This document shows, one piece after another, positions 1 to 64,000 of a stretch of DNA of 64,000 nucleotides (its first letter is position 1; each line of letters starts with the position of its first letter). The stretch covers positions 186,001 through 250,000 of the forward strand of contig NZ_SNWW01000008.1 of assembly GCF_004362015.1 (NCBI RefSeq), written 5' to 3'. The notes under the pieces are model-generated. The model made no database searches. It was not told the origin of the DNA and was given only the letters and a program-made list of their open reading frames with translations. The stretch comes from Flavobacterium chryseum (lineage in GTDB: Bacteria; Bacteroidota; Bacteroidia; Flavobacteriales; Flavobacteriaceae). The position numbers and the translations under genes are program-made.

Positions 1-1086
1 ATCCGGAATAATTTGAATTTTAAAAGCCAAATTGAAATAATAAATAATGCCGGGTAAAATATAAATCAATAATGGATTGGCTGCCGCAGGCATGAAAAAG
101 TCACTCCATTTTGTTTGTTTTTTAACTTCCATCAACCAATAAAGAAAATAAAACAAGACAGTACAAATTCCTGCGGAAATCATTGTCCAGGATGGAGTTC
201 CTTTTATTTTTGAAATTCCGTAATAAGGTCTTAGCCAAAAACCTAGGGCAAAAAACAAAACCGCAAATGCAATAACTCCCCAATTGATTTTAAATGTCAT
301 TTTTCGATCAAAAAACAATAACGAAATAATTACTCCTGCAGTTACCAATGAAGCATGCGTTAAATGTCCTGCTATAAAATTAAAAGCGGATAATTGTTGG
401 ATTGCAATTCCTTCTGTTAAATTAATACAATTAGCAATAACAGACACAACCAAAAAGACAATCATTGCCCACAATTTTCCTGAAACAAGCCAATAGTAAA
501 TTACGGTAAAAAGATATGCCCAACCTATTAGGCCAAGAATTCCCCACCATTTTGGTGTCATCCCAATATCGCCGGTTTCTTCCTGAACATATAAAAAACA
601 GAGCGCCATTAATACTAACATCCCGCCATATTGAAGTGTGTATTTTAACCAAATAGGAAAATCTTTAGGATATTTATTCCAAATTGGAATTGGCATCACA
701 TAAGCCAAAAGCCCCCAAAATGCAGGCGTAATTATCATTTTTGAAGCGTCATAACCATATTCAGCATTTACCATAAAAACTCCAATTATGATTAGTGCCA
801 ATGCTCTTTTTAAAGTATGTGTCCAAATTGTTTTTACACTATCGCCTTTAAGTAATCGCGCATTAAACGCAAATGGAATCGACATTCCGACAATAAATAA
901 AAATGCAGGAAAAACTAAATCTACAAAAGTCATCGCATCTGCATCTGCCGGCATGTGTTTCATCCATTGTGGCACATTTTTGACACTTGCCAACTCGTTA
1001 ACAAAAATCATTACAAAAATTGTAATTCCACGTAAAGCGTCTATTGAAACAATTCTTTGATTATATAAATTATCTTTAATTTTCAT
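1..1086 (-). CDS. DUF5009/HGSNAT-like membrane acyltransferase, C-terminus cut by window edge
   Basis: An open frame of 362 codons runs from an ATG at 1086 to base 1 with no stop, so the C-terminus lies outside the window. The N-terminus reads RIVSIDALRGITIFVMIFVN, the SxDxLRG start typical of DUF5009 and heparan-alpha-glucosaminide N-acetyltransferase-like proteins, and is followed by PAFLFIVGMSIPFAF and about nine hydrophobic segments. The family is an inner-membrane protein thought to move acetyl groups across the membrane onto sugars; the substrate here is unknown. It is divergent from the phosphatase gene at 1231. The family call rests on the N-terminal motif and membrane topology only. 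Confidence 0.8.
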   Translation of the reverse strand, partial: MKIKDNLYNQRIVSIDALRGITIFVMIFVNELASVKNVPQWMKHMPADADAMTFVDLVFPAFLFIVGMSIPFAFNARLLKGDSVKTIWTHTLKRALALIIIGVFMVNAEYGYDASKMIITPAFWGLLAYVMPIPIWNKYPKDFPIWLKYTLQYGGMLVLMALCFLYVQEETGDIGMTPKWWGILGLIGWAYLFTVIYYWLVSGKLWAMIVFLVVSVIANCINLTEGIAIQQLSAFNFIAGHLTHASLVTAGVIISLLFFDRKMTFKINWGVIAFAVLFFALGFWLRPYYGISKIKGTPSWTMISAGICTVLFYFLYWLMEVKKQTKWSDFFMPAAANPLLIYILPGIIYYFNLAFKIQIIPD

Positions 1087-1218
1087 AAATTATTACATTT
1101 TTTTGCAATGCAAATTAAAATATAATTAATTAAATGCAAAATTATCTTCCATTTACTATCTAATATTAATTCTTGTAAATAATACACTAATCAGTAAGAA
1201 AATCTCTGCCAATTTAAT

Positions 1219-1226
1219 TACTTTTG
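1219..1226 (+). promoter_or_regulatory. -7 box TACTTTTG of the cpsB-like phosphatase gene
   Basis: TACTTTTG matches the Bacteroidota -7 consensus TAnnTTTG exactly. No TTG lies at the usual 17-23 bp upstream. The box ends only 4 bases before the ATG at 1231, so the transcript would have little or no leader. Confidence 0.5.
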
Positions 1227-1230
1227 TCAA

Positions 1231-1968
1231 ATGCTGTCATTTTTTAAATCAAAACCGTACTTAAAAGATCTTCTGTCTGGCGATTATACAGATATTCATT
1301 CTCACCTTTTACCAGGAATTGACGATGGTGCACGAACTATAACTGAAACTACAAAACTTGTTAAAGCGCTGAAAGAAATTGGTATTTATCAATTTATAAC
1401 CACGCCACACATTAGTCATTATATCTGGAATAATTCACCACAATCCATAATTGCAAACCATTCTGAAACTAAACTTTTATTAGACGATCATAATGTAGAA
1501 GTTCCTCTAAATGCTGCCGCAGAATATTTCATGGATGACTGGTTTGAAAATCATTTTAAATCTGAAAAACTACTCACTTTAAAAGATAATTACGTTTTAG
1601 TGGAAATGTCCTATATGAATGCTCCAGTTCAATTGTACAAAATACTTTTTGATTTGCAAGTTGCAGGATATATCCCGGTTTTAGCACATCCTGAAAGATA
1701 TTTGTTTTACCATAAAAACTTTAGTGAATATGAAAAACTAAAAAAAGCAGGATGTTTGTTCCAACTAAATTTATTGTCTTTAGTGGGTTATTATGGGGAG
1801 AGAATCACGAAAGTTGCCGATCAGCTTTTAAAAAATGGTATGTATGATTTTTCCGGTTCTGATGTTCATCATAATAATCATATCGCAGCATTCAGTCAAA
1901 AATTAAAAATAAAAAATATTGCTCCTTTGAAGGAAATTATAAAAAATAATCAGTTTTTTAAATTTTAA
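1231..1968 (+). CDS. CpsB/YwqE-type PHP-domain tyrosine-protein phosphatase
   Basis: The 245-residue protein has the PHP-family metal ligands: DIHSHLLPGIDDGA with His23 and His25, TTPHI near residue 65, HPERY near 155 and SDVHH near 210. This family (CpsB, YwqE, CapC) is a cytoplasmic manganese-dependent phosphatase that removes phosphate from the tyrosine-rich tail of BY-kinases such as CpsD or Wzc. The gene converges on a Wzc-type kinase at 2058-4430, which fits that role. The start is set by the first ATG after a -7 box, leaving almost no leader. This phosphatase type is best known from Gram-positives but is regular in Bacteroidota capsule loci. It is not a low-molecular-weight Wzb phosphatase. 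Confidence 0.9.
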   Translation: MLSFFKSKPYLKDLLSGDYTDIHSHLLPGIDDGARTITETTKLVKALKEIGIYQFITTPHISHYIWNNSPQSIIANHSETKLLLDDHNVEVPLNAAAEYFMDDWFENHFKSEKLLTLKDNYVLVEMSYMNAPVQLYKILFDLQVAGYIPVLAHPERYLFYHKNFSEYEKLKKAGCLFQLNLLSLVGYYGERITKVADQLLKNGMYDFSGSDVHHNNHIAAFSQKLKIKNIAPLKEIIKNNQFFKF

Positions 1969-1986
1969 ACAAAACTTTTTAAACTC

Positions 1987-2050
1987 AAAATAATGCATAA
2001 AAAAAAAACGGTTCAATTATCTGAACCGTTTTTTTTTTATGCATTATTTT
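1987..2050. terminator. bidirectional terminator between phosphatase and wzc
   Basis: A perfect 29-bp inverted repeat (arms 1987-2015 and 2022-2050, 6-base loop) has the core AACGGTTCA/TGAACCGTT inside A10 and T10 tracts. It therefore works as an intrinsic terminator on both strands, ending the + strand phosphatase gene and the long minus-strand polysaccharide operon. Confidence 0.92.
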
Positions 2051-2057
2051 AAATTGA

Positions 2058-4430
2058 CTAAGAAAAAAATTTCTTGTACCAAGGCTTTTTTTCTATTGTA
2101 CTACCATACCCATACCCGTACCCGTAAGCATATACACTTGACGAGTTTGTATCATTAAGAAGGATACACATATTTGGTAATTTTTTTTCTCTATGAAATG
2201 TATTTGCAATAGATATCATACGTTTTTCTAAGACATTGGCACGCATTACGTATACAAAAGTATCAGCATTTTTAGCAATTAATAAAGTATCTGTAACTAA
2301 ACTAACAGGAGCTGTATCTACAATAATATAATCATAATCCTTTTTTAATGTTTCAAAAAGTTGGTCTACTTTCTTGCTCATTAACAATTCAGCAGGATTA
2401 GGCGGAACTATACCTGACGGAAGAATAAAGAAATTCTCGTAACCCGGATGTTTTATGATAAAATTTTCAACATCATTATCACTTGATGATAAATAGTTTG
2501 TTAATCCTAAAGCAGGAAGATTAATATACTCACCAAATTTTGGATTTCTAATATCCATACCAATTAATAAAACCCTTCTACCCGAAAGAGCAAATGTTGC
2601 AGCTAAATTCACAGATATAAATGTTTTACCTTCTGATGGAAAAGTTGAAGTAACAAATATAGTTTTAGCAACTCCATCGGGAACCTTATTGAGCATAAAC
2701 TCAAGATTGGTTCTCACAATTCTAATCGCTTCTGCAGAACTCGTTCTACTTTCAGATTTTATTAATTCTCCAATATCTTTGGATGTAGGTATATCACCAA
2801 TAAAAGGAATTTGTGTTTTTCCCTCTAAATCTAATTTACTTTTAATTTTTGTATCTAATAAATCATCAGCATAAATAATCCCAAAAGGAATTAATAATCC
2901 AAATAGCAATCCAGCTAAGTATATTACTTTTTTCTTAGGACTTACAGGAAATTTTCCACCTTTAGCAACATCAATCACACGAGCATTTGGTTCTGTAGCA
3001 GCTAATGAAATAGCGGTTTCTTCTCTTTTTTGCAATAAATACAAATATAATTCTTCTTTTACTTTCTGTTGTCTTGCAATTACCCTGAATTGACGCTCCT
3101 GAACTGGGATTTTACCAATTTTACTATTCAAAATTCCTTCCTGATTTTTGATATCACGATTTTGAATTTGTAAGTTAGACTGTAAGCGTTTTAAACTTGC
3201 AGCCATATTTAATTTTAGGGAAGAAATCTGCTGATCTAATTTTATTACGGATGGATTTTCAGTTGTTGCTGATTTCAAAATACGATTACGATCTAAAACC
3301 AACTGATTATAAGAACTGATTAATCCTCCTGCATCACCACTATCAGTAATTAGATTCGTTGGCAATAAATCTGAATTTGTGCTTTTTTTTATAAATTCTA
3401 ACAAGGACGACACTACATTCAACTGAATTTCAGTTTCGACTCCTTTTTTATCATATTCATTTGAGCCTTCTATAAAAAGTTTTGCTTCTGATTCAATGTC
3501 TGTTAATCTGTTTGATTTTTTAAAACTTTCAACATCTTGTTCGACTCCGTCTAATTCTTGTGCTATTAGGGCCAGTCTGCCTGCTATAAACTTGGAAGTA
3601 TTCTCAGAAATAAAATTTTTATCCTGGGCAGCATCTTCATTATAAATCTGTATCATATTATCTAAAAAGGCTTCTGCCCTTTTTTTGACCGGATCAGAAA
3701 TAGAAATATTTACTACACTACTAGTCTTACTTATAGGTTCGACTTTTAACCTGTTTTTGTAACTTTCAGCAACATTTTCAACAGGATTTAATAAGATACG
3801 AATAGCCTTGTAATTATCTTCAATTACATCGGTTTTATTTATGATTAAAATACCTAAGGTAGTCGGTATTTTTTCACCGTATTTAAATGCTTTTTTAGTT
3901 GATAAAATTACATTTTTATCCTCTGATTCATTTGTCAATTCAAAGGTATCATTTTTTAAAAAAATACATTTTAAAACGGCTGTAGCATTGTTAAACAAAT
4001 CTGTTTTACCAATAAAATTGACACTTATTGGTACATCTTTATAAACATCTCTATCAACTACATTACCTTCAATGACTAAAGCAATATTAAGGTTTAATTT
4101 TTTTACAGTACTTTCTACAATAGTTCTCGATCTTAATATTTCGATTTCATTATCTACATTATTTACAGATCCTCCTCCAAGTCCTAAATCTGAAAATGCG
4201 GATAATTCTGAAAGCATCCCTCCTTTTTTTTCATCTTTAACTAATATAGTAGCAGTCGCTTCATAAATTGGTGTAGTGTAGCGTAAGTATAGGAAAGCAA
4301 TTATTAGACAGATGACGATACTCAATAAAAACCATCTCCAATGAATAATATATTTATTTAACTGCTCTCGAAAATTTAAATCTTCAATCTTATCAACTAT
4401 ATCATCATTATAAAAATCTTGTTGTTGCAT
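2058..4430 (-). CDS. wzc: Wzc-type polysaccharide co-polymerase / tyrosine autokinase
   Basis: This 790-residue inner-membrane protein controls polysaccharide chain length and export together with Wza. An N-terminal Wzz domain has a membrane helix near residues 33-52; a long periplasmic coiled-coil region follows, and a second helix lies near 505-530. The cytoplasmic BY-kinase domain has the Walker A STFPSEGKTF (about 592-601), Walker A' MDIRNP (about 624) and Walker B YDYIIVDTAP. The C-terminal tail YAYGYGYGYG (about 767-780) is the usual autophosphorylated tyrosine cluster. Wza lies 14 bases upstream. Kinase and adaptor are fused as in Proteobacteria, while the partner phosphatase is of the PHP type. 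Confidence 0.95.
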   Translation of the reverse strand: MQQQDFYNDDIVDKIEDLNFREQLNKYIIHWRWFLLSIVICLIIAFLYLRYTTPIYEATATILVKDEKKGGMLSELSAFSDLGLGGGSVNNVDNEIEILRSRTIVESTVKKLNLNIALVIEGNVVDRDVYKDVPISVNFIGKTDLFNNATAVLKCIFLKNDTFELTNESEDKNVILSTKKAFKYGEKIPTTLGILIINKTDVIEDNYKAIRILLNPVENVAESYKNRLKVEPISKTSSVVNISISDPVKKRAEAFLDNMIQIYNEDAAQDKNFISENTSKFIAGRLALIAQELDGVEQDVESFKKSNRLTDIESEAKLFIEGSNEYDKKGVETEIQLNVVSSLLEFIKKSTNSDLLPTNLITDSGDAGGLISSYNQLVLDRNRILKSATTENPSVIKLDQQISSLKLNMAASLKRLQSNLQIQNRDIKNQEGILNSKIGKIPVQERQFRVIARQQKVKEELYLYLLQKREETAISLAATEPNARVIDVAKGGKFPVSPKKKVIYLAGLLFGLLIPFGIIYADDLLDTKIKSKLDLEGKTQIPFIGDIPTSKDIGELIKSESRTSSAEAIRIVRTNLEFMLNKVPDGVAKTIFVTSTFPSEGKTFISVNLAATFALSGRRVLLIGMDIRNPKFGEYINLPALGLTNYLSSSDNDVENFIIKHPGYENFFILPSGIVPPNPAELLMSKKVDQLFETLKKDYDYIIVDTAPVSLVTDTLLIAKNADTFVYVMRANVLEKRMISIANTFHREKKLPNMCILLNDTNSSSVYAYGYGYGYGSTIEKKPWYKKFFS

Positions 4431-4444
4431 TTACTATTTAATTT

Positions 4445-5236
4445 TTATTTAAAGATTAAAACAGAAAGTGAGATTAAAATAGAGATGGCTGATATAATAA
4501 CAGAAGTATTAGGTCCTACAGCAGATGCATTCACTTTAGTTCTATTAGGTTCAATATACACTACATCATTTTGCGTAAGATAATAAAAAGGTGAACTTAT
4601 AAAATCAGATTTTGTAATATCTACTCTGTTATACGATTTAACACCATCAATCTCCCTTATTATCAATATATTATCTCTTCTACCATAAATCGTTAGATCT
4701 TTTGCCATACTTAAAGCTTCGATCAGAGTGACTCTTTCTGATGTGACAGTATAAGTACCGGGAATATTGACTTCACCTTGTAGGGAAATCTTAAAATTCA
4801 TGATTCGGATGTTGATAATTGGATTTTTAATGTAAACCTCAATTTTCTTTTTCAAAGTATTTAACACTTCTGTCCTGGTTAAACCTCCTAAATGTAATTT
4901 TCCTAAAACAGGAAATTCAATGTTTCCGTCTCGATCCACCAAATACGACTGAATTGTATGTTGGCCTGTTGCAAGTTGTAAATTCGAATTATTTGGTGTC
5001 GTAATAGTGCTTAAATTAAAAGGAATAGCAATTTCAGGATCTTCTGCAGAAACAATAATCATCAATAAATCATCGGGCTGAATTTTTACTTCATAAGAAT
5101 TAGCATTTTGTTGTGCAGCCATAGAATCAATATTTTGATAGTATACTATCTCTTTTCTCGAAGCACAAGAAAAAAGCAAAAACAAAAATGAGAAAAGACA
5201 TATTGTTTTAATAAAAATAGACAATTTATATTTCAT
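4445..5236 (-). CDS. wza: Wza-like outer-membrane polysaccharide export lipoprotein
   Basis: A 263-residue lipoprotein with the lipobox LLFSC and acylated Cys24. The poly-export domain follows (KIQPDDLLMIIVSAEDPEIA), then SLBB-type repeats around FPVLGKLHLGGLT and SLQGEVNIPGTYTV. A hydrophobic C-terminal helix (about 243-262) is in the position of the outer-membrane-spanning helix of Wza. Wza oligomers form the outer-membrane exit channel for the polymer, working with Wzc encoded 14 bases downstream. It is shorter than E. coli Wza (about 380 residues), which is usual for Bacteroidota. Confidence 0.92.
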   Translation of the reverse strand: MKYKLSIFIKTICLFSFLFLLFSCASRKEIVYYQNIDSMAAQQNANSYEVKIQPDDLLMIIVSAEDPEIAIPFNLSTITTPNNSNLQLATGQHTIQSYLVDRDGNIEFPVLGKLHLGGLTRTEVLNTLKKKIEVYIKNPIINIRIMNFKISLQGEVNIPGTYTVTSERVTLIEALSMAKDLTIYGRRDNILIIREIDGVKSYNRVDITKSDFISSPFYYLTQNDVVYIEPNRTKVNASAVGPNTSVIISAISILISLSVLIFK

Positions 5237-5309
5237 TTGGTTTGTAATTTGACTTTAATAGAAAAGATTAAGAGATTGATTATAATTGAGTTATATTATT
5301 TTACCTAAA

Positions 5310-6728
5310 TTAATAAGCGTTTTCTTCTCCTTTAAATATGTTAATAACAGTTTTTATTATAATTCTAATATCTAATAAAAGACTCCAATTTTCAATATAC
5401 CAGATATCAAATTCTACTCTGTTTTCCATATCAATAATTTCTTTTGTTTCACCACGATAGCCATTTACCTGAGCCCAGCCCGTAATACCCGGTTTTGCAT
5501 ATTGCCGCACCAAATAATTATTAATCAGTTCACTATATTGTTTGGTATGATTAATCATGTGCGGTCTTGGTCCGACTACAGACATATTGCCAATGAAAAC
5601 ATTAAAAAACTGAGGTAATTCGTCTATACTGGTTTTGCGAATAAAGGATCCGAATTTTGTAATTCGATTATCTCCTTTTCCGGCTTGTTTAGAATCAGAT
5701 AAAGAATTAACACGCATGCTTCTAAATTTCAAACATGAAAAAGCTTGATTATCACGTCCGGAACGTTGCTGCTTAAAAAAAACCGGCCCTGGAGATTCTA
5801 ATTTTATAATTATTATCACAATCGGAAATAACCACGGAAATATTAATAAAATAACCGCTAGAGAAAAGCAAAAATCAAATACGTGTTTTATTATTCTATT
5901 TACCGTGTACTCTAATGGTTCTCGTCGAAACATTAGAACCGGAGTATTATCATAAAATGAAATTTCGACTTTGCTTGATTTTGTATAAAGTTGAAAATCA
6001 GGAATGAATTTTATTCGCACCATATTGTGCTCACATATTCGTATTAATTTATTAATGACTGAAATATTTTCAATGTGCAGGGCTATATACATCTCATCGA
6101 CTTTCCTTTTCACAATGAAACCTTCAAGATCATCAAAATCACCTACAACAGGGCCCGAAATAAAGGCAAACGGATCTACTTTTTCATCAAAAAATCCTAA
6201 AAATCGGTATCCGTAAGTAAGATCTTTTGCTAACATTTTACGTATTCTTTCTCCAGTATCATTTGCTCCAACAACAATAAAGCTTTTAAAATTATATCCT
6301 TTTGCTCTAATATATTTTAAAAGTTTTATCGATAAATAGCGCGAAATCATTAGCAACAAGAAGAAAAAGGAATAAAAATATAGTAGACAAATTCTTGAAA
6401 TATCTGTATAATTTAAGAAAACAACAAAAACTGTAATCAAAGCAGAATGTACAATGCATTTTTTTATTGTTCGTTTTAATATCGACTCTATAGGTTCTAT
6501 TCGTATAATTTTAAAAGAATTATTATACAAAAGCAAAATGATCCAAATTAAATTAGTTAAAAGAGAAATTGTCTGTACTTGCGTTAAAAAAAGTCTATCC
6601 AAATTGTCATACCCAATTAATGCAGACAATACAATAGCTATATTTAATAAAACAATATCCCATAGTATGAAAAAAAGTTTGAAATACCTCGAAAAATGGT
6701 ATTTGGATAATTTATTTAATGTTTTCAT
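5310..6728 (-). CDS. WcaJ-type undecaprenyl-phosphate glycosylphosphotransferase (initiating enzyme)
   Basis: This 472-residue polyprenyl glycosylphosphotransferase starts repeat-unit assembly by moving a sugar 1-phosphate onto undecaprenyl phosphate. The N-terminal half has four to five membrane helices and a CoA-binding-like Rossmann segment (FIVVGANDTGERI). The catalytic bacterial sugar transferase domain lies in the last 190 residues, with FFKQQRSGRDNQAFSCLKFR, SIDELPQFFNV and SVVGPRPH. The family includes WcaJ (glucose-1-P) and WbaP (galactose-1-P); the sugar cannot be told from sequence. It sits 73 bases upstream of wza. Confidence 0.92.
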   Translation of the reverse strand: MKTLNKLSKYHFSRYFKLFFILWDIVLLNIAIVLSALIGYDNLDRLFLTQVQTISLLTNLIWIILLLYNNSFKIIRIEPIESILKRTIKKCIVHSALITVFVVFLNYTDISRICLLYFYSFFFLLLMISRYLSIKLLKYIRAKGYNFKSFIVVGANDTGERIRKMLAKDLTYGYRFLGFFDEKVDPFAFISGPVVGDFDDLEGFIVKRKVDEMYIALHIENISVINKLIRICEHNMVRIKFIPDFQLYTKSSKVEISFYDNTPVLMFRREPLEYTVNRIIKHVFDFCFSLAVILLIFPWLFPIVIIIIKLESPGPVFFKQQRSGRDNQAFSCLKFRSMRVNSLSDSKQAGKGDNRITKFGSFIRKTSIDELPQFFNVFIGNMSVVGPRPHMINHTKQYSELINNYLVRQYAKPGITGWAQVNGYRGETKEIIDMENRVEFDIWYIENWSLLLDIRIIIKTVINIFKGEENAY

Positions 6729-6755
6729 TTGTAAAAAATCTTATAATTTTTCATA

Positions 6756-7499
6756 TTATTTTAAATACTGAACGAATGCTAAAATTTTTTTCTGAAAAAC
6801 AGCTTTTAAAGCTGAAATTTTATGGTATCTGTAGATTCTGTAATCTTCAGACAGTACTTGAAATACTCTTTTATAATTAGTGCTCAAGCCTCCCATTCTC
6901 ATCTTTACTACATATTCATTTAAATAGATAATATTTATTTTGTGTTTGAATAAATAGCGTAGTAAAAATTCGGTATCTGAAGCTATTTTGAAATCTAAAT
7001 TGTAATAACCATATTTTTCAACAATGGCTTTCTTCATATAAACAGTAGGATGTAATGGTAACCAACCTGATTTCAGCTTTTCGAAATCATATTGCCCTCC
7101 AATTCTGTTTCGAACTATTTTTTCTTTAGCATCATTTGTAACATAAATACCATTTCCATAGACAGCATCGGCAGATGATGTGTTTTTAAAAGCATTTACA
7201 ATTTTAGTAACCACTGTCGAATCATAAAATACATCATCAGAATGCATTAACCCAACTATATCTCCTGTCGCTAATTGTAGTCCTTTATTAATTGCATCAT
7301 ACATACCTTTATCTGGTTCAGAAATGTGTTGAGTAATTTTATCCGAATAGGATTCGATAATATCCTTGGTACCATCTGATGAATTACCATCTATAACAAT
7401 ATATTCTATATCATCATAATCTTGACTCAAAACGCTTTCGATTGATTGTGCCATGGTTGCTTTTCGATTATAGCAAACCGTAATTAGGGAAACTTTCAT
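6756..7499 (-). CDS. GT2-family glycosyltransferase (WcaE-like)
   Basis: The 247-residue GT-A fold glycosyltransferase begins KVSLITVCYNRKATMAQSIE and has the nucleotide-sugar segment YIVIDGNSSDGT and the metal-binding LMHSDD near residue 87. No membrane segment is seen, so it should act at the inner face of the inner membrane, adding a sugar to the lipid-linked repeat unit. It is most like colanic-acid WcaE-type enzymes. It lies 27 bases upstream of the initiating transferase gene. Donor and linkage are unknown. Confidence 0.88.
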   Translation of the reverse strand: MKVSLITVCYNRKATMAQSIESVLSQDYDDIEYIVIDGNSSDGTKDIIESYSDKITQHISEPDKGMYDAINKGLQLATGDIVGLMHSDDVFYDSTVVTKIVNAFKNTSSADAVYGNGIYVTNDAKEKIVRNRIGGQYDFEKLKSGWLPLHPTVYMKKAIVEKYGYYNLDFKIASDTEFLLRYLFKHKINIIYLNEYVVKMRMGGLSTNYKRVFQVLSEDYRIYRYHKISALKAVFQKKILAFVQYLK

Positions 7500-7528
7500 A
7501 AATATTTTATTATCTGAAAAAAAACAAC

Positions 7529-8359
7529 TTAGTTATTCTTTTTTTGTTTGAGGAGTTCTTCACTTTTTAGAACAATGAAGTATTCGTAAATTGATTGTAA
7601 AGTAGCATAGGTAAAACCAGCACTTCCGTCTAAAAATGCTCTTCTTATAATTACCATATAAAACCATTTAATTAAAGGTCGGCCAGGTAACTTGTAAAAA
7701 ATTCCTTTTTGATGATACCGTTTCTCGGCAAAATTGGAACTAAAGAGGGCTTTCTTTAGAGAAAAAGAAACGCCGCTATCTAAATCTTTTACCCTTGTCA
7801 AGGCTTCCATGTCAGCATAACTTAAATGCCGCTGAATCCAAAATTTAAAACCTTTGCTAAAAGGATAATGATCTAAAAAACCTTCAATTTTGCCTGTTGG
7901 ACCATCAGGTATTGAAACAGGATTGACTAATCTTTCATAATGCATTTTATCCGGACGAAATAATCGTAAATAAAAAGGAGACATTTGTGAATATTTGAGC
8001 CATTTTCCGTTCCATGCAAAATCTCTTCTCTGAAGTTCATAAGCCACCATTGAGGATTTATTATCTAATTGTAGCGTATTTATAGCATTTACTAAAGACT
8101 CTGAAACTCTTTCATCTGCATCAATATAAAGTACCCAAGGATATTTGAATTTTATATTTTCTAAACCCCAATTTTGATGTGCTGACCAATTATCGAATAC
8201 ACGCTGCGTTATGTTAGCACCCGATTTTTTAGCAATTTCTAATGTGCTGTCCTCACTAAAAGAGTCGAAAACATGAACGTCATCACTCCATGCTACTGAT
8301 GCTAAGCAACCTGGCAAATCTTGCTCTTCATTTTTAGTAAGTATTAATATTGAAATCAT
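7529..8359 (-). CDS. GT2-family glycosyltransferase (WaaE/KdtX-like)
   Basis: The 276-residue protein starts MISILILTKNEEQDLPGCLA, with ADERVS after LYIDADE as the DxD region. The layout resembles the WaaE/KdtX branch of GT2 (beta-glycosyltransferases of LPS core and EPS). The C-terminal third is basic, with an amphipathic stretch (PLIKWFYMVIIRRAFLDGS) common in this branch. It is in the polysaccharide operon, 29 bases before the next GT2. The sugar transferred is unknown. Confidence 0.87.
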   Translation of the reverse strand: MISILILTKNEEQDLPGCLASVAWSDDVHVFDSFSEDSTLEIAKKSGANITQRVFDNWSAHQNWGLENIKFKYPWVLYIDADERVSESLVNAINTLQLDNKSSMVAYELQRRDFAWNGKWLKYSQMSPFYLRLFRPDKMHYERLVNPVSIPDGPTGKIEGFLDHYPFSKGFKFWIQRHLSYADMEALTRVKDLDSGVSFSLKKALFSSNFAEKRYHQKGIFYKLPGRPLIKWFYMVIIRRAFLDGSAGFTYATLQSIYEYFIVLKSEELLKQKKNN

Positions 8360-8395
8360 AATTTTCTGTAAGTGTTTAATTTTGCAGGGGAAAAA

Positions 8396-8941
8396 TCAAT
8401 CTTTTATTATTCTATTTTTAATAAACTTAGCAGGATTTCCGCCAACCATTGTCCACGGTGACACATCTTTTATTACGACAGCTCTGGCACCTACAATTGC
8501 TCCTTCTCCAATTACAGTATCAGTCATTATAAATGCTTCAGCTGCAATCCATGCAAAGTCTTCAATAACTATTTGACCTGAAATAAAAGGAAGGTTTATT
8601 GAACTTGTGTCGTGGGTAGCACTGCAGAGATATGTTCTTTGCGAAACAGTAACTTTGTTTCCCACAATTGTTTTACCAAAATGTAACTTTACCTGAGGTC
8701 CTAATGTGGAATGAACTCCCATGCTTAAATTTCTAGGAGATGGAATATAAACAGAAGCATAAACATTGCAATATTGTCCAATTTTAGCCCCAAAAATTTT
8801 TAATAAAAAAATACGCCAACTGTTAAAAAAAGGCAACGAAAATGGCTTGAACAAAAATAATGACGTTAATCTCCAAGCTAATCTATATATCTTATCTGAT
8901 TTTGGAATCGTATCAATATATTTTGGGATTTGATATTTCAT
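8396..8941 (-). CDS. WcaF-like hexapeptide O-acetyltransferase
   Basis: The 181-residue left-handed beta-helix protein has hexapeptide repeats from about residue 50 (FGAKIGQYCNVYASV, VIGEGAIVGARAVV) and ends in VVGGNPAKFIKNR. The N-terminal helix-rich part (IYRLAWRLTSLFLF) is typical of the colanic-acid WcaF group. These trimeric enzymes use acetyl-CoA to O-acetylate sugars of the repeat unit. It is followed after 36 bases by a GT2 gene. The acceptor sugar cannot be told. Confidence 0.87.
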   Translation of the reverse strand: MKYQIPKYIDTIPKSDKIYRLAWRLTSLFLFKPFSLPFFNSWRIFLLKIFGAKIGQYCNVYASVYIPSPRNLSMGVHSTLGPQVKLHFGKTIVGNKVTVSQRTYLCSATHDTSSINLPFISGQIVIEDFAWIAAEAFIMTDTVIGEGAIVGARAVVIKDVSPWTMVGGNPAKFIKNRIIKD

Positions 8942-8961
8942 TAATTACACTGATATTAAAA

Positions 8962-9534
8962 TTAATTAACAATCACTGGTTTATTTCGTACGTTTTTTAA
9001 TAATTCCCCATCTAACATATTTAAATGCGTTGATTCATCATCAAAAGAATCAAAACGTCTTCGTAAAAACTTGGCAGGTATTCCTGCAACAATAGTAAAT
9101 GAATCTACATCTTTTGTCACGATCGAACCCGCTGCGATGATACTTCCATCCCCAATTTTTACGCCTGCCATTACAATGCTATTTGCTCCAATCCAAACAT
9201 CTCTACCAATTGACGTTTTTTTTAAATTTGGTCTGCCTGAAAATGTTGAGGGTATACCAGGTATATTATAGTTATGATCTGCTCCTATTATTTGAACATT
9301 TTGTGCCAGCATAGTATACCTTCCTATTGAAACACCAGGATATATCAAACAGTTATTTCCAACGTAGGAATACTCACCCGCTTCAAAATCTTTGCTTATT
9401 TTACATTTTCCACCTATGTTAAATGTTTTATGTACGTTTTTTAAACCATATATATACTTAATAAAAAGCCTTTTAAAAAACCTGTATACAAAAGCTAAGT
9501 GGTTATTTTGCTTTAATTGAAAAATAATATCCAT
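8962..9534 (-). CDS. hexapeptide-repeat sugar O-acetyltransferase (CatB/Vat-like)
   Basis: The 190-residue left-handed beta-helix acyltransferase has SIGRDVWIGANSIVMAGVKI and SIIAAGSIVTKDVDSFTIVA, ending in AGIPAKFLRRRFD. The AGxPAK end and the conserved His in QIIGADHNYN identify the xenobiotic/sugar acetyltransferase group. Its ATG follows the TAA of the upstream GT4 gene directly (TAAATG), which suggests translational coupling. It is the second of two adjacent acetyltransferases, so the polymer may be acetylated at more than one place. Confidence 0.85.
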   Translation of the reverse strand: MDIIFQLKQNNHLAFVYRFFKRLFIKYIYGLKNVHKTFNIGGKCKISKDFEAGEYSYVGNNCLIYPGVSIGRYTMLAQNVQIIGADHNYNIPGIPSTFSGRPNLKKTSIGRDVWIGANSIVMAGVKIGDGSIIAAGSIVTKDVDSFTIVAGIPAKFLRRRFDSFDDESTHLNMLDGELLKNVRNKPVIVN

Positions 9535-10710
9535 TTACATTTGTTTATCGCTGCACAATACTGATTCAAAAATTTTTAATTGGTAGTCCGGATTATAATA
9601 ATCATCAATAATTTTATAACAGTCGTCTATAAGAGACTGATTCTTAATGGGTTTTTCTAACAACCAATTTCCAATAACATTTGCCAAATCCTCTAAACTA
9701 TTATACTTGTACAAATCTCCATTAACTCCCTTATTAATAGCTTCTATTTCCGGCATTTGAATATTTAGATTATCATGAGAAATGACCGGAGTACCATATG
9801 CCAGACTATGAATAGCTGTTAATCCAATTTCTCCAGGTGTAACACAAAGATCAGCGTACATTAATGCTTGACTATTTATTTCTTCATCATAAATGGCTCC
9901 TAAAAAAGAAACATTTTTTCTTAAATCATTTTGGCCAACTAGCTTTTCGAGTCTTTGCCTTTCTTCACCATCCCCTATTATAAGAGTATTAAAACAGTTT
10001 TTATTATGTTTTATTTTGAGATAATTCTGAGCTTCAATTATCATATCAAGACGTTTAATAGAATTCAATCTTCCTATAAAAACAACTACCGGAGTATCCT
10101 TATCGTTAAAATATTTAACCCTATAATTACAAATATCTATTTCGCTGATAACTTTTCTAAATTGAAGGCTTTTTTCATAATCTAAAGAATTATAGATTAT
10201 ATGAATATTGTCTTTTGGCTTAACTTTATACTTATTTAATACATTGTATGCTCGTCTTCCGTATAAAAAAAAACCATTAGCTATTTTATAAAAAACAAAT
10301 AATTTGAGGTAATCAATAAAGGTAATTTTATCCTTATATACTCCATGCATCCAATAAAACACTCTCTTTCTCCTTAATCTTGCCACAACAGCAGCGAACC
10401 ATGTAGAAATATGATATGGCGATCCTAAAAAAATAACAGAATCATAATCACTCTTGCGCATTAAGGTGATTAATCCGGATTGCCAAAGTAATTTATTTTT
10501 TAAAAACCATCTGTTTTTTAAATAAACCCAACGTAATCCTCCCTCATCTATTTTTTTTAAGGAAACATCAGTATCTATTTTTTTTATTTCAATTTCACTT
10601 TCTGTTCCTGAATACAAGGAAAATTCAATTTTCTTTGATTGCATAAGTTTAGTAAATACAGGTTGTCTGTATGATGCCAGATAGTGATAAACAATTGTTG
10701 TCTTATGCAT
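9535..10710 (-). CDS. GT4-family glycosyltransferase
   Basis: The 391-residue GT-B fold glycosyltransferase has a C-terminal nucleotide-sugar domain with VVFIGRLNSIKRLDMIIEA, a conserved glycine-rich LIIGDGEERQRLE and EIGLTAIHSLAYGTPVIS (the E-x7-E-like motif). It retains the anomeric configuration and should extend the lipid-linked repeat unit in the cytoplasm. Its first 8 bases overlap the end of the wzy gene, and its stop touches the next start, so the three are coupled. Confidence 0.87.
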   Translation of the reverse strand: MHKTTIVYHYLASYRQPVFTKLMQSKKIEFSLYSGTESEIEIKKIDTDVSLKKIDEGGLRWVYLKNRWFLKNKLLWQSGLITLMRKSDYDSVIFLGSPYHISTWFAAVVARLRRKRVFYWMHGVYKDKITFIDYLKLFVFYKIANGFFLYGRRAYNVLNKYKVKPKDNIHIIYNSLDYEKSLQFRKVISEIDICNYRVKYFNDKDTPVVVFIGRLNSIKRLDMIIEAQNYLKIKHNKNCFNTLIIGDGEERQRLEKLVGQNDLRKNVSFLGAIYDEEINSQALMYADLCVTPGEIGLTAIHSLAYGTPVISHDNLNIQMPEIEAINKGVNGDLYKYNSLEDLANVIGNWLLEKPIKNQSLIDDCYKIIDDYYNPDYQLKIFESVLCSDKQM

Positions 10711-11962
10711 TTATATTTATAGGTTTTCTAATAATTATACTTTCTAAGCCAGTTTTTGTTGGGATAACAAAAGCCTTTTTTCTTAAACTCAGTGTAAAGG
10801 CTAAAAAAACCACAGGAATGTGCTTCATATAGATATATGGATTACCTGAACTAATAGATGCCATGATATTGTATACACAAAGCAGGAAAGCAAAAAGTAC
10901 AAGACTATTATTTATTTTGAAGTAGCTTTTGATTGGAAAAATCAATATTGATATTACATACATAACGAAACCAAATATGCCCATATCCAGATAAGATTGT
11001 AAAAGAGGGTTATCAATCCATCGGGTCATATAACCTGCTCCTACGATATAATTAAAAGCGTCAAAATTATTATCTATATAATTGTAAGCCCATTCTCTGT
11101 TTCTATATCTTGCAATCGCGGAACCTGAAGTGTCTCTAATATCTGTGTTTCCAAATATATTAAGTACTCCACTGTAAAATTCATATGTAAATTTATCAAT
11201 GGTTTTTTGCAAAATTTCAATATTAGTATAAGCAATAATAAACCCAACAATAATTAAGAGCAGAATCTTAAAATATTTAAGAACTAAAGCTTTATTTAGA
11301 GAACTAGTTCGATATAAATATAATATTGCTATTAGTATAGCTATAAATACAGGTGTTCTTTTAGTAGACATAAATAGAACATATATATCTAATGCAAATA
11401 CAACAAATAATAAAATCTTAACCAATCTATTTTTGGAACGTAGACATAAAACACTCGTATAATTAATTATAGCACCATTTGCAATCGTAAAGGCTTCAAG
11501 TGCATAATCTTGTTGGTCTTGTCTTAATTGCCAGGCTTCTTCTCCGGTTACAAGACCTTTCCAAATAAAATAAGCCCCAAGAAAGGTGCACAATGATGAA
11601 ATGCAAAAAGTAAATAATATAATTTTGTCGTATGAAACATTATTTTTATTACTGGCTAAGGCAAAAGCTAGTAAAATAACATAAATATTAAAGCTTAAAT
11701 ATTGAAAAGTTAACTTATCAGAAGATAGACCATAAAAAAGCATTAATAACTGAAAAGCAATTAGAATGGTAAACCATTTATTATACGATGGTAACTTTCC
11801 TAAAAATAAATTCTTATATGATACTATTAAAATTACCGATAAAAACATAAATATCGGGGACCACTTAATAAAAGGAAACAAATAATTGAAATACATACCT
11901 AACGGCACTCCAATAAGAGACAGCGCAATGCCTAGATAAGTAAAATTTTCTTTTTTTGTCAT
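10703..11962 (-). CDS. wzy: Wzy-like polysaccharide polymerase (O-antigen polymerase family)
   Basis: The 419-residue protein has 11-12 predicted membrane helices and a larger hydrophilic loop between about residues 265 and 315, the layout of O-antigen polymerases, which join flipped repeat units at the periplasmic face. Sequence conservation in this family is low, so the call rests on topology and on the locus: it is the only polytopic protein here besides Wzx and the OafA-like protein. A 157-base gap separates it from the upstream GT4 gene. Confidence 0.78.
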   Translation of the reverse strand: MTKKENFTYLGIALSLIGVPLGMYFNYLFPFIKWSPIFMFLSVILIVSYKNLFLGKLPSYNKWFTILIAFQLLMLFYGLSSDKLTFQYLSFNIYVILLAFALASNKNNVSYDKIILFTFCISSLCTFLGAYFIWKGLVTGEEAWQLRQDQQDYALEAFTIANGAIINYTSVLCLRSKNRLVKILLFVVFALDIYVLFMSTKRTPVFIAILIAILYLYRTSSLNKALVLKYFKILLLIIVGFIIAYTNIEILQKTIDKFTYEFYSGVLNIFGNTDIRDTSGSAIARYRNREWAYNYIDNNFDAFNYIVGAGYMTRWIDNPLLQSYLDMGIFGFVMYVISILIFPIKSYFKINNSLVLFAFLLCVYNIMASISSGNPYIYMKHIPVVFLAFTLSLRKKAFVIPTKTGLESIIIRKPININA

Positions 11963-12119
11963 TTAAAAATCCAATTCGATAATGGGGAAGAAGAAAAAGT
12001 CAACAGTATTTTAAGGAGCCAATTTGGTAGATGACATCTGATGATTGAATAAACTCTAATCTTTCAATTCTTCTGTTAATTTCTATTAGTATCGGCTTAT
12101 TTATAAGAACTCATAATGT

Positions 12120-13160
12120 TTATAACTGATCTATCTTTTGACCATCGTACATGTTTTTCAATCTTGAATAAATATTATTTGTAGAAAAATTAAAAAACAT
12201 ATGCTTATAAACATTCTCATCATTATTTTGCTTAAGAAGTTTTACTATCTTTTTGCCAATATCATCTATACTATATGGGTTTAAGATTTCTACTGTTTTA
12301 ATATTAGGATAATATTCTACAGGCCCCTTAAGGTTAGTTATTGCAATATTACATCCGTAAACAGCAGCGTCCATGGCAACTATACCCACTCCTTCATTTA
12401 AACTAGGAAGTGCAAAGACTTTTGCCTTTGAGTATATTTCTTTTAATTCTTCATTAGAGAGAAATCCTAAAACCTTTATATTTGTTGCATCACCTATTGC
12501 TTGTTGAATTTTTAAGAATTCATTATCAGTACCTTTATTACCTGCAAGTACAAGTTCAAATCCATATTTTTTTGCAGCTTCAACTAACCTAATTACATTC
12601 TTTCTTTCCTGATAAAGAGAACTTAAATGAAAACAAAAATTTTCTTTTCTTTCTAAAACTTCATTAATATTTTCTGGCGCTTCTACACTGTAAGAAAGTG
12701 GTATGGTGAAAATTTTTTCAGAATTAATCCCAAAAGACTCTTTGTAAAATTTTGCTTCATGTTCACTTCTTGCGCACACTCCTTTTACTAATTGAAGCGC
12801 TTTGCGCAGTGCATAATTATTACTGTATAATCTTAATTTCTCAAAACCATTAAATGTTGCCCATTTATAAAGAAAATATGGCTTAGTAGAATCTATAATG
12901 GGTGATATAAATATGTTGGGGTTTTTAGATGATAATGCCTTAATAAAAGTATGTATTGCAGTGTCGTAACCATAAATATGAATTGCATCAAACGATTTCC
13001 AATCATAATGTTCCCATACGTTTATTAAAATACATTCATCACCAAGTTCGTTTAAAATGTTATGAGTTGATAATGCCTGGCTCCTTACGCCATTAGATCT
13101 ACCGGATAATACACCAAACTGGTACAAAATAAAGGCAATTTTTCTTTTCGCCATATTCAA
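12120..13160 (-). CDS. GT4-family glycosyltransferase
   Basis: The 346-residue GT-B fold enzyme begins KRKIAFILYQFGVLSGRSNG and has the C-terminal donor-site motifs FELVLAGNKGTDNE, IKVLGFLSNEELKEIYSKAK and ALPSLNEGVGIVAMDAAVYG. The usual second glutamate of the E-x7-E motif is an aspartate here. The start overlaps the stop of the OafA-like gene by 4 bases, so translation is probably coupled. Donor and acceptor are unknown. Confidence 0.85.
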   Translation of the reverse strand: MNMAKRKIAFILYQFGVLSGRSNGVRSQALSTHNILNELGDECILINVWEHYDWKSFDAIHIYGYDTAIHTFIKALSSKNPNIFISPIIDSTKPYFLYKWATFNGFEKLRLYSNNYALRKALQLVKGVCARSEHEAKFYKESFGINSEKIFTIPLSYSVEAPENINEVLERKENFCFHLSSLYQERKNVIRLVEAAKKYGFELVLAGNKGTDNEFLKIQQAIGDATNIKVLGFLSNEELKEIYSKAKVFALPSLNEGVGIVAMDAAVYGCNIAITNLKGPVEYYPNIKTVEILNPYSIDDIGKKIVKLLKQNNDENVYKHMFFNFSTNNIYSRLKNMYDGQKIDQL

Positions 13161-15016
13161 AAAATATTTTTTTTGAGTAATAGATCTACAATCTGATCCG
13201 CGCCATAAATAGTCATATGGTCATCATCAAACATATATGGTACTTTATTTACGGCATCATAATGCTTAATTGTATTGTTTAAAAAAATATCAATATAGTT
13301 TTCTGATGGAATTTGTTTTTTTAAATCATTATTTAATACTACTGATTCCTGATTTACATAACTCTTTCCAAGTTTTTTTTCTAAATTAAATGCAACAACT
13401 CTCGGATAGTCAATATTATATTCTTCTCCCTGGCCAATGACGAAAACTTTTTTAATGCCCATTTTTTTCAACCTCTTAACTGTAGCATCAACATCATTAG
13501 CTAGTTCCTGATTAGACACATATCTTCCAGAATTAGGATAATTCATCCAATTACATGATAGCAAGATCACATCAATATTGCTTTTATGGTCTACAATAAA
13601 TTTATTAAATATACTTTTGAATTGTGCAGATGCTCTTTTCTCTCCGTGTGCATTGAGCAATGGGAAATTCCCAACAACTGTATGTTCCATAAAGTGAAAT
13701 TTTGTACTATCTAACTTTTTTCTAAAAGAAAGCGAAAATTGACCAGCATGACTATCACCCAACAATAAAATATTTTTCTTTTTTATGTTTATACACAAGC
13801 ATTTTTTATAATTTATTTCACTAACATTATGGCATACACCAGAATTGAATTGTTTTCTCCTGGTTTCATCATAATGCTCTTTGTATTCTGAAAGTAGTAC
13901 TGCATCCTTAGAAAACAAGTTTTTATTTGGAGTTAAGAAAACTCCAATCAAAGAAATAAGGATGACAAATGAAGAACCTATAATCATCTTTTTTAAAGAA
14001 ATAAGTTTAGATCTTTTTTCAATAAGTTCATATGATAATCCAGCTAACAGTAAAGAAATACCCATTAACAATGCTGTCACCTCAACACCTTCATAATCAA
14101 AGTATTTTGCTATAACATATACTGGCCAATGCCATAAATACCAAGAGTAAGAAATGTTTCCTATATACTGTATAGTTGGATTTTTATAAAAATTATACTC
14201 TTTATTTAAGGCTATCACAAAAAAAGAAGCAATAACGGGTAGTAGGGTTAAAGCTGAAGGCCATGCATAAGTTTCATTAAAACAAACAATACTAATTCCT
14301 ATAACAATGATACTGATAGTAATTAAGACATTTTTAAAAAAATCTGATATTTTATTTTCAAAAAAATCTTTGTACAGGAATGCTATCCCTCCAAACATCA
14401 TTTCCCAAGCCCTGTGAGTAAAAGAAAAAAAGCTGATTTTGCTGTAGGACGATGGGAAAAAATTATTAAACACAATTACTAAAAGAAAAGATAACAAAGT
14501 AATAGACAAAAATATAACATTAAACTTCCTTTTTCTTCTAAGATAATATTCTTTAAATAGCGATAAAAAAACTGGGTAGATTATATAAAATTGCCATTCA
14601 ACAGATAGTGACCAAGTGTGTAATAATATATTAGATTGTGAAGATGCATCAAAATAATCTGAATTAAATAAGTAATAATAATTTGATAAAAATAAACCTG
14701 AAAAAAATGTATATATTGAAACTCGTTTTAAATCTACAGGAAAGTAAAGAAAAAAGGTTATTGCTAAAACACAAATCATCATAACTGTAAGTGCAGGAAC
14801 TATTCTTTCAAAACGCCTTACATAAAATTCTTTAATAGAGAAAAAATCTCTGTCAAAGCCTTTTAAAATTATACTAGTCATAAGAAAACCGCTTATAACA
14901 AAAAAAATATCAACCCCAATAAAGCCACCCTGAAAAAACGGTATTTTATAATGAAAAAAAACCACTATAAAGACTGCTAATGCTCTTAGGAATCCAATAT
15001 CATATCTAAATTTCAT
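13157..15016 (-). CDS. OafA-type acyltransferase with fused SGNH domain
   Basis: The 619-residue protein has two parts. Residues 1-350 are an acyltransferase-3 domain with about ten helices, beginning RYDIGFLRALAVFIVVFFHY, with the catalytic His22 and the GFIGVDIFFVISGFL motif. From about residue 400 an SGNH hydrolase-like domain follows, with LLLGDSHAGQFS (nucleophile Ser) and near the C-terminus DDDHMT (Asp and His of the triad). Such fusions carry acyl groups across the inner membrane and transfer them to polysaccharide in the periplasm. This third acylation gene of the locus probably acts after flipping, unlike the cytoplasmic hexapeptide enzymes. Confidence 0.9.
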   Translation of the reverse strand: MKFRYDIGFLRALAVFIVVFFHYKIPFFQGGFIGVDIFFVISGFLMTSIILKGFDRDFFSIKEFYVRRFERIVPALTVMMICVLAITFFLYFPVDLKRVSIYTFFSGLFLSNYYYLFNSDYFDASSQSNILLHTWSLSVEWQFYIIYPVFLSLFKEYYLRRKRKFNVIFLSITLLSFLLVIVFNNFFPSSYSKISFFSFTHRAWEMMFGGIAFLYKDFFENKISDFFKNVLITISIIVIGISIVCFNETYAWPSALTLLPVIASFFVIALNKEYNFYKNPTIQYIGNISYSWYLWHWPVYVIAKYFDYEGVEVTALLMGISLLLAGLSYELIEKRSKLISLKKMIIGSSFVILISLIGVFLTPNKNLFSKDAVLLSEYKEHYDETRRKQFNSGVCHNVSEINYKKCLCINIKKKNILLLGDSHAGQFSLSFRKKLDSTKFHFMEHTVVGNFPLLNAHGEKRASAQFKSIFNKFIVDHKSNIDVILLSCNWMNYPNSGRYVSNQELANDVDATVKRLKKMGIKKVFVIGQGEEYNIDYPRVVAFNLEKKLGKSYVNQESVVLNNDLKKQIPSENYIDIFLNNTIKHYDAVNKVPYMFDDDHMTIYGADQIVDLLLKKNIF

Positions 15017-15082
15017 TTATTTATTTTATTTAGTAATCTACTTATAAATCGATGATCAATTTAACTTCTTATTTCTTTAAAA

Positions 15083-15985
15083 CTAATTAGTGAATTTTTG
15101 TAATACACTGAATGGAGCTACAGCAATAAGTTTGTCCTGAATAGTTTTTAAATCTCCATTAATATTAGCTACTGCAAAATTTCTTCTAACATTATCTATT
15201 TCTCTATCTACATCAAATGAGTCACTTTCTTTCAAAGGAAATGGTTCATATTCATTAATACCAACAGAAGAAAAATAATCTAAGAATTTAATGTTTTCAC
15301 CATGCCATTTTATTTTAGGATATTCATACCACAAAGCTGGAATTTTATATGCATGCGCCACAATAACACCATGAAGAGATGAAGAAATAATAGTTTCACA
15401 GCTTGCAAAATCATCAATTATAGATTCAACATCGCCTATTAAGTTTATAACTTTTATACCAAATTTATTTTCAAAATCAGCAAAATGGTCAAATTGAGTA
15501 TGGTGAGGCACCAATCCTAATTTATATTTTTTCGTCAAAGTAACCTGATATACTAGGGGTAAAAGTAAAGCTGGATCACCAAAAACTTCCGGATAATCAT
15601 ATCCTAATTCTTTTAATCTATCTTGAGTATACTTACCTCTTACTGCCAAAAATGTTCCATTATCAATTTTTGCATTTGAAAATAAAATACCACTTCCCCA
15701 AACTATTCTTTTTCCACTACCCCAACCAATTATACTCCCAACAGATATAATATATTTTCCATTTAAGAATAGTGTTTTTAAAACAGATTTAAAAATATCT
15801 ATACTGTGATATTTATAAATAACTGCTTTAATATAGGCCAGAATTAATTTAATTGAACTTCTTGGTATTGGTATTTGATAAATTTCTTTGCCTGAAAGCT
15901 TACGTATAATATAAGGTCCTAATTCATCTCCAAAATTTCCGAATTTCCCTTTTTTATTAAACCAATATAAATAAATTTTACTCAT
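15083..15985 (-). CDS. polysaccharide pyruvyl transferase family protein
   Basis: The 300-residue protein has the PF04230 pattern: NFGDELGPYIIRKLSG at the N-terminus, a glycine-rich GSGILFSNAKI, LAVRGKYTQDRLKELGY with FGDPALLLP, and SSSLHGVIVAHAY near residue 205. Enzymes of this family move pyruvate from PEP onto sugars as a ketal, giving the polymer negative charge, though some members have other roles. Its place between wzx and the OafA-like gene supports polysaccharide modification. The assignment to the family is firm; pyruvylation itself is inferred. Confidence 0.85.
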   Translation of the reverse strand: MSKIYLYWFNKKGKFGNFGDELGPYIIRKLSGKEIYQIPIPRSSIKLILAYIKAVIYKYHSIDIFKSVLKTLFLNGKYIISVGSIIGWGSGKRIVWGSGILFSNAKIDNGTFLAVRGKYTQDRLKELGYDYPEVFGDPALLLPLVYQVTLTKKYKLGLVPHHTQFDHFADFENKFGIKVINLIGDVESIIDDFASCETIISSSLHGVIVAHAYKIPALWYEYPKIKWHGENIKFLDYFSSVGINEYEPFPLKESDSFDVDREIDNVRRNFAVANINGDLKTIQDKLIAVAPFSVLQKFTN

Positions 15986-16062
15986 TCTTTATTTCAATAT
16001 TTTTTCAAAAAATTATGACACACAACTTTAATTTTTTCTTTAAACTACTGGTATTCCAAATT

Positions 16063-17580
16063 TTATTTTCTTAAAAAAAGTTTCTTTAAAGGTGCCCCAA
16101 AAAGATCTTTCTCAAATTTATTCATACTAAATATCCAGAAAAGTGGTATATAAAAAACACTAAATAGCACTATCCCTAAAGATAAATCCAGAATTGTTTT
16201 AATAATGAAAAGTGTAGATAAATAATATACAAATCCTCCTAAAACAAAGGGAACGACAGACATTTTAGCAATCTCTTTCCAAAAGAAAGGGATGTCAATT
16301 TTTTGTTTTTTATAATAATAAATGTTCATTATTAATATTTGTCCTAAAAACAAACCTGATGAAATACCTATTGCTACACCTATTCCTCCATATTTTTTCG
16401 CTAGCAAAAATTGAACTGCGAGACTACAAAGTGCAATCCCTATATAGAGTAAAGACCTGAATTTCATCTGATTTCGGGCTTGTAAAATGGTAATCCCAAC
16501 TGTTTGTATTAAAGGAATGGTTAAGGGAATAAAAAAGAATAATGCTATTATGTAAGCCTCAATATAGCTTTTACCAGCCCATAAAATAACAAATTGTTGT
16601 CCAAAGACAATAAACCCAACCAAAACAAATGAAATAATAATAAATTGAATTCTGCCAGTCTTTATAAACAAATCTGAAATGACTTTTTCAGACTGTCCTT
16701 CAGTAATCATTTTAGTTATTTTTGGTAAAAATACATTTGCAATAGAAGCTGAAAGACTCATATACATATTTTGTAAAGAAATAGCTATTGAAAAGATAGC
16801 AATTGCGGCTGTGCCGACATACATACCCAATATAAATTGTCCCGTACCCCAATAAATACGGTCCATTATCATACTTAAAAAGATATAAAATGAATATAAT
16901 GCAACCTCTTTTAAGAAATCCCAATCAACTTTGTGGAAGTATATCTTTATTTTTATTTTATATCTACAATAAAAATAATTAACCAATAATGTCACTAAAT
17001 TGAAAATAGTCGTAACAATTACGATACCTATTGCCTTGTAACCAAGCTTTAACAATACTACCATAACAATTGTATTGAGTATTATTCTAACAATCTGTAT
17101 AACTCTTTGAAAAATAAAATCTTCATAAGCAGTAATAATAGCGCCAAAAATACTTAATGGAAATGTAAATGCTATATTAAAAACCATCAAAAGCATCATA
17201 ATTTTAGCCTTACCTAATTCATCAATTGTCATTGTTTTACCGAACATAGAATCTACATTATAATACAAACACAATCCTGCAATGAAAGCAATTACTCCAA
17301 TAATGGAATATAAAATTATAAACATTCCAAACATAGAAAATTGCTCAGTTAATTTACCCTGAGCTCTAAATTTAGAAGTATACCTGATAATAGCATTTCC
17401 AAATCCAAAATCTAATATTGTTAAATAGGCTATAACGGACGCTACTAAAGAATATAAACCATATTCACTCTGGCCCATCATACGAAGCATAAATGGAGTA
17501 TATGCAAGTCCTACTACATTATTTAGGATAAGTACAACATATGATAATAATGCACCAACCTTTAATTGATTTACTGCCAT
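16063..17580 (-). CDS. wzx: Wzx-type repeat-unit flippase (MOP superfamily)
   Basis: The 505-residue protein has about 14 hydrophobic helices and the N-terminal motif NNVVGLAYTPFMLRMMGQSE followed by EYGLYSLVASVIAYL, typical of polysaccharide transport proteins (Polysacc_synt). It should flip undecaprenyl-linked repeat units to the periplasm for Wzy. It lies between gmd and the pyruvyltransferase-like gene with 57-77 base gaps. Teichuronic or O-unit flippases would look the same. Confidence 0.92.
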   Translation of the reverse strand: MAVNQLKVGALLSYVVLILNNVVGLAYTPFMLRMMGQSEYGLYSLVASVIAYLTILDFGFGNAIIRYTSKFRAQGKLTEQFSMFGMFIILYSIIGVIAFIAGLCLYYNVDSMFGKTMTIDELGKAKIMMLLMVFNIAFTFPLSIFGAIITAYEDFIFQRVIQIVRIILNTIVMVVLLKLGYKAIGIVIVTTIFNLVTLLVNYFYCRYKIKIKIYFHKVDWDFLKEVALYSFYIFLSMIMDRIYWGTGQFILGMYVGTAAIAIFSIAISLQNMYMSLSASIANVFLPKITKMITEGQSEKVISDLFIKTGRIQFIIISFVLVGFIVFGQQFVILWAGKSYIEAYIIALFFFIPLTIPLIQTVGITILQARNQMKFRSLLYIGIALCSLAVQFLLAKKYGGIGVAIGISSGLFLGQILIMNIYYYKKQKIDIPFFWKEIAKMSVVPFVLGGFVYYLSTLFIIKTILDLSLGIVLFSVFYIPLFWIFSMNKFEKDLFGAPLKKLFLRK

Positions 17581-17637
17581 AAATAAAAACCGAGCATTAA
17601 CATAAATCTTAAATAAAACACTTTTTCGGTAATTATA

Positions 17638-18750
17638 CTACTCAAAATAGTTTAACGTTCTGTAGCCACCATCTTTTAAATACTGGTCTTTTTGCATTAA
17701 TTTTAAATCGCTTTGCATCATATCCTGAATCAAGGATTGTAAATCATATTTACATTGCCATCCTAATTTTGTTTTTGCCTTAGTTGGGTCGCCAATCAAT
17801 AAGTCAACTTCTGTTGGTCTGAAATATTTAGGATCAATAGCAAGAACTTCTTTACCAATTTCTATTTGAAATTCCGGATTGTTGCACGCTTTTACATAAC
17901 CTTTTTCATTAGCGCCTTCGCCTTTAAATTCAAGCTCAATTCCTGCTTCGGCAAAACTCATACGCACAAAATCTCTTACTGCTGTAGTTTTTCCCGTTGC
18001 AATTACCCAGTCTTCTGGTTCATCGGCCTGTAAAATCATCCACATCATACGAACATAATCCTTAGCATGTCCCCAATCACGTTTGGCATCTAAATTTCCC
18101 AAATACAATTTATCTTGTAAACCCAATGCAATTCTGGCAGCTGCTCTTGTAATTTTTCGAGTTACAAAAGTTTCTCCACGAATTGGCGATTCGTGATTAA
18201 ATAAAATACCATTACAGGCATACATTCCGTAAGCTTCTCTATAATTTACTGTAATCCAAAAAGCATACATTTTTGCTACGGCGTAAGGCGAACGCGGGTA
18301 AAAAGGTGTTGTTTCAGATTGAGGTATTTCCTGAACTTTTCCATATAATTCAGATGTTGAAGCCTGATAAATACGAACTTTTTTTTCCAATCCTAATAAA
18401 CGAACAGCATCTAAAATACGTAGTGTTCCTAATCCGTCTGCATTCCCAGTATACTCAGGTGTTTCAAAAGAAACTCCCACATGGCTCATCGCTGCTAAAT
18501 TGTAAATTTCATCTGGTTGAATTTCTTTAATCAAACGAATTAAATTCGTGCTATCTGTCATATCGCCATAATGCAAATAAAAATTACGGTGATCTACATG
18601 TGGATCTTGATATAAATGATCAATTCTTTCTGTATTAAATAGTGACGAACGTCTTTTTAAACCATGAACTTTATATCCTTTCTTTAGTAAAAATTCACTT
18701 AAATAGGCGCCGTCTTGTCCTGTTACTCCGGTAATAAATGCTACTTTCAT
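17638..18750 (-). CDS. gmd: GDP-mannose 4,6-dehydratase
   Basis: The 370-residue extended short-chain dehydrogenase has the NADP-binding [20 protein letters not shown], the [16 protein letters not shown] segment specific to Gmd, and the catalytic Tyr/Lys in [13 protein letters not shown]. It converts GDP-D-mannose to GDP-4-keto-6-deoxymannose, the substrate of the next enzyme, Fcl, encoded 32 bases upstream. Length and motifs match E. coli Gmd (373 residues). The genes making GDP-mannose (manB, manC) are not in the locus. Confidence 0.97.
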
Positions 18751-18782
18751 ATTTTTTTATATCAAGGATTCTAAAAAATCTA

Positions 18783-19733
18783 TTATAATTTTACTTGCTT
18801 AAAGTTTTCTATATTTTCTAGAAACCAATTATATGTTTGTTGAATTCCATCTTGTAAATTAACCTGATGTTTCCATCCTAACTCATGCATTTTAGAAACA
18901 TCCATTAATTTTCTCGGTGTTCCATCCGGTTTGGTTGCATCCCAAACGATTTCTCCCTGATGACCGATAATTTTCTGAATAGTTTCTGCTAATTCCTTAA
19001 TTGTCAAATCTTCACCAGTTCCAACATTGTATAAATAATCCGGTAATTTATTTTCTAAAGCAAAAACTACTGCTTTTGCCATATCATCTACAAATAAAAA
19101 TTCACGCATTGGCAAACCACTTCCCCAAAGAGTTACAGGAGCATGATTATTCTCTTTTGCTTCATGAAATTTTCGGATCATTGCAGGCAAAACATGAGAG
19201 GTATTTAAATCAAAGTTATCGTATGTTCCGTAGAGATTGGTCGGCATAAGACTTACATAATCTTTTCCGAATTGGTTTCTAATTGCCTGGCATGTTTTCA
19301 CACCGGTAATTTTAGCAATTGCATACCATTCATTTGTAGGCTCAAGAGTATCTGTGAGTAAATATTCTTCTTTTAAAGGTTGTGGAGCTAATTTTGGATA
19401 AATGCAGGAACTCCCCAGAAAAATAAATTTATCTACTTGGTTTTGCAAGGCAGAATCGATTAAATTATTCTGAATTTGCATATTTTCCATAATAAATTGA
19501 TATGGGAAATTATTGTTCGCTAAAATTCCGCCAACGCGTGCAGCCGCGTCTATAATAACCTCAGGATTTTCTTTAACGATAAAATCTCTTACAGCTTGCT
19601 GGTTTCTAAGATCTAATTCTTTACTAGATACTCCAATTAAATTACTAAATCCTTTTTCGGTTAATACTCTCCAAATGGCGCTGCCCACCATTCCATTATG
19701 ACCCGCAATATAAATTTTCGTATTTTTATCCAT
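18783..19733 (-). CDS. fcl: GDP-L-fucose synthase
   Basis: The 316-residue epimerase/reductase has the nucleotide-binding GHNGMVGSAIWRVL, SSCIYPKLAPQPLKE and catalytic YAIAKITG (YxxxK), all characteristic of Fcl/WcaG. It converts the Gmd product to GDP-L-fucose with NADPH. Together with gmd this shows that L-fucose, or a sugar derived from it, is part of the polymer. It lies 14 bases downstream of the nucleotidyltransferase gene. Confidence 0.96.
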   Translation of the reverse strand: MDKNTKIYIAGHNGMVGSAIWRVLTEKGFSNLIGVSSKELDLRNQQAVRDFIVKENPEVIIDAAARVGGILANNNFPYQFIMENMQIQNNLIDSALQNQVDKFIFLGSSCIYPKLAPQPLKEEYLLTDTLEPTNEWYAIAKITGVKTCQAIRNQFGKDYVSLMPTNLYGTYDNFDLNTSHVLPAMIRKFHEAKENNHAPVTLWGSGLPMREFLFVDDMAKAVVFALENKLPDYLYNVGTGEDLTIKELAETIQKIIGHQGEIVWDATKPDGTPRKLMDVSKMHELGWKHQVNLQDGIQQTYNWFLENIENFKQVKL

Positions 19734-19747
19734 CTTCGATTTTAAGG

Positions 19748-20173
19748 TTATTTGGCTATCGACATTTCTCTAAATGCAACTTCTTTACGTAAGCCGCTGC
19801 TTGAAAAACGATGATCGCGTACATTGTAAAATAATTCAATTCCTTTTTCTTCGCAATAAGTACGTCCGGTAAAATCCTTTTCTTTATACTCATCACCTAA
19901 AACACGAACATCAATTTTAAAAGATCTTAAAATATCATTTAAATCTTGTTCTGTTGCATAAGGAACTATTTCATCTACAAATTTACAGCCTTTAAGTTGA
20001 ATATATCTTTCGACAACTGTTTGGGTCGGACTATTTTTTTCGGGACGGTCTAATGTTGGATCTGTCTGTAAACCGACAATTAGATAATCACATTGCTGTT
20101 TTGCCTCTTCTAACATTTTAATGTGACCGGCATGCAATAAATCGAAAGCGCTAAAGGTGATTCCTATTTTCAT
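19748..20173 (-). CDS. cytidylyltransferase-like nucleotidyltransferase (TagD-like)
   Basis: The 141-residue protein starts KIGITFSAFDLLHAGHIKML; HAGH is the HxGH nucleotide-binding motif, and DHRFSSSGLRKEV stands where TagD-type enzymes have the second motif. Family members link CMP or AMP to a phosphorylated small molecule (glycerol-3-P, heptose-1-P, phosphopantetheine). As first gene of the polysaccharide operon it may make an activated building block such as CDP-glycerol, but no CDP-glycerol transferase is present, so the substrate is open. Confidence 0.75.
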   Translation of the reverse strand: MKIGITFSAFDLLHAGHIKMLEEAKQQCDYLIVGLQTDPTLDRPEKNSPTQTVVERYIQLKGCKFVDEIVPYATEQDLNDILRSFKIDVRVLGDEYKEKDFTGRTYCEEKGIELFYNVRDHRFSSSGLRKEVAFREMSIAK

Positions 20174-20573
20174 AATCTTACATTTTATTATTAAACAATT
20201 TAAATAAAAACCCTATGCACAGCTTCGCTGTTCTAACTCACATCATTTGAGTCAGAAATTGCAATAAAGAGATCAGTAAATTGAAAAACATTGATTAAAT
20301 CTTAGGCAATTTACTAAAAATCAAACAAATACATATCATTTTCTACGAAGATACGCTTTATTTTTTTGCAAAAGTAATATTTAAAATTAGTTCAAATCAA
20401 GCTAAAATGAAGGAAATGTCTTATTTTGATAGAATAAAAACGTAATCCTTTTATTTCCGTTAATTTTTTATATGAAAAATATCATATTGAGAAAATATGC
20501 CCAATTCTTACAAAATAAAAAAAAATAAAAAAAAAGTTTACTTTTATAACTATTACGAACTAAGCATCAAATA
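20174..20573. other. 400-bp divergent intergenic region with structured operon leader
   Basis: This gap holds the minus-strand operon promoter near 20370 and a weaker + strand box TACTTTTA at 20539-20546. Inside the predicted minus-strand leader are two small hairpins: ACAGC-TTC-GCTGT (20219-20231) and ACTCA/TGAGT (20236-20252). No ORF or known RNA class was recognised. Confidence 0.5.
20369..20400 (-). promoter_or_regulatory. promoter of the polysaccharide operon
   Basis: On the minus strand TACTTTTG (20376-20369) matches the -7 consensus TAnnTTTG, and a TTG lies 21 bp upstream (20400-20398), with another 16 bp upstream. Transcription would start near 20362, leaving a leader of about 190 bases before the ATG at 20173. 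No other clear consensus was noticed in the larger gaps of the operon. Confidence 0.65.
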
Positions 20574-21540
20574 ATGAAAGAAATTATATTATTTTTCTTT
20601 ATAATAATTACCTCAACTTACGCTCAGTTAAAGGGCTGCAACGATTCTTTATCTAAGAATTATAATGCAACCGCAACATTAAATGACGGAAGTTGTATTT
20701 ATGAGTCTTTTAAAATAAAACCTGACTATTCTATTATACTGAGTGATTCTATTAAAGAAACTTCCGGATTAATATCTTTTGATGGTTTATTTTGGACCCA
20801 CAATGATGATCATGATAAAACTATTTATGGATTGGATTCTTTAGGGAAAATCAGGAAAAAAATCATTTTGGAGAATGTAATAAATCACGATTGGGAGGAA
20901 ATCTCACAAGACAGTTCCTATTTATACATTGGCGATTTTGGAAATAATTTCTCAGGAAGCAGGGCTAATTTGCAAATTTTAAAAATCGAGAAAAAAATCA
21001 TTCGTAAAAGGAAATCCAATTATAGATACTATTTCTTTTACTTATTCTGATCAGGCAGATTTTAATTTAAAAAAACAAAACACGACTAATTTTGATTGTG
21101 AAGCTTTTATCGTTTCAAGAGACAGCATTTATTTGTTTACCAAACAATGGAAATCTTCTAAAACAAGTATTTATACATTATCTAAACAATCTGGAATTCA
21201 TATTGCTAAACTTAAAGATACTCTTAATGTAAAGGGACTCGTAACCGGCGCTACTTATCTTGAAGAAAAAAAGCTTATTGCTCTTTGTGGTTATTCTAAA
21301 ACGGGAAAGCCTTTTATATATCTTTTATATGATTTTAAAAATTATGACTTTCTATCGGGAAATAAAAGAAAAATTGATCTTCAGCTTTCTTTTCATCAAA
21401 TAGAAGGAATAGCTACAAAAGATGGCTTGCATTATTATTTATCGAATGAATCTTTAATTCGAAAACCTGTATTGAATGTTCCGCAGCAAATTCATTATTT
21501 TGATTTAAGTCCTGTCTTGAATTCTTATCTCCATAAATAA
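20574..21540 (+). pseudogene. secreted beta-propeller-like protein, frameshifted in an A7 tract
   Basis: The first frame (20574-21050) encodes a signal peptide, a GCNDSLSKNYNATATLNDGS repeat like those of surface proteins of this phylum, and a domain with SGLISFDGLFWTHND and YLYIGDFGNN. It then runs into a low-quality tail and stops. Reading from the A7 tract at 20991-20997 in the next frame gives an uninterrupted continuation (FVKGNPIIDTISFTYSDQAD) to the stop at 21540, so the original product was about 320 residues. One surplus A explains the break. It may be a real mutation, a sequencing error or a phase-variable tract. The function is unknown; the fold resembles YncE/SdiA-regulated-type propellers. 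Confidence 0.8.
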
Positions 21541-21564
21541 TTCGCAAATCGGAAGATAATAGTT

Positions 21565-21572
21565 TACTTTTG
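21565..21572 (+). promoter_or_regulatory. -7 box TACTTTTG of the ABC-F gene
   Basis: TACTTTTG is an exact match to TAnnTTTG and is followed by GCAAAA, as at several other starts in this window. It gives a leader of roughly 55 bases before the GTG at 21632. No TTG stands at the expected upstream distance. Confidence 0.5.
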
Positions 21573-21631
21573 CAAAAAGTTATGTTTTAAAACATTCATA
21601 ACTTATAATTTATAACTTTATAATTTACAAA

Positions 21632-23494
21632 GTGAATTACTTATCTGTAGAAAATATATCGAAGTCATTTGGTGAGAAAACATTGTTTGACAACATATCA
21701 TTCGGAATCAATAAAGACCAAAAAATTGCTTTTATTGCCAAAAATGGTTCTGGTAAAACAACCATTATGAGCATTATTAATGGTTTAGACGAGCCTGATA
21801 CGGGACAAGTAGTTTTAAGAAAAGGTATTAAAATGGCCTTTCTTTCTCAAAACAACAATTTGCAGGAAGAATTGACTATTGAGGAAAGTATTTTTGCTTC
21901 AGATAATGAAACTTTAAAAGTTATTGAAAAATACGAAAAGGCACTAGAAAATCCAGACGATGAAGAAGCGTACCAAAAAGCTTTTGATGGAATGGACCAG
22001 CATAATGCATGGGATTTTGAAACGCAATACAAGCAAATTCTATTTAAATTAAAACTGGAAGATTTTAAACTTAAAGTAAAAAACCTTTCGGGAGGACAAA
22101 AAAAACGCCTTTCATTGGCAATTATATTGATCAATCGTCCTGATTTATTGATTTTGGATGAGCCAACCAACCACTTAGATCTTGAAATGATCGAATGGTT
22201 AGAAAGTTATTTTGCAAAAGAAAATATTACATTGTTTATGGTAACGCACGACCGTTTCTTTTTAGAGCGTGTTTGCAATGAAATTATCGAATTAGACAAC
22301 GGAAAATTATATCAGTACAAAGGAAATTACTCTTATTATTTAGAGAAAAAAGAGGAAAGAATTACTTCTGAAAATGCCAGCGTTGACAAGGCTAAAAACT
22401 TATTTGTAAAAGAATTAGAATGGATGCGTCGCCAGCCAAAAGCGAGAACCACAAAATCGAAATCGCGTCAGGATGATTTTTATGTAATTAAAGAAAAAGC
22501 ACAAAGCCGTCGTCGTGAAAATAAAGTCGAGCTTGAAATTAACATGGAACGTATGGGAAGCAAGATTATCGAGCTTCACAAAATTTCCAAAAAATTTAAA
22601 GATCACGTTATTCTGGACAATTTTAGTTTCGATTTTCAACGTGGAGAACGTATTGGAATTATTGGTAAAAACGGAACTGGAAAATCTACATTTTTAAATC
22701 TTCTTACCGGTACGCTTCCGCTTGATAGTGGTCGCGTTGTAAAAGGTGAAACTATAAAAATTGGTTATTACACGCAATCGGGAATTAATCCGAAACCCAA
22801 TCAACGTGTTATTGATATTATTAAAGAATACGGAGAATTTATTCCGCTTGCAAAAGGCAGAATGATTTCGGCTTCACAATTATTGGAGCGTTTTCTTTTT
22901 GATGCCAAAAAACAGTATGATTTTGTAGAAAAACTAAGCGGTGGCGAATTGAAACGTTTGTATTTATGTACGGTTTTAATTCAGAATCCAAACTTTTTAA
23001 TTCTGGATGAGCCAACAAACGATTTAGATATTGTAACGTTAAACGTTTTAGAAAGCTTTCTTTTAGATTATCCCGGATGTTTATTGGTAGTTTCTCACGA
23101 CCGTTATTTTATGGATAAAATTGTCGATCATTTATTTATCTTTAGAGGAAATGGTGAAATTGAAAATTTTCCTGGAAACTATTCTGATTTCAGAGCGTAT
23201 GAAGATAGTGCTGATGTTGCTCAAAAGGAAGAAAACAAAGCTGAAAAGAAAGATTGGAAACAAAATAATCCAACTGGAAACCTAACTTTCAATGAGCAAA
23301 AAGAATATCAAAAACTGGAACGAGAAATTAAAGATTTAGAAATAGATAAAACTAAAATCGAACAATTATTCTCTGAAGGAAAAGTACCGGATGCTGATAT
23401 CGAGAAAAAAGCAAATGAATTGCAAAATATCATTAACAAAATAGATCAAAAAGAAGAACGTTGGTTTGAGCTTTCAGCAAAGATTGAAGGATAA
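21632..23494 (+). CDS. ABC-F family ATPase, Uup-like
   Basis: The 620-residue soluble protein has two ABC domains in one chain: Walker A AKNGSGKTT and GKNGTGKST, signatures LSGGQKKRLSLA and LSGGELKRLYL, and Walker B LLILDEPTNHLD and FLILDEPTNDLD. The linker between them is basic (WMRRQPKARTTKSKSRQ). The last 70 residues form a coiled coil (EQKEYQKLEREIKDLE), the C-terminal domain of the Uup subfamily. ABC-F proteins act on the ribosome; Uup-type members also affect DNA or ribosome maintenance. No membrane domain is present, so this is not a transporter. The start codon is GTG; no ATG fits the conserved N-terminus better. Confidence 0.92.
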   Translation: MNYLSVENISKSFGEKTLFDNISFGINKDQKIAFIAKNGSGKTTIMSIINGLDEPDTGQVVLRKGIKMAFLSQNNNLQEELTIEESIFASDNETLKVIEKYEKALENPDDEEAYQKAFDGMDQHNAWDFETQYKQILFKLKLEDFKLKVKNLSGGQKKRLSLAIILINRPDLLILDEPTNHLDLEMIEWLESYFAKENITLFMVTHDRFFLERVCNEIIELDNGKLYQYKGNYSYYLEKKEERITSENASVDKAKNLFVKELEWMRRQPKARTTKSKSRQDDFYVIKEKAQSRRRENKVELEINMERMGSKIIELHKISKKFKDHVILDNFSFDFQRGERIGIIGKNGTGKSTFLNLLTGTLPLDSGRVVKGETIKIGYYTQSGINPKPNQRVIDIIKEYGEFIPLAKGRMISASQLLERFLFDAKKQYDFVEKLSGGELKRLYLCTVLIQNPNFLILDEPTNDLDIVTLNVLESFLLDYPGCLLVVSHDRYFMDKIVDHLFIFRGNGEIENFPGNYSDFRAYEDSADVAQKEENKAEKKDWKQNNPTGNLTFNEQKEYQKLEREIKDLEIDKTKIEQLFSEGKVPDADIEKKANELQNIINKIDQKEERWFELSAKIEG

Positions 23495-23516
23495 TATTTT
23501 TTCTTATTTAAAATCA

Positions 23517-23557
23517 AATCCCAATATTGAGTGTATAGCTTAATATTGGGATTTTTT
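23517..23557 (+). terminator. intrinsic terminator after the ABC-F gene
   Basis: AATCCCAATATT (23517-23528) pairs with AATATTGGGATT (23542-23553), followed by a run of T. It lies 20 bases after the ABC-F stop. Confidence 0.85.
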
Positions 23558-23710
23558 TATTTTGCATAATAATCAATAAAAGTGTCAGAAATTTTACAGA
23601 ATGTTAAAATCAGTATGTAAGAATTTGGAATAATTATATAAATATAACTAAAGTGGTTTGACGAGCTTTGTATTAGTGGAAACGAATTCACAATTTAAAT
23701 ATATACAAAA

Positions 23711-24253
23711 ATGGAAAATTTACATAACCCAGACGGTAATCAACGTACAATGTTAACAGGAATGTTTTCTGATCGCGAAAGCACAGAAAAAGCATACAAC
23801 ACTTTAAATGACAGAGGATATACAAAAGACGATATTAATCTTATTATGTCTGATGAAACCAGAAAAAAACATTATTCAGACAAAGACGATCATTCTGAAT
23901 TAGGAACTAAAGCAGCTGAAACTGCCGGAACAGGTTCTGCAATTGGTGGAACTATTGGTGCTATTGTTGGCGTTATTGCCGCTTTAGGAACAAGTCTTGT
24001 TATTCCTGGATTAGGATTAATTATTGCAGGTCCGCTTGCAGCAGGATTAGCCGGTGCAGGCGCAGGAGGAATTACAGGTGGATTAATTGGAGCTCTGGTA
24101 GGATCAGGAATTCCTGAAGAAAGAGCAAAAGTTTACGAATCAGGTATTAAAGATGGTCATGTTGTTTTAGGAGTTCACACTCGTAATAACGAAGATGCTG
24201 AATACTTTGAACAAGAATGGAAATCAAATAAAGGCCAGAATATCTACAGATAA
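23711..24253 (+). CDS. general-stress (YflT-like) protein with glycine-zipper segment
   Basis: The 180-residue protein has an N-terminal heat-induced-stress/YflT-type segment (GMFSDRESTEKAYNTLNDRG, DDINLIMSDETR), then a hydrophobic, glycine-rich pair of helices (about 79-135; GTGSAIGGTIGAIVGVIAAL) and a short C-terminal part (HVVLGVHTRNNEDAEYFE). Such proteins are associated with stress responses and may sit in a membrane through the glycine zipper. It is a single gene with its own terminator at 24283-24315. No clear -7 consensus was found upstream. The biochemical role is unknown. Confidence 0.75.
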   Translation: MENLHNPDGNQRTMLTGMFSDRESTEKAYNTLNDRGYTKDDINLIMSDETRKKHYSDKDDHSELGTKAAETAGTGSAIGGTIGAIVGVIAALGTSLVIPGLGLIIAGPLAAGLAGAGAGGITGGLIGALVGSGIPEERAKVYESGIKDGHVVLGVHTRNNEDAEYFEQEWKSNKGQNIYR

Positions 24254-24282
24254 TACTGCCATAGTTGATAATAATCAATATA

Positions 24283-24315
24283 AAAAGCCTAATCTTTTAG
24301 TGAGATTGGGCTTTT
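24283..24315 (+). terminator. intrinsic terminator after the stress-protein gene
   Basis: AAAAGCCTAATCT (24283-24295) pairs with AGATTGGGCTTTT (24303-24315) with one G-T pair and a 7-base loop. Confidence 0.82.
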
Positions 24316-24418
24316 ATATTTTAAAAAATGATTTAAAATTGAACACTAATTAGTTTTCTATTTATTTACACCAAATAATTCCTGATTCGTATCTTCGCAT
24401 TTTCTTGTAAAAATCGTT

Positions 24419-25198
24419 ATGCTGTTTCAAATAAAATCATATCTAAAATTCTTGTGGCATTCTAAAAATGAACACGCCGTACATTCGCCATTTGTTTTTA
24501 ATTTACTAACGAAATGTTTTTACGATAAAAAACAAAAACCTGAATATTCGATTTTAAAGAATTACAGGAAATCGCTATTAGAAAATAAAAATTTCATTGA
24601 AGTAACTGATTTTGGTGCAGGTTCAAAAGTTTTTAAATCAAATAGAAGGCAAATTTCAAAAATTGCCCAGACAGCCGGAATCTCTCCTAAACGAGCTGAA
24701 CTATTATTCAGAGTTTCAAATTATTTCAAACCTTCGACTATTTTAGAAATTGGAACTTCATTGGGCTTGGCAACTTCTGCTTTGGCCCTAGGAAATACAA
24801 ACGCAAAAGTAACCACATTAGAAGGTTGTCCGCAAACAGCAAATGTTGCTATAAATCAGCTGAGCAAATTTGATTGTAACAATATAGAAAATGTAATTTC
24901 AGAATTTGGATCATTCTTAGTTTCGGAAAATCTGCAATCTACAATCTACAATCTAATATATTTTGACGGAAATCATTCTAAAAAAGCAACCTTAGCTTAT
25001 TTTGATCTTTTATTGCCAACTATCGACAACGATTCTGTCTGGATTTTTGATGATATTCATTGGTCTACAGAAATGGAAGAAGCCTGGGAAATAATTAAAA
25101 ACCATAAAAAAGTAACCGTTACAATAGATACTTTTCAGTGGGGATTTGTCTTTTTTAGAAGAGAACAAGAGAAGGAACATTTTATTATTCGGGCATAA
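24419..25198 (+). CDS. class I SAM-dependent methyltransferase
   Basis: The 259-residue protein has the SAM-binding motif I ILEIGTSLGLATSALAL (about residue 104) and later YFDGNHSKKATLAYFD and WIFDDIHWSTEMEEAW, in the order of O-methyltransferases of the Methyltransf_24 type. The N-terminus (HAVHSPFVFNLLTKCFYD) is a conserved flavobacterial feature. The acceptor is unknown. Codons at 24931-24956 (QSTIYNL) are encoded by a triple CAATCTA-like repeat that resembles an intergenic repeat of this genome. It converges with a lipoprotein gene across a shared terminator. Confidence 0.82.
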   Translation: MLFQIKSYLKFLWHSKNEHAVHSPFVFNLLTKCFYDKKQKPEYSILKNYRKSLLENKNFIEVTDFGAGSKVFKSNRRQISKIAQTAGISPKRAELLFRVSNYFKPSTILEIGTSLGLATSALALGNTNAKVTTLEGCPQTANVAINQLSKFDCNNIENVISEFGSFLVSENLQSTIYNLIYFDGNHSKKATLAYFDLLLPTIDNDSVWIFDDIHWSTEMEEAWEIIKNHKKVTVTIDTFQWGFVFFRREQEKEHFIIRA

Positions 25199-25200
25199 AA

Positions 25201-25232
25201 AAAAATGACAACCATTTCTGATTGTCATTTTT
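25201..25232. terminator. bidirectional terminator
   Basis: AAAAATGACAA (25201-25211) and TTGTCATTTTT (25222-25232) form an 11-bp perfect stem with A and T flanks, between the convergent methyltransferase and lipoprotein genes. Confidence 0.88.
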
Positions 25233-25256
25233 AAAATCTAATTTTTATTTTTAACC

Positions 25257-25913
25257 TTATTTTTTAGCTGCAGCTGTTTCGTCAGATTTAGCTCCCATTC
25301 TGTTTACAGTATACATTGGAGCAAATTTAATTTTCAAACCTGCAATTTTTCTGTTGTCTTCAGATGAAAGACCTTCTTTTTCAACTGTATTTTTACGGTT
25401 GTCAAGTGCTTCATACATTAATTTAATTTCATCCCAGTCTTCACGAGAATAACTGTCTTTGTTATTTTCTACAGTATGAACAAATTGTTGATACACATTA
25501 TGAATATTTTGAGCATTTACCCAAGCAAAACTCATATCATCACCAATTTTTCCTTCACCAAATAATGCATTACGCAATTGTTGTTTTGGGCTTACAGGTG
25601 GTGCAAGAGTTTCAGCCATACTATTTTTAAATTCTTCATATTTAACTTTAGTAGAATTTATTTTTTCAGTCTCTGCTGTATTGTCTTTAAGATCTGCAAG
25701 TGCTAATTGTGCATTTGCTGCTCTTCTTTCATATTCAGCATCAACATCTTTCCAGTCTGCTTTCAATTCGTCAGCTTTTACATTTTTTACTGAATCAACA
25801 TATGTTACATATGCGTCGATAGTTTTTTTAGCTTGTTCTTGTTTTTCGTCTTTACATGATGTAAAACTTAATGCAATTAATGCAATTCCTGATAAAATTT
25901 GTATGTTCTTCAT
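25257..25913 (-). CDS. lipoprotein of unknown function (DUF6565-like)
   Basis: The start is placed at the ATG at 25913, because only from there does a proper lipoprotein signal begin (MKNIQILSGIALIALSFTSC, Cys20), and a -7 box lies just upstream. An earlier in-frame ATG at 25967 lies upstream of that box. The mature part of about 198 residues is charged and largely helical with little hydrophobicity (EEFKNSMAETLAPP, WDEIKLMYEALDNRKNTVEK). It resembles a Flavobacterium lipoprotein family that I remember as DUF6565; that name is from memory. No function is known. Confidence 0.75.
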   Translation of the reverse strand: MKNIQILSGIALIALSFTSCKDEKQEQAKKTIDAYVTYVDSVKNVKADELKADWKDVDAEYERRAANAQLALADLKDNTAETEKINSTKVKYEEFKNSMAETLAPPVSPKQQLRNALFGEGKIGDDMSFAWVNAQNIHNVYQQFVHTVENNKDSYSREDWDEIKLMYEALDNRKNTVEKEGLSSEDNRKIAGLKIKFAPMYTVNRMGAKSDETAAAKK

Positions 25914-26223
25914 AATTTTGATATTTAAAGTTATAGGGCAAATATAGTTAAAAAATTGAATAATCATAAATAATAATTAAAAATTTAATACTTAAAATAA
26001 AAATAATTTAATAAAAATTACAAAATATGATAATTATGTAAAAACATTTTGAAATCATATAACATCTTTTTCTTTTCGATAGATTATAATTTTTAAGAAA
26101 AAATAGTTTTGCTGAATTTTGACTTTCAAAACGCTCTAAATATGTAACAAAAATCTATTAAGCACTACTTATTAAATTATTAAAAAGTGTTTCGTACTTT
26201 TAAATCCAAAATTGTAAAACAAA
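25914..26223. other. 310-bp divergent intergenic region, AT-rich
   Basis: Apart from the -7 box at 25939-25946 (minus) and a weak TACTTTTA near 26194 (plus), I see nothing in this very AT-rich stretch. No inverted repeat or ORF stands out. Confidence 0.5.
25939..25946 (-). promoter_or_regulatory. -7 box TATATTTG of the lipoprotein gene
   Basis: TATATTTG on the minus strand is an exact TAnnTTTG match, giving a start near 25932 and a leader of about 20 bases before the ATG at 25913. No TTG was found at the normal upstream spacing. Confidence 0.5.
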
Positions 26224-26910
26224 ATGGCAGATCCATTAATTAAAATAACAAACATCAAACGAGATTTTGTTTTAGGCAACGAAATTGTTTATGTCTTAAA
26301 AGGTATAGATTTAGAAATTAAAAAAGGCGAATATGTAGCTTTAATGGGGCCTTCCGGATCCGGAAAATCAACTTTAATGAACTTATTAGGTTGTTTGGAT
26401 ACTCCTACTTCAGGACATTATGTTTTAAACGGAAAAGATGTCAGCCAAATGAAAGACGACGAATTAGCCGGAATTCGAAATAAGGAAATTGGTTTTGTTT
26501 TTCAGACTTTTAATCTTTTACCAAGAACTACTGCCCTGGACAATGTCGCTTTGCCAATGATTTATGCCGGACATTCAAAATCAGAACGCAACGCACGCGC
26601 CATCGAAGTTTTGACACAGGTAAATCTTGCCGATAGAATGGACCATCAACCCAATCAGCTTTCAGGTGGACAACGCCAACGTGTAGCAATTGCACGTGCT
26701 TTGGTTAACAAACCTTCTATCATTTTAGCCGATGAACCAACAGGAAATTTAGACAGTAAAACTTCTGTAGAAATTATGAAACTTTTTGGAGACATTCACG
26801 AACAGGGAAATACTGTAATCCTTGTTACTCACGAAGAAGATATTGCAGCATACGCACATCGCGTAATTCGTTTAAGAGACGGATTGATTGAAAGTGACAC
26901 CAATAAATAA
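26224..26910 (+). CDS. ABC transporter ATP-binding protein, LolD/MacB type
   Basis: The 228-residue ATPase has Walker [11 protein letters not shown]-loop [10 protein letters not shown], signature [15 protein letters not shown], Walker [13 protein letters not shown] and H-loop VTHEED. The sequence around the Q-loop and the [10 protein letters not shown] stretch belongs to the LolD/MacB/FtsE branch, whose members power lipoprotein release or macrolide/peptide efflux with a FtsX-like permease. No permease lies next to it; the neighbours are a lipoprotein and cobalamin adenosyltransferase, so the partner is unknown. Confidence 0.88.
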
Positions 26911-27008
26911 TTTTAGATTTTTGATTTTAGATTATAGATTATTTCCTAAATCCAGATTTTGAGTTACCACTTTTCAATCTAAAATCATAAATCTACAATC
27001 TAAAATAA
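26911..27008. repeat. AATCTAAAATC-type inverted repeat, copy 1
   Basis: A left arm rich in TTTTAGATT units (26911-26944) and a right arm rich in AATCTAAAAT units (26972-27008) face each other across a spacer of about 27 bases. A second copy follows the next gene at 27581-27659. Confidence 0.75.
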
Positions 27009-27010
27009 CA

Positions 27011-27580
27011 ATGAAGGTATATACAAAAACCGGAGATAAAGGAACAACAGCTCTTTTTGGAGGTACGCGTGTTCCTAAAGATCATATTAGGATTGACAGT
27101 TACGGAACTGTTGACGAATTGAACTCTTATATAGGTCTTATCCGCGATCAGGAAATTGATTCACACTATAAAACGATTTTAATAGAAATTCAGGATCGGT
27201 TATTTACCGTAGGTGCTATTTTAGCAACTCCGGCAGAAAAAGAGGTTTTAAAAAACGGAGAGCTTCGGTTAAAAAACCTTGGAATAATTGACACTGATAT
27301 TGAATTACTTGAAAACGAAATAGATAAAATGGAAGAAAGCCTTCCTAAAATGACTCATTTTGTTTTACCAGGCGGGCACCCAACCGTGTCACATTGTCAT
27401 ATTGCACGCTGTATTTGCCGTCGTGCAGAGCGTTTGGCAGTACATTTAAGCCATAATGAACATGTTCCGGAAATTGCAATTCAATACTTAAACCGACTTT
27501 CTGACTACCTTTTTGTCTTGGCACGGAAGTTGTCGTCAGACTTAAAAGCGGATGAAGTGAAATGGATTCCCAGAAAGTAA
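27011..27580 (+). CDS. cob(I)alamin adenosyltransferase, PduO type
   Basis: The 189-residue protein begins with KVYTKTGDKGTTALFGG, the ATP-binding N-terminus of PduO-type corrinoid adenosyltransferases, and has GTVDELNSYIGL and the signature RCICRRAERL near residue 134. It transfers adenosyl from ATP to cob(I)alamin, giving coenzyme B12. The likely consumer is methylmalonyl-CoA mutase, since the mutase chaperone MeaB is encoded at 48909-49994. The gene is framed on both sides by copies of the same intergenic repeat. Confidence 0.94.
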   Translation: MKVYTKTGDKGTTALFGGTRVPKDHIRIDSYGTVDELNSYIGLIRDQEIDSHYKTILIEIQDRLFTVGAILATPAEKEVLKNGELRLKNLGIIDTDIELLENEIDKMEESLPKMTHFVLPGGHPTVSHCHIARCICRRAERLAVHLSHNEHVPEIAIQYLNRLSDYLFVLARKLSSDLKADEVKWIPRK

Positions 27581-27659
27581 AATTTTAGATTTTAGAGTTC
27601 AGATTTTAGATTTTGTAGCATTCTAACAATCTAAAATCAACAATCTAAAATCTGCAATT
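27581..27659. repeat. AATCTAAAATC-type inverted repeat, copy 2
   Basis: Left arm with TTTTAGATT units (27582-27615), right arm CAATCTAAAATCAACAATCT and onward (27627-27659). Same family as 26911-27008. Confidence 0.75.
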
Positions 27660-27702
27660 ATAGAGACGTTCTTAAATTTTCCTAAAATAAATCAAAATTT
27701 AC

Positions 27703-27732
27703 TTGTCTTTTTCAGTAAAAAATTTATTTTTG
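27703..27732 (+). promoter_or_regulatory. consensus promoter TTG-N19-TATTTTTG
   Basis: TTG at 27703-27705 and TATTTTTG at 27725-27732 are spaced exactly 19 bp. This is the best two-part Bacteroidota promoter in the window. It gives a leader of about 15 bases for the 73-residue gene at 27754. Confidence 0.78.
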
Positions 27733-27753
27733 CACAAACTAAACAGATAACAG

Positions 27754-27975
27754 ATGTATTGGACATTAGAATTAGCATCTTATTTAAGTGATGCGCCATG
27801 GCCTGCTAACAAAGACGAACTTATTGACTATGCTATTAGAGCTGGTGCTCCTTTAGAAGTAGTAGAAAACCTTCAGTCTATTGAAGATGAAGGGGAGATA
27901 TATGAATCAATGGAAGAAATTTGGCCTGATTATCCAACAGACGAAGATTATCTTTGGAACGAGGATGAATATTAA
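27754..27975 (+). CDS. small acidic DUF2795-family protein
   Basis: The 73-residue protein MYWTLELASYLSDAPWPANK has the short helical DUF2795 pattern (LIDYAIRAGAPLEVVENLQS), then a very acidic tail (EIWPDYPTDEDYLWNEDEY). The gene has a strong consensus promoter and its own terminator, so it is expressed as a single-gene unit. Its function is unknown; it is usual beside secA in flavobacteria as far as I recall. Confidence 0.85.
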   Translation: MYWTLELASYLSDAPWPANKDELIDYAIRAGAPLEVVENLQSIEDEGEIYESMEEIWPDYPTDEDYLWNEDEY

Positions 27976-27984
27976 AAAATAAAC

Positions 27985-28024
27985 CAAAGGAAAAAGTCTC
28001 ATCTCAGAGGCTTTTTTTTTGGTT
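27985..28024 (+). terminator. terminator between the DUF2795 gene and secA
   Basis: AAAAAGTCTC (27991-28000) pairs with GAGGCTTTTT (28007-28016) with one G-T pair, followed by a T run. Outer AACCAAA and TTGGTT lengthen the stem. Confidence 0.8.
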
Positions 28025-28063
28025 CTAAATACAACATTTACATAAATAGAAATACAACAAATC

Positions 28064-31000
28064 ATGAGTTTCATAAACAGTATTATAAAAGTCTTTGTAG
28101 GTGATAAATCACAGAAAGATGTCAAAGCTTTACAGCCTTACTTAACAAAAATTAAAACATTCGAAACTAGCTTAATGAGTTTGTCTCACGACGAATTGAG
28201 AGCTAGGACCGCATATTTTAAAGAAAAAATAAAAGAAGCAAGAGCTGATAAAGATGCTAAAATTGCTTCGCTTAAGACTGAAGTAGAGAACATTGAAGAC
28301 ATCGACAAAAGAGAAGATCTTTATGATGCTATTGACACTCTTGAAAAAGAAGCTTATGAAATTTCAGAGAAAACTTTATTAGAAATTCTTCCTGAAGCTT
28401 TTTCTGTTGTAAAAGAAACAGCACGTCGTTTTAAAGACAATTCTTTTATCGAAGTTACTGCAACTCCAAAAGACCGCGAATTTTCTGCTTCAAAAAGCTA
28501 CATCACGATTGAAGGTGATAAAGCAATTTGGGCTAACAAATGGAATGCTGCCGGTAAAGAAATTACTTGGGACATGATTCACTATGATGTTCAGTTAATT
28601 GGAGGAATGGTTTTGCACGAAGGTAAAGTTGCCGAAATGCAAACAGGTGAAGGTAAAACTTTGGTTGCTACACTTCCGCTTTACTTAAACGCTTTAACTG
28701 GAAATGGTGTTCACTTAGTAACTGTGAATGATTATTTGGCTAAACGTGATAGTACATGGAAAGCACCTTTATTCGAATTTCATGGTTTATCTGTAGATTG
28801 TATTGATAATCACCAGCCAAGTACAGAACAAAGAAAAAAAGCATACGACGCTGATATCACTTACGGAACCAATAATGAATTTGGTTTTGACTATTTAAGA
28901 GATAACATGGCACATTCGCCAAGTGATTTAGTGCAAAGAAAACATAACTACGCTATTGTCGATGAGGTCGATTCTGTATTAATTGATGACGCAAGAACGC
29001 CGCTTATTATTTCAGGACCAGTTCCGCAAGGAGATCGTCATGAATTTAATGAGTTGAAACCAAAAATCGAAAACTTAGTAAGTCAACAACGTCAGTTAGC
29101 AAATGGTTTCTTAGCCGAAGCTAAAAGACTTATCAAAGAAGGAAATACTAAAGAAGGCGGATTCTTATTACTAAGAGCTTACAGAAGTTTACCTAAAAAC
29201 AAAGCATTAATTAAATTTTTGAGTGAAGAAGGAATCAAACAATTGCTTCAAAAAACCGAAAATCAATACATGCAGGATAACAATCGCGAAATGCATAAAG
29301 TAGATGAAGCGTTGTATTTTGTAATTGAAGAAAAAAACAATCAGGTTGAATTGACTGACAATGGTATTCAATACCTTTCAGGAGATACTGATGCTGACTT
29401 TTTCGTACTTCCGGATATCGGTACTGAAATTGCAGCTATAGAAAAACAAAAACTGGATAAAGATGCTGAGGCTGAAGCTAAAGAAAGATTATTTCAGGAT
29501 TTTGGAGTAAAAAGCGAGCGTATTCACACTCTTACTCAGCTTTTAAAAGCATATGCTCTTTTTGAAAAAGATGTAGAATATGTGATCATGGACAACAAAA
29601 TTATGATTGTCGATGAGCAAACAGGTCGTATCATGGATGGTCGTCGTTATTCTGACGGTTTACACCAGGCGATTGAAGCTAAAGAAAATGTAAAAATCGA
29701 AGCTGCTACACAAACTTTTGCAACTGTTACATTACAGAATTATTTCAGAATGTACAGCAAATTAGGTGGTATGACAGGTACAGCGGTTACAGAAGCTGGC
29801 GAGTTATGGCAGATTTATAAATTGGATGTTGTGGAAATTCCAACAAACCGTCCGATGTCAAGACAAGACAAAGAAGATTATATCTACAAAACGACACGCG
29901 AGAAATTCAACGCTGTAATTGAAGATGTAACACAATTATCTAATGCAGGAAGACCAGTATTGATTGGAACAACTTCTGTAGAGATTTCAGAATTATTAAG
30001 CCGAATGTTGAAAATGAGAGGCGTTACACATAACGTTTTGAATGCAAAAATGCACAAACAAGAAGCTCAAATTGTAGAAGAAGCAGGTAAAGCCGGAGTT
30101 GTAACTATTGCAACAAATATGGCTGGTCGTGGTACCGATATTAAATTATCTCCAGAAGTAAAAGCTGCAGGAGGTTTAGCAATCGTGGGTACTGAGCGTC
30201 ATGATTCTCGTCGTGTTGACAGACAGTTACGTGGTCGTGCAGGACGTCAGGGAGATCCGGGAAGTTCTCAATTTTATGTTTCTCTTGAAGATAACTTAAT
30301 GCGTTTATTTGGTTCTGAAAGAGTTGCTAAAGTAATGGACAGAATGGGATTGCAGGAAGGTGAAGTAATTCAGCATTCTATGATGACTAAATCTATCGAG
30401 CGTGCTCAGAAAAAAGTAGAAGAAAACAACTTTGGTGTTCGTAAACGTTTATTAGAATATGATGACGTAATGAACTCTCAACGTGAAGTAGTGTACAAAC
30501 GTCGTCGTCACGCCTTATTTGGTGAGCGTTTGAAACTGGATATTGCAAACATGCTTTATGATACTTGCGAACTAATTGTAAGTCAAACGAAGCCTGTTAA
30601 TGATTTCAAAAATTTCGAATTTGATTTGATTCGTTATTTCTCTATCACTTCTCCAATTTCTGAAGCTGATTTTGCAAAATTAACTGATATCGAAATCACA
30701 GGAAAAATATACAAAGAGACTTTAGCTTTCTATACTGAAAAAACTGAAAGAAGCGCACGAGAAGCTTTTCCAATTATTAAAGGCGTTTACGAAGAGCCAA
30801 ACAATCATTTTGAAAGAATTGTAGTTCCTTTTACGGATGGAATTAAAACTTTGAATGTAGTTACTGATTTGAAAAAAGCTTATGATAGTCAAGGAACACA
30901 ATTAATCGCTGATTTTGAGAAAAACATCACACTTTCTATTGTTGATGAGGCATGGAAAAAACATTTACGTAAAATGGACGAATTGAAGCAATCGGTTCAA

Positions 31001-31408
31001 TTAGCCGTTCACGAACAAAAAGATCCATTGCTTATTTACAAATTAGAAGCTTTCAATTTGTTTAGAGGAATGTTAGACAACGTAAATAAAGAAGTTATTT
31101 CATTCTTGTTCAAAGGTGATTTACCGGCTCAAAACGTTACTTCTGAAATTCACGAAGCAAGAGAAGTTCGTCAAAAAGAGAACTTCAAATTAAGCAAAGA
31201 CGAAATTGTAAACAGCGAAGACATCAATCGTGAAGCCGGAGAAACACAACAACGTCAGGTTACAGAAACGATTGTAAGAGATATGCCAAAAATCAACCGA
31301 AATGATACTGTAACAGTTCAGGAAGTTGCAACCGGAAAAACAGAAACAATGAAATTTAAAAAAGCAGAAACACTAATCGCTAACGGCGAATGGGTTCTTG
31401 TTAAATAA
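28064..31408 (+). CDS. secA: protein translocase ATPase SecA
   Basis: The 1114-residue SecA motor drives proteins through SecYEG. NBD1 has the Walker [14 protein letters not shown] (about residue 191) and the [19 protein letters not shown] Walker B; a Bacteroidota-type insertion follows (about 335-450), then the preprotein-binding region, [20 protein letters not shown] in NBD2, and the scaffold/wing part with [16 protein letters not shown]. It is longer than E. coli SecA (901) because of the insertion. The C-terminus ends [16 protein letters not shown] and lacks the CxCxSGxxYKxCH zinc motif, so SecB-type docking through that tail is absent. It is an essential housekeeping gene. Confidence 0.97.
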
Positions 31409-31425
31409 TTAATACATAACATCTT

Positions 31426-31503
31426 AAACCCGACAGGTTTTAAAAATCTGTTGGGTTTGTCAAATCGAAAATCCGCAGTTACATTGTAATTGCGGATTTT
31501 TTA
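31426..31503 (+). terminator. two tandem hairpin terminators after secA
   Basis: First stem AAACCCGACAG (31426-31436) with CTGTTGGGTTT (31448-31458), a member of the dispersed CCCGACAG hairpin family. Second stem AAATCCGCA/TGCGGATTT with inner AGTTACA/TGTAATT (about 31469-31499), followed by a T run. Together they separate secA from the downstream uptake operon. Confidence 0.82.
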
Positions 31504-31547
31504 TTGCAAAAAATTTATTTTTAATTCTTTCTAAAACGAATAAAATG

Positions 31548-31555
31548 TATTTTTG
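31548..31555 (+). promoter_or_regulatory. -7 box TATTTTTG of the uptake operon
   Basis: TATTTTTG is an exact TAnnTTTG match. It overlaps the first codons of the longest reading of the next gene, so the real translation start must lie downstream of it. No correctly spaced TTG was found. Confidence 0.55.
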
Positions 31556-31577
31556 CAATCGTAAACAACGAAACAAC

Positions 31578-31955
31578 TTGAAAAAGTATATTATCATATT
31601 TCTTTCCTGCATGCTTTTACTGCCCTCCTTTGGCAGTTTCTTTGTTTATACTTCTTTCAAATTAAATCAGGAAGAAATTTCAAAAACGATCTGTGTACAA
31701 CGCAAAATGGTTTTTAATTCCTGTAACGGCCGATGCGAGCTTCAAAAAAGCTTGAAAAAATATGCCGATAATGAAAAAAGAATGCAAAACAATCTTAAAG
31801 AAAAAGCAGAAGTTGTTTACATTCAAAATACCACTACAACTAATTTTAAATTAGTAACATTAATTGAATCAAAGGCGAAAATCTTCGCTTCTTTTGATAA
31901 AAAACCAATTTCGGTTTCGAAAGCTACTTTTCGTCCTCCATCCAATTTTATATAA
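31578..31955 (+). CDS. small membrane/secreted protein with CNGRC motif, upstream of TonB receptor
   Basis: The longest frame starts at ATG 31545, but that ATG lies before the end of a -7 promoter box, so a TTG at 31578 is preferred. It gives 125 residues beginning KKYIIIFLSCMLLLPSFGSF, a signal or anchor helix. The mature part has Cys residues in TICVQRKMVFNSCNGRCELQ followed by the charged helix KSLKKYADNEKRMQNN. Small proteins with a CNGxC motif next to TonB receptors recur in Bacteroidota, as I recall, without known function; metal binding is inferred from the Cys pair only. It leads an operon with the TonB receptor and PepSY genes. Confidence 0.68.
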   Translation: MKKYIIIFLSCMLLLPSFGSFFVYTSFKLNQEEISKTICVQRKMVFNSCNGRCELQKSLKKYADNEKRMQNNLKEKAEVVYIQNTTTTNFKLVTLIESKAKIFASFDKKPISVSKATFRPPSNFI

Positions 31956-32051
31956 ATTTCAGTCACACTTTTCAATTCGTTTGAAAAGAATTTTTCTTGT
32001 CGTTAAGTCAGGAAAAAACACATGTTACTTTTAAAATTTATATAATCTAAA

Positions 32052-34211
32052 ATGAAAAAAATATACTTTATCCTATTAATCATAGGACAATGTGTTTTGG
32101 CGCAAAACAAAGTAGAGAAAGACACCACAAAATCGCAAGAACTTGAAAACGTTTTTATAACAGCTAACAGAACAGCTACTTTACGAAAGGAAACTCCTGT
32201 TGCCATTAGTAAAATAACTGCCAAAACAATTAACGAAACTAAAGCGACGGCCGTTTACGAAATCATAAACAAAACTCCGGGCGTTTTAATGGTAAATTTA
32301 GGAAACGAACAACACATGATGTCGATTCGTCAGCCTATGACGACTAACGCGTATTATTTATATCTGGAAGATGGTTTACCAATTCGTCCTATGGGAATCT
32401 TCAATCACAATGCTTTACTAGAAATTAATCAGTTTAATTTGCAAAGTATAGAAGTGGTTAAAGGACCTGTTTCTTCTTTATATGGTCCGGAAGCTGTGGG
32501 CGGGACAATTAATTTAATTTCACTAAAACCACCTGTTGATCCTGAATTTAAATTTGGAGTTCAGGCAGACAATTATGGTTACAGAAGATTTCAGGCTGCC
32601 GGTGGCGCAACAATTGGAAAAGTTGGCTTTCATATTGCAGGAATTTCAAGTTTGCAGGAAAACGGCTGGATGACCTATTCTGATTACAACAAAGATAATC
32701 TAAATGCAAGAATCGACTATAACATCTCACCATCTACCCGATTGATTAGCAATACCATGTATGGAAAATATTATTCGGATATGAGCGGAACTGTTAATGA
32801 AGATGCGTTTAATAACAGAACTTATAAAAGCTCATCTGATTTCACCTATAGAAAATCTGACGCTTTAAGAACACGACTAACTTTAGAGCATGATTGGAAT
32901 ACTAATTCAAGTAGTTATATTACAGCTTATTTGAGAGACAATAAGTTAGGACAAAATCCTTCGTACGGAATAAAATGGAGTCCGACTGTAAATCCTACTA
33001 CAGCAAAAGGTGAAGTAAATTCAAACAATTTTAAAAGTTACGGAGCCATAGGGCAGCATACTCAAAAATTTGATTTCCTAAACACTAAAATTGTTGCGGG
33101 AGCTTTATATGATTACTCTCCTGTAACTTATTGGTCGTATGTAATTGATTTGAAAGCTAATCTGAATCCGGGAGAAGCTGGTAAACAAACCGTAAATTCT
33201 TATGAAATTATTGCAGAACATCCAGAATCAAAATTAGCCGATTATACTGCCGATATTTTCAATTCTGCAGGATATGCGCAATTGAGTTTTAATCCAATCG
33301 AAAAACTAATTATCACTTTTGGTGGGCGTTACGATAATATGAAAGTGAATTATGATAATGCTTTAGACCAATCTACCGGAAGTAAAGTTTATGACAAGTT
33401 AACTTATAAGGCAGGTATAAATTACAATCCGGTTGATTTTGCCGGTTTTTATGGCAATTATTCACAAGGTTTTGCGCCTCCGGGAATTACATCGATCTTT
33501 AGAACAAAACCCGGAACTGGCGGAACAACCGGAGTTCCTGCAGATTTTTATTATAATTTAGAACCTGCTACTTTCGACAATTATGAAGTTGGCGGATGGC
33601 TTTCTTTCTTTCAAAACAAATTAAATTTCGATTATGCGTTGTATTATATGGAAGGTGAAAATGAGCTTTTAAGCATCAAGCTTCCTGATAATTCAACAGA
33701 TTATCGCTCGGCTGGAGAAACACGCCATAAAGGAGTTGAATTTGGAGCTTCGTATCGTCCATCAAAACAATTCAATATTCGTCTTGGAGGAACTTATGCA
33801 CAACACACTTATATTGATTTTAAACTTTCTGACAAACGAACAGATCCTGTTCAGGATTTAAACGGAAAAGAAATGCCGGCAGCGCCTAGATGGTCCGGAA
33901 ATTCTGAGGTAAGTTATTATCCAAACTGGCTTCCAAATTTAAGAACATCTCTTGAATGGCAGCTTGTGGGAAGTTATTACCAAGATCAGATTAATACCAT
34001 AAAATATGACGGTTACAATATATTTAACGCCAGAATTGGGTATCAATGGAAGGGAATTGAAATTTATGGAAACGTACTAAACCTAACTGATAAATTATAC
34101 GCTTATAATGTTTCGAGAGCTAACACAACAAATGCTCAACCAACTTATACCGCAGCAGCGCCAAGAACTTTTGTATTTGGAATACAATACAACTTTTCAT
34201 TAAAAAAATAG
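32052..34211 (+). CDS. TonB-dependent outer-membrane receptor
   Basis: The 719-residue receptor has a signal peptide (cleavage about residue 18), a TonB-box-like ELENVFITANRT, a plug domain with IEVVKGPVSSLYGPEAVGGT near 141-160, and a beta-barrel ending in FVFGIQYNFSLKK with the terminal aromatic pattern. It lacks the N-terminal carboxypeptidase-like domain of SusC proteins, so it is of the siderophore/metal type. With the CNGRC protein upstream and a PepSY reductase-like protein downstream, it probably imports an iron or copper complex; the ligand is unknown. Confidence 0.92.
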   Translation: MKKIYFILLIIGQCVLAQNKVEKDTTKSQELENVFITANRTATLRKETPVAISKITAKTINETKATAVYEIINKTPGVLMVNLGNEQHMMSIRQPMTTNAYYLYLEDGLPIRPMGIFNHNALLEINQFNLQSIEVVKGPVSSLYGPEAVGGTINLISLKPPVDPEFKFGVQADNYGYRRFQAAGGATIGKVGFHIAGISSLQENGWMTYSDYNKDNLNARIDYNISPSTRLISNTMYGKYYSDMSGTVNEDAFNNRTYKSSSDFTYRKSDALRTRLTLEHDWNTNSSSYITAYLRDNKLGQNPSYGIKWSPTVNPTTAKGEVNSNNFKSYGAIGQHTQKFDFLNTKIVAGALYDYSPVTYWSYVIDLKANLNPGEAGKQTVNSYEIIAEHPESKLADYTADIFNSAGYAQLSFNPIEKLIITFGGRYDNMKVNYDNALDQSTGSKVYDKLTYKAGINYNPVDFAGFYGNYSQGFAPPGITSIFRTKPGTGGTTGVPADFYYNLEPATFDNYEVGGWLSFFQNKLNFDYALYYMEGENELLSIKLPDNSTDYRSAGETRHKGVEFGASYRPSKQFNIRLGGTYAQHTYIDFKLSDKRTDPVQDLNGKEMPAAPRWSGNSEVSYYPNWLPNLRTSLEWQLVGSYYQDQINTIKYDGYNIFNARIGYQWKGIEIYGNVLNLTDKLYAYNVSRANTTNAQPTYTAAAPRTFVFGIQYNFSLKK

Positions 34212-34249
34212 GCAAAAACAAAAAGTTAGACAATCATAAAAACTCAAAT

Positions 34250-35848
34250 ATGAGCAAAGAAATAAATAAAGAAAAAAAGTCTAAGAAAAAAGATTCAAAG
34301 TTTGTCAAGAAGATCAAACAGCACATGTACAAATGGCATCGTACAATTGGTTTAATCACGATTATTCCAGTAATTTTTTGGACATTATCAGGATTGATGC
34401 ATCCGTTTATGGCGCATTTTTTTAAACCTGAAATTGCACACGAAAAATTAGAACCGCAAACAATTGATAAAAATAAATTGCACTTTTCTATTCAGGAAGT
34501 TTTGGAAAAAAACGAAATCAGCCAATTCAAGAATTTTCGAATCGTTTCGTTTAACAACGCTACTTTTTATCAGATCAAGACAATCTTTGGTGAACTTATA
34601 TATTTTGATACTTCGAATGCTAAAAAACTGCAAAATGGAGATCAAAAATATGCTGAATGGCTTTCTCGCTATTTTTTGGATGACCAAAAAAGTGCAGTAA
34701 AAAAGAGTGAGGTTGTTACTGAATTTACCTCGCAATACAAATATGTAAATCGTTATTTACCTGTTTATAAACTTACTTTTGACCGTGAGGATGCAATGCA
34801 GGTTTATTTAGAAACTTCTTCAGGCAAATTGGCAACTTATAATCCTACATCAAGACAGGCTTTTATATGGTTTTTTGATACTTTTCATAATTGGTCTTTT
34901 ATTGATGCCATAACAAATAATAGTATCCGAATTATTACAATGATTTTTTTATTGTCAATCATTGGATTTTCTGCCTTGAGCGGAATTTTAATCTATGGTT
35001 TATTGTGGAAACAATTCAAAAAAACAGATAATGTAGCGCCTAAAAAAGGGCTTAGAAAATACCATCGCCAAATTGGAATTTGGGTTTCGCTTTTTATACT
35101 GACATTCGCTTTTAGTGGCGCTTATCACGCTACAACGAAGTGGACCCCCTATACCTTATCGCAAATGGTTTATGAGCCGACTTTCAAAACTAAAGAAATT
35201 TCGACAGCCAATAATGCATTGAATTTAGATTGGACTCGTTTTCAAAATGCCAGTATTATTACTTTAAACGACACGACTTATTTCCGTTGTCAATTGCTTC
35301 AAAAAGGAAAATTCAAGACTTCAAAAGCAGATTCCAATTCAAAATGGAATAAAAAAGCAGATGCAAAATCAGAGGTAATTTACATTAATGCTGCAACTAA
35401 TAAAGTGGTACCAAATATTGATCTTCAATATGCTGAATTTCTGGCTTATTATTTTACTGATGGAGCACCAAAAGCCGCTTGTTGCGAAATGGTCGAAAGT
35501 TCTGATGAACCTCAAACTTCATTAGAAAATGTAAAATTATTAGAATCGAAAGTTTTAACTGATTTTGAAAGCAGAGAATATGGCTTTGTAAACAAAAGAC
35601 TGCCAGTCGTAAAATTGGTTTATGATACGCCGGAGAAAACTACCTACTTCATCGAAACTGCTACTTCAAGATTAGCAGCCATTGTTAAAAGTTCGGATAT
35701 GATTGAAGGATATTCATTTGCAATCTTACACAAATTCTTATTTATGGATTGGGCCGGAAAAAACATTCGCGATCTTACAATGGTTTTGGCGGCATTGACG
35801 ATTTTGATTGTTAGCATTCTGGGTTTTATTTTATTTTTGAAGAAGTAA
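34250..35848 (+). CDS. PepSY-associated TM protein with internal duplication
   Basis: The 532-residue inner-membrane protein is built of two similar halves. Each has a [W/Y]HR-IG helix motif (KWHRTIGLITIIPVIFWTLS; KYHRQIGIWVSLFILTFAFS), a periplasmic PepSY-like part (LPVYKLTFDREDAMQVYLET; LPVVKLVYDTPEKTTYFIET) and another helix pair with DTFHNW or LHKFLFMDW. Conserved His residues in the helices suggest haem binding, as in PepSY-type ferric/siderophore reductases. A cysteine pair in AACCEMVES lies in the second half. The basic N-terminus (KKSKKKDSKFVKKIKQH) is cytoplasmic. It is 38 bases downstream of the TonB receptor. Reductase activity is inferred. Confidence 0.85.
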   Translation: MSKEINKEKKSKKKDSKFVKKIKQHMYKWHRTIGLITIIPVIFWTLSGLMHPFMAHFFKPEIAHEKLEPQTIDKNKLHFSIQEVLEKNEISQFKNFRIVSFNNATFYQIKTIFGELIYFDTSNAKKLQNGDQKYAEWLSRYFLDDQKSAVKKSEVVTEFTSQYKYVNRYLPVYKLTFDREDAMQVYLETSSGKLATYNPTSRQAFIWFFDTFHNWSFIDAITNNSIRIITMIFLLSIIGFSALSGILIYGLLWKQFKKTDNVAPKKGLRKYHRQIGIWVSLFILTFAFSGAYHATTKWTPYTLSQMVYEPTFKTKEISTANNALNLDWTRFQNASIITLNDTTYFRCQLLQKGKFKTSKADSNSKWNKKADAKSEVIYINAATNKVVPNIDLQYAEFLAYYFTDGAPKAACCEMVESSDEPQTSLENVKLLESKVLTDFESREYGFVNKRLPVVKLVYDTPEKTTYFIETATSRLAAIVKSSDMIEGYSFAILHKFLFMDWAGKNIRDLTMVLAALTILIVSILGFILFLKK

Positions 35849-35865
35849 TTTAAAGCTACTGAGAT

Positions 35866-35903
35866 CTAAGTTGCTAATGGATAGGTTTTTCTTAGCAACT
35901 TAG
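35866..35903. terminator. bidirectional terminator
   Basis: CTAAGTTGCTAA (35866-35877) and TTAGCAACTTAG (35892-35903) form a 12-bp perfect stem between the convergent PepSY and TrmH-like genes; T-rich sequence lies in the loop rather than after the stem. Confidence 0.65.
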
Positions 35904-35914
35904 TCTATTATAAC

Positions 35915-36577
35915 TCATCGAGGATTTTCTTCGAAATAACGAGCTTCAATTCGTTTAATATCTTTTATAGAATTTTTAGCCCAATGCAAACGTTTCTCCA
36001 AAATTTCTTCATCTGTCAATTGCCAGTTTACATCAGATTCTCTTAATCTGTTTGTCAGGTTTTGAATAATGATTGCTGCTGAAACCGAGATATTTAAACT
36101 TTCTGTAAAACCAACCATCGGAATTTTTAGAAAACCATCTGCTTTTTCCAGAATTTCTTCCGATAAACCGTCTCTTTCCGTTCCGAAAAATAAAGCGCTT
36201 GGTTTTGTAATATCAAAATCCTCCATCAAACAATCGTTTTCATGAGGCGTTGTGGCAATAATTTGATATCCTTGATTTTTTAAAGTCGAAATACAATTGG
36301 TAACCGAATCGAATTTATTAATATCAACCCATTTTTGAGCGCCCATAGCAATTTCTTTATCAATTCGTTTTCCGTAACGCTGCTCGATAACGTTAAGTTC
36401 CTGAATTCCAAAAACTTCACAACTACGCATTACGGCGCTTGTATTATGCATCTGGAAAATATCTTCGACAACAATTGTAAAATGTTTGGTTCGGTTTCCG
36501 AGTACTTTCAGAAATTTTTCTTTTCGGTTATCAGTTAATATATTTTCAAGGAAAGCGAGGTAATCTAAATCAATCAT
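35915..36577 (-). CDS. SpoU/TrmH-family RNA 2'-O-methyltransferase
   Basis: The 220-residue protein has the three SPOUT knot motifs: HNTSAVMRSCEVFGIQELNV, ALFFGTERDGLSEEIL and IPMVGFTESLNISVSAA. They place it with TrmH, the enzyme methylating ribose of G18 in tRNA; E. coli TrmH is 229 residues with a similar C-terminal extension (LTNRLRESDVNWQLTDEE). A -7 box TATTTTTG lies upstream on the minus strand at 36602-36595, giving a short leader. A sister rRNA methylase cannot be fully excluded. Confidence 0.87.
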   Translation of the reverse strand: MIDLDYLAFLENILTDNRKEKFLKVLGNRTKHFTIVVEDIFQMHNTSAVMRSCEVFGIQELNVIEQRYGKRIDKEIAMGAQKWVDINKFDSVTNCISTLKNQGYQIIATTPHENDCLMEDFDITKPSALFFGTERDGLSEEILEKADGFLKIPMVGFTESLNISVSAAIIIQNLTNRLRESDVNWQLTDEEILEKRLHWAKNSIKDIKRIEARYFEENPR

Positions 36578-36594
36578 TTTAAACTTATTTACGA

Positions 36595-36602
36595 CAAAAA
36601 TA
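36595..36602 (-). promoter_or_regulatory. -7 box TATTTTTG of the trmH-like gene
   Basis: Exact TAnnTTTG match on the minus strand, 18 bases before the ATG at 36577. No TTG at normal spacing. Confidence 0.5.
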
Positions 36603-36629
36603 CATTTTAAAAGAAGTATTTCGATTGCT

Positions 36630-37013
36630 TTATTTCGATTTTTTATTAAAAATACCCTCTACAGCATCTTCAAAAATAGCTTCGCCAATGCTTTTCTTTT
36701 TGCTCCCACCCGGCATTGGTTCCGGTTCTATATTACTCATTTCCCTTTTAAGCAATAAATTAGTATTTGCAAAAGAATAATATTTTTGCGATTCGATTTT
36801 ATAAGGATTAAAGCCGGGTTTCGGATTGTAGATAGAAAACTGAACAGGAAAAATCAGGTATTTTTGATAATTTATAAAATAATTGTCTTTCTGTGAAAAT
36901 TCAAAATTTGCAATAGAACTATTGTTATTAAATGCAATTATTTTATCTGTTTTAGCTTGAGCGGATAAAACAGTTGTTGCCAGAAACACGAATATTAAAA
37001 TTAGCTTTCTCAT
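36630..37013 (-). CDS. small secreted protein of unknown function
   Basis: Starting at the ATG at 37013 gives a good signal peptide (MRKLILIFVFLATTVLSAQA) and a 127-residue product; a longer reading from 37049 would put 12 extra residues in front of it. The mature part is short, with aromatic-rich stretches (NYFINYQKYLIFPVQFSIYN) and a basic end (GSKKKSIGEAIFEDAVEGIF). No family was recognised. It lies downstream of the sulfation cassette on the same strand, 93 bases after the sulfotransferase stop, so co-transcription is possible but not shown. Confidence 0.65.
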   Translation of the reverse strand: MRKLILIFVFLATTVLSAQAKTDKIIAFNNNSSIANFEFSQKDNYFINYQKYLIFPVQFSIYNPKPGFNPYKIESQKYYSFANTNLLLKREMSNIEPEPMPGGSKKKSIGEAIFEDAVEGIFNKKSK

Positions 37014-37106
37014 GGGATAAAAATAATATATAAAGGAAGAAAAAAACATACTTCAGATTAAAACATTAAAACTCGCTCCTGTTTTTACAAAAATAAAACT
37101 TATAGC

Positions 37107-38075
37107 TTAGCATTCTAAATGTTTGTATAGAGTATTATTCAGTTTTTCGTGCAAAATAATGAGTCTTGTAAAATCTATTTGTAAAGACTCTTCTTTAAAA
37201 AGATCTCCGGTAAAAATGGCCTTTTCATTTTTTGAATGTTTTTGTAAGCGATCATACATTTTGTCCAATTCGGTATTAGAATATTTGGTGTTAATGAATG
37301 ATAAAAATTGCTCAACAACTTGTTTCATTCCTTCATTATAATTAAGAACTGTTACATTTTCATCGCTCTCATAAAAATCCAGAAATCCCTGAAAATATTT
37401 CTCCAAAACTAATGCACCATATTGCTGAAAACTTATTTCATCAATTTCTTTCGCGAAAATCCCAAAAACATTTGGTGGCAACAGGTTAGGTACCATATGC
37501 ATTCCCATTTTTTTCTGATGTGACTTTAATACTTCTGTCGGATTTCTGTACAGCAAAGCAAAAGGTGTTTCCTGAAAAATTGATCTTAAAAATGAAGCGT
37601 TAAAAATATGCCAGGCATCGAGTTTTATAATCAAATGCTGTTGCTCCGTAAATCTTTTTTGGCCTAATAATTTTAATACTGATTTTATAAGAACCGTTTT
37701 TTTCTCCAAACTAAAAATGTTGCTTCTTAAAATTTGATCAATAATTGGTGCTTCAGAAATCATTATATTTTCTGCAGAAGTTACCAAAGACTGACTCAGC
37801 ATTGTAGAACCGCAGCGGGAAACATGAAAAAACAATGATTTTAATTCAACTGAAATTAGTTCTTCAGACCAATTTATCAGATTTTCTACAGTACTTATTA
37901 CCTTAAATGATTTTGAATTATAAGTAAGGCTTCGGCATTTCGAAATAGTTTCTTCAAAAAAAGGTTCGGCATATTTTAAATCAGCCAGATAAAACCATTC
38001 AAAATATATCTGATTATCTTTTTCTACCAAATTAATCGGAATCCAATTAAAGAGTGGATGGTTTATATTTTCCAT
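37107..38075 (-). CDS. sulfotransferase-family protein
   Basis: The 322-residue protein has a PAPS-binding P-loop-like motif LFFHVSRCGSTMLSQSL (about 81-97) and a second PAPS site LLYRNPTEVLKSHQKK (about 174-189; R and S are the usual 3'-phosphate ligands). These fit cytosolic PAPS-dependent sulfotransferases of the broad Sulfotransfer_3 type. There is no signal peptide or membrane helix. It follows the hydroxylase-like gene by 8 bases, and an APS kinase heads the operon, so PAPS supply and use are encoded together. The acceptor is unknown. Confidence 0.82.
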   Translation of the reverse strand: MENINHPLFNWIPINLVEKDNQIYFEWFYLADLKYAEPFFEETISKCRSLTYNSKSFKVISTVENLINWSEELISVELKSLFFHVSRCGSTMLSQSLVTSAENIMISEAPIIDQILRSNIFSLEKKTVLIKSVLKLLGQKRFTEQQHLIIKLDAWHIFNASFLRSIFQETPFALLYRNPTEVLKSHQKKMGMHMVPNLLPPNVFGIFAKEIDEISFQQYGALVLEKYFQGFLDFYESDENVTVLNYNEGMKQVVEQFLSFINTKYSNTELDKMYDRLQKHSKNEKAIFTGDLFKEESLQIDFTRLIILHEKLNNTLYKHLEC

Positions 38076-38083
38076 TTTGTAAA

Positions 38084-38767
38084 TTATTTTGTTTGAAGTT
38101 CTGCAATAATTTTAGCTGTTGCATCTGATGGATTTCGGGAAAGTTCAGCAATTATTTGTTGTTTTACTTCGTCTGAATATTCAGTTTTATTTGGAGAATA
38201 ATGAACATCAAAACCCATTTTAGAAAATAATTCATCAGACCAATCGTTTCTTATACAATCAATTGTAAAATGAATACGCGGTTCAGCACTTTTGTTTTCT
38301 ACGCTATGCGGCAATTGAAAATTAGCATGCCAGCATTCTCCCATTTTCATCGGAACCAGTTTTTTATCTACATAAAAATATACTTCTGAGTTTGTGATAA
38401 TAGGTATATGAATTCTAAAAAAACCATCTTCATACGAAGTATCATTATCTACATGTTCTTTAATCTCACTTTGCGGATCTAAACGAAGTAATCTGACCGC
38501 TTCTTTTTCGCATTGAAACCAATCCATAATTTCTTTAAAATAATGACATTGATCCAGTAAACTTGTGTCTTTATATTCCTTGTTAGCAAAAGACATGATA
38601 TCGTTAACCAAACCAGATTGCGATCTTAAAGAAACGCTTGTCCAGTTTCCTTCGTATCGGTTTGTATTAAAATGCGGTGTCCATAAATTATTTTCGCATA
38701 TAATAAGATCATTTTGTAATTTATCAACAGAAAAAGAAATCGGAAGTTTACTGGAAGAAGGATTCAT
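38084..38767 (-). CDS. aspartyl/asparaginyl beta-hydroxylase family dioxygenase
   Basis: The 227-residue protein has a double-stranded beta-helix core of PF05118 type: HVDND (His about 104, with Asp two residues on), RIHIPI, then ECWHANFQLPHSVENKS with the distal His near 153 and EPRIHFTIDCIR with the 2-oxoglutarate-binding Arg. Family members hydroxylate Asp/Asn side chains or related beta carbons using Fe(II) and 2-oxoglutarate. No signal peptide is seen. It lies between APS kinase (11-base gap) and sulfotransferase (8-base gap). A hydroxyl made here could be the sulfate acceptor, but that is inference. Confidence 0.82.
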   Translation of the reverse strand: MNPSSSKLPISFSVDKLQNDLIICENNLWTPHFNTNRYEGNWTSVSLRSQSGLVNDIMSFANKEYKDTSLLDQCHYFKEIMDWFQCEKEAVRLLRLDPQSEIKEHVDNDTSYEDGFFRIHIPIITNSEVYFYVDKKLVPMKMGECWHANFQLPHSVENKSAEPRIHFTIDCIRNDWSDELFSKMGFDVHYSPNKTEYSDEVKQQIIAELSRNPSDATAKIIAELQTK

Positions 38768-38778
38768 AATATTCTTAT

Positions 38779-39342
38779 TTACAAATTAGATTTTAATTCT
38801 ATAGTACCTGAATTTACATAAGACACATTCTCAATAATAAATTCATAAAGCTTGTTCGTAGAAAAAGAAACGGTTTCAGAATCTGTTTTCAATATTAAAT
38901 CTGCTTTTGTCGGAATCTCAAAAACATCGCTAATTCCCGTAAAATTTTTAATTTTATTACTATCGTTATCCGGAAGTAAAGCTTTTTTGTAAAGTCCTTT
39001 TGGATCTCTTTTAATGAGATTTTCTATTGAACAATCTAAAAATACAGTTCGGACAAATTCATAGTTTCTTAATTCATTTCGGAGATTTTCGTACGGATTT
39101 ATTACAGACATTAAAACGATTGTATCATTTTCAATAAAATTTCGTCCAACATGAAACAAACGCCTGACATTTTCGCATCTGTCATCTTTAGAAAATCCTA
39201 AATCCCTGCAAATTGTTTTACGATAAACATCTCCGTCAACTATTTCGGCTTTGTAACCATTTTCAATTAGCAAATAGCGAACATTTTCTGCCAATGTCGT
39301 TTTTCCCGATCCTGATAATCCTGTAAATTGTACTAAAATCAT
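38779..39342 (-). CDS. cysC: adenylyl-sulfate (APS) kinase
   Basis: The 187-residue kinase has Walker A GLSGSGKTTLAENV, the APS-site VDGDVYRKTICRDLGFSKDD followed by RCENVRR, and RDPKGLYKKA with IKNFTGISD, the complete CysC pattern. It phosphorylates APS to PAPS. No sulfate adenylyltransferase (cysD/cysN) and no PAPS reductase lies in the window. The next genes are a hydroxylase-like and a sulfotransferase gene, so here PAPS probably serves sulfation rather than assimilation. It is the first gene of a tight three-gene operon; no consensus -7 box was found upstream. Confidence 0.93.
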   Translation of the reverse strand: MILVQFTGLSGSGKTTLAENVRYLLIENGYKAEIVDGDVYRKTICRDLGFSKDDRCENVRRLFHVGRNFIENDTIVLMSVINPYENLRNELRNYEFVRTVFLDCSIENLIKRDPKGLYKKALLPDNDSNKIKNFTGISDVFEIPTKADLILKTDSETVSFSTNKLYEFIIENVSYVNSGTIELKSNL

Positions 39343-39516
39343 TTAGAATTTCTTTTCTTTTATTACCCATTAAAATTAAAGAATTCGCAAAAGCCTGACA
39401 ATACGTATAACTACGCTAAATTGCTATCAAAGTTCTAAAAGAAGAATTGTTTAAGTCTTACTTTTTTAATGGAATTAGATAAGTAAATCACTATTTTTAT
39501 CTTTTAATTTAATAAA

Positions 39517-40209
39517 ATGAAAAAGAAACTTGTTGTTTTAACCGGCGCCGGAATTAGTGCCGAAAGCGGAATAAAAACTTTTCGTGACAGCGATGGTTTA
39601 TGGGAAGGTCATGATGTAATGGAAGTTGCAACTCCCGAAGGCTGGCATAAAAATCAGGAACTGGTTTTAGATTTTTACAACAAAAGACGCGAGCAGCTTA
39701 AGGAAGTGAAGCCGAATTTAGGTCATCAGATTTTAGCCGAATTAGAACAGGATTTTGATGTATATATTATTACTCAAAATGTCGATGACTTACACGAACG
39801 TGCCGGAAGTACCAAAGTTTTGCATTTGCATGGCGAACTATTAAAAGTAAGAAGTACCCGAAACCGTGATCTAATTCTCGATTGGCATGACGATTTATTT
39901 ACAGGAGATTTTGACGAAAACGGACACCAACTACGCCCGCATATTGTTTGGTTTGGCGAAGATGTTCCTGCTCTTGAAGAAGCCATTGAAATCACGGAAA
40001 CTGCAGATTATTTTGCTGTGATTGGCACTTCATTGCAAGTTTATCCTGCAGCAGGATTAATTTCATATACTGATCGAATTACGCCTGTTTTTTATATTGA
40101 TCCAAAACCAATTTCGATTCCGAATATTCAAAATAAAGTGGAAGTTATTGCCAAACCGGCGTCTGAAGGCGTTGCAGAATTAAGAGAAAGATTAAAATCT
40201 ATTCAATAA
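39517..40209 (+). CDS. Sir2-family NAD-dependent protein deacylase, zinc cysteines absent
   Basis: The 230-residue sirtuin has the NAD site GAGISAESGIKTFRDSDGLW, TQNVDDLHERAGS with catalytic HLHGEL, and the class III Tyr/Arg pair in DFYNKRREQ that favours succinyl-lysine. PHIVWFGEDVP and GTSLQVYPAAGL complete the Rossmann core. In the small domain the four zinc-binding cysteines of CobB are missing: the stretch LLKVRSTRNRDLILDWHDDL up to HQLRPH contains no Cys. The fold may be stabilised without zinc, as seems common in this phylum. It is a single gene upstream of purB. Confidence 0.9.
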   Translation: MKKKLVVLTGAGISAESGIKTFRDSDGLWEGHDVMEVATPEGWHKNQELVLDFYNKRREQLKEVKPNLGHQILAELEQDFDVYIITQNVDDLHERAGSTKVLHLHGELLKVRSTRNRDLILDWHDDLFTGDFDENGHQLRPHIVWFGEDVPALEEAIEITETADYFAVIGTSLQVYPAAGLISYTDRITPVFYIDPKPISIPNIQNKVEVIAKPASEGVAELRERLKSIQ

Positions 40210-40212
40210 AAT

Positions 40213-40336
40213 CAAATACAAATTTCACAAATTTACACTAATCATTGCTGTTTTAAATTGAAAAATAAATTCTTTCTAATTTATTTGAAGTATTAGAAAA
40301 GGTTTTTTTCGTGAAAATTTATGAAATTTGTGTTTC
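40213..40336. repeat. ACAAATTTCAC-type inverted intergenic repeat
   Basis: A left arm ACAAATTTCACAAATTTACA (40218-40237) faces a right arm GTGAAAATTTATGAAATTTG (40311-40330). The pair belongs to the same general type as the CACGAATT repeat at 48690-48852. Confidence 0.6.
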
Positions 40337-40370
40337 CTTAATTTGCCTGTTTTAATCCGCAAATTCTGTT

Positions 40371-40378
40371 TATATTTG
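40371..40378 (+). promoter_or_regulatory. -7 box TATATTTG of purB
   Basis: Exact TAnnTTTG match followed by CA, with a TTG 25 bp upstream (40343-40345), slightly too far for the usual 17-23. It gives a leader of about 20 bases before the ATG at 40404. Confidence 0.55.
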
Positions 40379-40403
40379 CACCTTTCGAACAAACAACATA
40401 ACA

Positions 40404-41750
40404 ATGACTACTTTAAACGAATTGAATGCTATATCGCCAATTGACGGAAGATATAGAAGCAAAACCCTTTCATTAGCACCTTTTTTCTCTGAAGAAGCTT
40501 TAATCAAATACCGTGTATTGGTTGAAATTGAATACTTTATTGCCTTGTGCGAAGTGCCATTACCACAACTTTCTGGCGTGAACCCAAATTTATTTGACAG
40601 TTTGCGTAATATCTATAAAAATTTCTCTAACGAAGATGCACTTTGGATTAAAGAAACAGAAAAGGTAACCAATCATGACGTAAAAGCGGTTGAGTATTTT
40701 ATTAAAGATGCTTTTGAAAAATTAGGTTTATCTCAACATAAAGAGTTCATTCACTTTGGGTTAACATCTCAGGATATTAATAATACTGCTATTCCGCTTT
40801 CTACAAAAGATGCTTTTGAGCAGGTTTATATGCCATCTCTAATTGCTTTAATTTCGAAATTAAAAGAATTAAGCGTAGAATGGAAGGACATTCCGATGTT
40901 AGCGCGTACGCACGGACAACCGGCCTCTCCTACCCGTTTGGGCAAGGAAATTTTGGTTTTCGTAGAACGCCTAGAAGAGCAAATGCGTTTGTTGTTTAAT
41001 ATTCCGTTTGCTGCTAAATTTGGTGGTGCAACAGGAAATTACAACGCACATCACGTAGCCTATCCACAAATCGACTGGAAACAATTTGGAAGTAAATTTG
41101 TAGAAAATGAACTTGGTTTACACCATTCTTTTCCAACAACACAAATAGAACATTACGATCATTTTGCTGCATTTTTTGATGCTTTAAAAAGAATCAACAA
41201 TATCATTATCGATTTAGACCGTGATATCTGGACGTATGTTTCTATGGATTATTTTAAACAAAAAATCAAAGCGGGTGAAATTGGATCATCGGCGATGCCA
41301 CATAAAGTGAATCCAATTGATTTTGAAAATTCTGAAGGAAATTTAGGAATGGCAAATGCTATTTTCGAACATTTATCGGCGAAATTGCCAATTTCAAGAT
41401 TACAACGTGATTTAACTGACAGTACGGTTTTGCGTAATATTGGAGTTCCGATGGGACATACTATTATTGCTTTTGAATCTGCGTTGAAAGGTTTAAACAA
41501 ATTGCTTTTAAACGAAGGTAAATTTGCAGAAGATTTAGAAAAAAATTGGGCGGTTGTAGCAGAAGCAATTCAGACTATTTTACGTCGTGAAGCCTATCCA
41601 AATCCATATGAAGCTTTGAAAGGTTTAACAAGAACTAATGAAGCTATTGACAAAAAAGCAATTCACAATTTTATTGCGACTTTAGATGTTTCTGATGCCA
41701 TTAAGCAAGAATTAATGCAGATAACACCTGCCAATTTCACAGGAATCTAA
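40404..41750 (+). CDS. purB: adenylosuccinate lyase
   Basis: The 448-residue fumarase/aspartase-superfamily enzyme has the N-terminal NAISPIDGRYRSKT, THGQPASPTRLGKE with the catalytic His, and the mobile signature loop GSSAMPHKVNPIDFENSEGN. It cleaves adenylosuccinate to AMP and SAICAR to AICAR in purine synthesis. The short N-terminus and C-terminal TRTNEAIDKKAIHNFI place it with the E. coli-type (456-residue) PurB. A strong terminator follows. Confidence 0.96.
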   Translation: MTTLNELNAISPIDGRYRSKTLSLAPFFSEEALIKYRVLVEIEYFIALCEVPLPQLSGVNPNLFDSLRNIYKNFSNEDALWIKETEKVTNHDVKAVEYFIKDAFEKLGLSQHKEFIHFGLTSQDINNTAIPLSTKDAFEQVYMPSLIALISKLKELSVEWKDIPMLARTHGQPASPTRLGKEILVFVERLEEQMRLLFNIPFAAKFGGATGNYNAHHVAYPQIDWKQFGSKFVENELGLHHSFPTTQIEHYDHFAAFFDALKRINNIIIDLDRDIWTYVSMDYFKQKIKAGEIGSSAMPHKVNPIDFENSEGNLGMANAIFEHLSAKLPISRLQRDLTDSTVLRNIGVPMGHTIIAFESALKGLNKLLLNEGKFAEDLEKNWAVVAEAIQTILRREAYPNPYEALKGLTRTNEAIDKKAIHNFIATLDVSDAIKQELMQITPANFTGI

Positions 41751-41772
41751 AGGAAACCTAAAATATTTTCTC

Positions 41773-41804
41773 AAAAAAAGCTATCTTTAACGATAGCTTT
41801 TTTT
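41773..41804 (+). terminator. intrinsic terminator after purB
   Basis: AAAAAAAGCTATC (41773-41785) pairs perfectly with GATAGCTTTTTTT (41792-41804) around a 6-base loop. Confidence 0.9.
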
Positions 41805-41829
41805 ATTCTCATTAAATCCGATTGGAAAC

Positions 41830-41975
41830 TAGCCCAGATTGCAATGAAAAGCCTTTTGCGAAAAAAACTATATTTTTTTGCAGGAACAGAGCGACCGGAG
41901 GAAGCTCCTGGTACTGCTTTAAAAATATGTTTTTTGAGTAAAAGCTTGAAATGAAAAGCTGGATTAGCTCCTGAA
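41830..41975 (+). repeat. ~146-bp dispersed element, copy A
   Basis: The element starts TAGCCCAGATTGCAATG, has the core ACAGAGCGACCGGAGGAAGC and ends near AGCTGGATTAGCTCCTGAA. An inner inverted repeat CAGGA/TCCTG (41881-41910) brackets the core. A diverged copy lies in opposite orientation at 59802-59947. It has no evident ORF; it fills the gap between purB's terminator and the antiporter gene. Confidence 0.75.
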
Positions 41976-41990
41976 CAAAAAATACCACTT

Positions 41991-44249
41991 ATGATTGCCT
42001 TAAATGCCGTTGCAGAAACTACGCACCACTTAGAACCTTTAATTAGCGACTTGGGATTAATCCTGATGACTGCCGGAATTGCTGTATTGTTATTTAAAAA
42101 AATGAAACAGCCTTTGGTTTTAGGATATCTAATTGCCGGGTTTTTAGCAGGTAATCATTTTGATTTTTTCCCTTCAATAACAGAAATGAAAAGCGTTGAA
42201 GTCTGGGCAGAAATTGGAGTAATTATCCTTTTGTTTAGTTTAGGTTTGGAATTTAGTTTTAAGAAACTGATGAAAGTGGGCGGAACGGCTTCGATTACCG
42301 CTTGTACGCAAATTATAACAATGGTTGCTATTGGCTATCTGGTTGGAAGATGGATGGATTGGTCGCAAATGGATAGTATTTTCCTGGGGGTAATTTTATC
42401 GATTTCTTCTACAACCATCATCTTAAAAACGTTTGATGAGCTTGGTGTTAAAGCGCAAAAATTTGCCGGAATTGTTATTGGTTCCCTAATTGTACAAGAT
42501 ATTGTGGCCATTTTAATGATGGTTTTACTTTCTACGATTGCGGTAAGTCAGCAATTTTCGGGAAGCGAATTATTAATGTCGGTTTTAAAACTCGTGTTTT
42601 TCCTGACAGCCTGGTTTTTGGGCGGAATCTTTTTTATTCCGACGCTTCTTAAAAAAGCAAAACATTTACTGACAGATGAAATGTTGCTTATTATTTCGCT
42701 GGCATTATGTCTTACGATGGTTATTTTCGCTTCGAATGTTGGTTTTTCTCCAGCTTTAGGCGCTTTTATAATGGGTTCTATTATTGCCGAAACAACTCAG
42801 GCAGAACATATCGAACATTTGGTAAAACCGGTAAAAGATTTATTTGGCGCTATATTTTTCGTTTCTGTCGGAATGTTAATTGATCCGAAAATGTTGTACG
42901 AGCATGCCCTTCCGGTCGCCATTTTAACGGTTATAACCATTCTGGGACAATCGGTGAGTTCTACCATTGGCGCTTTACTGGCCGGACAACCGCTTAAACA
43001 ATCGGTGCAAACCGGAATGAGTTTGTCGCAAATTGGTGAATTCTCGTTTATTATTGCCACTTTAGGAATTACTCTTAATGTTACAAGTTCATTTTTATAT
43101 CCCGTTGTTGTGGCTGTTTCTGCAATCACAACTTTTACCACACCTTTTATGGTGAAATATGCTGTGCCTTTTTCTCATTTTCTGGAGCAGAAATTACCTA
43201 AAAAATGGGTTAAAAACATCAACCGTTATAGTTTAAACGCACAAGCGATAAAATCGGTAAGTATTTGGCAGAAAGTACTACATGCTTATGTAATTCAAAT
43301 TATTCTGCACACTATTATTATTGCTGCCATTATTTTATTATCATCTAAATTTATTGCGCCCCTGGTAGCTGATACAAGATTTGGAAATACTTTGGCTGCA
43401 CTTATTACATTAATTGCAATTGCGCCTTTTTTATGGGCATTATCGCTGCGACGCGTTGCAGTTGATGAAGTTGAATTACTTTGGGAAGAGCGTAAATATC
43501 GTGGTGCTCTTTTGATGATGATTTTAATCAGAATGAGTCTAGGATTATTTTTTATCGGATTTCTACTGAACATTTTCTTCTCGCCTTTGGTTGCTTTTGT
43601 TGCCTTAATAATTGCTATCGTGGTGTATCAAATATTCCCTAAAAAGCTGAACGAACAATATCACAAAATTGAAAATCACTTTTTAAAGAATTTCAACGAT
43701 CGTGAAAACAAAAAAATCGACAGACGTTATGCCAATTTAATGCCCTGGGATGGTCACATGTCATTTTTTGAGATTGGGAAAGAATCGAATCTGGCTGGTA
43801 AAACATTACAGGAATTGCGTATTCGTGAAGAAATGGGAATTAATATTGCTTACATAAAACGTGGCGAAGTAACAATTCCGATTCCGACTAAAACAGAACG
43901 TTTGTTTCCGGGTGATGAAATTTGCGTGATTGGTACAGATGCTCAGGCAACCGAGTTTACAAAATATTTGAATCTGCACGAAACCGAAGCGGCTAAAACT
44001 GTAGAAGAATCTCAAATTGTATTACGCCAATTAGAAGTTGCTAACGAGGAATTTATACAAAAAAGTATCGGACAATTTAGAACCAAAACCAACGGAATGG
44101 TAGTTGGATTAGAACGAAACGGAAACAGAATTTTAAATCCGGAATCGCATTTGGTTCTGGAAAAAAATGATATTATCTGGGTTGTTGGCGATAAAAAAAG
44201 AATGAATGAGTTGTTTGAGAAGAAAGGTGCTAAGGAACTAAGGCACTGA
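41991..44249 (+). CDS. CPA2-type cation/proton antiporter with tandem TrkA_C domains
   Basis: The 752-residue protein has about 12 helices of the Na+/H+ exchanger fold (residues 15-395; GYLIAGFLAGNHFDFFPSIT, SLIVQDIVAILMMVLLS), a second helix group near 435-555, and two C-terminal TrkA_C-type domains: LRIREEMGINIAYIKRGEVT with FPGDEICVIGTDAQ, and TNGMVVGLERNGNRILNPES with KNDIIWVVGDKKR. The NAD-binding TrkA_N domain of KefB/KefC is absent, so regulation by glutathione or NADH of the Kef kind is unlikely; TrkA_C domains often bind cyclic dinucleotides. It probably exchanges K+ or Na+ for H+. Confidence 0.9.
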   Translation: MIALNAVAETTHHLEPLISDLGLILMTAGIAVLLFKKMKQPLVLGYLIAGFLAGNHFDFFPSITEMKSVEVWAEIGVIILLFSLGLEFSFKKLMKVGGTASITACTQIITMVAIGYLVGRWMDWSQMDSIFLGVILSISSTTIILKTFDELGVKAQKFAGIVIGSLIVQDIVAILMMVLLSTIAVSQQFSGSELLMSVLKLVFFLTAWFLGGIFFIPTLLKKAKHLLTDEMLLIISLALCLTMVIFASNVGFSPALGAFIMGSIIAETTQAEHIEHLVKPVKDLFGAIFFVSVGMLIDPKMLYEHALPVAILTVITILGQSVSSTIGALLAGQPLKQSVQTGMSLSQIGEFSFIIATLGITLNVTSSFLYPVVVAVSAITTFTTPFMVKYAVPFSHFLEQKLPKKWVKNINRYSLNAQAIKSVSIWQKVLHAYVIQIILHTIIIAAIILLSSKFIAPLVADTRFGNTLAALITLIAIAPFLWALSLRRVAVDEVELLWEERKYRGALLMMILIRMSLGLFFIGFLLNIFFSPLVAFVALIIAIVVYQIFPKKLNEQYHKIENHFLKNFNDRENKKIDRRYANLMPWDGHMSFFEIGKESNLAGKTLQELRIREEMGINIAYIKRGEVTIPIPTKTERLFPGDEICVIGTDAQATEFTKYLNLHETEAAKTVEESQIVLRQLEVANEEFIQKSIGQFRTKTNGMVVGLERNGNRILNPESHLVLEKNDIIWVVGDKKRMNELFEKKGAKELRH

Positions 44250-44287
44250 GGTTCTAAGATTTTAAACTTGGTAACTTAGAACCTCAG
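44246..44287. terminator. convergent hairpin between antiporter and peroxiredoxin genes
   Basis: CTGAGGTTCTAAG (44246-44258) and CTTAGAACCTCAG (44275-44287) form a 13-bp perfect stem that includes the antiporter stop codon; extended arms read GGCACTGAGG/CCTCAGTACC. No T run follows, so it may be a repeat-derived or weak terminator. Confidence 0.6.
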
Positions 44288-44300
44288 TACCTCAGAACCC

Positions 44301-44939
44301 TTATTTGTTAGGTTGCGGTGTCATTCTCAAATATGGTTTTATCGGAGTATGCCCTTTTGGGAATTTTGCCGGAATATCACTATCAGGAACTGCCGGAGTA
44401 ATAACTACATCTTCTCCATCTTTCCAGTTTGCAGGAGTTGCAACGCTATAATTTGCAGTTAATTGCAAACTATCAATAACACGAAGTAATTCTTCAAAAT
44501 TTCTTCCTGTAGAAGCTGGATAGGTTAATGTCAATTTTATTTTTTTATCAGGACCCACTACAAAAACCGAACGCACTGTAAATTTCTCACTTGCATTTGG
44601 GTGCAACATATCATATAAAGTCGCTATTTTTTTATCCTCATCAGCAATTATCGGAAAATTAACTGTTGTGTTTTGAGTTTCATTAATGTCTTTGATCCAC
44701 TCTTTGTGCGACTCTAAACCATCTACACTCAAAGCAATAACTTTTGTATTTCTTTTTGTAAATTCAGGAACATAATTCGCAACTGTTCCTAATTCAGTTG
44801 TACAAACAGGAGTAAAATCTGCAGGATGTGAAAATAAAACACCCCATGAATCACCCAACCATTCGTGAAAATTTATTGTTCCTTCTGTTGTTTCCGCCTG
44901 AAAATCCGGAGCTATATCGCCTAATCTTAATGTTGACAT
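44301..44939 (-). CDS. 1-Cys peroxiredoxin, Prx6 type
   Basis: The 212-residue protein has the active-site motif FSHPADFTPVCTTELG with the peroxidatic Cys near residue 47, RSVFVVGPDKKIKLTLTYPA, and the long C-terminal region of the Prx6 subfamily (VVITPAVPDSDIPAKFPKGH). No resolving Cys is present, so it is of the one-cysteine kind. It reduces hydrogen peroxide and organic peroxides in the cytoplasm. No neighbouring reductant gene is seen. Confidence 0.93.
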   Translation of the reverse strand: MSTLRLGDIAPDFQAETTEGTINFHEWLGDSWGVLFSHPADFTPVCTTELGTVANYVPEFTKRNTKVIALSVDGLESHKEWIKDINETQNTTVNFPIIADEDKKIATLYDMLHPNASEKFTVRSVFVVGPDKKIKLTLTYPASTGRNFEELLRVIDSLQLTANYSVATPANWKDGEDVVITPAVPDSDIPAKFPKGHTPIKPYLRMTPQPNK

Positions 44940-45117
44940 AATTGTATTTTTTTAGTTCATCTAAAATTAACTAAAAAACAGATAAGGAAAACATCAAAAA
45001 TTTAAAAATAAGTTAAAATTCTATTTTCTCTATCGAGTTAGTATTTGAGCTTCTAAATAGTAAGTACTAAAAAGCTTTTTTAATGATTCCTATAATTTTA
45101 CTAAATCTATTTTGTGG

Positions 45118-46335
45118 TTATTTCTTCTTTTGAATATTCGGTAAAAAGTAAGCGAGGACTCCAATTAAAGGCAAATACGAACTGATTTTATAAACATATT
45201 CAATACTCGTTTGGTCAGCAATATAGCCTAAAATGGCAGAACCCAAACCACCCATTCCGAAAGCAAAACCAAAAAACAGACCTGAAATCATTCCCACTTT
45301 TCCTGGTTTTAATTCCTGTGCAAAAACTAAAATTGCAGAGAATGCAGAAGCAATTATAACACCAATAATTACAGCTAGAACGCCTGTCCAAAATAAATTA
45401 GCATACGGCAAAAGCAAGGTAAATGGCGCAGCTCCTAAAATAGAGAACCAGATAATATATTTTCTTCCAAAATGATCACCTAACGGTCCACCAATTAAAG
45501 TTCCGGCTGCAACAGAAGCTAAAAAAATAAACAAGTAAAATTGAGAATCCTGAACACTCATAGAAAATTTACTAATTAAATAAAAAGTAAAATAACTAGA
45601 CATGCTCGCCATATAAAAGAATTTGGAGAATATCAGCAATAATAAAACAATGATTGAAATGGTGATTTTTCTGTTTGATAATGCAACAGTTTCTTCTTCT
45701 AAACCACCTTTTTTAGCCGCTCTTAAATTCATATGATTTTCATACCAAAGGGCAATTCTTGACAAAATACCGATTCCGATAACGCCTGCGATAACAAACC
45801 AAATCACATACGATTGTCCGTAAGGTGCAACAACCAAAGCAACTAATAAAGGTCCGATTGCACTTCCGGCATTTCCTCCTAATTGAAAAATAGATTGTGC
45901 TAAACCACGCTTTCCACCAGAACCTAAAAAGGCAACGCGCGATGCTTCAGGGTGAAATATTGAAGAACCAATTCCGACTAAAGCTACTGAAATCAATAAC
46001 ATCACGAATGAACTCGAAATAGACAATAATCCTAAACCTAAAATGGTGAAAATCATCGCTGCTACAAGCGAATATGGTTTTGGCTTTTTATCGGTATAAA
46101 AACCAACAAAAGGCTGTAACAAAGAAGCTGTCAATTGAAAAACAAACGTAATTAGTCCGATTTGGGTGAAACTTAGATTAAAGTTTTCCTTTAAAATTGG
46201 ATATGTTGAAGGAATTACGGATTGCATTAAATCGTTTAATAAATGCGCAAATGCAATTGAAAATAATACCGAATAAACTGTTTTTTGAGCTAAAGCACCG
46301 CCGTCGATTGAGGCCGTTTGGGTAGATGAATTCAT
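45118..46335 (-). CDS. MFS transporter, fosmidomycin-resistance (Fsr) type
   Basis: The 405-residue protein has 12 predicted helices and the Fsr pattern: AHLLNDLMQSVIPSTYPILK, SFTQIGLITFVFQLTASLLQ and GIGSSIFHPEASRVAFLGSG in the first half. Fsr-like proteins export small toxic compounds; the natural substrate is unknown. The start lies 16 bases after the stop of the AEC transporter gene, so both are probably co-transcribed. Confidence 0.87.
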   Translation of the reverse strand: MNSSTQTASIDGGALAQKTVYSVLFSIAFAHLLNDLMQSVIPSTYPILKENFNLSFTQIGLITFVFQLTASLLQPFVGFYTDKKPKPYSLVAAMIFTILGLGLLSISSSFVMLLISVALVGIGSSIFHPEASRVAFLGSGGKRGLAQSIFQLGGNAGSAIGPLLVALVVAPYGQSYVIWFVIAGVIGIGILSRIALWYENHMNLRAAKKGGLEEETVALSNRKITISIIVLLLLIFSKFFYMASMSSYFTFYLISKFSMSVQDSQFYLFIFLASVAAGTLIGGPLGDHFGRKYIIWFSILGAAPFTLLLPYANLFWTGVLAVIIGVIIASAFSAILVFAQELKPGKVGMISGLFFGFAFGMGGLGSAILGYIADQTSIEYVYKISSYLPLIGVLAYFLPNIQKKK

Positions 46336-46351
46336 ATTGTAGTAAACAAGA

Positions 46352-47266
46352 TTATATTACAAAACTAACGATAAAATACCAGATGGCGAGGGTTAAAAAA
46401 GAAATCGGGATACCGAAACCAATCATCATACTGCTTAATTTTGGTTTTAAACCATACGTTGAAGCTAAGATTGCACCTGTAATCATCGGAGCCATAGCCA
46501 TTTCCATAACCGTTATTTTAATCGCTTCAGAATGTTGGTTGAAAATAAAAACATACAAAACCAAAATTATAAATGGAGTGATGATCAATCTAAAAAAAAG
46601 TCCAAGCCGCAGAAATCGCCAATGCTGACTTTTTCGATCAAAACTAAGTTGCAATCCTACTGAAAACAAAGCTAATGGCGTAACTAAACTTCCAATTTTT
46701 AACAAAACTGATTGAAGGTTTACAACTAAATCATATTGAAAAACATTCATCAAACAAGCTACAACGAATGTTATAAAAGGCGGAAATAAAATTATCTTTT
46801 TGAAAATACTCAAAGCATCCGGACTTCCTTTAGAATAAAAAGCAGCTACAAAAACACCTAAAGTTGAAACTACGACAAAAGTTCCGGGCTGGTCTACAAG
46901 TACCGCCGTTTCCAAACCTTTTTTACCAAATAATGCTTCAATTATAGGATATCCTAAAAATGATGAATTGCTTAGTCCTGCCGTAAGTACCAAACAACCA
47001 ATTAGTTTGTTTGACCAGCCCAATCGTCGTCCTAGAAAATGAAAGAATAAAAAAGCCAATAAAAAACTAATCCATCCGGCTCCTATCGGAAACAACAAAT
47101 CATTGCTCCATTTTATTTTTGGAATATGATATAAGGTGATGGCCGGCAAGCATAAATAAATGACTATTTTATTGATAGTCTTGTAAATATGTGTTGGGAA
47201 TTGCTTTATGTTTTTTAAAAGCAATCCTAAAATCAAGAAGAAAAATATTAGAATAAAGTTGTTCAT
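46352..47266 (-). CDS. AEC-family (auxin efflux carrier-like) transporter
   Basis: The 304-residue protein has ten hydrophobic helices and typical AEC stretches: INKIVIYLCLPAITLYHIPK, LTAGLSNSSFLGYPIIEALF and MAMAPMITGAILASTYGLKP. In bacteria these carriers move small organic acids (malate, malonate) or unknown solutes. It is the upstream gene of a two-gene unit with the Fsr-type MFS pump. Its 5' region contains one arm of a large inverted repeat. Confidence 0.87.
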   Translation of the reverse strand: MNNFILIFFFLILGLLLKNIKQFPTHIYKTINKIVIYLCLPAITLYHIPKIKWSNDLLFPIGAGWISFLLAFLFFHFLGRRLGWSNKLIGCLVLTAGLSNSSFLGYPIIEALFGKKGLETAVLVDQPGTFVVVSTLGVFVAAFYSKGSPDALSIFKKIILFPPFITFVVACLMNVFQYDLVVNLQSVLLKIGSLVTPLALFSVGLQLSFDRKSQHWRFLRLGLFFRLIITPFIILVLYVFIFNQHSEAIKITVMEMAMAPMITGAILASTYGLKPKLSSMMIGFGIPISFLTLAIWYFIVSFVI

Positions 47267-47549
47267 TCTTTTTTAGTGATTAGTACTTGGTAACTGGTCC
47301 TTAGTAATTAGTGCTTAGTGATTAGTATTTGTTAGAACTAATTCGTGAATTTAGTTATAAGTGCTACTATTATATTTTTGTAAAAGTAAGGACTTTAGTT
47401 AATTTTCTCTATAGAAACCTGTTTATTGATCACCTAATTACTAAAGCTAAAGACTAACCACTAGGAACTAAGAACTAACCACTAATCACTAAGGACTAGT
47501 TACTAATCACTAAAAAAAATAAAAAAAACTATAATTCAAAAAAAAGCAT

Positions 47550-47557
47550 TACATTTG
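47550..47557 (+). promoter_or_regulatory. -7 box TACATTTG of the Rrf2 gene
   Basis: Exact TAnnTTTG match 19 bases before the ATG at 47577. It touches an inverted repeat just downstream, which suits repression. Confidence 0.6.
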
Positions 47558-47574
47558 TAATATATTTTATTACA
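47556..47574 (+). promoter_or_regulatory. operator O1 of the Rrf2 gene
   Basis: TGTAATATATTTTATTACA is a perfect inverted repeat with 7-bp arms and a 5-bp centre, placed between the -7 box and the start codon. A near copy (16 of 19 identical) lies at 48006-48024 before the next gene. Confidence 0.72.
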
Positions 47575-47576
47575 GT

Positions 47577-47984
47577 ATGATTTCAGGTAAATTTGCCATA
47601 ACGATTCACATTCTTACTTTGCTCACTAAATTTCCGAATGATTATTTATCATCAGAATTTATTGCAGGAAGCATTAATTTAAATCCTGTTTTGGTTCGTA
47701 AAGAAATTGCAAACCTGAAAGCGCATCATGTTGTAGAAAGTAAAGAAGGAAAAAATGGCGGAACAAGATTGGCTGTAGATGCTTCAAAGTTAACTTTAAA
47801 AGAGATTTTTGAAATGACTTTTGAAACTATTAATTTAGGTTACGCCAAAAATCAACCGAATCCGGATTGTCCTGTTGGAAAAAAAATAAATCAAAATTTA
47901 GCTGTTTTATATGCTGAAATGAACGAAAAAGTGAGTTTACAATTGAATGGGATTTCTCTAGAAGATTTTTCAAATCAATTCTAA
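47577..47984 (+). CDS. Rrf2-family transcriptional regulator (YwnA-like)
   Basis: The 135-residue winged-helix protein has the Rrf2 pattern: KFAITIHILTLLTKFPNDYL, helix-turn-helix SSEFIAGSINLNPVLVRKEI and wing SKEGKNGGTRLAVD. The cysteines that bind a Fe-S cluster in IscR/NsrR (three in a row near 90-106) are missing; only one Cys, in NPDCPVGKK, is present, as in YwnA-type members that sense by single-Cys chemistry. It likely represses itself and the downstream oxidoreductase through the 19-bp sites. Confidence 0.88.
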   Translation: MISGKFAITIHILTLLTKFPNDYLSSEFIAGSINLNPVLVRKEIANLKAHHVVESKEGKNGGTRLAVDASKLTLKEIFEMTFETINLGYAKNQPNPDCPVGKKINQNLAVLYAEMNEKVSLQLNGISLEDFSNQF

Positions 47985-48005
47985 AACTATTTTTTTATAC
48001 AAAAC

Positions 48006-48024
48006 TGTAACATTTTTTATTACT
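48006..48024 (+). promoter_or_regulatory. operator O2 before the oxidoreductase gene
   Basis: TGTAACATTTTTTATTACT matches O1 at 16 of 19 positions and keeps the TGTAA and ATTAC half-sites at the same spacing. It lies 17 bases before the ATG at 48042 in the gap between the two genes. Confidence 0.65.
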
Positions 48025-48041
48025 AAATAAATTTATATATT

Positions 48042-48683
48042 ATGAAAATCGCAATTATTGGAGCAACAGGATTTGTTGGCTCAGCCATTTTAAACGAATT
48101 AGCAAACAGAAATCATGAAATTACTGCTATCGCAAGAAACCCAAAAGAAACCTCAACTGCAAAATGGATTGCTGCAGATATTTTTAATGTAGATGCCTTA
48201 GCGGAAGTTTTAAAAGGAAATGATGTTGTCATAAACGCCTACAATCCAGGTTGGAACAACCCAAACATCTATGATGATTTTCTTGTGGGTTCTAAATCTA
48301 TTCAGGAAGCTGTAAAAAAATCAGGCGTAAAACGTTTTATCACGATTGGTGGTGGCGGAAGTTTATTTGTTGCACCAAATTTACAAGCGGTTGATACACC
48401 CGATTTCCCGAAAGAGTTTTACGCAGGAGCAACTGCTGCAAGAGATTATCTGAATATTATTAAAGAAGAAAAAGATTTGGATTGGGCCTTTTTTAGTCCG
48501 GCTTTTGAAATGCATGCGGGAACTACAACCGGAAGAACTGGAAAATACCGTTTAGGTTTAGAAAATCCTGTTTTTAATGACGAACAAAGAAGTATTCTTT
48601 CTGTAGAAGATTTAGCGGTTGTAATTGCTGATGAAACAGAAACTCCAAAACACCATCAGGTTCGTTTTACGGCTGGATATTAA
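48042..48683 (+). CDS. NAD(P)-binding oxidoreductase (YwnB/NmrA-like)
   Basis: The 213-residue atypical short-chain dehydrogenase begins KIAIIGATGFVGSAILNELA with the GxxGxxG NAD(P) motif, and has VVINAYNPGWNNPNIYDDFL and FITIGGGGSLFVAP. It lacks the YxxxK catalytic pair of active dehydrogenases, like NmrA/HSCARG and YwnB proteins, which may act as redox sensors or quinone/flavin reductases. The pair Rrf2 plus this protein is also seen as ywnA-ywnB in Bacillus, and the shared 19-bp site supports a joint regulon. Confidence 0.85.
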   Translation: MKIAIIGATGFVGSAILNELANRNHEITAIARNPKETSTAKWIAADIFNVDALAEVLKGNDVVINAYNPGWNNPNIYDDFLVGSKSIQEAVKKSGVKRFITIGGGGSLFVAPNLQAVDTPDFPKEFYAGATAARDYLNIIKEEKDLDWAFFSPAFEMHAGTTTGRTGKYRLGLENPVFNDEQRSILSVEDLAVVIADETETPKHHQVRFTAGY

Positions 48684-48689
48684 TTTTAT

Positions 48690-48852
48690 TTAGCCACGAA
48701 TTACACTAATTTTCACGAATTAGAGTATTTCTTACGGCTTTGCATCCGTAATATAAGTTTAGACCCGACAGGTTTTAAAAACCTGTTGGGTCTTTTTGCG
48801 TTACAAAAATACGGTTACAATTCGTGTAAATTTGTGCAATTCGTGGCAAACT
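48690..48852. repeat. composite nested intergenic palindrome
   Basis: Outer arms AGCCACGAATTACACTAATT (48691-48710) and CAATTCGTGGC (48837-48847, with AATTCGTGTAAATTTGTG before it) enclose a small hairpin TTACGG/CCGTAA (48732-48751) and a strong hairpin with arms 48761-48776 and 48777-48792 (core GACCCGACAGG/CCTGTTGGGTC) followed by TTTTT. The last can end transcription of the oxidoreductase gene. Confidence 0.78.
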
Positions 48853-48858
48853 AACTTT

Positions 48859-48888
48859 TTGAAACTGTTTTTGTTTTCTGTACTTTTA
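48859..48888 (+). promoter_or_regulatory. promoter of meaB, TTG-N19-TACTTTTA
   Basis: TTG at 48859-48861 and TACTTTTA at 48881-48888 are 19 bp apart; the -7 box differs from consensus in its last base. The leader would be about 15 bases before the TTG start at 48909. Confidence 0.55.
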
Positions 48889-48908
48889 CGATACTAAAAA
48901 GTATTGTT

Positions 48909-49994
48909 TTGCCAAGTTCAAAAAACCAATCAAGTAGTTTACAAGAAAAAGCTGGAATTTCGCCTCCTGAAATTATCAATGTTTCTGCTATTTCTCAAAT
49001 TCAGAAAAACAGAAAACAGCAACCTTCTTCTGACGAATTGATTGATGGAATTTTAAAGGGAAACATAACTTCTTTAAGCCGTGCGATTACTTTAGTCGAA
49101 AGTACAAATCCTGAACATGCTGAAAAAGCAAATGAAGTTATAAAAGGATGTTTACCTCACGCCAATAAATCAATCCGAATAGGAATAACTGGTGTTCCTG
49201 GAGTTGGAAAAAGTACTTTTATTGAAGCTTTTGGAACGTTCTTAACTGATTTGGGAAAAAAAGTTGCGGTGTTAGCCGTTGATCCGAGTAGTTCGCTTTC
49301 TCATGGCAGTATTTTGGGAGATAAAACCCGTATGGAAGAATTGGTAAAAGATGCAAATGCTTTTATTCGTCCGAGTGCTTCCGGTGATACCTTAGGCGGC
49401 GTTGCGCGTAAAACCCGTGAATCGATTATTCTCTGTGAAGCGGCAGGTTTTGATACTATTATTATTGAAACTGTGGGCGTTGGTCAAAGTGAAACTGCTG
49501 TTCACAGTATGGTTGACTTTTTTCTATTACTAAAAATTTCCGGTGCGGGCGATGAACTTCAAGGCATTAAACGCGGCATTATGGAAATGGCAGATGCAAT
49601 TGTAATCAATAAGGCAGACGGCGATAATATCAAAAAAGCGAATCAGGCAAAATTAGAATTCAACAGGGCTTTGCATTTATTTCCTCCCAAAAAATCAACC
49701 TGGCAGCCAAAAGTTACCACTTGTAGTGCCATTACTAAAGAAGGAATTTCTGAGATTTGGGATACGATTTGTCAATATTTTCAAATGACTAATGAATGCG
49801 GCTTTTTTCAGGAAAAAAGAAGAGAACAAAATCATTTCTGGATGATGGAAACTATAGATGAACATTTGAAATCAAACTTTTACAATCAGCCTGGGATTAT
49901 TGGGCAAATGGAACAAATCAAAAAAGCGGTGCAAAATGATGAAATATCACCTTTTGCAGCCGCTCAGTTTTTATTAAGTGAATATAAAAAATAG
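48909..49994 (+). CDS. meaB: methylmalonyl-CoA mutase-associated GTPase MeaB
   Basis: The 361-residue G3E-family GTPase has Walker A GVPGVGKSTF, AVDPSSSLSHGSILGDKTRM, ETVGVGQSE and the base-recognition NKADGDN. MeaB protects and repairs adenosylcobalamin-dependent methylmalonyl-CoA mutase. The mutase genes are outside the window, but the adenosyltransferase at 27011 makes its cofactor. The start codon is TTG; the N-terminus before residue 40 is serine-rich and poorly conserved, so a later start is possible. In-frame ATG codons come only after conserved sequence begins. Confidence 0.93.
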   Translation: MPSSKNQSSSLQEKAGISPPEIINVSAISQIQKNRKQQPSSDELIDGILKGNITSLSRAITLVESTNPEHAEKANEVIKGCLPHANKSIRIGITGVPGVGKSTFIEAFGTFLTDLGKKVAVLAVDPSSSLSHGSILGDKTRMEELVKDANAFIRPSASGDTLGGVARKTRESIILCEAAGFDTIIIETVGVGQSETAVHSMVDFFLLLKISGAGDELQGIKRGIMEMADAIVINKADGDNIKKANQAKLEFNRALHLFPPKKSTWQPKVTTCSAITKEGISEIWDTICQYFQMTNECGFFQEKRREQNHFWMMETIDEHLKSNFYNQPGIIGQMEQIKKAVQNDEISPFAAAQFLLSEYKK

Positions 49995-50029
49995 CTCCTG
50001 ATTCCTTAACGCTTTTTTTAATATTTCAT

Positions 50030-50575
50030 TTATTTCACATTAATTGAAATTGTATAAGTCTCTTCAGTTTCTTGAATAGGGTATTTACCAGGAACTAAAA
50101 TATCTGAATTGAATTTTAAAGATTTAACTAATTCCGGATCTATAGTTTGTCCTTCAGGTATTACATAAACTTCTCCATTTCGTAATAATTCTTTCTGATG
50201 CTCTTCAGTCAAAGCACTTTTTTGAATTTTCATAATAAATTTTCCTTTTTCATTTTCAATAAGCACTGGTGTTCCAGTAGAATCTGGTTTAAAAAGGTTA
50301 AGGTAGTGCCAATTAAAGGTATAAATATCATAACAAAAACCATTTGGCTGACTGCAGTCAATATTATGCGATCCCCAATTTCGTACAATAATTGAATATT
50401 GGTAATACATTCTTTGAGTATTTGATGGATTTTGCTGTTCAATTTTTGATGATTCCGAATTTTGATCTTCGATTGAATCGTTGTTACAGCTTATAAAAAT
50501 AACTGCAAACACAAAAACTAACATCACTTTTAATACTTCAGATTTTTCAATCTTTTTTTGTGGTAAATTTTTCAT
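50030..50575 (-). CDS. lipoprotein of unknown function
   Basis: The ATG at 50575 gives 181 residues with a basic start and a lipoprotein signal ending VIFISC (Cys30). A longer reading from 50647 would add 24 residues encoded by a palindrome-flanked GC-rich segment and is rejected. The mature part has SSKIEQQNPSNTQRMYYQYS, two Cys (IDCSQPNGFCYDIY) and a C-terminal beta-rich part (GQTIDPELVKSLKFNSDILV). No family was recognised. Upstream lies the terminator of the sulfatase-like gene, so this gene probably has its own promoter. Confidence 0.7.
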   Translation of the reverse strand: MKNLPQKKIEKSEVLKVMLVFVFAVIFISCNNDSIEDQNSESSKIEQQNPSNTQRMYYQYSIIVRNWGSHNIDCSQPNGFCYDIYTFNWHYLNLFKPDSTGTPVLIENEKGKFIMKIQKSALTEEHQKELLRNGEVYVIPEGQTIDPELVKSLKFNSDILVPGKYPIQETEETYTISINVK

Positions 50576-50578
50576 AAT

Positions 50579-50659
50579 AAATAAATTTAATTGCCCTACT
50601 CTATCACAGGCTTTTCGGGTTACGCCTTTTGGTTTATTATATATCAATTAAATTTATTT
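50579..50659 (-). promoter_or_regulatory. possible structured leader of the lipoprotein gene
   Basis: AAATAAATTTAATTG (50579-50593) and CAATTAAATTTATTT (50645-50659) form a perfect 15-bp inverted repeat. The 51-base interior holds a GC-rich island unusual for this genome; on the minus strand it reads GGCGTAACCCGAAAAGCC followed by TGTGATAGAGTAGGG, with possible GGC/GCC and CCC/GGG pairing. It ends 4 bases before the ATG. No known riboswitch consensus was recognised. Confidence 0.45.
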
Positions 50660-50689
50660 TTGTTACCCTTTTCGTTTGAATTTTAATAC

Positions 50690-50737
50690 AAAAAAAAGCT
50701 GCTAAGTATGAAATTACATACCTAGCAGCTTTTTTTA
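50690..50737 (-). terminator. intrinsic terminator after the LTA-synthase-like gene
   Basis: AGCTGCTA (50697-50704) pairs with TAGCAGCT (50723-50730), with an inner GTATG/CATAC stem, between A and T tracts; A7 on the plus strand gives the T run for minus-strand transcripts. Confidence 0.87.
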
Positions 50738-50751
50738 AAATCAACTGAAAA

Positions 50752-52692
50752 TTATTTTTTCGTATTCCTAAGTTTATATTTATTCTCCTTATATAAATTT
50801 CCTGCTGTAATAACATGCGCCAAAGCATCTTTTGCTAATTCTTCATTTAATTTTACAGGAATTAAAGTCGTATCGTTTTTAATTTCAAATTGCAAAGGTT
50901 TTAAATTCGGCTGCATAATTACAACCTGGTTTTCGACTCTAAAAGCATTAATGTCATTAAACTGCATGATCGATCTTCCTTGCACTTTTGGATCTAATTT
51001 ATTTAAATTTCTTCCTACCATTGGCGTTTCAAAAGGAACTCCTAAATAGCCCAATAATGTTGGTGGAATATCAATTTGGCTTGCCAGATTACTGTAAACT
51101 GCTCCTTTTTGAACTCCTGGTCCCATGATTAAAGCCGGAATATGAAATTTATTAATTGGCACTAAATTTTTTCCGTAGGTTCTTGTGTTATGATCTGCAA
51201 TTACAATGAAAATTGTATTTTTAAAATACGCTTCTTTCTTGGCCATTTCGAAGAATTTTCCAATTGAAAAATCGGCATATTTCATGGCGTTATTTACTGT
51301 TGCCGGTTTTTTATCATACGGTTTAATTCTTCCCGCAGGGTATTCAAAAGGTTCGTGATTTGACGTTGAAAACATTAAAGAAAAGAAAGGTTTATCGCCT
51401 TTAGCTTTAAAATAATTATTGGCTTTTGTTACCAAATCTTCATCAGAATAACCCCAGGTTCCTTTGAAAGCATATTTGTTTCCATCAGATTCAAAATCTT
51501 CCTGATCTACAATATCCTGAAAACCATTTCCATTGAAAAACGAAGCCATATTATCAAAGTTCGCCATTCCACCATAAATAAAACTGGTTTCATAACCTTT
51601 TTGTTTTAAAGCTTCGGCTAGTGTGAAAAATCCTTGTTGAGAGTTTCCTAATTTCACCACACTTTCAGATGGCGACGGTAAAAATCCGGTTACAACCGCT
51701 TCGATTCCGCGAACGCTTCTTGTTCCCGTGCAGTATAAATTGGTAAATAGTAAACCTTCTTTAGATAATTTATCAAATTCAGGAGTTAGAGGTTTTCCGC
51801 CTAAAATTCCAACATATTCAGCGCCTAAACTTTCTTGTAGAAAAATCACTAAATTATAAGGTTTCTTAACAGCCGAATCTGGTTGTTGGACATGAAGAAA
51901 CGGAATATTGGCATCGGTAAAATCAGAAGGTCTCGCAATCATGTATTTTTTTACACGTGCGATTGCTTCGGCTTCATCCATTTTTCCGTACATCTTGGTG
52001 TTTCCTTCATTTTTGATTGAATAAGCTGCAAAAGCAACGGTATAAAATGAATTTAAACCTAAAGTGTTCGTTAGCTGATCTGTAGAAAAAACGGCATTAC
52101 TGGCATTTATAGGGCGCTTTGAAGTCAGACTAGAACGTGCTCCAAAAAACAATACAAAAGCAACTAATGGAAAAATCATTAATTTGAATTTATATTCGGC
52201 ACTTGTTGTATGAAAATATTTTTTCCCTTTTTTGAAAGCAAAATATATAACAACTCCCAAAATAAGGAAAGTAACTATGATTGATGTCAGGTAACTTTTT
52301 AAAAGCATTCCGACAACTTCTTTCGGATAAATTAAATAATCTAAGAAGATTTTATTCGGACGTGTGTCGTATTGCTTCACAAAATCCGGAGAAGCTAATT
52401 CTACAAAAAGAATCAAAAACAGAAATAAAAAACTATAAATTACCAAAAAGTTATTGGTAAACTTTAGCCACTTATTCGGTAAAAAAGTAATTAAAACAGC
52501 CGGAAGAAAAGATAAATAACAAAGTAAAATCAAATCCATTCGAAGGCCGATTGGAAAAATATACCAGAAATTTGGTGTTTCTACTACTCTTTCTTTAAAA
52601 AGAAAAAATAAAAAGATTCTACTTAAAGTAGTAATTAGCAAGCCGATTGCTATAAAATTAAAAATAGGTTTTAAAAAACTTAATTTCTTCAT
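50752..52692 (-). CDS. LTA synthase-family membrane sulfatase/phosphoglycerol transferase
   Basis: The 646-residue protein has five N-terminal helices (about 10-200) and a large periplasmic sulfatase-fold domain. Motifs include LVIFLQESLGAEYVGILGGK (metal-binding Glu), CTGTRSVRGIEAVVTGFLPS with the catalytic Thr, and FIVIADHNTRTYGKN. It belongs with LtaS and OpgB-type enzymes, which move phosphoglycerol or phosphoethanolamine from lipids to glycans. Gram-negatives lack lipoteichoic acid, so a different acceptor is expected. The upstream -7-like box is TGTATTTG (one mismatch). Confidence 0.9.
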   Translation of the reverse strand: MKKLSFLKPIFNFIAIGLLITTLSRIFLFFLFKERVVETPNFWYIFPIGLRMDLILLCYLSFLPAVLITFLPNKWLKFTNNFLVIYSFLFLFLILFVELASPDFVKQYDTRPNKIFLDYLIYPKEVVGMLLKSYLTSIIVTFLILGVVIYFAFKKGKKYFHTTSAEYKFKLMIFPLVAFVLFFGARSSLTSKRPINASNAVFSTDQLTNTLGLNSFYTVAFAAYSIKNEGNTKMYGKMDEAEAIARVKKYMIARPSDFTDANIPFLHVQQPDSAVKKPYNLVIFLQESLGAEYVGILGGKPLTPEFDKLSKEGLLFTNLYCTGTRSVRGIEAVVTGFLPSPSESVVKLGNSQQGFFTLAEALKQKGYETSFIYGGMANFDNMASFFNGNGFQDIVDQEDFESDGNKYAFKGTWGYSDEDLVTKANNYFKAKGDKPFFSLMFSTSNHEPFEYPAGRIKPYDKKPATVNNAMKYADFSIGKFFEMAKKEAYFKNTIFIVIADHNTRTYGKNLVPINKFHIPALIMGPGVQKGAVYSNLASQIDIPPTLLGYLGVPFETPMVGRNLNKLDPKVQGRSIMQFNDINAFRVENQVVIMQPNLKPLQFEIKNDTTLIPVKLNEELAKDALAHVITAGNLYKENKYKLRNTKK

Positions 52693-52750
52693 TTGAAAGA
52701 TTTAATTATTTTTTGATTGACAAATACAGTTAAAACACAAAAGTGCGTTT

Positions 52751-52978
52751 TTACTCTTCGTAGCGATTTATTTCTCTGTCGTAAAATTCATTTGCCAAAA
52801 CAATCAAACCTTCCATTTCAGCATTTAATTCAGCTTCATCAAGATCTTCGGCTTCTTCCATAATCTCAACCTCATCATCTTTCAAATTGATGATAAATCT
52901 TGGATAATCAAGGTGAATGATAAAAATATCATCTGGAAAATCAGTATTGTCTCCGAGTAAAAATTTAGGTAATTCCAT
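52751..52978 (-). CDS. small acidic conserved protein
   Basis: The 75-residue protein MELPKFLLGDNTDFPDDIFI has a beta-strand-like first half (IIHLDYPRFIINLKDDEVEI) and a very acidic helical second half (EEAEDLDEAELNAEMEGLIV). I believe it is a conserved flavobacterial protein of unknown function; no domain name was recognised. It lies between the sulfatase-like and MATE genes on the same strand, with 58 and 122 base gaps. Confidence 0.75.
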   Translation of the reverse strand: MELPKFLLGDNTDFPDDIFIIHLDYPRFIINLKDDEVEIMEEAEDLDEAELNAEMEGLIVLANEFYDREINRYEE

Positions 52979-53100
52979 TTTAATTTATTTTTTGTTTTTA
53001 TAATTTTTTCTTGCCACAGATTGCAGATTCTCACTGATTATTTTTAAAAAATCATTTTAATCCTTAAAATCTGTAGCTTCTATTTTTTCTGTTTTCAAAT

Positions 53101-54486
53101 TTAGTTATTTGAAAATGAATTATTGATTAATTTTTTTGTCAGGTAATGAAAGCGCATGTAGAGAAAAATTGCTGCTGTAGTTAATCCTGCCAAAAGTCCT
53201 ATCCAAACCCCTTGCGCCTTCCATTCTGTATATTCTCCTAAATAATAAGAAATTGGAAAACCAACAATCCAATAGGCAATGAAAGTAATATACATCGGAA
53301 TTTTAACGTCTTGCAAACCGCGTAAAGCACCTAAAACGACAACCTGAATTCCATCAGAAATTTGAAAAATCGCAGCGATTAATAATAATTTTGAAGCAAT
53401 TTCAATTACTTCTGTATTATCTAAAAGTTGTCCTCCATTTTCCATATTTAAAAAGATGTGAGGAAAAAAATCATGGCAAACCACAAACAGAAATGCAAAA
53501 AAAGTTTCGATGGTAATAGCAAGTAAAAATATAGAACGTGCTACAACTACAAGGTTTTTAAAATCATTTAATCCTCGTTGATTACTTACTCTAATCATTG
53601 CGGTTACACTCAATCCCATGGCAAACATAAAAGTAAGTGAAGACAAACTCAAAGCGATTTGATTGGCGGCCTGGCTGGTTTTACCAATATTACCACAAAG
53701 CCAGATTGAGGCTGTAAACAAAACAACTTCAAAAAGCATTTGCATTGCAGATGGAAATCCGATGCTTATTATTTTTTTTAAAGTCTCGCTTTTAATTTCA
53801 TTAAAACTGAAATTCTTGAAAAAATGTTTCAGATCATCTCTTCTTGACAGCATAATATGCATGAACATAACCAGAAATATTCTCGAAATTACAGTACCAA
53901 GTGCTGCACCGATAATTCCCATTTTAGGAAAAATCCAAATGCCGTAAATCAACAGATAATTTATGCCTACGTGAAGTACATTGGCCATAATCATAGCATA
54001 CATCGAATATTTTGTCATCGATTTTCCGTCGGCAAATTGTTTATAACCCTGGTACATTACTAAAGGTATCAATGAAAAAGCAACCCAGTCTAAATAGGGT
54101 TTTGCCAGTACAATTACTTCTTTGGGCTGTTCTAACAATTCCATTAACGGTTTTGCCAAAACAATTAAGCCAAAAAGCATCAGCCCAATAATGGCGCATA
54201 AAAATAAACCGTGGTGAAATGCAGAACGAATTTTGCCATCGTTTTTTTCGGCATCGCCTTCGGCAACAATTGGCGTAATAGCTGTCGAAAAGCCTATTCC
54301 TAATGACATCGCAATAAAAATCATGCTGTTTCCAAGTGAAACTGCCGCCAATTCTGTACTTCCTAATTTCCCTACCATTATATTGTCGACAATACCAATT
54401 AAGGTATGACCAACCATTCCTAATATTATAGGATATGCTAATCTAAAATTATACGAGAACTCCTTGGTGTACTGCTTTAAATTCAC
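53101..54486 (-). CDS. MATE-family multidrug efflux transporter
   Basis: The 461-residue protein has 12 helices and typical MATE motifs: AYPIILGMVGHTLIGIVDNI, MVGKLGSTELAAVSLGNSMI and the second-half GFPSAMQMLFEVVLFTASIW. It belongs to the NorM/DinF side and would use Na+ or H+ to export drugs or metabolites. The start codon is GTG (54486-54484). A -7 box TATCTTTG lies on the minus strand at 54513-54506. Confidence 0.93.
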   Translation of the reverse strand: MNLKQYTKEFSYNFRLAYPIILGMVGHTLIGIVDNIMVGKLGSTELAAVSLGNSMIFIAMSLGIGFSTAITPIVAEGDAEKNDGKIRSAFHHGLFLCAIIGLMLFGLIVLAKPLMELLEQPKEVIVLAKPYLDWVAFSLIPLVMYQGYKQFADGKSMTKYSMYAMIMANVLHVGINYLLIYGIWIFPKMGIIGAALGTVISRIFLVMFMHIMLSRRDDLKHFFKNFSFNEIKSETLKKIISIGFPSAMQMLFEVVLFTASIWLCGNIGKTSQAANQIALSLSSLTFMFAMGLSVTAMIRVSNQRGLNDFKNLVVVARSIFLLAITIETFFAFLFVVCHDFFPHIFLNMENGGQLLDNTEVIEIASKLLLIAAIFQISDGIQVVVLGALRGLQDVKIPMYITFIAYWIVGFPISYYLGEYTEWKAQGVWIGLLAGLTTAAIFLYMRFHYLTKKLINNSFSNN

Positions 54487-54505
54487 TTTTATTCTTTTAA
54501 GTCGG

Positions 54506-54513
54506 CAAAGATA
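54506..54513 (-). promoter_or_regulatory. -7 box TATCTTTG of the MATE gene
   Basis: Exact TAnnTTTG match on the minus strand, 19 bases before the GTG start; no TTG at normal spacing. Confidence 0.5.
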
Positions 54514-54675
54514 ATCAGAAGCTTTGAATTCTATCCTATTATTAAAAAATGTAAGCCAATTTTAAGGATTCAATACTCAGCGAAATATTATATAACAATT
54601 CTTGAAAATTATATAACAAAGCCCAAAACACTAGACGCTACTTTTACACTATTAATAATTAAAAATAATATTACA

Positions 54676-55209
54676 ATGAAATTACAAAATCTAAGAACAT
54701 TTTGCCTAGCAATTATTGCTATTTTATACGCCAACACAACATTCGCTCAAACTACAGTAGAGAGCGAAATTAAAAATTACGATCAGGGTTTTAGATTAGG
54801 TTTTGGTATCAATGGAGGTCTCCCAACAGATAATGCTTATGATTGGTCTTTAGGTGGAGATGTGCGTTTGCAATATGATTTAACTAAAAGAGCTTCTCTT
54901 ACTCTAACAACTGGTTTTACCAATTTGTTTATGGGGAAAGATGAAAATGGAGTTGATGTTAATGATTTAGGTTTTATTCCGGCAAAAGCAGGATTTAAAG
55001 CTTTTATCTGGGAAGATCAATTTTATGTTTTAGGTGAAGTTGGAGCTGGTTTTGCAGTTACAAACGGTTACGATGACACAACTTTTATTTGGTCTCCTGG
55101 AATTGGTTATGCAAACAAATACATTGACGTTAGTGTACGTTACGAAAGTTATAACACATTCAAAACTGATCAGGTAGCGCTTCGTTTAGCTTACGGTTTT
55201 GATTTGTAA
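54676..55209 (+). CDS. outer-membrane beta-barrel protein
   Basis: The 177-residue protein has a signal peptide (cleavage after TTFAQ, residue 25) and alternating beta-strand patterns (FRLGFGINGGLPTDNAYDWS, DVRLQYDLTKRASLTLTTGF), ending DQVALRLAYGFDL with an aromatic-hydrophobic terminus. It fits small eight-strand outer-membrane barrels of the OmpX/OMP_b-brl type, one of the commonest surface proteins in this phylum. The function is unknown. Two hairpin terminators follow. Confidence 0.85.
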   Translation: MKLQNLRTFCLAIIAILYANTTFAQTTVESEIKNYDQGFRLGFGINGGLPTDNAYDWSLGGDVRLQYDLTKRASLTLTTGFTNLFMGKDENGVDVNDLGFIPAKAGFKAFIWEDQFYVLGEVGAGFAVTNGYDDTTFIWSPGIGYANKYIDVSVRYESYNTFKTDQVALRLAYGFDL

Positions 55210-55242
55210 AAATACTTATATTTTTATTCTTTTGTTTTTGGT

Positions 55243-55329
55243 AAAGCCCGGCAGTTCCTCATAGTCTGTCGGGTTTTTACCATTAACATCCTAATAATAA
55301 ACCCGACATGTTTTAGAACTGTCGGGTTT
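55243..55329. terminator. two CCCGACAG-family hairpins between convergent genes
   Basis: First stem GCCCGGCAG (55246-55254) with CTGTCGGGT (55266-55274) followed by T5. Second stem AAACCCGACA (55299-55308) with TGTCGGGTTT (55320-55329). They serve the + strand barrel gene and probably the minus-strand peroxidase gene. Confidence 0.8.
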
Positions 55330-55356
55330 ACTTATTTAAGCAATAAAATTTTCTTT

Positions 55357-57129
55357 TTAATTTGAATATCTTTTATCTGTTAAAGTTCTCATGAAAGCAA
55401 TGAGTTGTTGTTTTTCTTTATCTGATAAGTTTAATTTGTCTTCAGGCAATGTTTGATTCGCAACTTCAAATCCCAATCCAATTCCTCCGCCATCATTATA
55501 AAAATCAATAACTTCTTCCAGCGTTTTATAAACACCATTGTGCATATACGGAGCTGTAAGTGCTATGTTTCTTATGGTTGGTGTTTTAAACGAATTTTTA
55601 TGAATCGCAGCTTGTGTTATTACAAACTTGCCTAAATCTCCGTCGAGCTTTTTATTTTTATTGGGAACTCCTAAAATTTCACTTTCAGATCGGTCAAAGT
55701 TTGGAGGAACTGTTCCGTTTGTTAGCGGAATAAAATGACAAGTTGCACATTTTGCTTTGCCGGCAAATAAATTAAATCCTGCTTTTTCATCTGCTGTAAA
55801 TGCTGTTTTATTTTGCATATAGCCATCAAATTTAGAATCGTAATGGCTTAAAGAGCGAATATAAGATGCTAAAGCATTTTTGATGGTAAACTCGTTTATT
55901 TCTCCTTTCGGAAAAGCTTTTTTAAAATCGTTTATGTAATTTTCATTCTTTTGAATTTCCAAAGCCGATTTATCTAAAGAGCCGTGCATTTCGTTTTCGT
56001 TTTTTATCACTGCGATTGCCTGATCTTCGAGATAACTTACTCTTGAATCTGCAAAAAATGCACGCTGAAAAGCAATATGAGTTAATGTTGGTGTATTGCG
56101 CTGAATCATTGATTTTCCGTCTAGTGACACTGCTTTTTCCAATCCATCTGTAAATGCCTTTTCTGCATGATGGCACGATGCGCAGGAACGCGTATTGTTT
56201 CCTGACAAAATAGGATCGTTGAATAACTTTTTGCCTAAAGTAATTTTTTCAGGTGTTGTTTTATAATCTGGAAAACCCGAAAATGCTTCTGCATCAAAAG
56301 CGTCTTTGTCAAATAATGTTTGCGCTGTAACTTTTAAGCCTCTTTGCTCTTTCATGAACGGAAATCCTAATTCAGATTGTGTTTGATAAAGCCCTTTGCT
56401 TAACGGATTTGCAATTTCTTTTATAAAATATGCGCGATCAAAAGCATTAAAATTGTTATTTTTTTTTAAATATTTTTTGCCTTTTTCAAGAATCTGAAGC
56501 ACTTGTTTGGCATTTGAAACAGATTGATTATCAACATAAATGTAGTAATATTTTTCAATCGTTTCTAAAGAAACGGTAGCTTCGGGAAGTGAATTGAGTA
56601 CAACAGGCGAATCAAATCCGGTAATTCCTAAAGTAATAATTCGGTAAACTTCTAAACGCATCGCATCAAAAACGTGTGCATCTGTCAATTCATTCGAATT
56701 AGAAACTTTGTCTAAGCGAATTAAATTTGATGATAAAACGCCCAATTCCTGAAGTAATTCCTTTTTGGTCTCTTTATTATATTTCGGAAAAACCAATTCT
56801 TCAATAACCTGAAATCCTTCGGGCGGAACGGTTACTTTATCATTTTCTTCAAATTCAGGTATCGCTGGTCCGTTGATCGATTTCGAAACTGCGGGAGCAT
56901 AATATTCACTTAGCATTTCGACTTTTTTATAAGCTTGATGCGCTTCAAGAAATTGTCGTTGAATTTGGGCTTCTGTAGAATCAGATTGTACGGAATATTT
57001 TAGTTTGGCTACTTTTTCGACTAATAAAGTAATATCAGACTGAAACAATTCATTTATTTCCTGATGTTTGTTTTTTTTCTGACAAGCAGTTAAACTTACT
57101 AAGAACAACAAACAATATATTTTTTTCAT
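55357..57129 (-). CDS. di-haem cytochrome c peroxidase/MauG-like lipoprotein with imelysin-like N-terminus
   Basis: The 590-residue protein has a lipobox (LVSLTAC, Cys16), a helical N-terminal domain (about 20-260) resembling imelysin-type proteins (FLEAHQAYKKVEMLSEYYAP, GFQVIEELVFP), and a C-terminal CcpA/MauG domain with two haem c motifs, CASCH (about 315) and CATCH (about 461). Such proteins reduce peroxide or oxidise other targets in the periplasm. The fused N-terminal part, with the imelysin ExxxY-type helices, may bind a metal or a partner. A PhoX-like lipoprotein gene lies 96 bases upstream, and both were probably acquired and kept as a pair. Confidence 0.88.
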   Translation of the reverse strand: MKKIYCLLFLVSLTACQKKNKHQEINELFQSDITLLVEKVAKLKYSVQSDSTEAQIQRQFLEAHQAYKKVEMLSEYYAPAVSKSINGPAIPEFEENDKVTVPPEGFQVIEELVFPKYNKETKKELLQELGVLSSNLIRLDKVSNSNELTDAHVFDAMRLEVYRIITLGITGFDSPVVLNSLPEATVSLETIEKYYYIYVDNQSVSNAKQVLQILEKGKKYLKKNNNFNAFDRAYFIKEIANPLSKGLYQTQSELGFPFMKEQRGLKVTAQTLFDKDAFDAEAFSGFPDYKTTPEKITLGKKLFNDPILSGNNTRSCASCHHAEKAFTDGLEKAVSLDGKSMIQRNTPTLTHIAFQRAFFADSRVSYLEDQAIAVIKNENEMHGSLDKSALEIQKNENYINDFKKAFPKGEINEFTIKNALASYIRSLSHYDSKFDGYMQNKTAFTADEKAGFNLFAGKAKCATCHFIPLTNGTVPPNFDRSESEILGVPNKNKKLDGDLGKFVITQAAIHKNSFKTPTIRNIALTAPYMHNGVYKTLEEVIDFYNDGGGIGLGFEVANQTLPEDKLNLSDKEKQQLIAFMRTLTDKRYSN

Positions 57130-57225
57130 GTTGTAATAACGATTAAAAGAGGAATATTCAGAAAAACAGAAACCACTACCTCAAAATTGAAATAGTGGAT
57201 GACTGTTTTATAATGACTTAAAAAT

Positions 57226-58686
57226 TTATCTCGCTAAACCTTTGATAACTACAATTTGACTTGCTTGTTGTTCGTTAGGACGATTTGTACCTCCATCAAC
57301 ACCTTTGTATTTATCACCAGTCCAAGTATGTGGCTGTACGCTCAACATAAAGGTATCATCGATACCAACTTGCTCTGATACATCGATTAAAGCACCGTAT
57401 TCCCAGCTACCGAATTTAGAAGTTCCTCCAACATTGTATTTTGCAGCATCTGTTGCAGTACGGTGGTGATCTAATTCTACCACAACTTTTAAATCTTTTG
57501 TAGCAATATTATATTGATAAATGTAAGCATCATGTGTTTCATCTCCGTATCCGTTTGAATCTTCCTGAACGTAAACGTAGTTTTTAGTTACACAGATATT
57601 ATCCGGATTTTGAAATTTTGCAGCAATTCCAGTACGGTTATCTCCGTCAAGAATAACTTCTAAAGTTCCTTTTAACGGATCAGCAGCATCAAGATTTAAT
57701 CTGTAAACTCTACCGTATTTAGTTCTTGAAGCATCAGCGTTAGTTCCTGTTACATCTTGTCCAGTTACGTTAAAATACAATTCGCGATCTGCAGTAGCAC
57801 CACCTTTACGGTAATCCAAATCTTCAACACGACCAAATTTAATTGCTTTCAAAGTATTAACCGAAGCATTGATTTGAGCTCCTGTTAAAGTAGTATGATT
57901 GTCAATTTTTACAAAAGAAACAGGATATGATGTACCAACGGCCATATCTTTCTCTCTTTGATTATCATCGTTTCTTTTTAACATGTATAAAGAACCTCCG
58001 GTTAAATCACCAACAGTATTTGATACATACATAAATACCTGACCTCCGTAAGTTCCAGAATCGTCATCTCCAATTACAACAACCGTTTTACCTTTGTAAG
58101 CAGAAGTACGTAATGGCAAAGCATTTTCGGCACTTAAGCGACCAAAACCTGCCAACTCTTTAGATACAGATGCTGTACCTGCGCTTCCGTAAGGGTCTAA
58201 TGCATGTGTGCGAGACTCTTCTCCAGATTCTCCACAAGTTAAATAAACCGGTCCAAAACCATGTTCTGCAACGGTAGCCATTGTAGCACCGCACAATCTC
58301 CATGTTCCTCCGCTAGAGTTCAATAAATATTCTCCTTTAGTAGGCTTAAATGTTTTATCTAATGTAATTCTTGAAACAGCAAAGTTGTCTTCGTTGTTTA
58401 CTAAAAAAGTAAAAGTTCCGTCAGTGTTTTTTAATAAACCTGAACCGTCAGCAGAACCTCCAAAAACATACGAAGGACTATCTGCAAAAACGTCGTCTGA
58501 ACTAAAAAGAGAATAGATTTTTAAACTTTCAAAACCTGCCTGCGCTTTTATTAAACTTGGCGTTACAGATTGATCCTTCAATACTACACTTGTTGTTGGT
58601 GGTGTAGTTTCGTCCTGATCTTTAGAGTCGTTGTTACACGAGATCAGTGAGCCTAAAATAATTAGGGGTAAAATAATTCGTTTCAT
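57226..58686 (-). CDS. PhoX-like (DUF839) beta-propeller lipoprotein
   Basis: The 486-residue lipoprotein (LGSLISC, Cys17) has sequence typical of PhoX/DUF839: FGRVEDLDYRKGGATADREL, FQNPDNICVTKNYVYVQEDS and SWEYGALIDVSEQVGIDDTF. PhoX enzymes are calcium- and iron-dependent alkaline phosphatases with a propeller fold; many DUF839 relatives in Bacteroidota have no proven activity. Unlike true PhoX it is anchored by lipid rather than Tat-exported. It is the upstream neighbour of the di-haem peroxidase gene. Phosphatase activity is only inferred from family. Confidence 0.75.
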   Translation of the reverse strand: MKRIILPLIILGSLISCNNDSKDQDETTPPTTSVVLKDQSVTPSLIKAQAGFESLKIYSLFSSDDVFADSPSYVFGGSADGSGLLKNTDGTFTFLVNNEDNFAVSRITLDKTFKPTKGEYLLNSSGGTWRLCGATMATVAEHGFGPVYLTCGESGEESRTHALDPYGSAGTASVSKELAGFGRLSAENALPLRTSAYKGKTVVVIGDDDSGTYGGQVFMYVSNTVGDLTGGSLYMLKRNDDNQREKDMAVGTSYPVSFVKIDNHTTLTGAQINASVNTLKAIKFGRVEDLDYRKGGATADRELYFNVTGQDVTGTNADASRTKYGRVYRLNLDAADPLKGTLEVILDGDNRTGIAAKFQNPDNICVTKNYVYVQEDSNGYGDETHDAYIYQYNIATKDLKVVVELDHHRTATDAAKYNVGGTSKFGSWEYGALIDVSEQVGIDDTFMLSVQPHTWTGDKYKGVDGGTNRPNEQQASQIVVIKGLAR

Positions 58687-58862
58687 TTAGCTAGTGGTTT
58701 GATTATATTTTATTACAAAGTAAATCCTTACTCTTTAACTAAAAATGACTTAGACATTATGAAAAAAACAAGACTTTAAGCAAAACTCAATAAACCTTAT
58801 ACAGAAAATTAACATTAAATTAGTACTACAAATTACTCATAAACTTATAGTAACATTAAAAC

Positions 58863-58897
58863 AAAAAAAAGAGCCTAATTTTAAGACTCTTTTTTTA
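58863..58897 (-). terminator. weak terminator at the ppk2 3' end
   Basis: AAAAAAAAGAG (58863-58873) pairs with CTCTTTTTTT (58887-58896). The stem overlaps the last codons of the ppk2 gene. Confidence 0.5.
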
Positions 58898-59762
58898 ATT
58901 GTTTTTTATAATCCTCAAAATTGGCTTTTATTTTATCATCCAATTCAGGTTCTTGTATATCGGTATGTTTTTGCATTTCTTCCCAAATAATCTTGGCAAC
59001 GATATAACGGGCCATTTCTTTATCATCTGCAGGAACAATATACCAGGGCGCATGTTCCGTCGAAGTTTTGTTTATGGCTTCTTCATAATATTCCTGATAT
59101 TCATCCCAATGTTCACGTTCTGCTAAATCTCCGGGAGAAAATTTCCAATTGTGTTTTCCTTCTTCAAGTCTGCGTAATAAACGCTGGCGCTGTTCTTCCT
59201 TACTTAAGTGCAGATAAAATTTCATCACAATCGTGCCGTTTTCAGCGATATGACTTTCAAAATTATTGATTTGTTCAATTCTTTTTTTCCAGAATTTAGA
59301 TGTAATATCATCTACAGAATTTATTCCCGGTAAATTTTCGCCCAAAATATATTCCGGATGTACGCGCGTAACTAGCACATTTTCATAATGTGTACGGTTA
59401 AAAATTGCAAATTTTCCTTTTTCCGGTAATGCAATATAATGTCTCCATAAATAATCATGCTCTAATTCAGTTGAATTTGGCGTTTTAAAACTATGCACCA
59501 CCACTCCGCGCGGGTTAAATTCTTTAAAAACTTCTCTAATCAAACTGTCTTTTCCGGAAGTGTCCATTCCTTGTAAGCAAATTAAAACCGAATATTTATT
59601 GTGTGCATACATTACATCCTGCAAATCGCTCAGTTTGCCTTTCACCTTTTCCAATTTTTGTTCTTTTTCTTCATCATCTGCATCCACATCTAACAAAGTT
59701 GGAATCTTTGATAATTTTATTTTATCTGTAACTTTAAAATCATTTGGATCTATCGATTTCAT
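58881..59762 (-). CDS. polyphosphate kinase 2 family protein
   Basis: Starting at ATG 59762 (MKSIDPNDFKVTDKIKLSKI) gives 293 residues, in line with PPK2 class I/III enzymes; a longer reading from 59810 runs into a dispersed repeat and is rejected. Motifs are LQGMDTSGKDSLIREV (Walker A), NRTHYENVLVTRVHPE (lid/Walker B region, with FNRTHYE in place of the more usual FNRSHYE) and RLEEGKHNWKFSPGDLAERE. PPK2 transfers phosphate between polyphosphate and nucleotides, mostly making GTP/ATP from GDP/ADP. The single-domain length favours NDP or NMP phosphorylation. Confidence 0.92.
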   Translation of the reverse strand: MKSIDPNDFKVTDKIKLSKIPTLLDVDADDEEKEQKLEKVKGKLSDLQDVMYAHNKYSVLICLQGMDTSGKDSLIREVFKEFNPRGVVVHSFKTPNSTELEHDYLWRHYIALPEKGKFAIFNRTHYENVLVTRVHPEYILGENLPGINSVDDITSKFWKKRIEQINNFESHIAENGTIVMKFYLHLSKEEQRQRLLRRLEEGKHNWKFSPGDLAEREHWDEYQEYYEEAINKTSTEHAPWYIVPADDKEMARYIVAKIIWEEMQKHTDIQEPELDDKIKANFEDYKKQLKKES

Positions 59763-59801
59763 ACACCTTAATTTTTTTATAATAGTAAATATAGTATTTT
59801 T

Positions 59802-59947
59802 ACCAAGCATATTCCTGCTATTTATTGTAATACTTTTTCAATAAAATGTTTTTTCCCAAACCATAACAAGTGCTTCCTCCGGTCGCTTTGTTCTGTCAGG
59901 AAAAAATACAATTTCTTATCAAAGTATTTCCATTGCTATCAGGACTA
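59802..59947 (-). repeat. ~146-bp dispersed element, copy B
   Basis: On the minus strand it begins TAGTCCTGATAGCAATGG, has the core ACAAAGCGACCGGAGGAAGC and ends near AATAGCAGGAATATGCTTGG. Order and spacing match copy A at 41830-41975, and GCGACCGGAGGAAGC is identical. Confidence 0.75.
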
Positions 59948-59987
59948 GGCAATCATTTTTAAAAACAACATTCATTTTTTAATTTTA

Positions 59988-60650
59988 ATGAAAATAATAT
60001 TTTTTCTATTTATCTCGTTTATGACCTTTTTTGGAAATGCTCAAACAAATCAAAAAATTAGTATTGATGAATTAGTCTCAAATTTCATTAAAGAACTTCA
60101 AACCCAAAAAATAGATACTATTTGTGTTTATAAAGATTATTGCGTTGGATGCAGGCAAACAACATCTGACAGCACTTTATGTTATAGCAAAGAATTTGGT
60201 TTAAATGATATTCTAAGTTATCCTGTTTACATATTTTGGAAGAAAAAAGGAGAGACATATTTAAATAAAATTAGTACCTGTTTTGAATTTTCGAAAATGA
60301 GTATTTCAAAAAATACTTTTTGGGATATCTATTTTTCAAATGAAAAAAAAATTAAAAGTGAAGTAATTAAAGATTACCAATATGAAACTATCGAAAATTC
60401 AAAAAAAACAAAATATACTACATCTGTCGATCATGGGGGTTCTCAGAATTTTAAATTCATGATAAATGGAATAATAATTGAAAAAGAAATTATCAGTTTT
60501 AATTTTATAAAGAAAGATGATTATTTCCCATCAAATATGAACTATGATCACAATATCAAATTAAAGAGTAAATTACTAATTGATATTTTTGAAAATATTA
60601 CTTCAGAAGCAGAAAAAAACAACACATTTAAAAAGATCAAATCAAGATAA
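59988..60650 (+). CDS. secreted protein of unknown function
   Basis: The 220-residue protein has a signal peptide (KIIFFLFISFMTFFGNAQ, cleavage about residue 19). The mature part has four cysteines in a cluster (TICVYKDYCVGCRQTT, TLCYSKEF) and a later single one (ISTCFEF), and many Lys. No family was recognised. It is followed after 24 bases by another unknown gene. The cysteine cluster could form disulfides or bind metal, which I cannot decide. Confidence 0.7.
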   Translation: MKIIFFLFISFMTFFGNAQTNQKISIDELVSNFIKELQTQKIDTICVYKDYCVGCRQTTSDSTLCYSKEFGLNDILSYPVYIFWKKKGETYLNKISTCFEFSKMSISKNTFWDIYFSNEKKIKSEVIKDYQYETIENSKKTKYTTSVDHGGSQNFKFMINGIIIEKEIISFNFIKKDDYFPSNMNYDHNIKLKSKLLIDIFENITSEAEKNNTFKKIKSR

Positions 60651-60674
60651 TTTAAGACTTTTAAACAAACATTA

Positions 60675-61511
60675 ATGGAAAAATTCACTTTAGAAATATT
60701 ATTTCAAATTATCGGAATCGGTTCTGCATCAGGATTATTCTACAATAATGATTCACTGTATATTATTGGCGATAACAGCGGTTATTTATACGAATATAAT
60801 ATGCAAAATCAGCAATTAAGCCATCATCCTTTAATTGATAATCCGTCGCAAAATATTCCAAAAAACATAAAACCCGATTTTGAATCGATCACGCATCATA
60901 ATGATACTTTATATGTTTTTGGTTCCGGTTCAACAGAAAACCGAAATAAAATGATTGCCTTTGATCTTAAAACCAAAACCATCTTACAAAAAAATAATCT
61001 GGCAGATATTTACGCTTTGATGCAAAGTTTTGGAGAGATAAAACCGGAAGATTTCAATCTGGAAGGCGCGATTTTCGATGGAGAAAACTGGTATTTATTC
61101 AATCGTGGAAACGGAATTTCAAATAAAAACACCATTTTTACGATTCATGCTAAAAGCTTGGGAGAAGAATTTGCTCTAGTCGCAACCAATTATAAACTTC
61201 CAAAAATAAAAGGCGTTCGCTCAAGTTTTACCGATGCTATTTTAGTAGAAGACAAAATTTATTTCCTTTCAACGGCGGAGGATACCAAATCAACTTACGA
61301 TGATGGCGATATTCTTGGAAGTTTCATCGGCCGAATTGATCTTAAAACTATGAAAATCGATTTTACACAAAAAATAACTTCAACCAATAAATTTGAAGGT
61401 TTAACTTTCTATAAAAAATCAAATGATAAAATTGAGTTCTTGCTTTGTGAAGATAATGATACGGAACTTTTAGAGACTAAAATTTTTAACTTGAGTTTGC
61501 CTCTTAAATAA
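60675..61511 (+). CDS. beta-propeller-like protein of unknown function (DUF6929-like)
   Basis: The 278-residue protein has repeats of the kind LYIIGDNSGYLYEYNMQNQQ, DTLYVFGSGSTENRNKMIAF and EDKIYFLSTAEDTKSTYDDG, which suggest a five- to six-bladed propeller. It begins without a signal peptide (MEKFTLEILFQIIG), so it may be cytoplasmic, or the true N-terminus differs. I remember similar flavobacterial proteins as DUF6929; that name is from memory. It lies between two unknown secreted-protein genes on the same strand. Confidence 0.65.
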   Translation: MEKFTLEILFQIIGIGSASGLFYNNDSLYIIGDNSGYLYEYNMQNQQLSHHPLIDNPSQNIPKNIKPDFESITHHNDTLYVFGSGSTENRNKMIAFDLKTKTILQKNNLADIYALMQSFGEIKPEDFNLEGAIFDGENWYLFNRGNGISNKNTIFTIHAKSLGEEFALVATNYKLPKIKGVRSSFTDAILVEDKIYFLSTAEDTKSTYDDGDILGSFIGRIDLKTMKIDFTQKITSTNKFEGLTFYKKSNDKIEFLLCEDNDTELLETKIFNLSLPLK

Positions 61512-61546
61512 AATTAAATATCCGTCAAAGACATATTTATCTATCA

Positions 61547-62170
61547 ATGAAACAACTCTATAAAACCATAATTATTTTATTACTTATAAGTCTTAAAAGC
61601 TACTCTCAAGCAGAAGAAGCTATAATTTATTTTAAAGACGGAGATTCGATTAAAGGTTTTGCTGCTTTAAAATTCAATAAAATAAAATTTAAAGTTTCAC
61701 AGGATGACAAACCCGATACATGGGATGAAGAATACGTTAAAAAAATTATGCTCTTTGATTCTGGCACAACAAGAACTTTTGAATATGTAAAATTAAATTC
61801 TTTAGACAAACCAAAATTGGTAGAGATAATTACAAAAGGAGAAGCAACTTTATATAAAAAATTTGGATCAGATTTTAGTCTTACCGATCAGGTTTATAAT
61901 CCATATGATGCACCGCCAACTGTCTATAATCCTCAAACTAAATCATATTCTCAACCAAGTGAAGCATCTCAATTTTATTATATCAAAAAACAAAAAGACA
62001 AATATCCAACTTGTTTAAATTGTGGAATTCTAAATGCCCGGAGAAAAAACACTTCCAAATTTTTCGCTGACTGTGATTTTATTGTCAAAAAATTAAAAGG
62101 CTACAAATGGGTTTTTGAAGATATAAAAGAAATTGTAGAATTTTATAATGATATTTGTTTAGGAGAATAG
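61547..62170 (+). CDS. secreted protein of unknown function
   Basis: The 207-residue protein has a signal peptide (IIILLLISLKSYSQ, cleavage about residue 21), then a small beta-rich part (AIIYFKDGDSIKGFAALKFN) like the GWxT/DUF-type modules found after signal peptides in this phylum, and a C-terminal part with two Cys in TCLNCGILNARRKN and a helical end (VFEDIKEIVEFYNDICLGE). No family was recognised. It is 35 bases after the propeller-like gene. Confidence 0.68.
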   Translation: MKQLYKTIIILLLISLKSYSQAEEAIIYFKDGDSIKGFAALKFNKIKFKVSQDDKPDTWDEEYVKKIMLFDSGTTRTFEYVKLNSLDKPKLVEIITKGEATLYKKFGSDFSLTDQVYNPYDAPPTVYNPQTKSYSQPSEASQFYYIKKQKDKYPTCLNCGILNARRKNTSKFFADCDFIVKKLKGYKWVFEDIKEIVEFYNDICLGE

Positions 62171-62484
62171 ATTTTTTCCTTAGAATAAGATTTTTGGGTT
62201 TTCAATACATACCTTTTAAAACAAATTATAATACAACAAGACACAAAGCATTTCGATTCCATAGTAACGTAGAGGCGCACAGCAGTGCGTCTACACAAAG
62301 AATGTTACATGCCGGATGACAAAGATTGTGGATTTACAAAACGTTAGACGCACTGCTGTGCGTCTCTACAAAACCTTTGTAACTTTGAAACTATGATCCT
62401 TTGAACCTATAAAAAAATTTTTTTTTTCATATCCATCCCAACCTTTTTATCTTTTCTTCTCTCTTTAGTATAAAGACAACAATT
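62171..62484. other. 314-bp intergenic region dominated by a GC-rich paired repeat
   Basis: Two facing copies of a palindromic unit (62269-62294 and 62344-62369) are described separately. The rest is AT-rich. No exact -7 consensus was found before the ECF sigma gene at 62485. Confidence 0.6.
62269..62369. repeat. paired GTAGAGRCGCACAGCAGTGCGTC repeats
   Basis: Copy 1 (62269-62294) begins GTAGAGGCGCACAGCAGTGC; copy 2 (62344-62369) is its reverse complement with about 24 of 26 matches. Each copy is itself a palindrome (GACGCAC-TGCT-GTGCGTC). The two arms could form one long stem around a 49-base loop, or two separate hairpins. Confidence 0.85.
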
Positions 62485-63021
62485 GTGATAAACGAAACGC
62501 TAATTTCTAACTGCAAAAAAATGAACCGCGATGCTCAGCGTCAGGTTTATGAGCATATGGCTCCAAAATTGTATCGCGTTTGCAAACGATACCTCAAAAA
62601 GGAAGAAGAAATTGAAGAAGCTATGGCTGACGCTTTCTATACCATATTTACAAAACTGGATCAACTTAAGGAAGATAAAGCTTTTGAAGCCTGGGCAAGA
62701 AAAATAGCCGTTAACCATTGTTTGGCAACAATCAAGAAGCATACTAATTTCAATATGTATCTTGATGATGTCAAATTGCTATCACAACCTTTTACGGATG
62801 AAATTAACGCTCTTGAAGAAGAGGATTTACTCAATTTATTAAACCATATTCCAGACGGCTGTAAAACTGTTTTTAACCTTTTTGTTATTGAAGGTTACGG
62901 ACACAAGGAAATAGCCAGCATGCTCAACATTTCTGAAGGCACATCAAAATCACAATTGAATGCTTCGAAAACCAAGTTGAAGGAATTAGTAAATAAATTG
63001 TATTATCAAAAAGCAAAATAG
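62485..63021 (+). CDS. ECF RNA polymerase sigma factor
   Basis: The 178-residue sigma-70 family protein has region 2 (YLKKEEEIEEAMADAFYTIF, EAWARKIAVNHCLATIKKH) and region 4 (LLNHIPDGCKTVFNLFVIEG, HKEIASMLNISEGTSKSQLN). It is of the ECF type used in Bacteroidota. The start codon is GTG at 62485; an in-frame ATG at 62521 would drop a conserved N-terminal stretch. The next gene starts 2 bases after the stop and encodes its probable anti-sigma partner. Confidence 0.9.
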   Translation: MINETLISNCKKMNRDAQRQVYEHMAPKLYRVCKRYLKKEEEIEEAMADAFYTIFTKLDQLKEDKAFEAWARKIAVNHCLATIKKHTNFNMYLDDVKLLSQPFTDEINALEEEDLLNLLNHIPDGCKTVFNLFVIEGYGHKEIASMLNISEGTSKSQLNASKTKLKELVNKLYYQKAK

Positions 63022-63023
63022 TC

Positions 63024-63992
63024 ATGGACAATCAAGATAAAATATTCGATAAATTTAAAGAGGCGGCTCACAACTCAGAGCTGAAAGATTTTTCAGGGAT
63101 GGAAAAAGTCTGGTCTCGCGTTGAAGACAAACTCGACAAAAAAGAAGACAAAAAAGCGATTTCATTATGGAAAAAAATTGCAATCGCAGCTTCTCTCCTA
63201 TTAATCATTTCTTTGGGTGCTCAGTTTTTAAAATCAGAAAAGACAACTACAATTCCAAACTCAAAAGTGGTTGTTAATAAAGATGAAACAATTCAAAATT
63301 CTGTTGTAGAAAAAAATAAAGATGCTGTTGCAGAAGATTCTAACATTGTACCAAAAGAAAAAGCAATTGAGATTTTAAATAATCAAGTTAAAAATCAACA
63401 AAAAGTTGCTGTAAACGAAATACAGCTTGCTATTTCTGAGGCTGTCGGAACGGGATCATCAACTGCGCAAGAGGCTACTGCAGATTTCATGGTTGCTCCA
63501 GTACAAGCCGAAGCCGAATATTCAAAAGAAGAGAATTCAGACATAAAAAGAAAAATAGATTCAGAAGCTTATTCTGATGCAAAAGAAAGAGAATCTGCTA
63601 AAGTTTCGTTTGCCGCCAAAAGATCAGCATCTGCTGCAATGGCTAAGAAAAACGCCCCTCTAATTATCCTTAACGGAACTGCAATGGCGCACAGCGATGA
63701 AGCAAAAAAAGACAAAATGATGTCTGCTGAACTTTCAAATTTAGAACCTTCAAATGTAGACTCATTGGTAATTCTGGACGAACCTTTATATATTATTGAC
63801 GGAATTTATTATTCTGAAAATGATTTATATGGTCCAAATCCAACAAGTCCGTACGCACCTTTAGACAAACAGGAAATTAAAACCATAACCATTCTTCAGG
63901 ATCTGGAAGCCACAGCAAAATATGGCGAAAAAGGAAAAAAAGGAGTTGTTATCATTACTACCAAAACAGGAAAACCGGTCAACAAAAAATAA
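63024..63992 (+). CDS. anti-sigma-like membrane protein with TonB-plug-like C-terminus
   Basis: The 322-residue protein has a cytoplasmic N-terminus (FKEAAHNSELKDFSGMEKVW), one membrane helix (AIAASLLLIISLGAQFL, about 51-67) and a long, low-complexity periplasmic part rich in Ala, Lys and Glu. The last 80 residues read LYIIDGIYYS, IKTITILQDLEATAKYGEKG and KKGVVIITTKTG, closely like the plug-domain end of SusC/RagA receptors. The N-terminus probably holds the sigma factor encoded just upstream; the plug-like tail may contact an outer-membrane or TonB partner. No zinc motif of the ZAS type is seen. The stop codon lies 8 bases before the window end. Confidence 0.8.
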   Translation: MDNQDKIFDKFKEAAHNSELKDFSGMEKVWSRVEDKLDKKEDKKAISLWKKIAIAASLLLIISLGAQFLKSEKTTTIPNSKVVVNKDETIQNSVVEKNKDAVAEDSNIVPKEKAIEILNNQVKNQQKVAVNEIQLAISEAVGTGSSTAQEATADFMVAPVQAEAEYSKEENSDIKRKIDSEAYSDAKERESAKVSFAAKRSASAAMAKKNAPLIILNGTAMAHSDEAKKDKMMSAELSNLEPSNVDSLVILDEPLYIIDGIYYSENDLYGPNPTSPYAPLDKQEIKTITILQDLEATAKYGEKGKKGVVIITTKTGKPVNKK

Positions 63993-64000
63993 TCTTACTT

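Follow-up and report, generated by a model that had tools for sequence, protein, structure and literature searches.

Described systems with related enzymes

An adenylyl-sulfate (APS) kinase, a hydroxylase and a sulfotransferase, the three enzyme types encoded by the cassette described here, have been found together before. According to PMC2885083, the cylindrospermopsin cluster contains the hydroxylase CyrI, the sulfotransferase CyrJ and the APS kinase CyrN, and the saxitoxin cluster contains two of the three types (SxtN/SxtO). The preliminary description of the present locus knew of no pathway with this trio; CyrI, CyrJ and CyrN are such a precedent, located inside a large NRPS/PKS cluster. 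The likeness is one of enzyme type, with all three types in one locus for cyr and two for sxt. The cyr and sxt enzymes tailor the product of a larger cluster, whereas the Flavobacterium trio stands alone, and it differs further in having a hydroxylase of the PF05118 family and a genomic link to collar proteins.

The individual proteins also have described relatives. The sulfotransferase (SULT) shares the general sulfotransferase fold with the tyrosylprotein sulfotransferases (TPSTs), at 12–13% identity over the aligned part, and a protein acceptor is proposed for it as well; unlike TPST, it is accompanied by an APS kinase and a hydroxylase of its own. Among bacterial protein sulfotransferases is RaxST, and to our knowledge very few cases of bacterial protein sulfation have been found. 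The hydroxylase (HYD) has its profile, its fold and its iron ligands in common with L-proline cis-4-hydroxylase and AspH; when folds are compared, it is 19% identical to 4p7w. It differs from both in co-occurring with collar proteins and SULT. OlsC and LpxO, also members of PF05118, act on lipids. The likely partner proteins share with phage T4 gp12 and other tail-collar proteins (PF07484) the collar domain and the matches to tail fibres but, unlike gp12, are encoded, in the loci read, in 1–3 tandem copies beside binding-protein-like and formyltransferase-like genes. PF07484 collar-type proteins correspond to COG4675, 'microcystin-dependent protein'.

The cassette and its enzymes

The window, that is, the whole stretch of 64,000 nucleotides of Flavobacterium chryseum DNA analysed, carries three adjacent genes, all on the minus strand: APSK (38779..39342; 187 aa), a CysC-like adenylyl-sulfate kinase and gene 1 of the cassette; HYD (38084..38767; 227 aa), a predicted Fe(II)/2-oxoglutarate hydroxylase and gene 2; and SULT (37107..38075; 322 aa), a predicted PAPS-dependent sulfotransferase and gene 3. 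The open reading frames bore out the coordinates, order and intergenic gaps (11 and 8 bases) first reported for the trio, and the key motifs reported for all three enzymes are intact in both sequence and alignments. As had also been noted, sulfate-assimilation genes are absent nearby, none being seen by eye among the ORFs of 30–46 kb of the window. The ATP sulfurylase CysD is encoded on another contig; it exceeded the TIGR02039 cut-off in this genome and in 60/60 genomes with SULT, so that a source of APS is at hand. In the window and in 37 of the 39 Flavobacterium loci the cassette is flanked by trmH and sir2, and the recurrence of the same neighbours across the genus makes the adjacency of the trio more than chance. 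The collar genes lie elsewhere in these genomes, an arrangement that counts against collar proteins as the target.

APSK matched the Pfam family APS_kinase (6.9e-41) and, with 155.6 bits against a cut-off of 138.7, belongs to TIGR00455 (CysC). It was the single APS kinase match of its genome at E ≤ 0.001, and its P-loop, GLSGSGKTT, occupies residues 8–16 (39295..39321, minus strand).

HYD matched PF05118 at 1.6e-15 (57.7 bits; cut-off 22.6). Its iron ligands H105-x-D107 (HVD; 38447..38455), the distal H154 (38306–38308) and R164 (38276–38278), which is likely to bind 2-oxoglutarate, all on the minus strand, are invariant in the 18-row and 13-row alignments; we take their roles to be those of the PF05118 family. 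From its sequence, HYD is thus an Asp/Asn beta-hydroxylase-like oxygenase of PF05118 with predicted hydroxylase activity. Its closest solved relative is the L-proline cis-4-hydroxylase 4p7w, both by sequence (2.1e-9) and by fold, since the HYD model (mean pLDDT 90.0) gave 4p7w as best Foldseek match (2.3e-14), with AspH next. This relative hydroxylates a free amino acid, which speaks against a collar protein as substrate and for a trio that acts on a small molecule (a free amino acid or small conjugate), with the collars as carrier, display or delivery partners. The same alternative draws on a weak match of HYD, far under the cut-off, to the nonproteinogenic amino acid hydroxylase family TIGR04531, on the Peripla_BP_6 binding-protein-like and formyltransferase-like genes of the collar clusters, and on the cyanobacterial clusters which, according to PMC2885083, apply the same enzyme types to small molecules. 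However, no assembly-line-sized gene surrounds the cassette in 39 Flavobacterium loci (up to 20 kb, ORFs of at least 600 aa): among these ORFs, those with no match in the window encode only a TPR/cytochrome protein, a TonB receptor, gyrase and an SprB-repeat protein, and the large scaffold genes of a natural-product cluster are absent, although small scaffold genes may be present. Nor does a purely metabolic role predict that the occurrence of HYD follows the kind of C-terminus found on the collars, as shown below, and we consider action on a small molecule rather unlikely.

For SULT no sensible Pfam or NCBIfam family was found, and no Pfam sulfotransferase family matched it over the cut-off; in the fused relative L069, Sulfotransfer_3 reached 6.2e-5 and 23.8 bits, under the cut-off of 27. 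The PDB gave no match by sequence, and a search with the SULT profile gave nothing convincing. Absence of a Pfam model weakens the filing of SULT in a family and leaves the evidence from fold and motifs unaffected. The 5'-phosphosulfate loop FHVSRCGST spans residues 83–91 (37803..37829, minus strand), with F83, H84 and S86–T91 invariant in 18 rows, as are both residues of the motif R177...S185 (R-x7-S; 37521..37547, minus strand), whose 3'-phosphate-binding role we assume from the sulfotransferase family. The SULT model (mean pLDDT 87.7) had 41 PDB matches at E ≤ 0.001 in Foldseek, and sulfotransferases made up all of the 50 PDB matches listed. Its VIA alignment with 3ap3_C covered 209 residues (Z 13.6, rmsd 3.2). 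TPSTs filled the top seven VIA rows (Z 13.1–13.6), in effect tied with STF9 (Z 12.9) and with other sulfotransferases within 1 Z of them. Judged by motifs and modelled fold, SULT is a PAPS-dependent sulfotransferase; its best structural matches, the TPSTs, are protein-modifying enzymes and, with other sulfotransferases tied, would be in keeping with a protein acceptor.

Conservation and variants of the cassette

SULT was present in 60 of the 398 Flavobacterium genomes, and F. johnsoniae strain CI04 is one carrier of the trio (L146). Each of the 42 SULT loci read in Flavobacterium (L034–L072, L093–L095) has APSK within the cluster or fused, with about 1 kb intervening in L066 and L070. Fusions are of two kinds: two species (L054, L067) have an APSK-HYD protein of 409 aa, and two genomes (L069, L094) have APSK-SULT proteins, of 506 and 516 aa. 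HYD is carried by 59/60 genomes with SULT, including those that have lost the cassette copy, in 46 at 77–100% and in 13 at 42–48%. Because of the adjacency, the two kinds of fusion and the co-occurrence, the three enzymes are likely to serve one pathway, as had been suggested for PAPS supply, sulfotransferase and hydroxylase from the sequence of the window. The proposed order, hydroxylation and then sulfation, also gains support, since SULT is almost never found without HYD and HYD is often found without SULT; both steps would concern the same residue.

Occurrence of the three genes apart in relatives had been named as an argument against a shared pathway. HYD is indeed often unlinked, yet it still co-occurs. 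Twelve of the 60 genomes with SULT have HYD only away from APSK-SULT, and in G475 it is a separate neighbour; such arrangements, the HYD genes found without SULT and a SULT fold nearest to tyrosylprotein sulfotransferases would suit APSK-SULT as one sulfation unit and HYD as a separate modifier, the two acting on different groups (SULT, for example, on tyrosine). The nesting of SULT within HYD, the APSK-HYD fusions and the HYD-SULT adjacency preserved in other families all argue against such a division of labour, and it appears quite improbable. All 11 cassettes without HYD fall into a single clade (100/100) of the tree built from SULT, sister to L056/L060, so that the replacement of HYD counts as one event and not 13. 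As a single event in the tree, alongside co-occurrence counts that ignore kinship, it weighs against the collar reading.

With 8 of the 39 loci lacking it, and the L056 cassette keeping a relic beside a paralogue, HYD was rejected as an indispensable cassette gene. Of 194 HYD relatives, the best 80 were taken further. Seventeen HYD loci outside the cassette were read (L056, L076–L091), and in 15 of them HYD is accompanied by a gene named F2 (about 168 aa, HEAGH motif); F2 has no match in the F. chryseum genome and was, for this genome, discarded as a constant fourth gene. SULT, HYD and F2 had no match in PHROGs, and one scan of viral contigs gave no viral relatives of HYD. The small secreted protein at 36630–37013, initially thought of as a possible precursor or scaffold, occurs in only 4/39 Flavobacterium cassette loci and was dropped, as it is not conserved with the cassette.

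An FA_hydroxylase gene (PF04116, 230 aa) lies near the cassette, beyond sir2, in 23 of the 39 loci and is absent from the window. It would fit a lipid pathway and to that extent counts against the collar proteins. Together with the lipid substrates of other PF05118 members and the fact that both giant proteins examined from beside collar genes are T9SS surface proteins with SprB repeats, it favours a surface role, in which SULT acts on a polysaccharide or lipid and HYD on a lipid, the link to collars arising from a shared habitat. Against this stand the absence of the gene from 16/39 loci and its position past sir2, the best-ranking matches of HYD, which are amino-acid and peptide hydroxylases plus one nucleoside-antibiotic hydroxylase, and the collar genes that, in separate families, stand directly in the cluster, which a shared habitat does not explain. 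We regard the glycan or lipid explanation as improbable.

Association with collar proteins

The preliminary description missed the probable acceptor, the PF07484 collar proteins. Collar genes occur in 146 of the 398 Flavobacterium genomes: in 58/60 genomes with SULT vs 88/338 without it (Fisher 8e-27, kinship ignored), the two collar-less genomes with SULT being 70% and 81% complete. Among Flavobacterium genomes without SULT, HYD was found in 14/45 that have a collar gene vs 1/35 that do not, the latter copy being broken (kinship again ignored). The distribution in the genus is thus nested, SULT within HYD within collar. Because the trio occurs almost only in genomes with a collar protein, this protein is likely to be its target.

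Collar genes are also found in the same cluster as HYD-SULT, both in other families (L165, L171, L172, L188, L189) and in Flavobacterium (L056, L060), and beside F2-HYD without SULT in L233, L262 and L284. No collar gene lies within the stretch read around the HYD-SULT-APSK genes of L175, an observation unfavourable to the collar reading. In the loci read, the collar proteins are mostly of 165–220 aa; H94 and H96 of the collar domain are invariant, and the proteins have matches to both short and long tail fibres (1ocy, 5iv5, 8kec).

In the F. chryseum genome, a single collar gene without a signal peptide was found (G000:C6), and its product ends in GIFPSRN. Collars were read in a hand-picked, non-random set of 38 genomes with HYD (31 Flavobacterium, 7 others) and 18 without, with 3/5 collars covered in G459. 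An Arg-Asn (RN) end was seen in 64 of the 87 signal-less collars of genomes with HYD vs 0/17 in those without, where one of the 17 (L216_7888) looks signal-like by eye. The other 23/87 end otherwise, among them collars directly beside HYD-SULT (2/3 in L172, 1/3 in L188). A crude hydrophobicity rule decided which collars have a signal peptide, and each ORF was started at its first ATG, GTG or TTG, overlapping ORFs being dropped; three collars of genomes with HYD were flagged as having a signal, and these have upstream extensions or are another type of protein (L200).

A prediction fixed beforehand, that a signal-less RN collar implies HYD, was scored with a slightly different signal rule. HYD was present in 16/22 predicted positives and 0/21 predicted negatives, or in 14/20 and 0/21 when two genomes already seen were left out; in this scoring, G575 was positive from one of its two collars and G638, whose collar was unreadable, was a predicted negative. 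The six genomes with a signal-less RN collar and no HYD (G511, G519, G528, G530, G610 and G677) rule out the association in both directions and leave it one-way; the RN end may accordingly belong to the type of module. These six and the non-RN collars of genomes with HYD count against the collar reading.

Proposed function

The reading we favour, with prospects just short of even, is that a dedicated protein-modification cassette hydroxylates and then sulfates the signal-less collar proteins. ATP sulfurylase, encoded elsewhere in the genome, would form APS, which the APSK of the cassette would convert to PAPS. HYD would place a hydroxyl on a residue of the phage-tail-collar-like protein, and SULT would sulfate that hydroxyl using PAPS. 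The modification would be cytoplasmic and precede the arrival of the collar protein at its place of work. The collar protein is the presumed acceptor; most speculatively, the residue could be the C-terminal asparagine. A still broader proposal, of a new and modular bacterial protein-sulfation system with formyltransferase-like and binding-protein-like members, in which the collar is hydroxylated (possibly at the C-terminal Asn, ...PSRN) and the hydroxyl sulfated, is rather unlikely.

As a set of enzyme types the trio is not without precedent; what is new here is the link of a hydroxylase-sulfotransferase cassette to collar proteins. A collar-linked trio was not found in the literature, judged by title and within a scope that leaves out most subscription papers and preprints. 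If the collar reading is true, the group that accepts the sulfate would itself be made by an enzyme, beside the cassette's own supply of PAPS. It would also offer a concrete candidate substrate for three orphan enzymes and a candidate role for the collar group of more than a third of the Flavobacterium genomes.

The cassette and its enzymes

The genes for an adenylyl-sulfate kinase (APSK, 38779-39342), a 2-oxoglutarate hydroxylase (HYD, 38084-38767) and a PAPS-dependent sulfotransferase (SULT, 37107-38075) are open reading frames (ORFs) on the minus strand of the window, with gaps of 11 and 8 bases, exactly as placed in the preliminary description. The trio is flanked on one side, past a small ORF at 36630, by a SpoU-type methyltransferase gene (trmH) and on the other by a SIR2-family gene (sir2). 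APSK scored over the curated equivalog cut-off in the profile search, and HYD belongs to PF05118 by its Pfam match. An alignment of relatives showed the iron and 2-oxoglutarate residues of HYD to be conserved, and its nearest solved relative in sequence and fold searches was L-proline cis-4-hydroxylase, followed by AspH. For SULT, no sulfotransferase family model was over cut-off in the family profile searches. Its structure model is confident (mean pLDDT 87.7) and, as modelled, has a sulfotransferase fold, the best matches being tyrosylprotein sulfotransferases (Z 13.6, rmsd 3.2, 209 residues aligned), with other sulfotransferases tied. An alignment of 18 relatives shows no variation at the residues of the two PAPS-binding motifs. 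APSK is the only APS kinase found by the genome search in the 5.0-Mb genome (G000), in which the window is part of contig C8 and the ATP sulfurylase subunit CysD is encoded on contig C3; therefore, PAPS is probably made only by the cassette APSK, for the cassette SULT.

Conservation of the cassette

SULT is present in 60 of the 398 Flavobacterium genomes searched; in a family-wide draw of 299 genomes, the only matches were G000 and two genomes of another genus, these at 26-30% identity. About 20 kb was read around each of 39 Flavobacterium cassettes, one locus (L038) being cut by a contig end. The cassette lay between trmH and sir2 in 37 of the 39 loci, and APSK was in the cluster of SULT or fused in all of them (42/42 including loci L093-L095), the fusions being APSK-HYD in L054 and L067 and APSK-SULT in L069 and L094. 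An intact cassette HYD was found in 30 loci and none in eight, and the last one, L056, has a relic and an adjoining paralogue. A scan of the named genomes gave 194 HYD relatives, the best 80 of which were taken further. Of these 80, 54 were close Flavobacterium-type loci, all with HYD and SULT, and with APSK separate (52) or fused (2). The cassette of APSK, HYD and SULT is a unit.

Among the 60 genomes with SULT, 46 have HYD at 77-100% identity, 13 have another HYD (42-48%), and the single genome without any is 81% complete. The 11 cassettes lacking HYD form one clade on the tree, sister to L056 and L060, and L056 looks like an intermediate of gene replacement. HYD is swapped rather than lost, in one event. 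Although the replacement is a single event, the function of the replaced HYD was retained, which speaks for a dependence of SULT on a HYD.

In L056, the HYD relic (8868-9168) lies between APSK and SULT, and adjoining are a paralogous HYD paired with the protein F2 and two genes for phage-tail-collar-like proteins (PF07484; collar proteins). F2 (L081:8921-9427, L090:9854-10348 and relatives) is about 168 aa long, contains a HEAGH motif and matched no Pfam family over cut-off; it accompanies HYD in 15 of the 17 loci read in which HYD lies outside the cassette.

Collar genes in the neighborhood

In four of the remaining 26 of the best 80 (of 194) HYD loci, SULT adjoins HYD, each time with APSK in the cluster (Spirosomataceae L165, Emticicia L171 and L175, Cytophagales L172). 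Tandem genes encoding collar-like proteins of 169-185 aa are within a few genes of HYD-SULT in three of these four. When the SULT profile was searched across the phylum, 12 of 395 genomes matched, adding from outside the family G786 and G957, where SULT is beside HYD and the same stretch holds collar genes (three in L188, one in L189). Pfam matches established the Collar domain in one of the L188 copies and in that of G000. Flavobacterium cassettes adjoin collar genes in L060 and L056, and the F2-paired HYD adjoins them without SULT in L233, L262 and L284.

Readings in which the acceptor is not a collar protein find a point in their favor in a gene of the fatty-acid hydroxylase family (FA_hydroxylase, PF04116), near the cassette in 23 of the 39 Flavobacterium loci and absent in the window. 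This gene encodes 230 aa and lies beyond sir2 (L035:6694-7386 and 22 further loci). Other recurring neighbors in the 39 loci encode a YARHG protein, a DUF2306 protein and an unassigned 319-aa protein; no assembly-line enzymes were found among the non-window ORFs of at least 600 aa in these loci.

Collar genes themselves occur in modules. A frequent one combines one to three collar genes with genes for a Peripla_BP_6-like and a formyltransferase-like protein, and other modules lack the latter two. A second module (L195, L197, L201, L215, L223, L243, L251), found in genomes with and without HYD, has three collar genes, none with a C-terminal Arg-Asn, and proteins of about 165 and 99 aa, which were grouped by clustering into a single family in L195, L197, L201 and L172 and were assigned elsewhere by size and order. 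In L188 of G786 (11115-19011), beside HYD-SULT, genes for a lasso-peptide B2-like protein (scoring over the NF033537 cut-off), an asparagine synthase, and NTP_transf_5 and formyltransferase-like proteins are interspersed with the three collar genes. Both giant collar-adjacent proteins inspected have SprB repeats and a T9SS sorting domain: one of 2092 aa is two genes from the only collar gene of G000 (L194:10676-16954), and a similar one of 1688 aa adjoins the collar gene in L060. A PhyH-type 2-oxoglutarate oxygenase of about 304 aa also recurs in or near HYD and collar clusters (L165:9604-10518, L171:9630-10544, L172, L060:17966-18886, L233, L262, L284), possibly as a second hydroxylation step.

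Distribution of collar proteins

PF07484 was detected (E <= 1e-10) in 146 of the 398 Flavobacterium genomes. Collar proteins occur in 58 of 60 genomes with SULT versus 88 of 338 without (Fisher 8e-27, uncorrected for relatedness), and the two collar-less genomes with SULT are 70% and 81% complete. Among genomes without SULT, HYD was found in 14 of 45 with collar and in 1 of 35 without, this sole HYD being two fragments with stops; with 16 of a later 43, the former count became 30 of 88. The genus shows a nested pattern, SULT within HYD within collar, likewise uncorrected for relatedness. Such nesting would be expected with the collar protein as acceptor, HYD as the source of a hydroxyl and SULT as the user of that hydroxyl.

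Collar sequences were taken from 38 genomes with HYD and 18 without. Among collars lacking a Sec-like signal, those ending in Arg-Asn were 64 of 87 in the former versus 0 of 17 in the latter, where all six collars with this ending carry such signals; counted per genome, any collar with this ending was found in 37/38 versus 5/18. HYD was then predicted in advance from the collar sequences of the remaining 43 genomes with collar and without SULT, and the search found it in 16 of 22 predicted positives versus 0 of 21 predicted negatives (14/20 versus 0/21 after exclusion of G526 and G617, in which HYD had been visible beforehand). Eight of the test genomes have, near the collar, a gene for a binding protein and none for a formyltransferase; among these, HYD was present in three of five with Arg-Asn ends and in none of the three others. 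Within Flavobacterium, HYD occurs where a signal-less collar ending in Arg-Asn exists, though not always. The single collar protein of G000 (L194:9012-9566) ends in GIFPSRN.

Proposed modification and known systems

In the mechanism we propose, APSK would convert APS to PAPS, HYD would hydroxylate a residue of the collar protein and SULT would then sulfate it, the whole modification being located in the cytoplasm. The most economical guess for the site, albeit an improbable one, is the C-terminal Asn, because it tracks HYD and because a residue at the C terminus is similar to a free amino acid, which is the kind of substrate that the nearest solved relative of HYD acts on. Counting against a C-terminal site, 23 of the 87 signal-less collars from genomes with HYD lack the Arg-Asn end, including two of the three adjoining HYD-SULT in L172. 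As for purpose, our guess is a charge change on the trimeric collar tip, altering binding.

The preliminary description knew of no pathway with exactly this trio. Passages of PMC2885083, however, place all three enzyme types of the Flavobacterium cassette together in the cylindrospermopsin cluster (CyrI, CyrJ, CyrN) and two of them, the kinase (SxtO) and the sulfotransferase (SxtN), in the saxitoxin cluster, so the combination of the three types is by itself no novelty. No stand-alone trio with a link to collar proteins turned up in the literature searched, whose coverage was partial.

The cassette is real and conserved, and from neighborhood and distribution we infer that the collar protein is its acceptor. 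This lead to the acceptor is new and can be tested.
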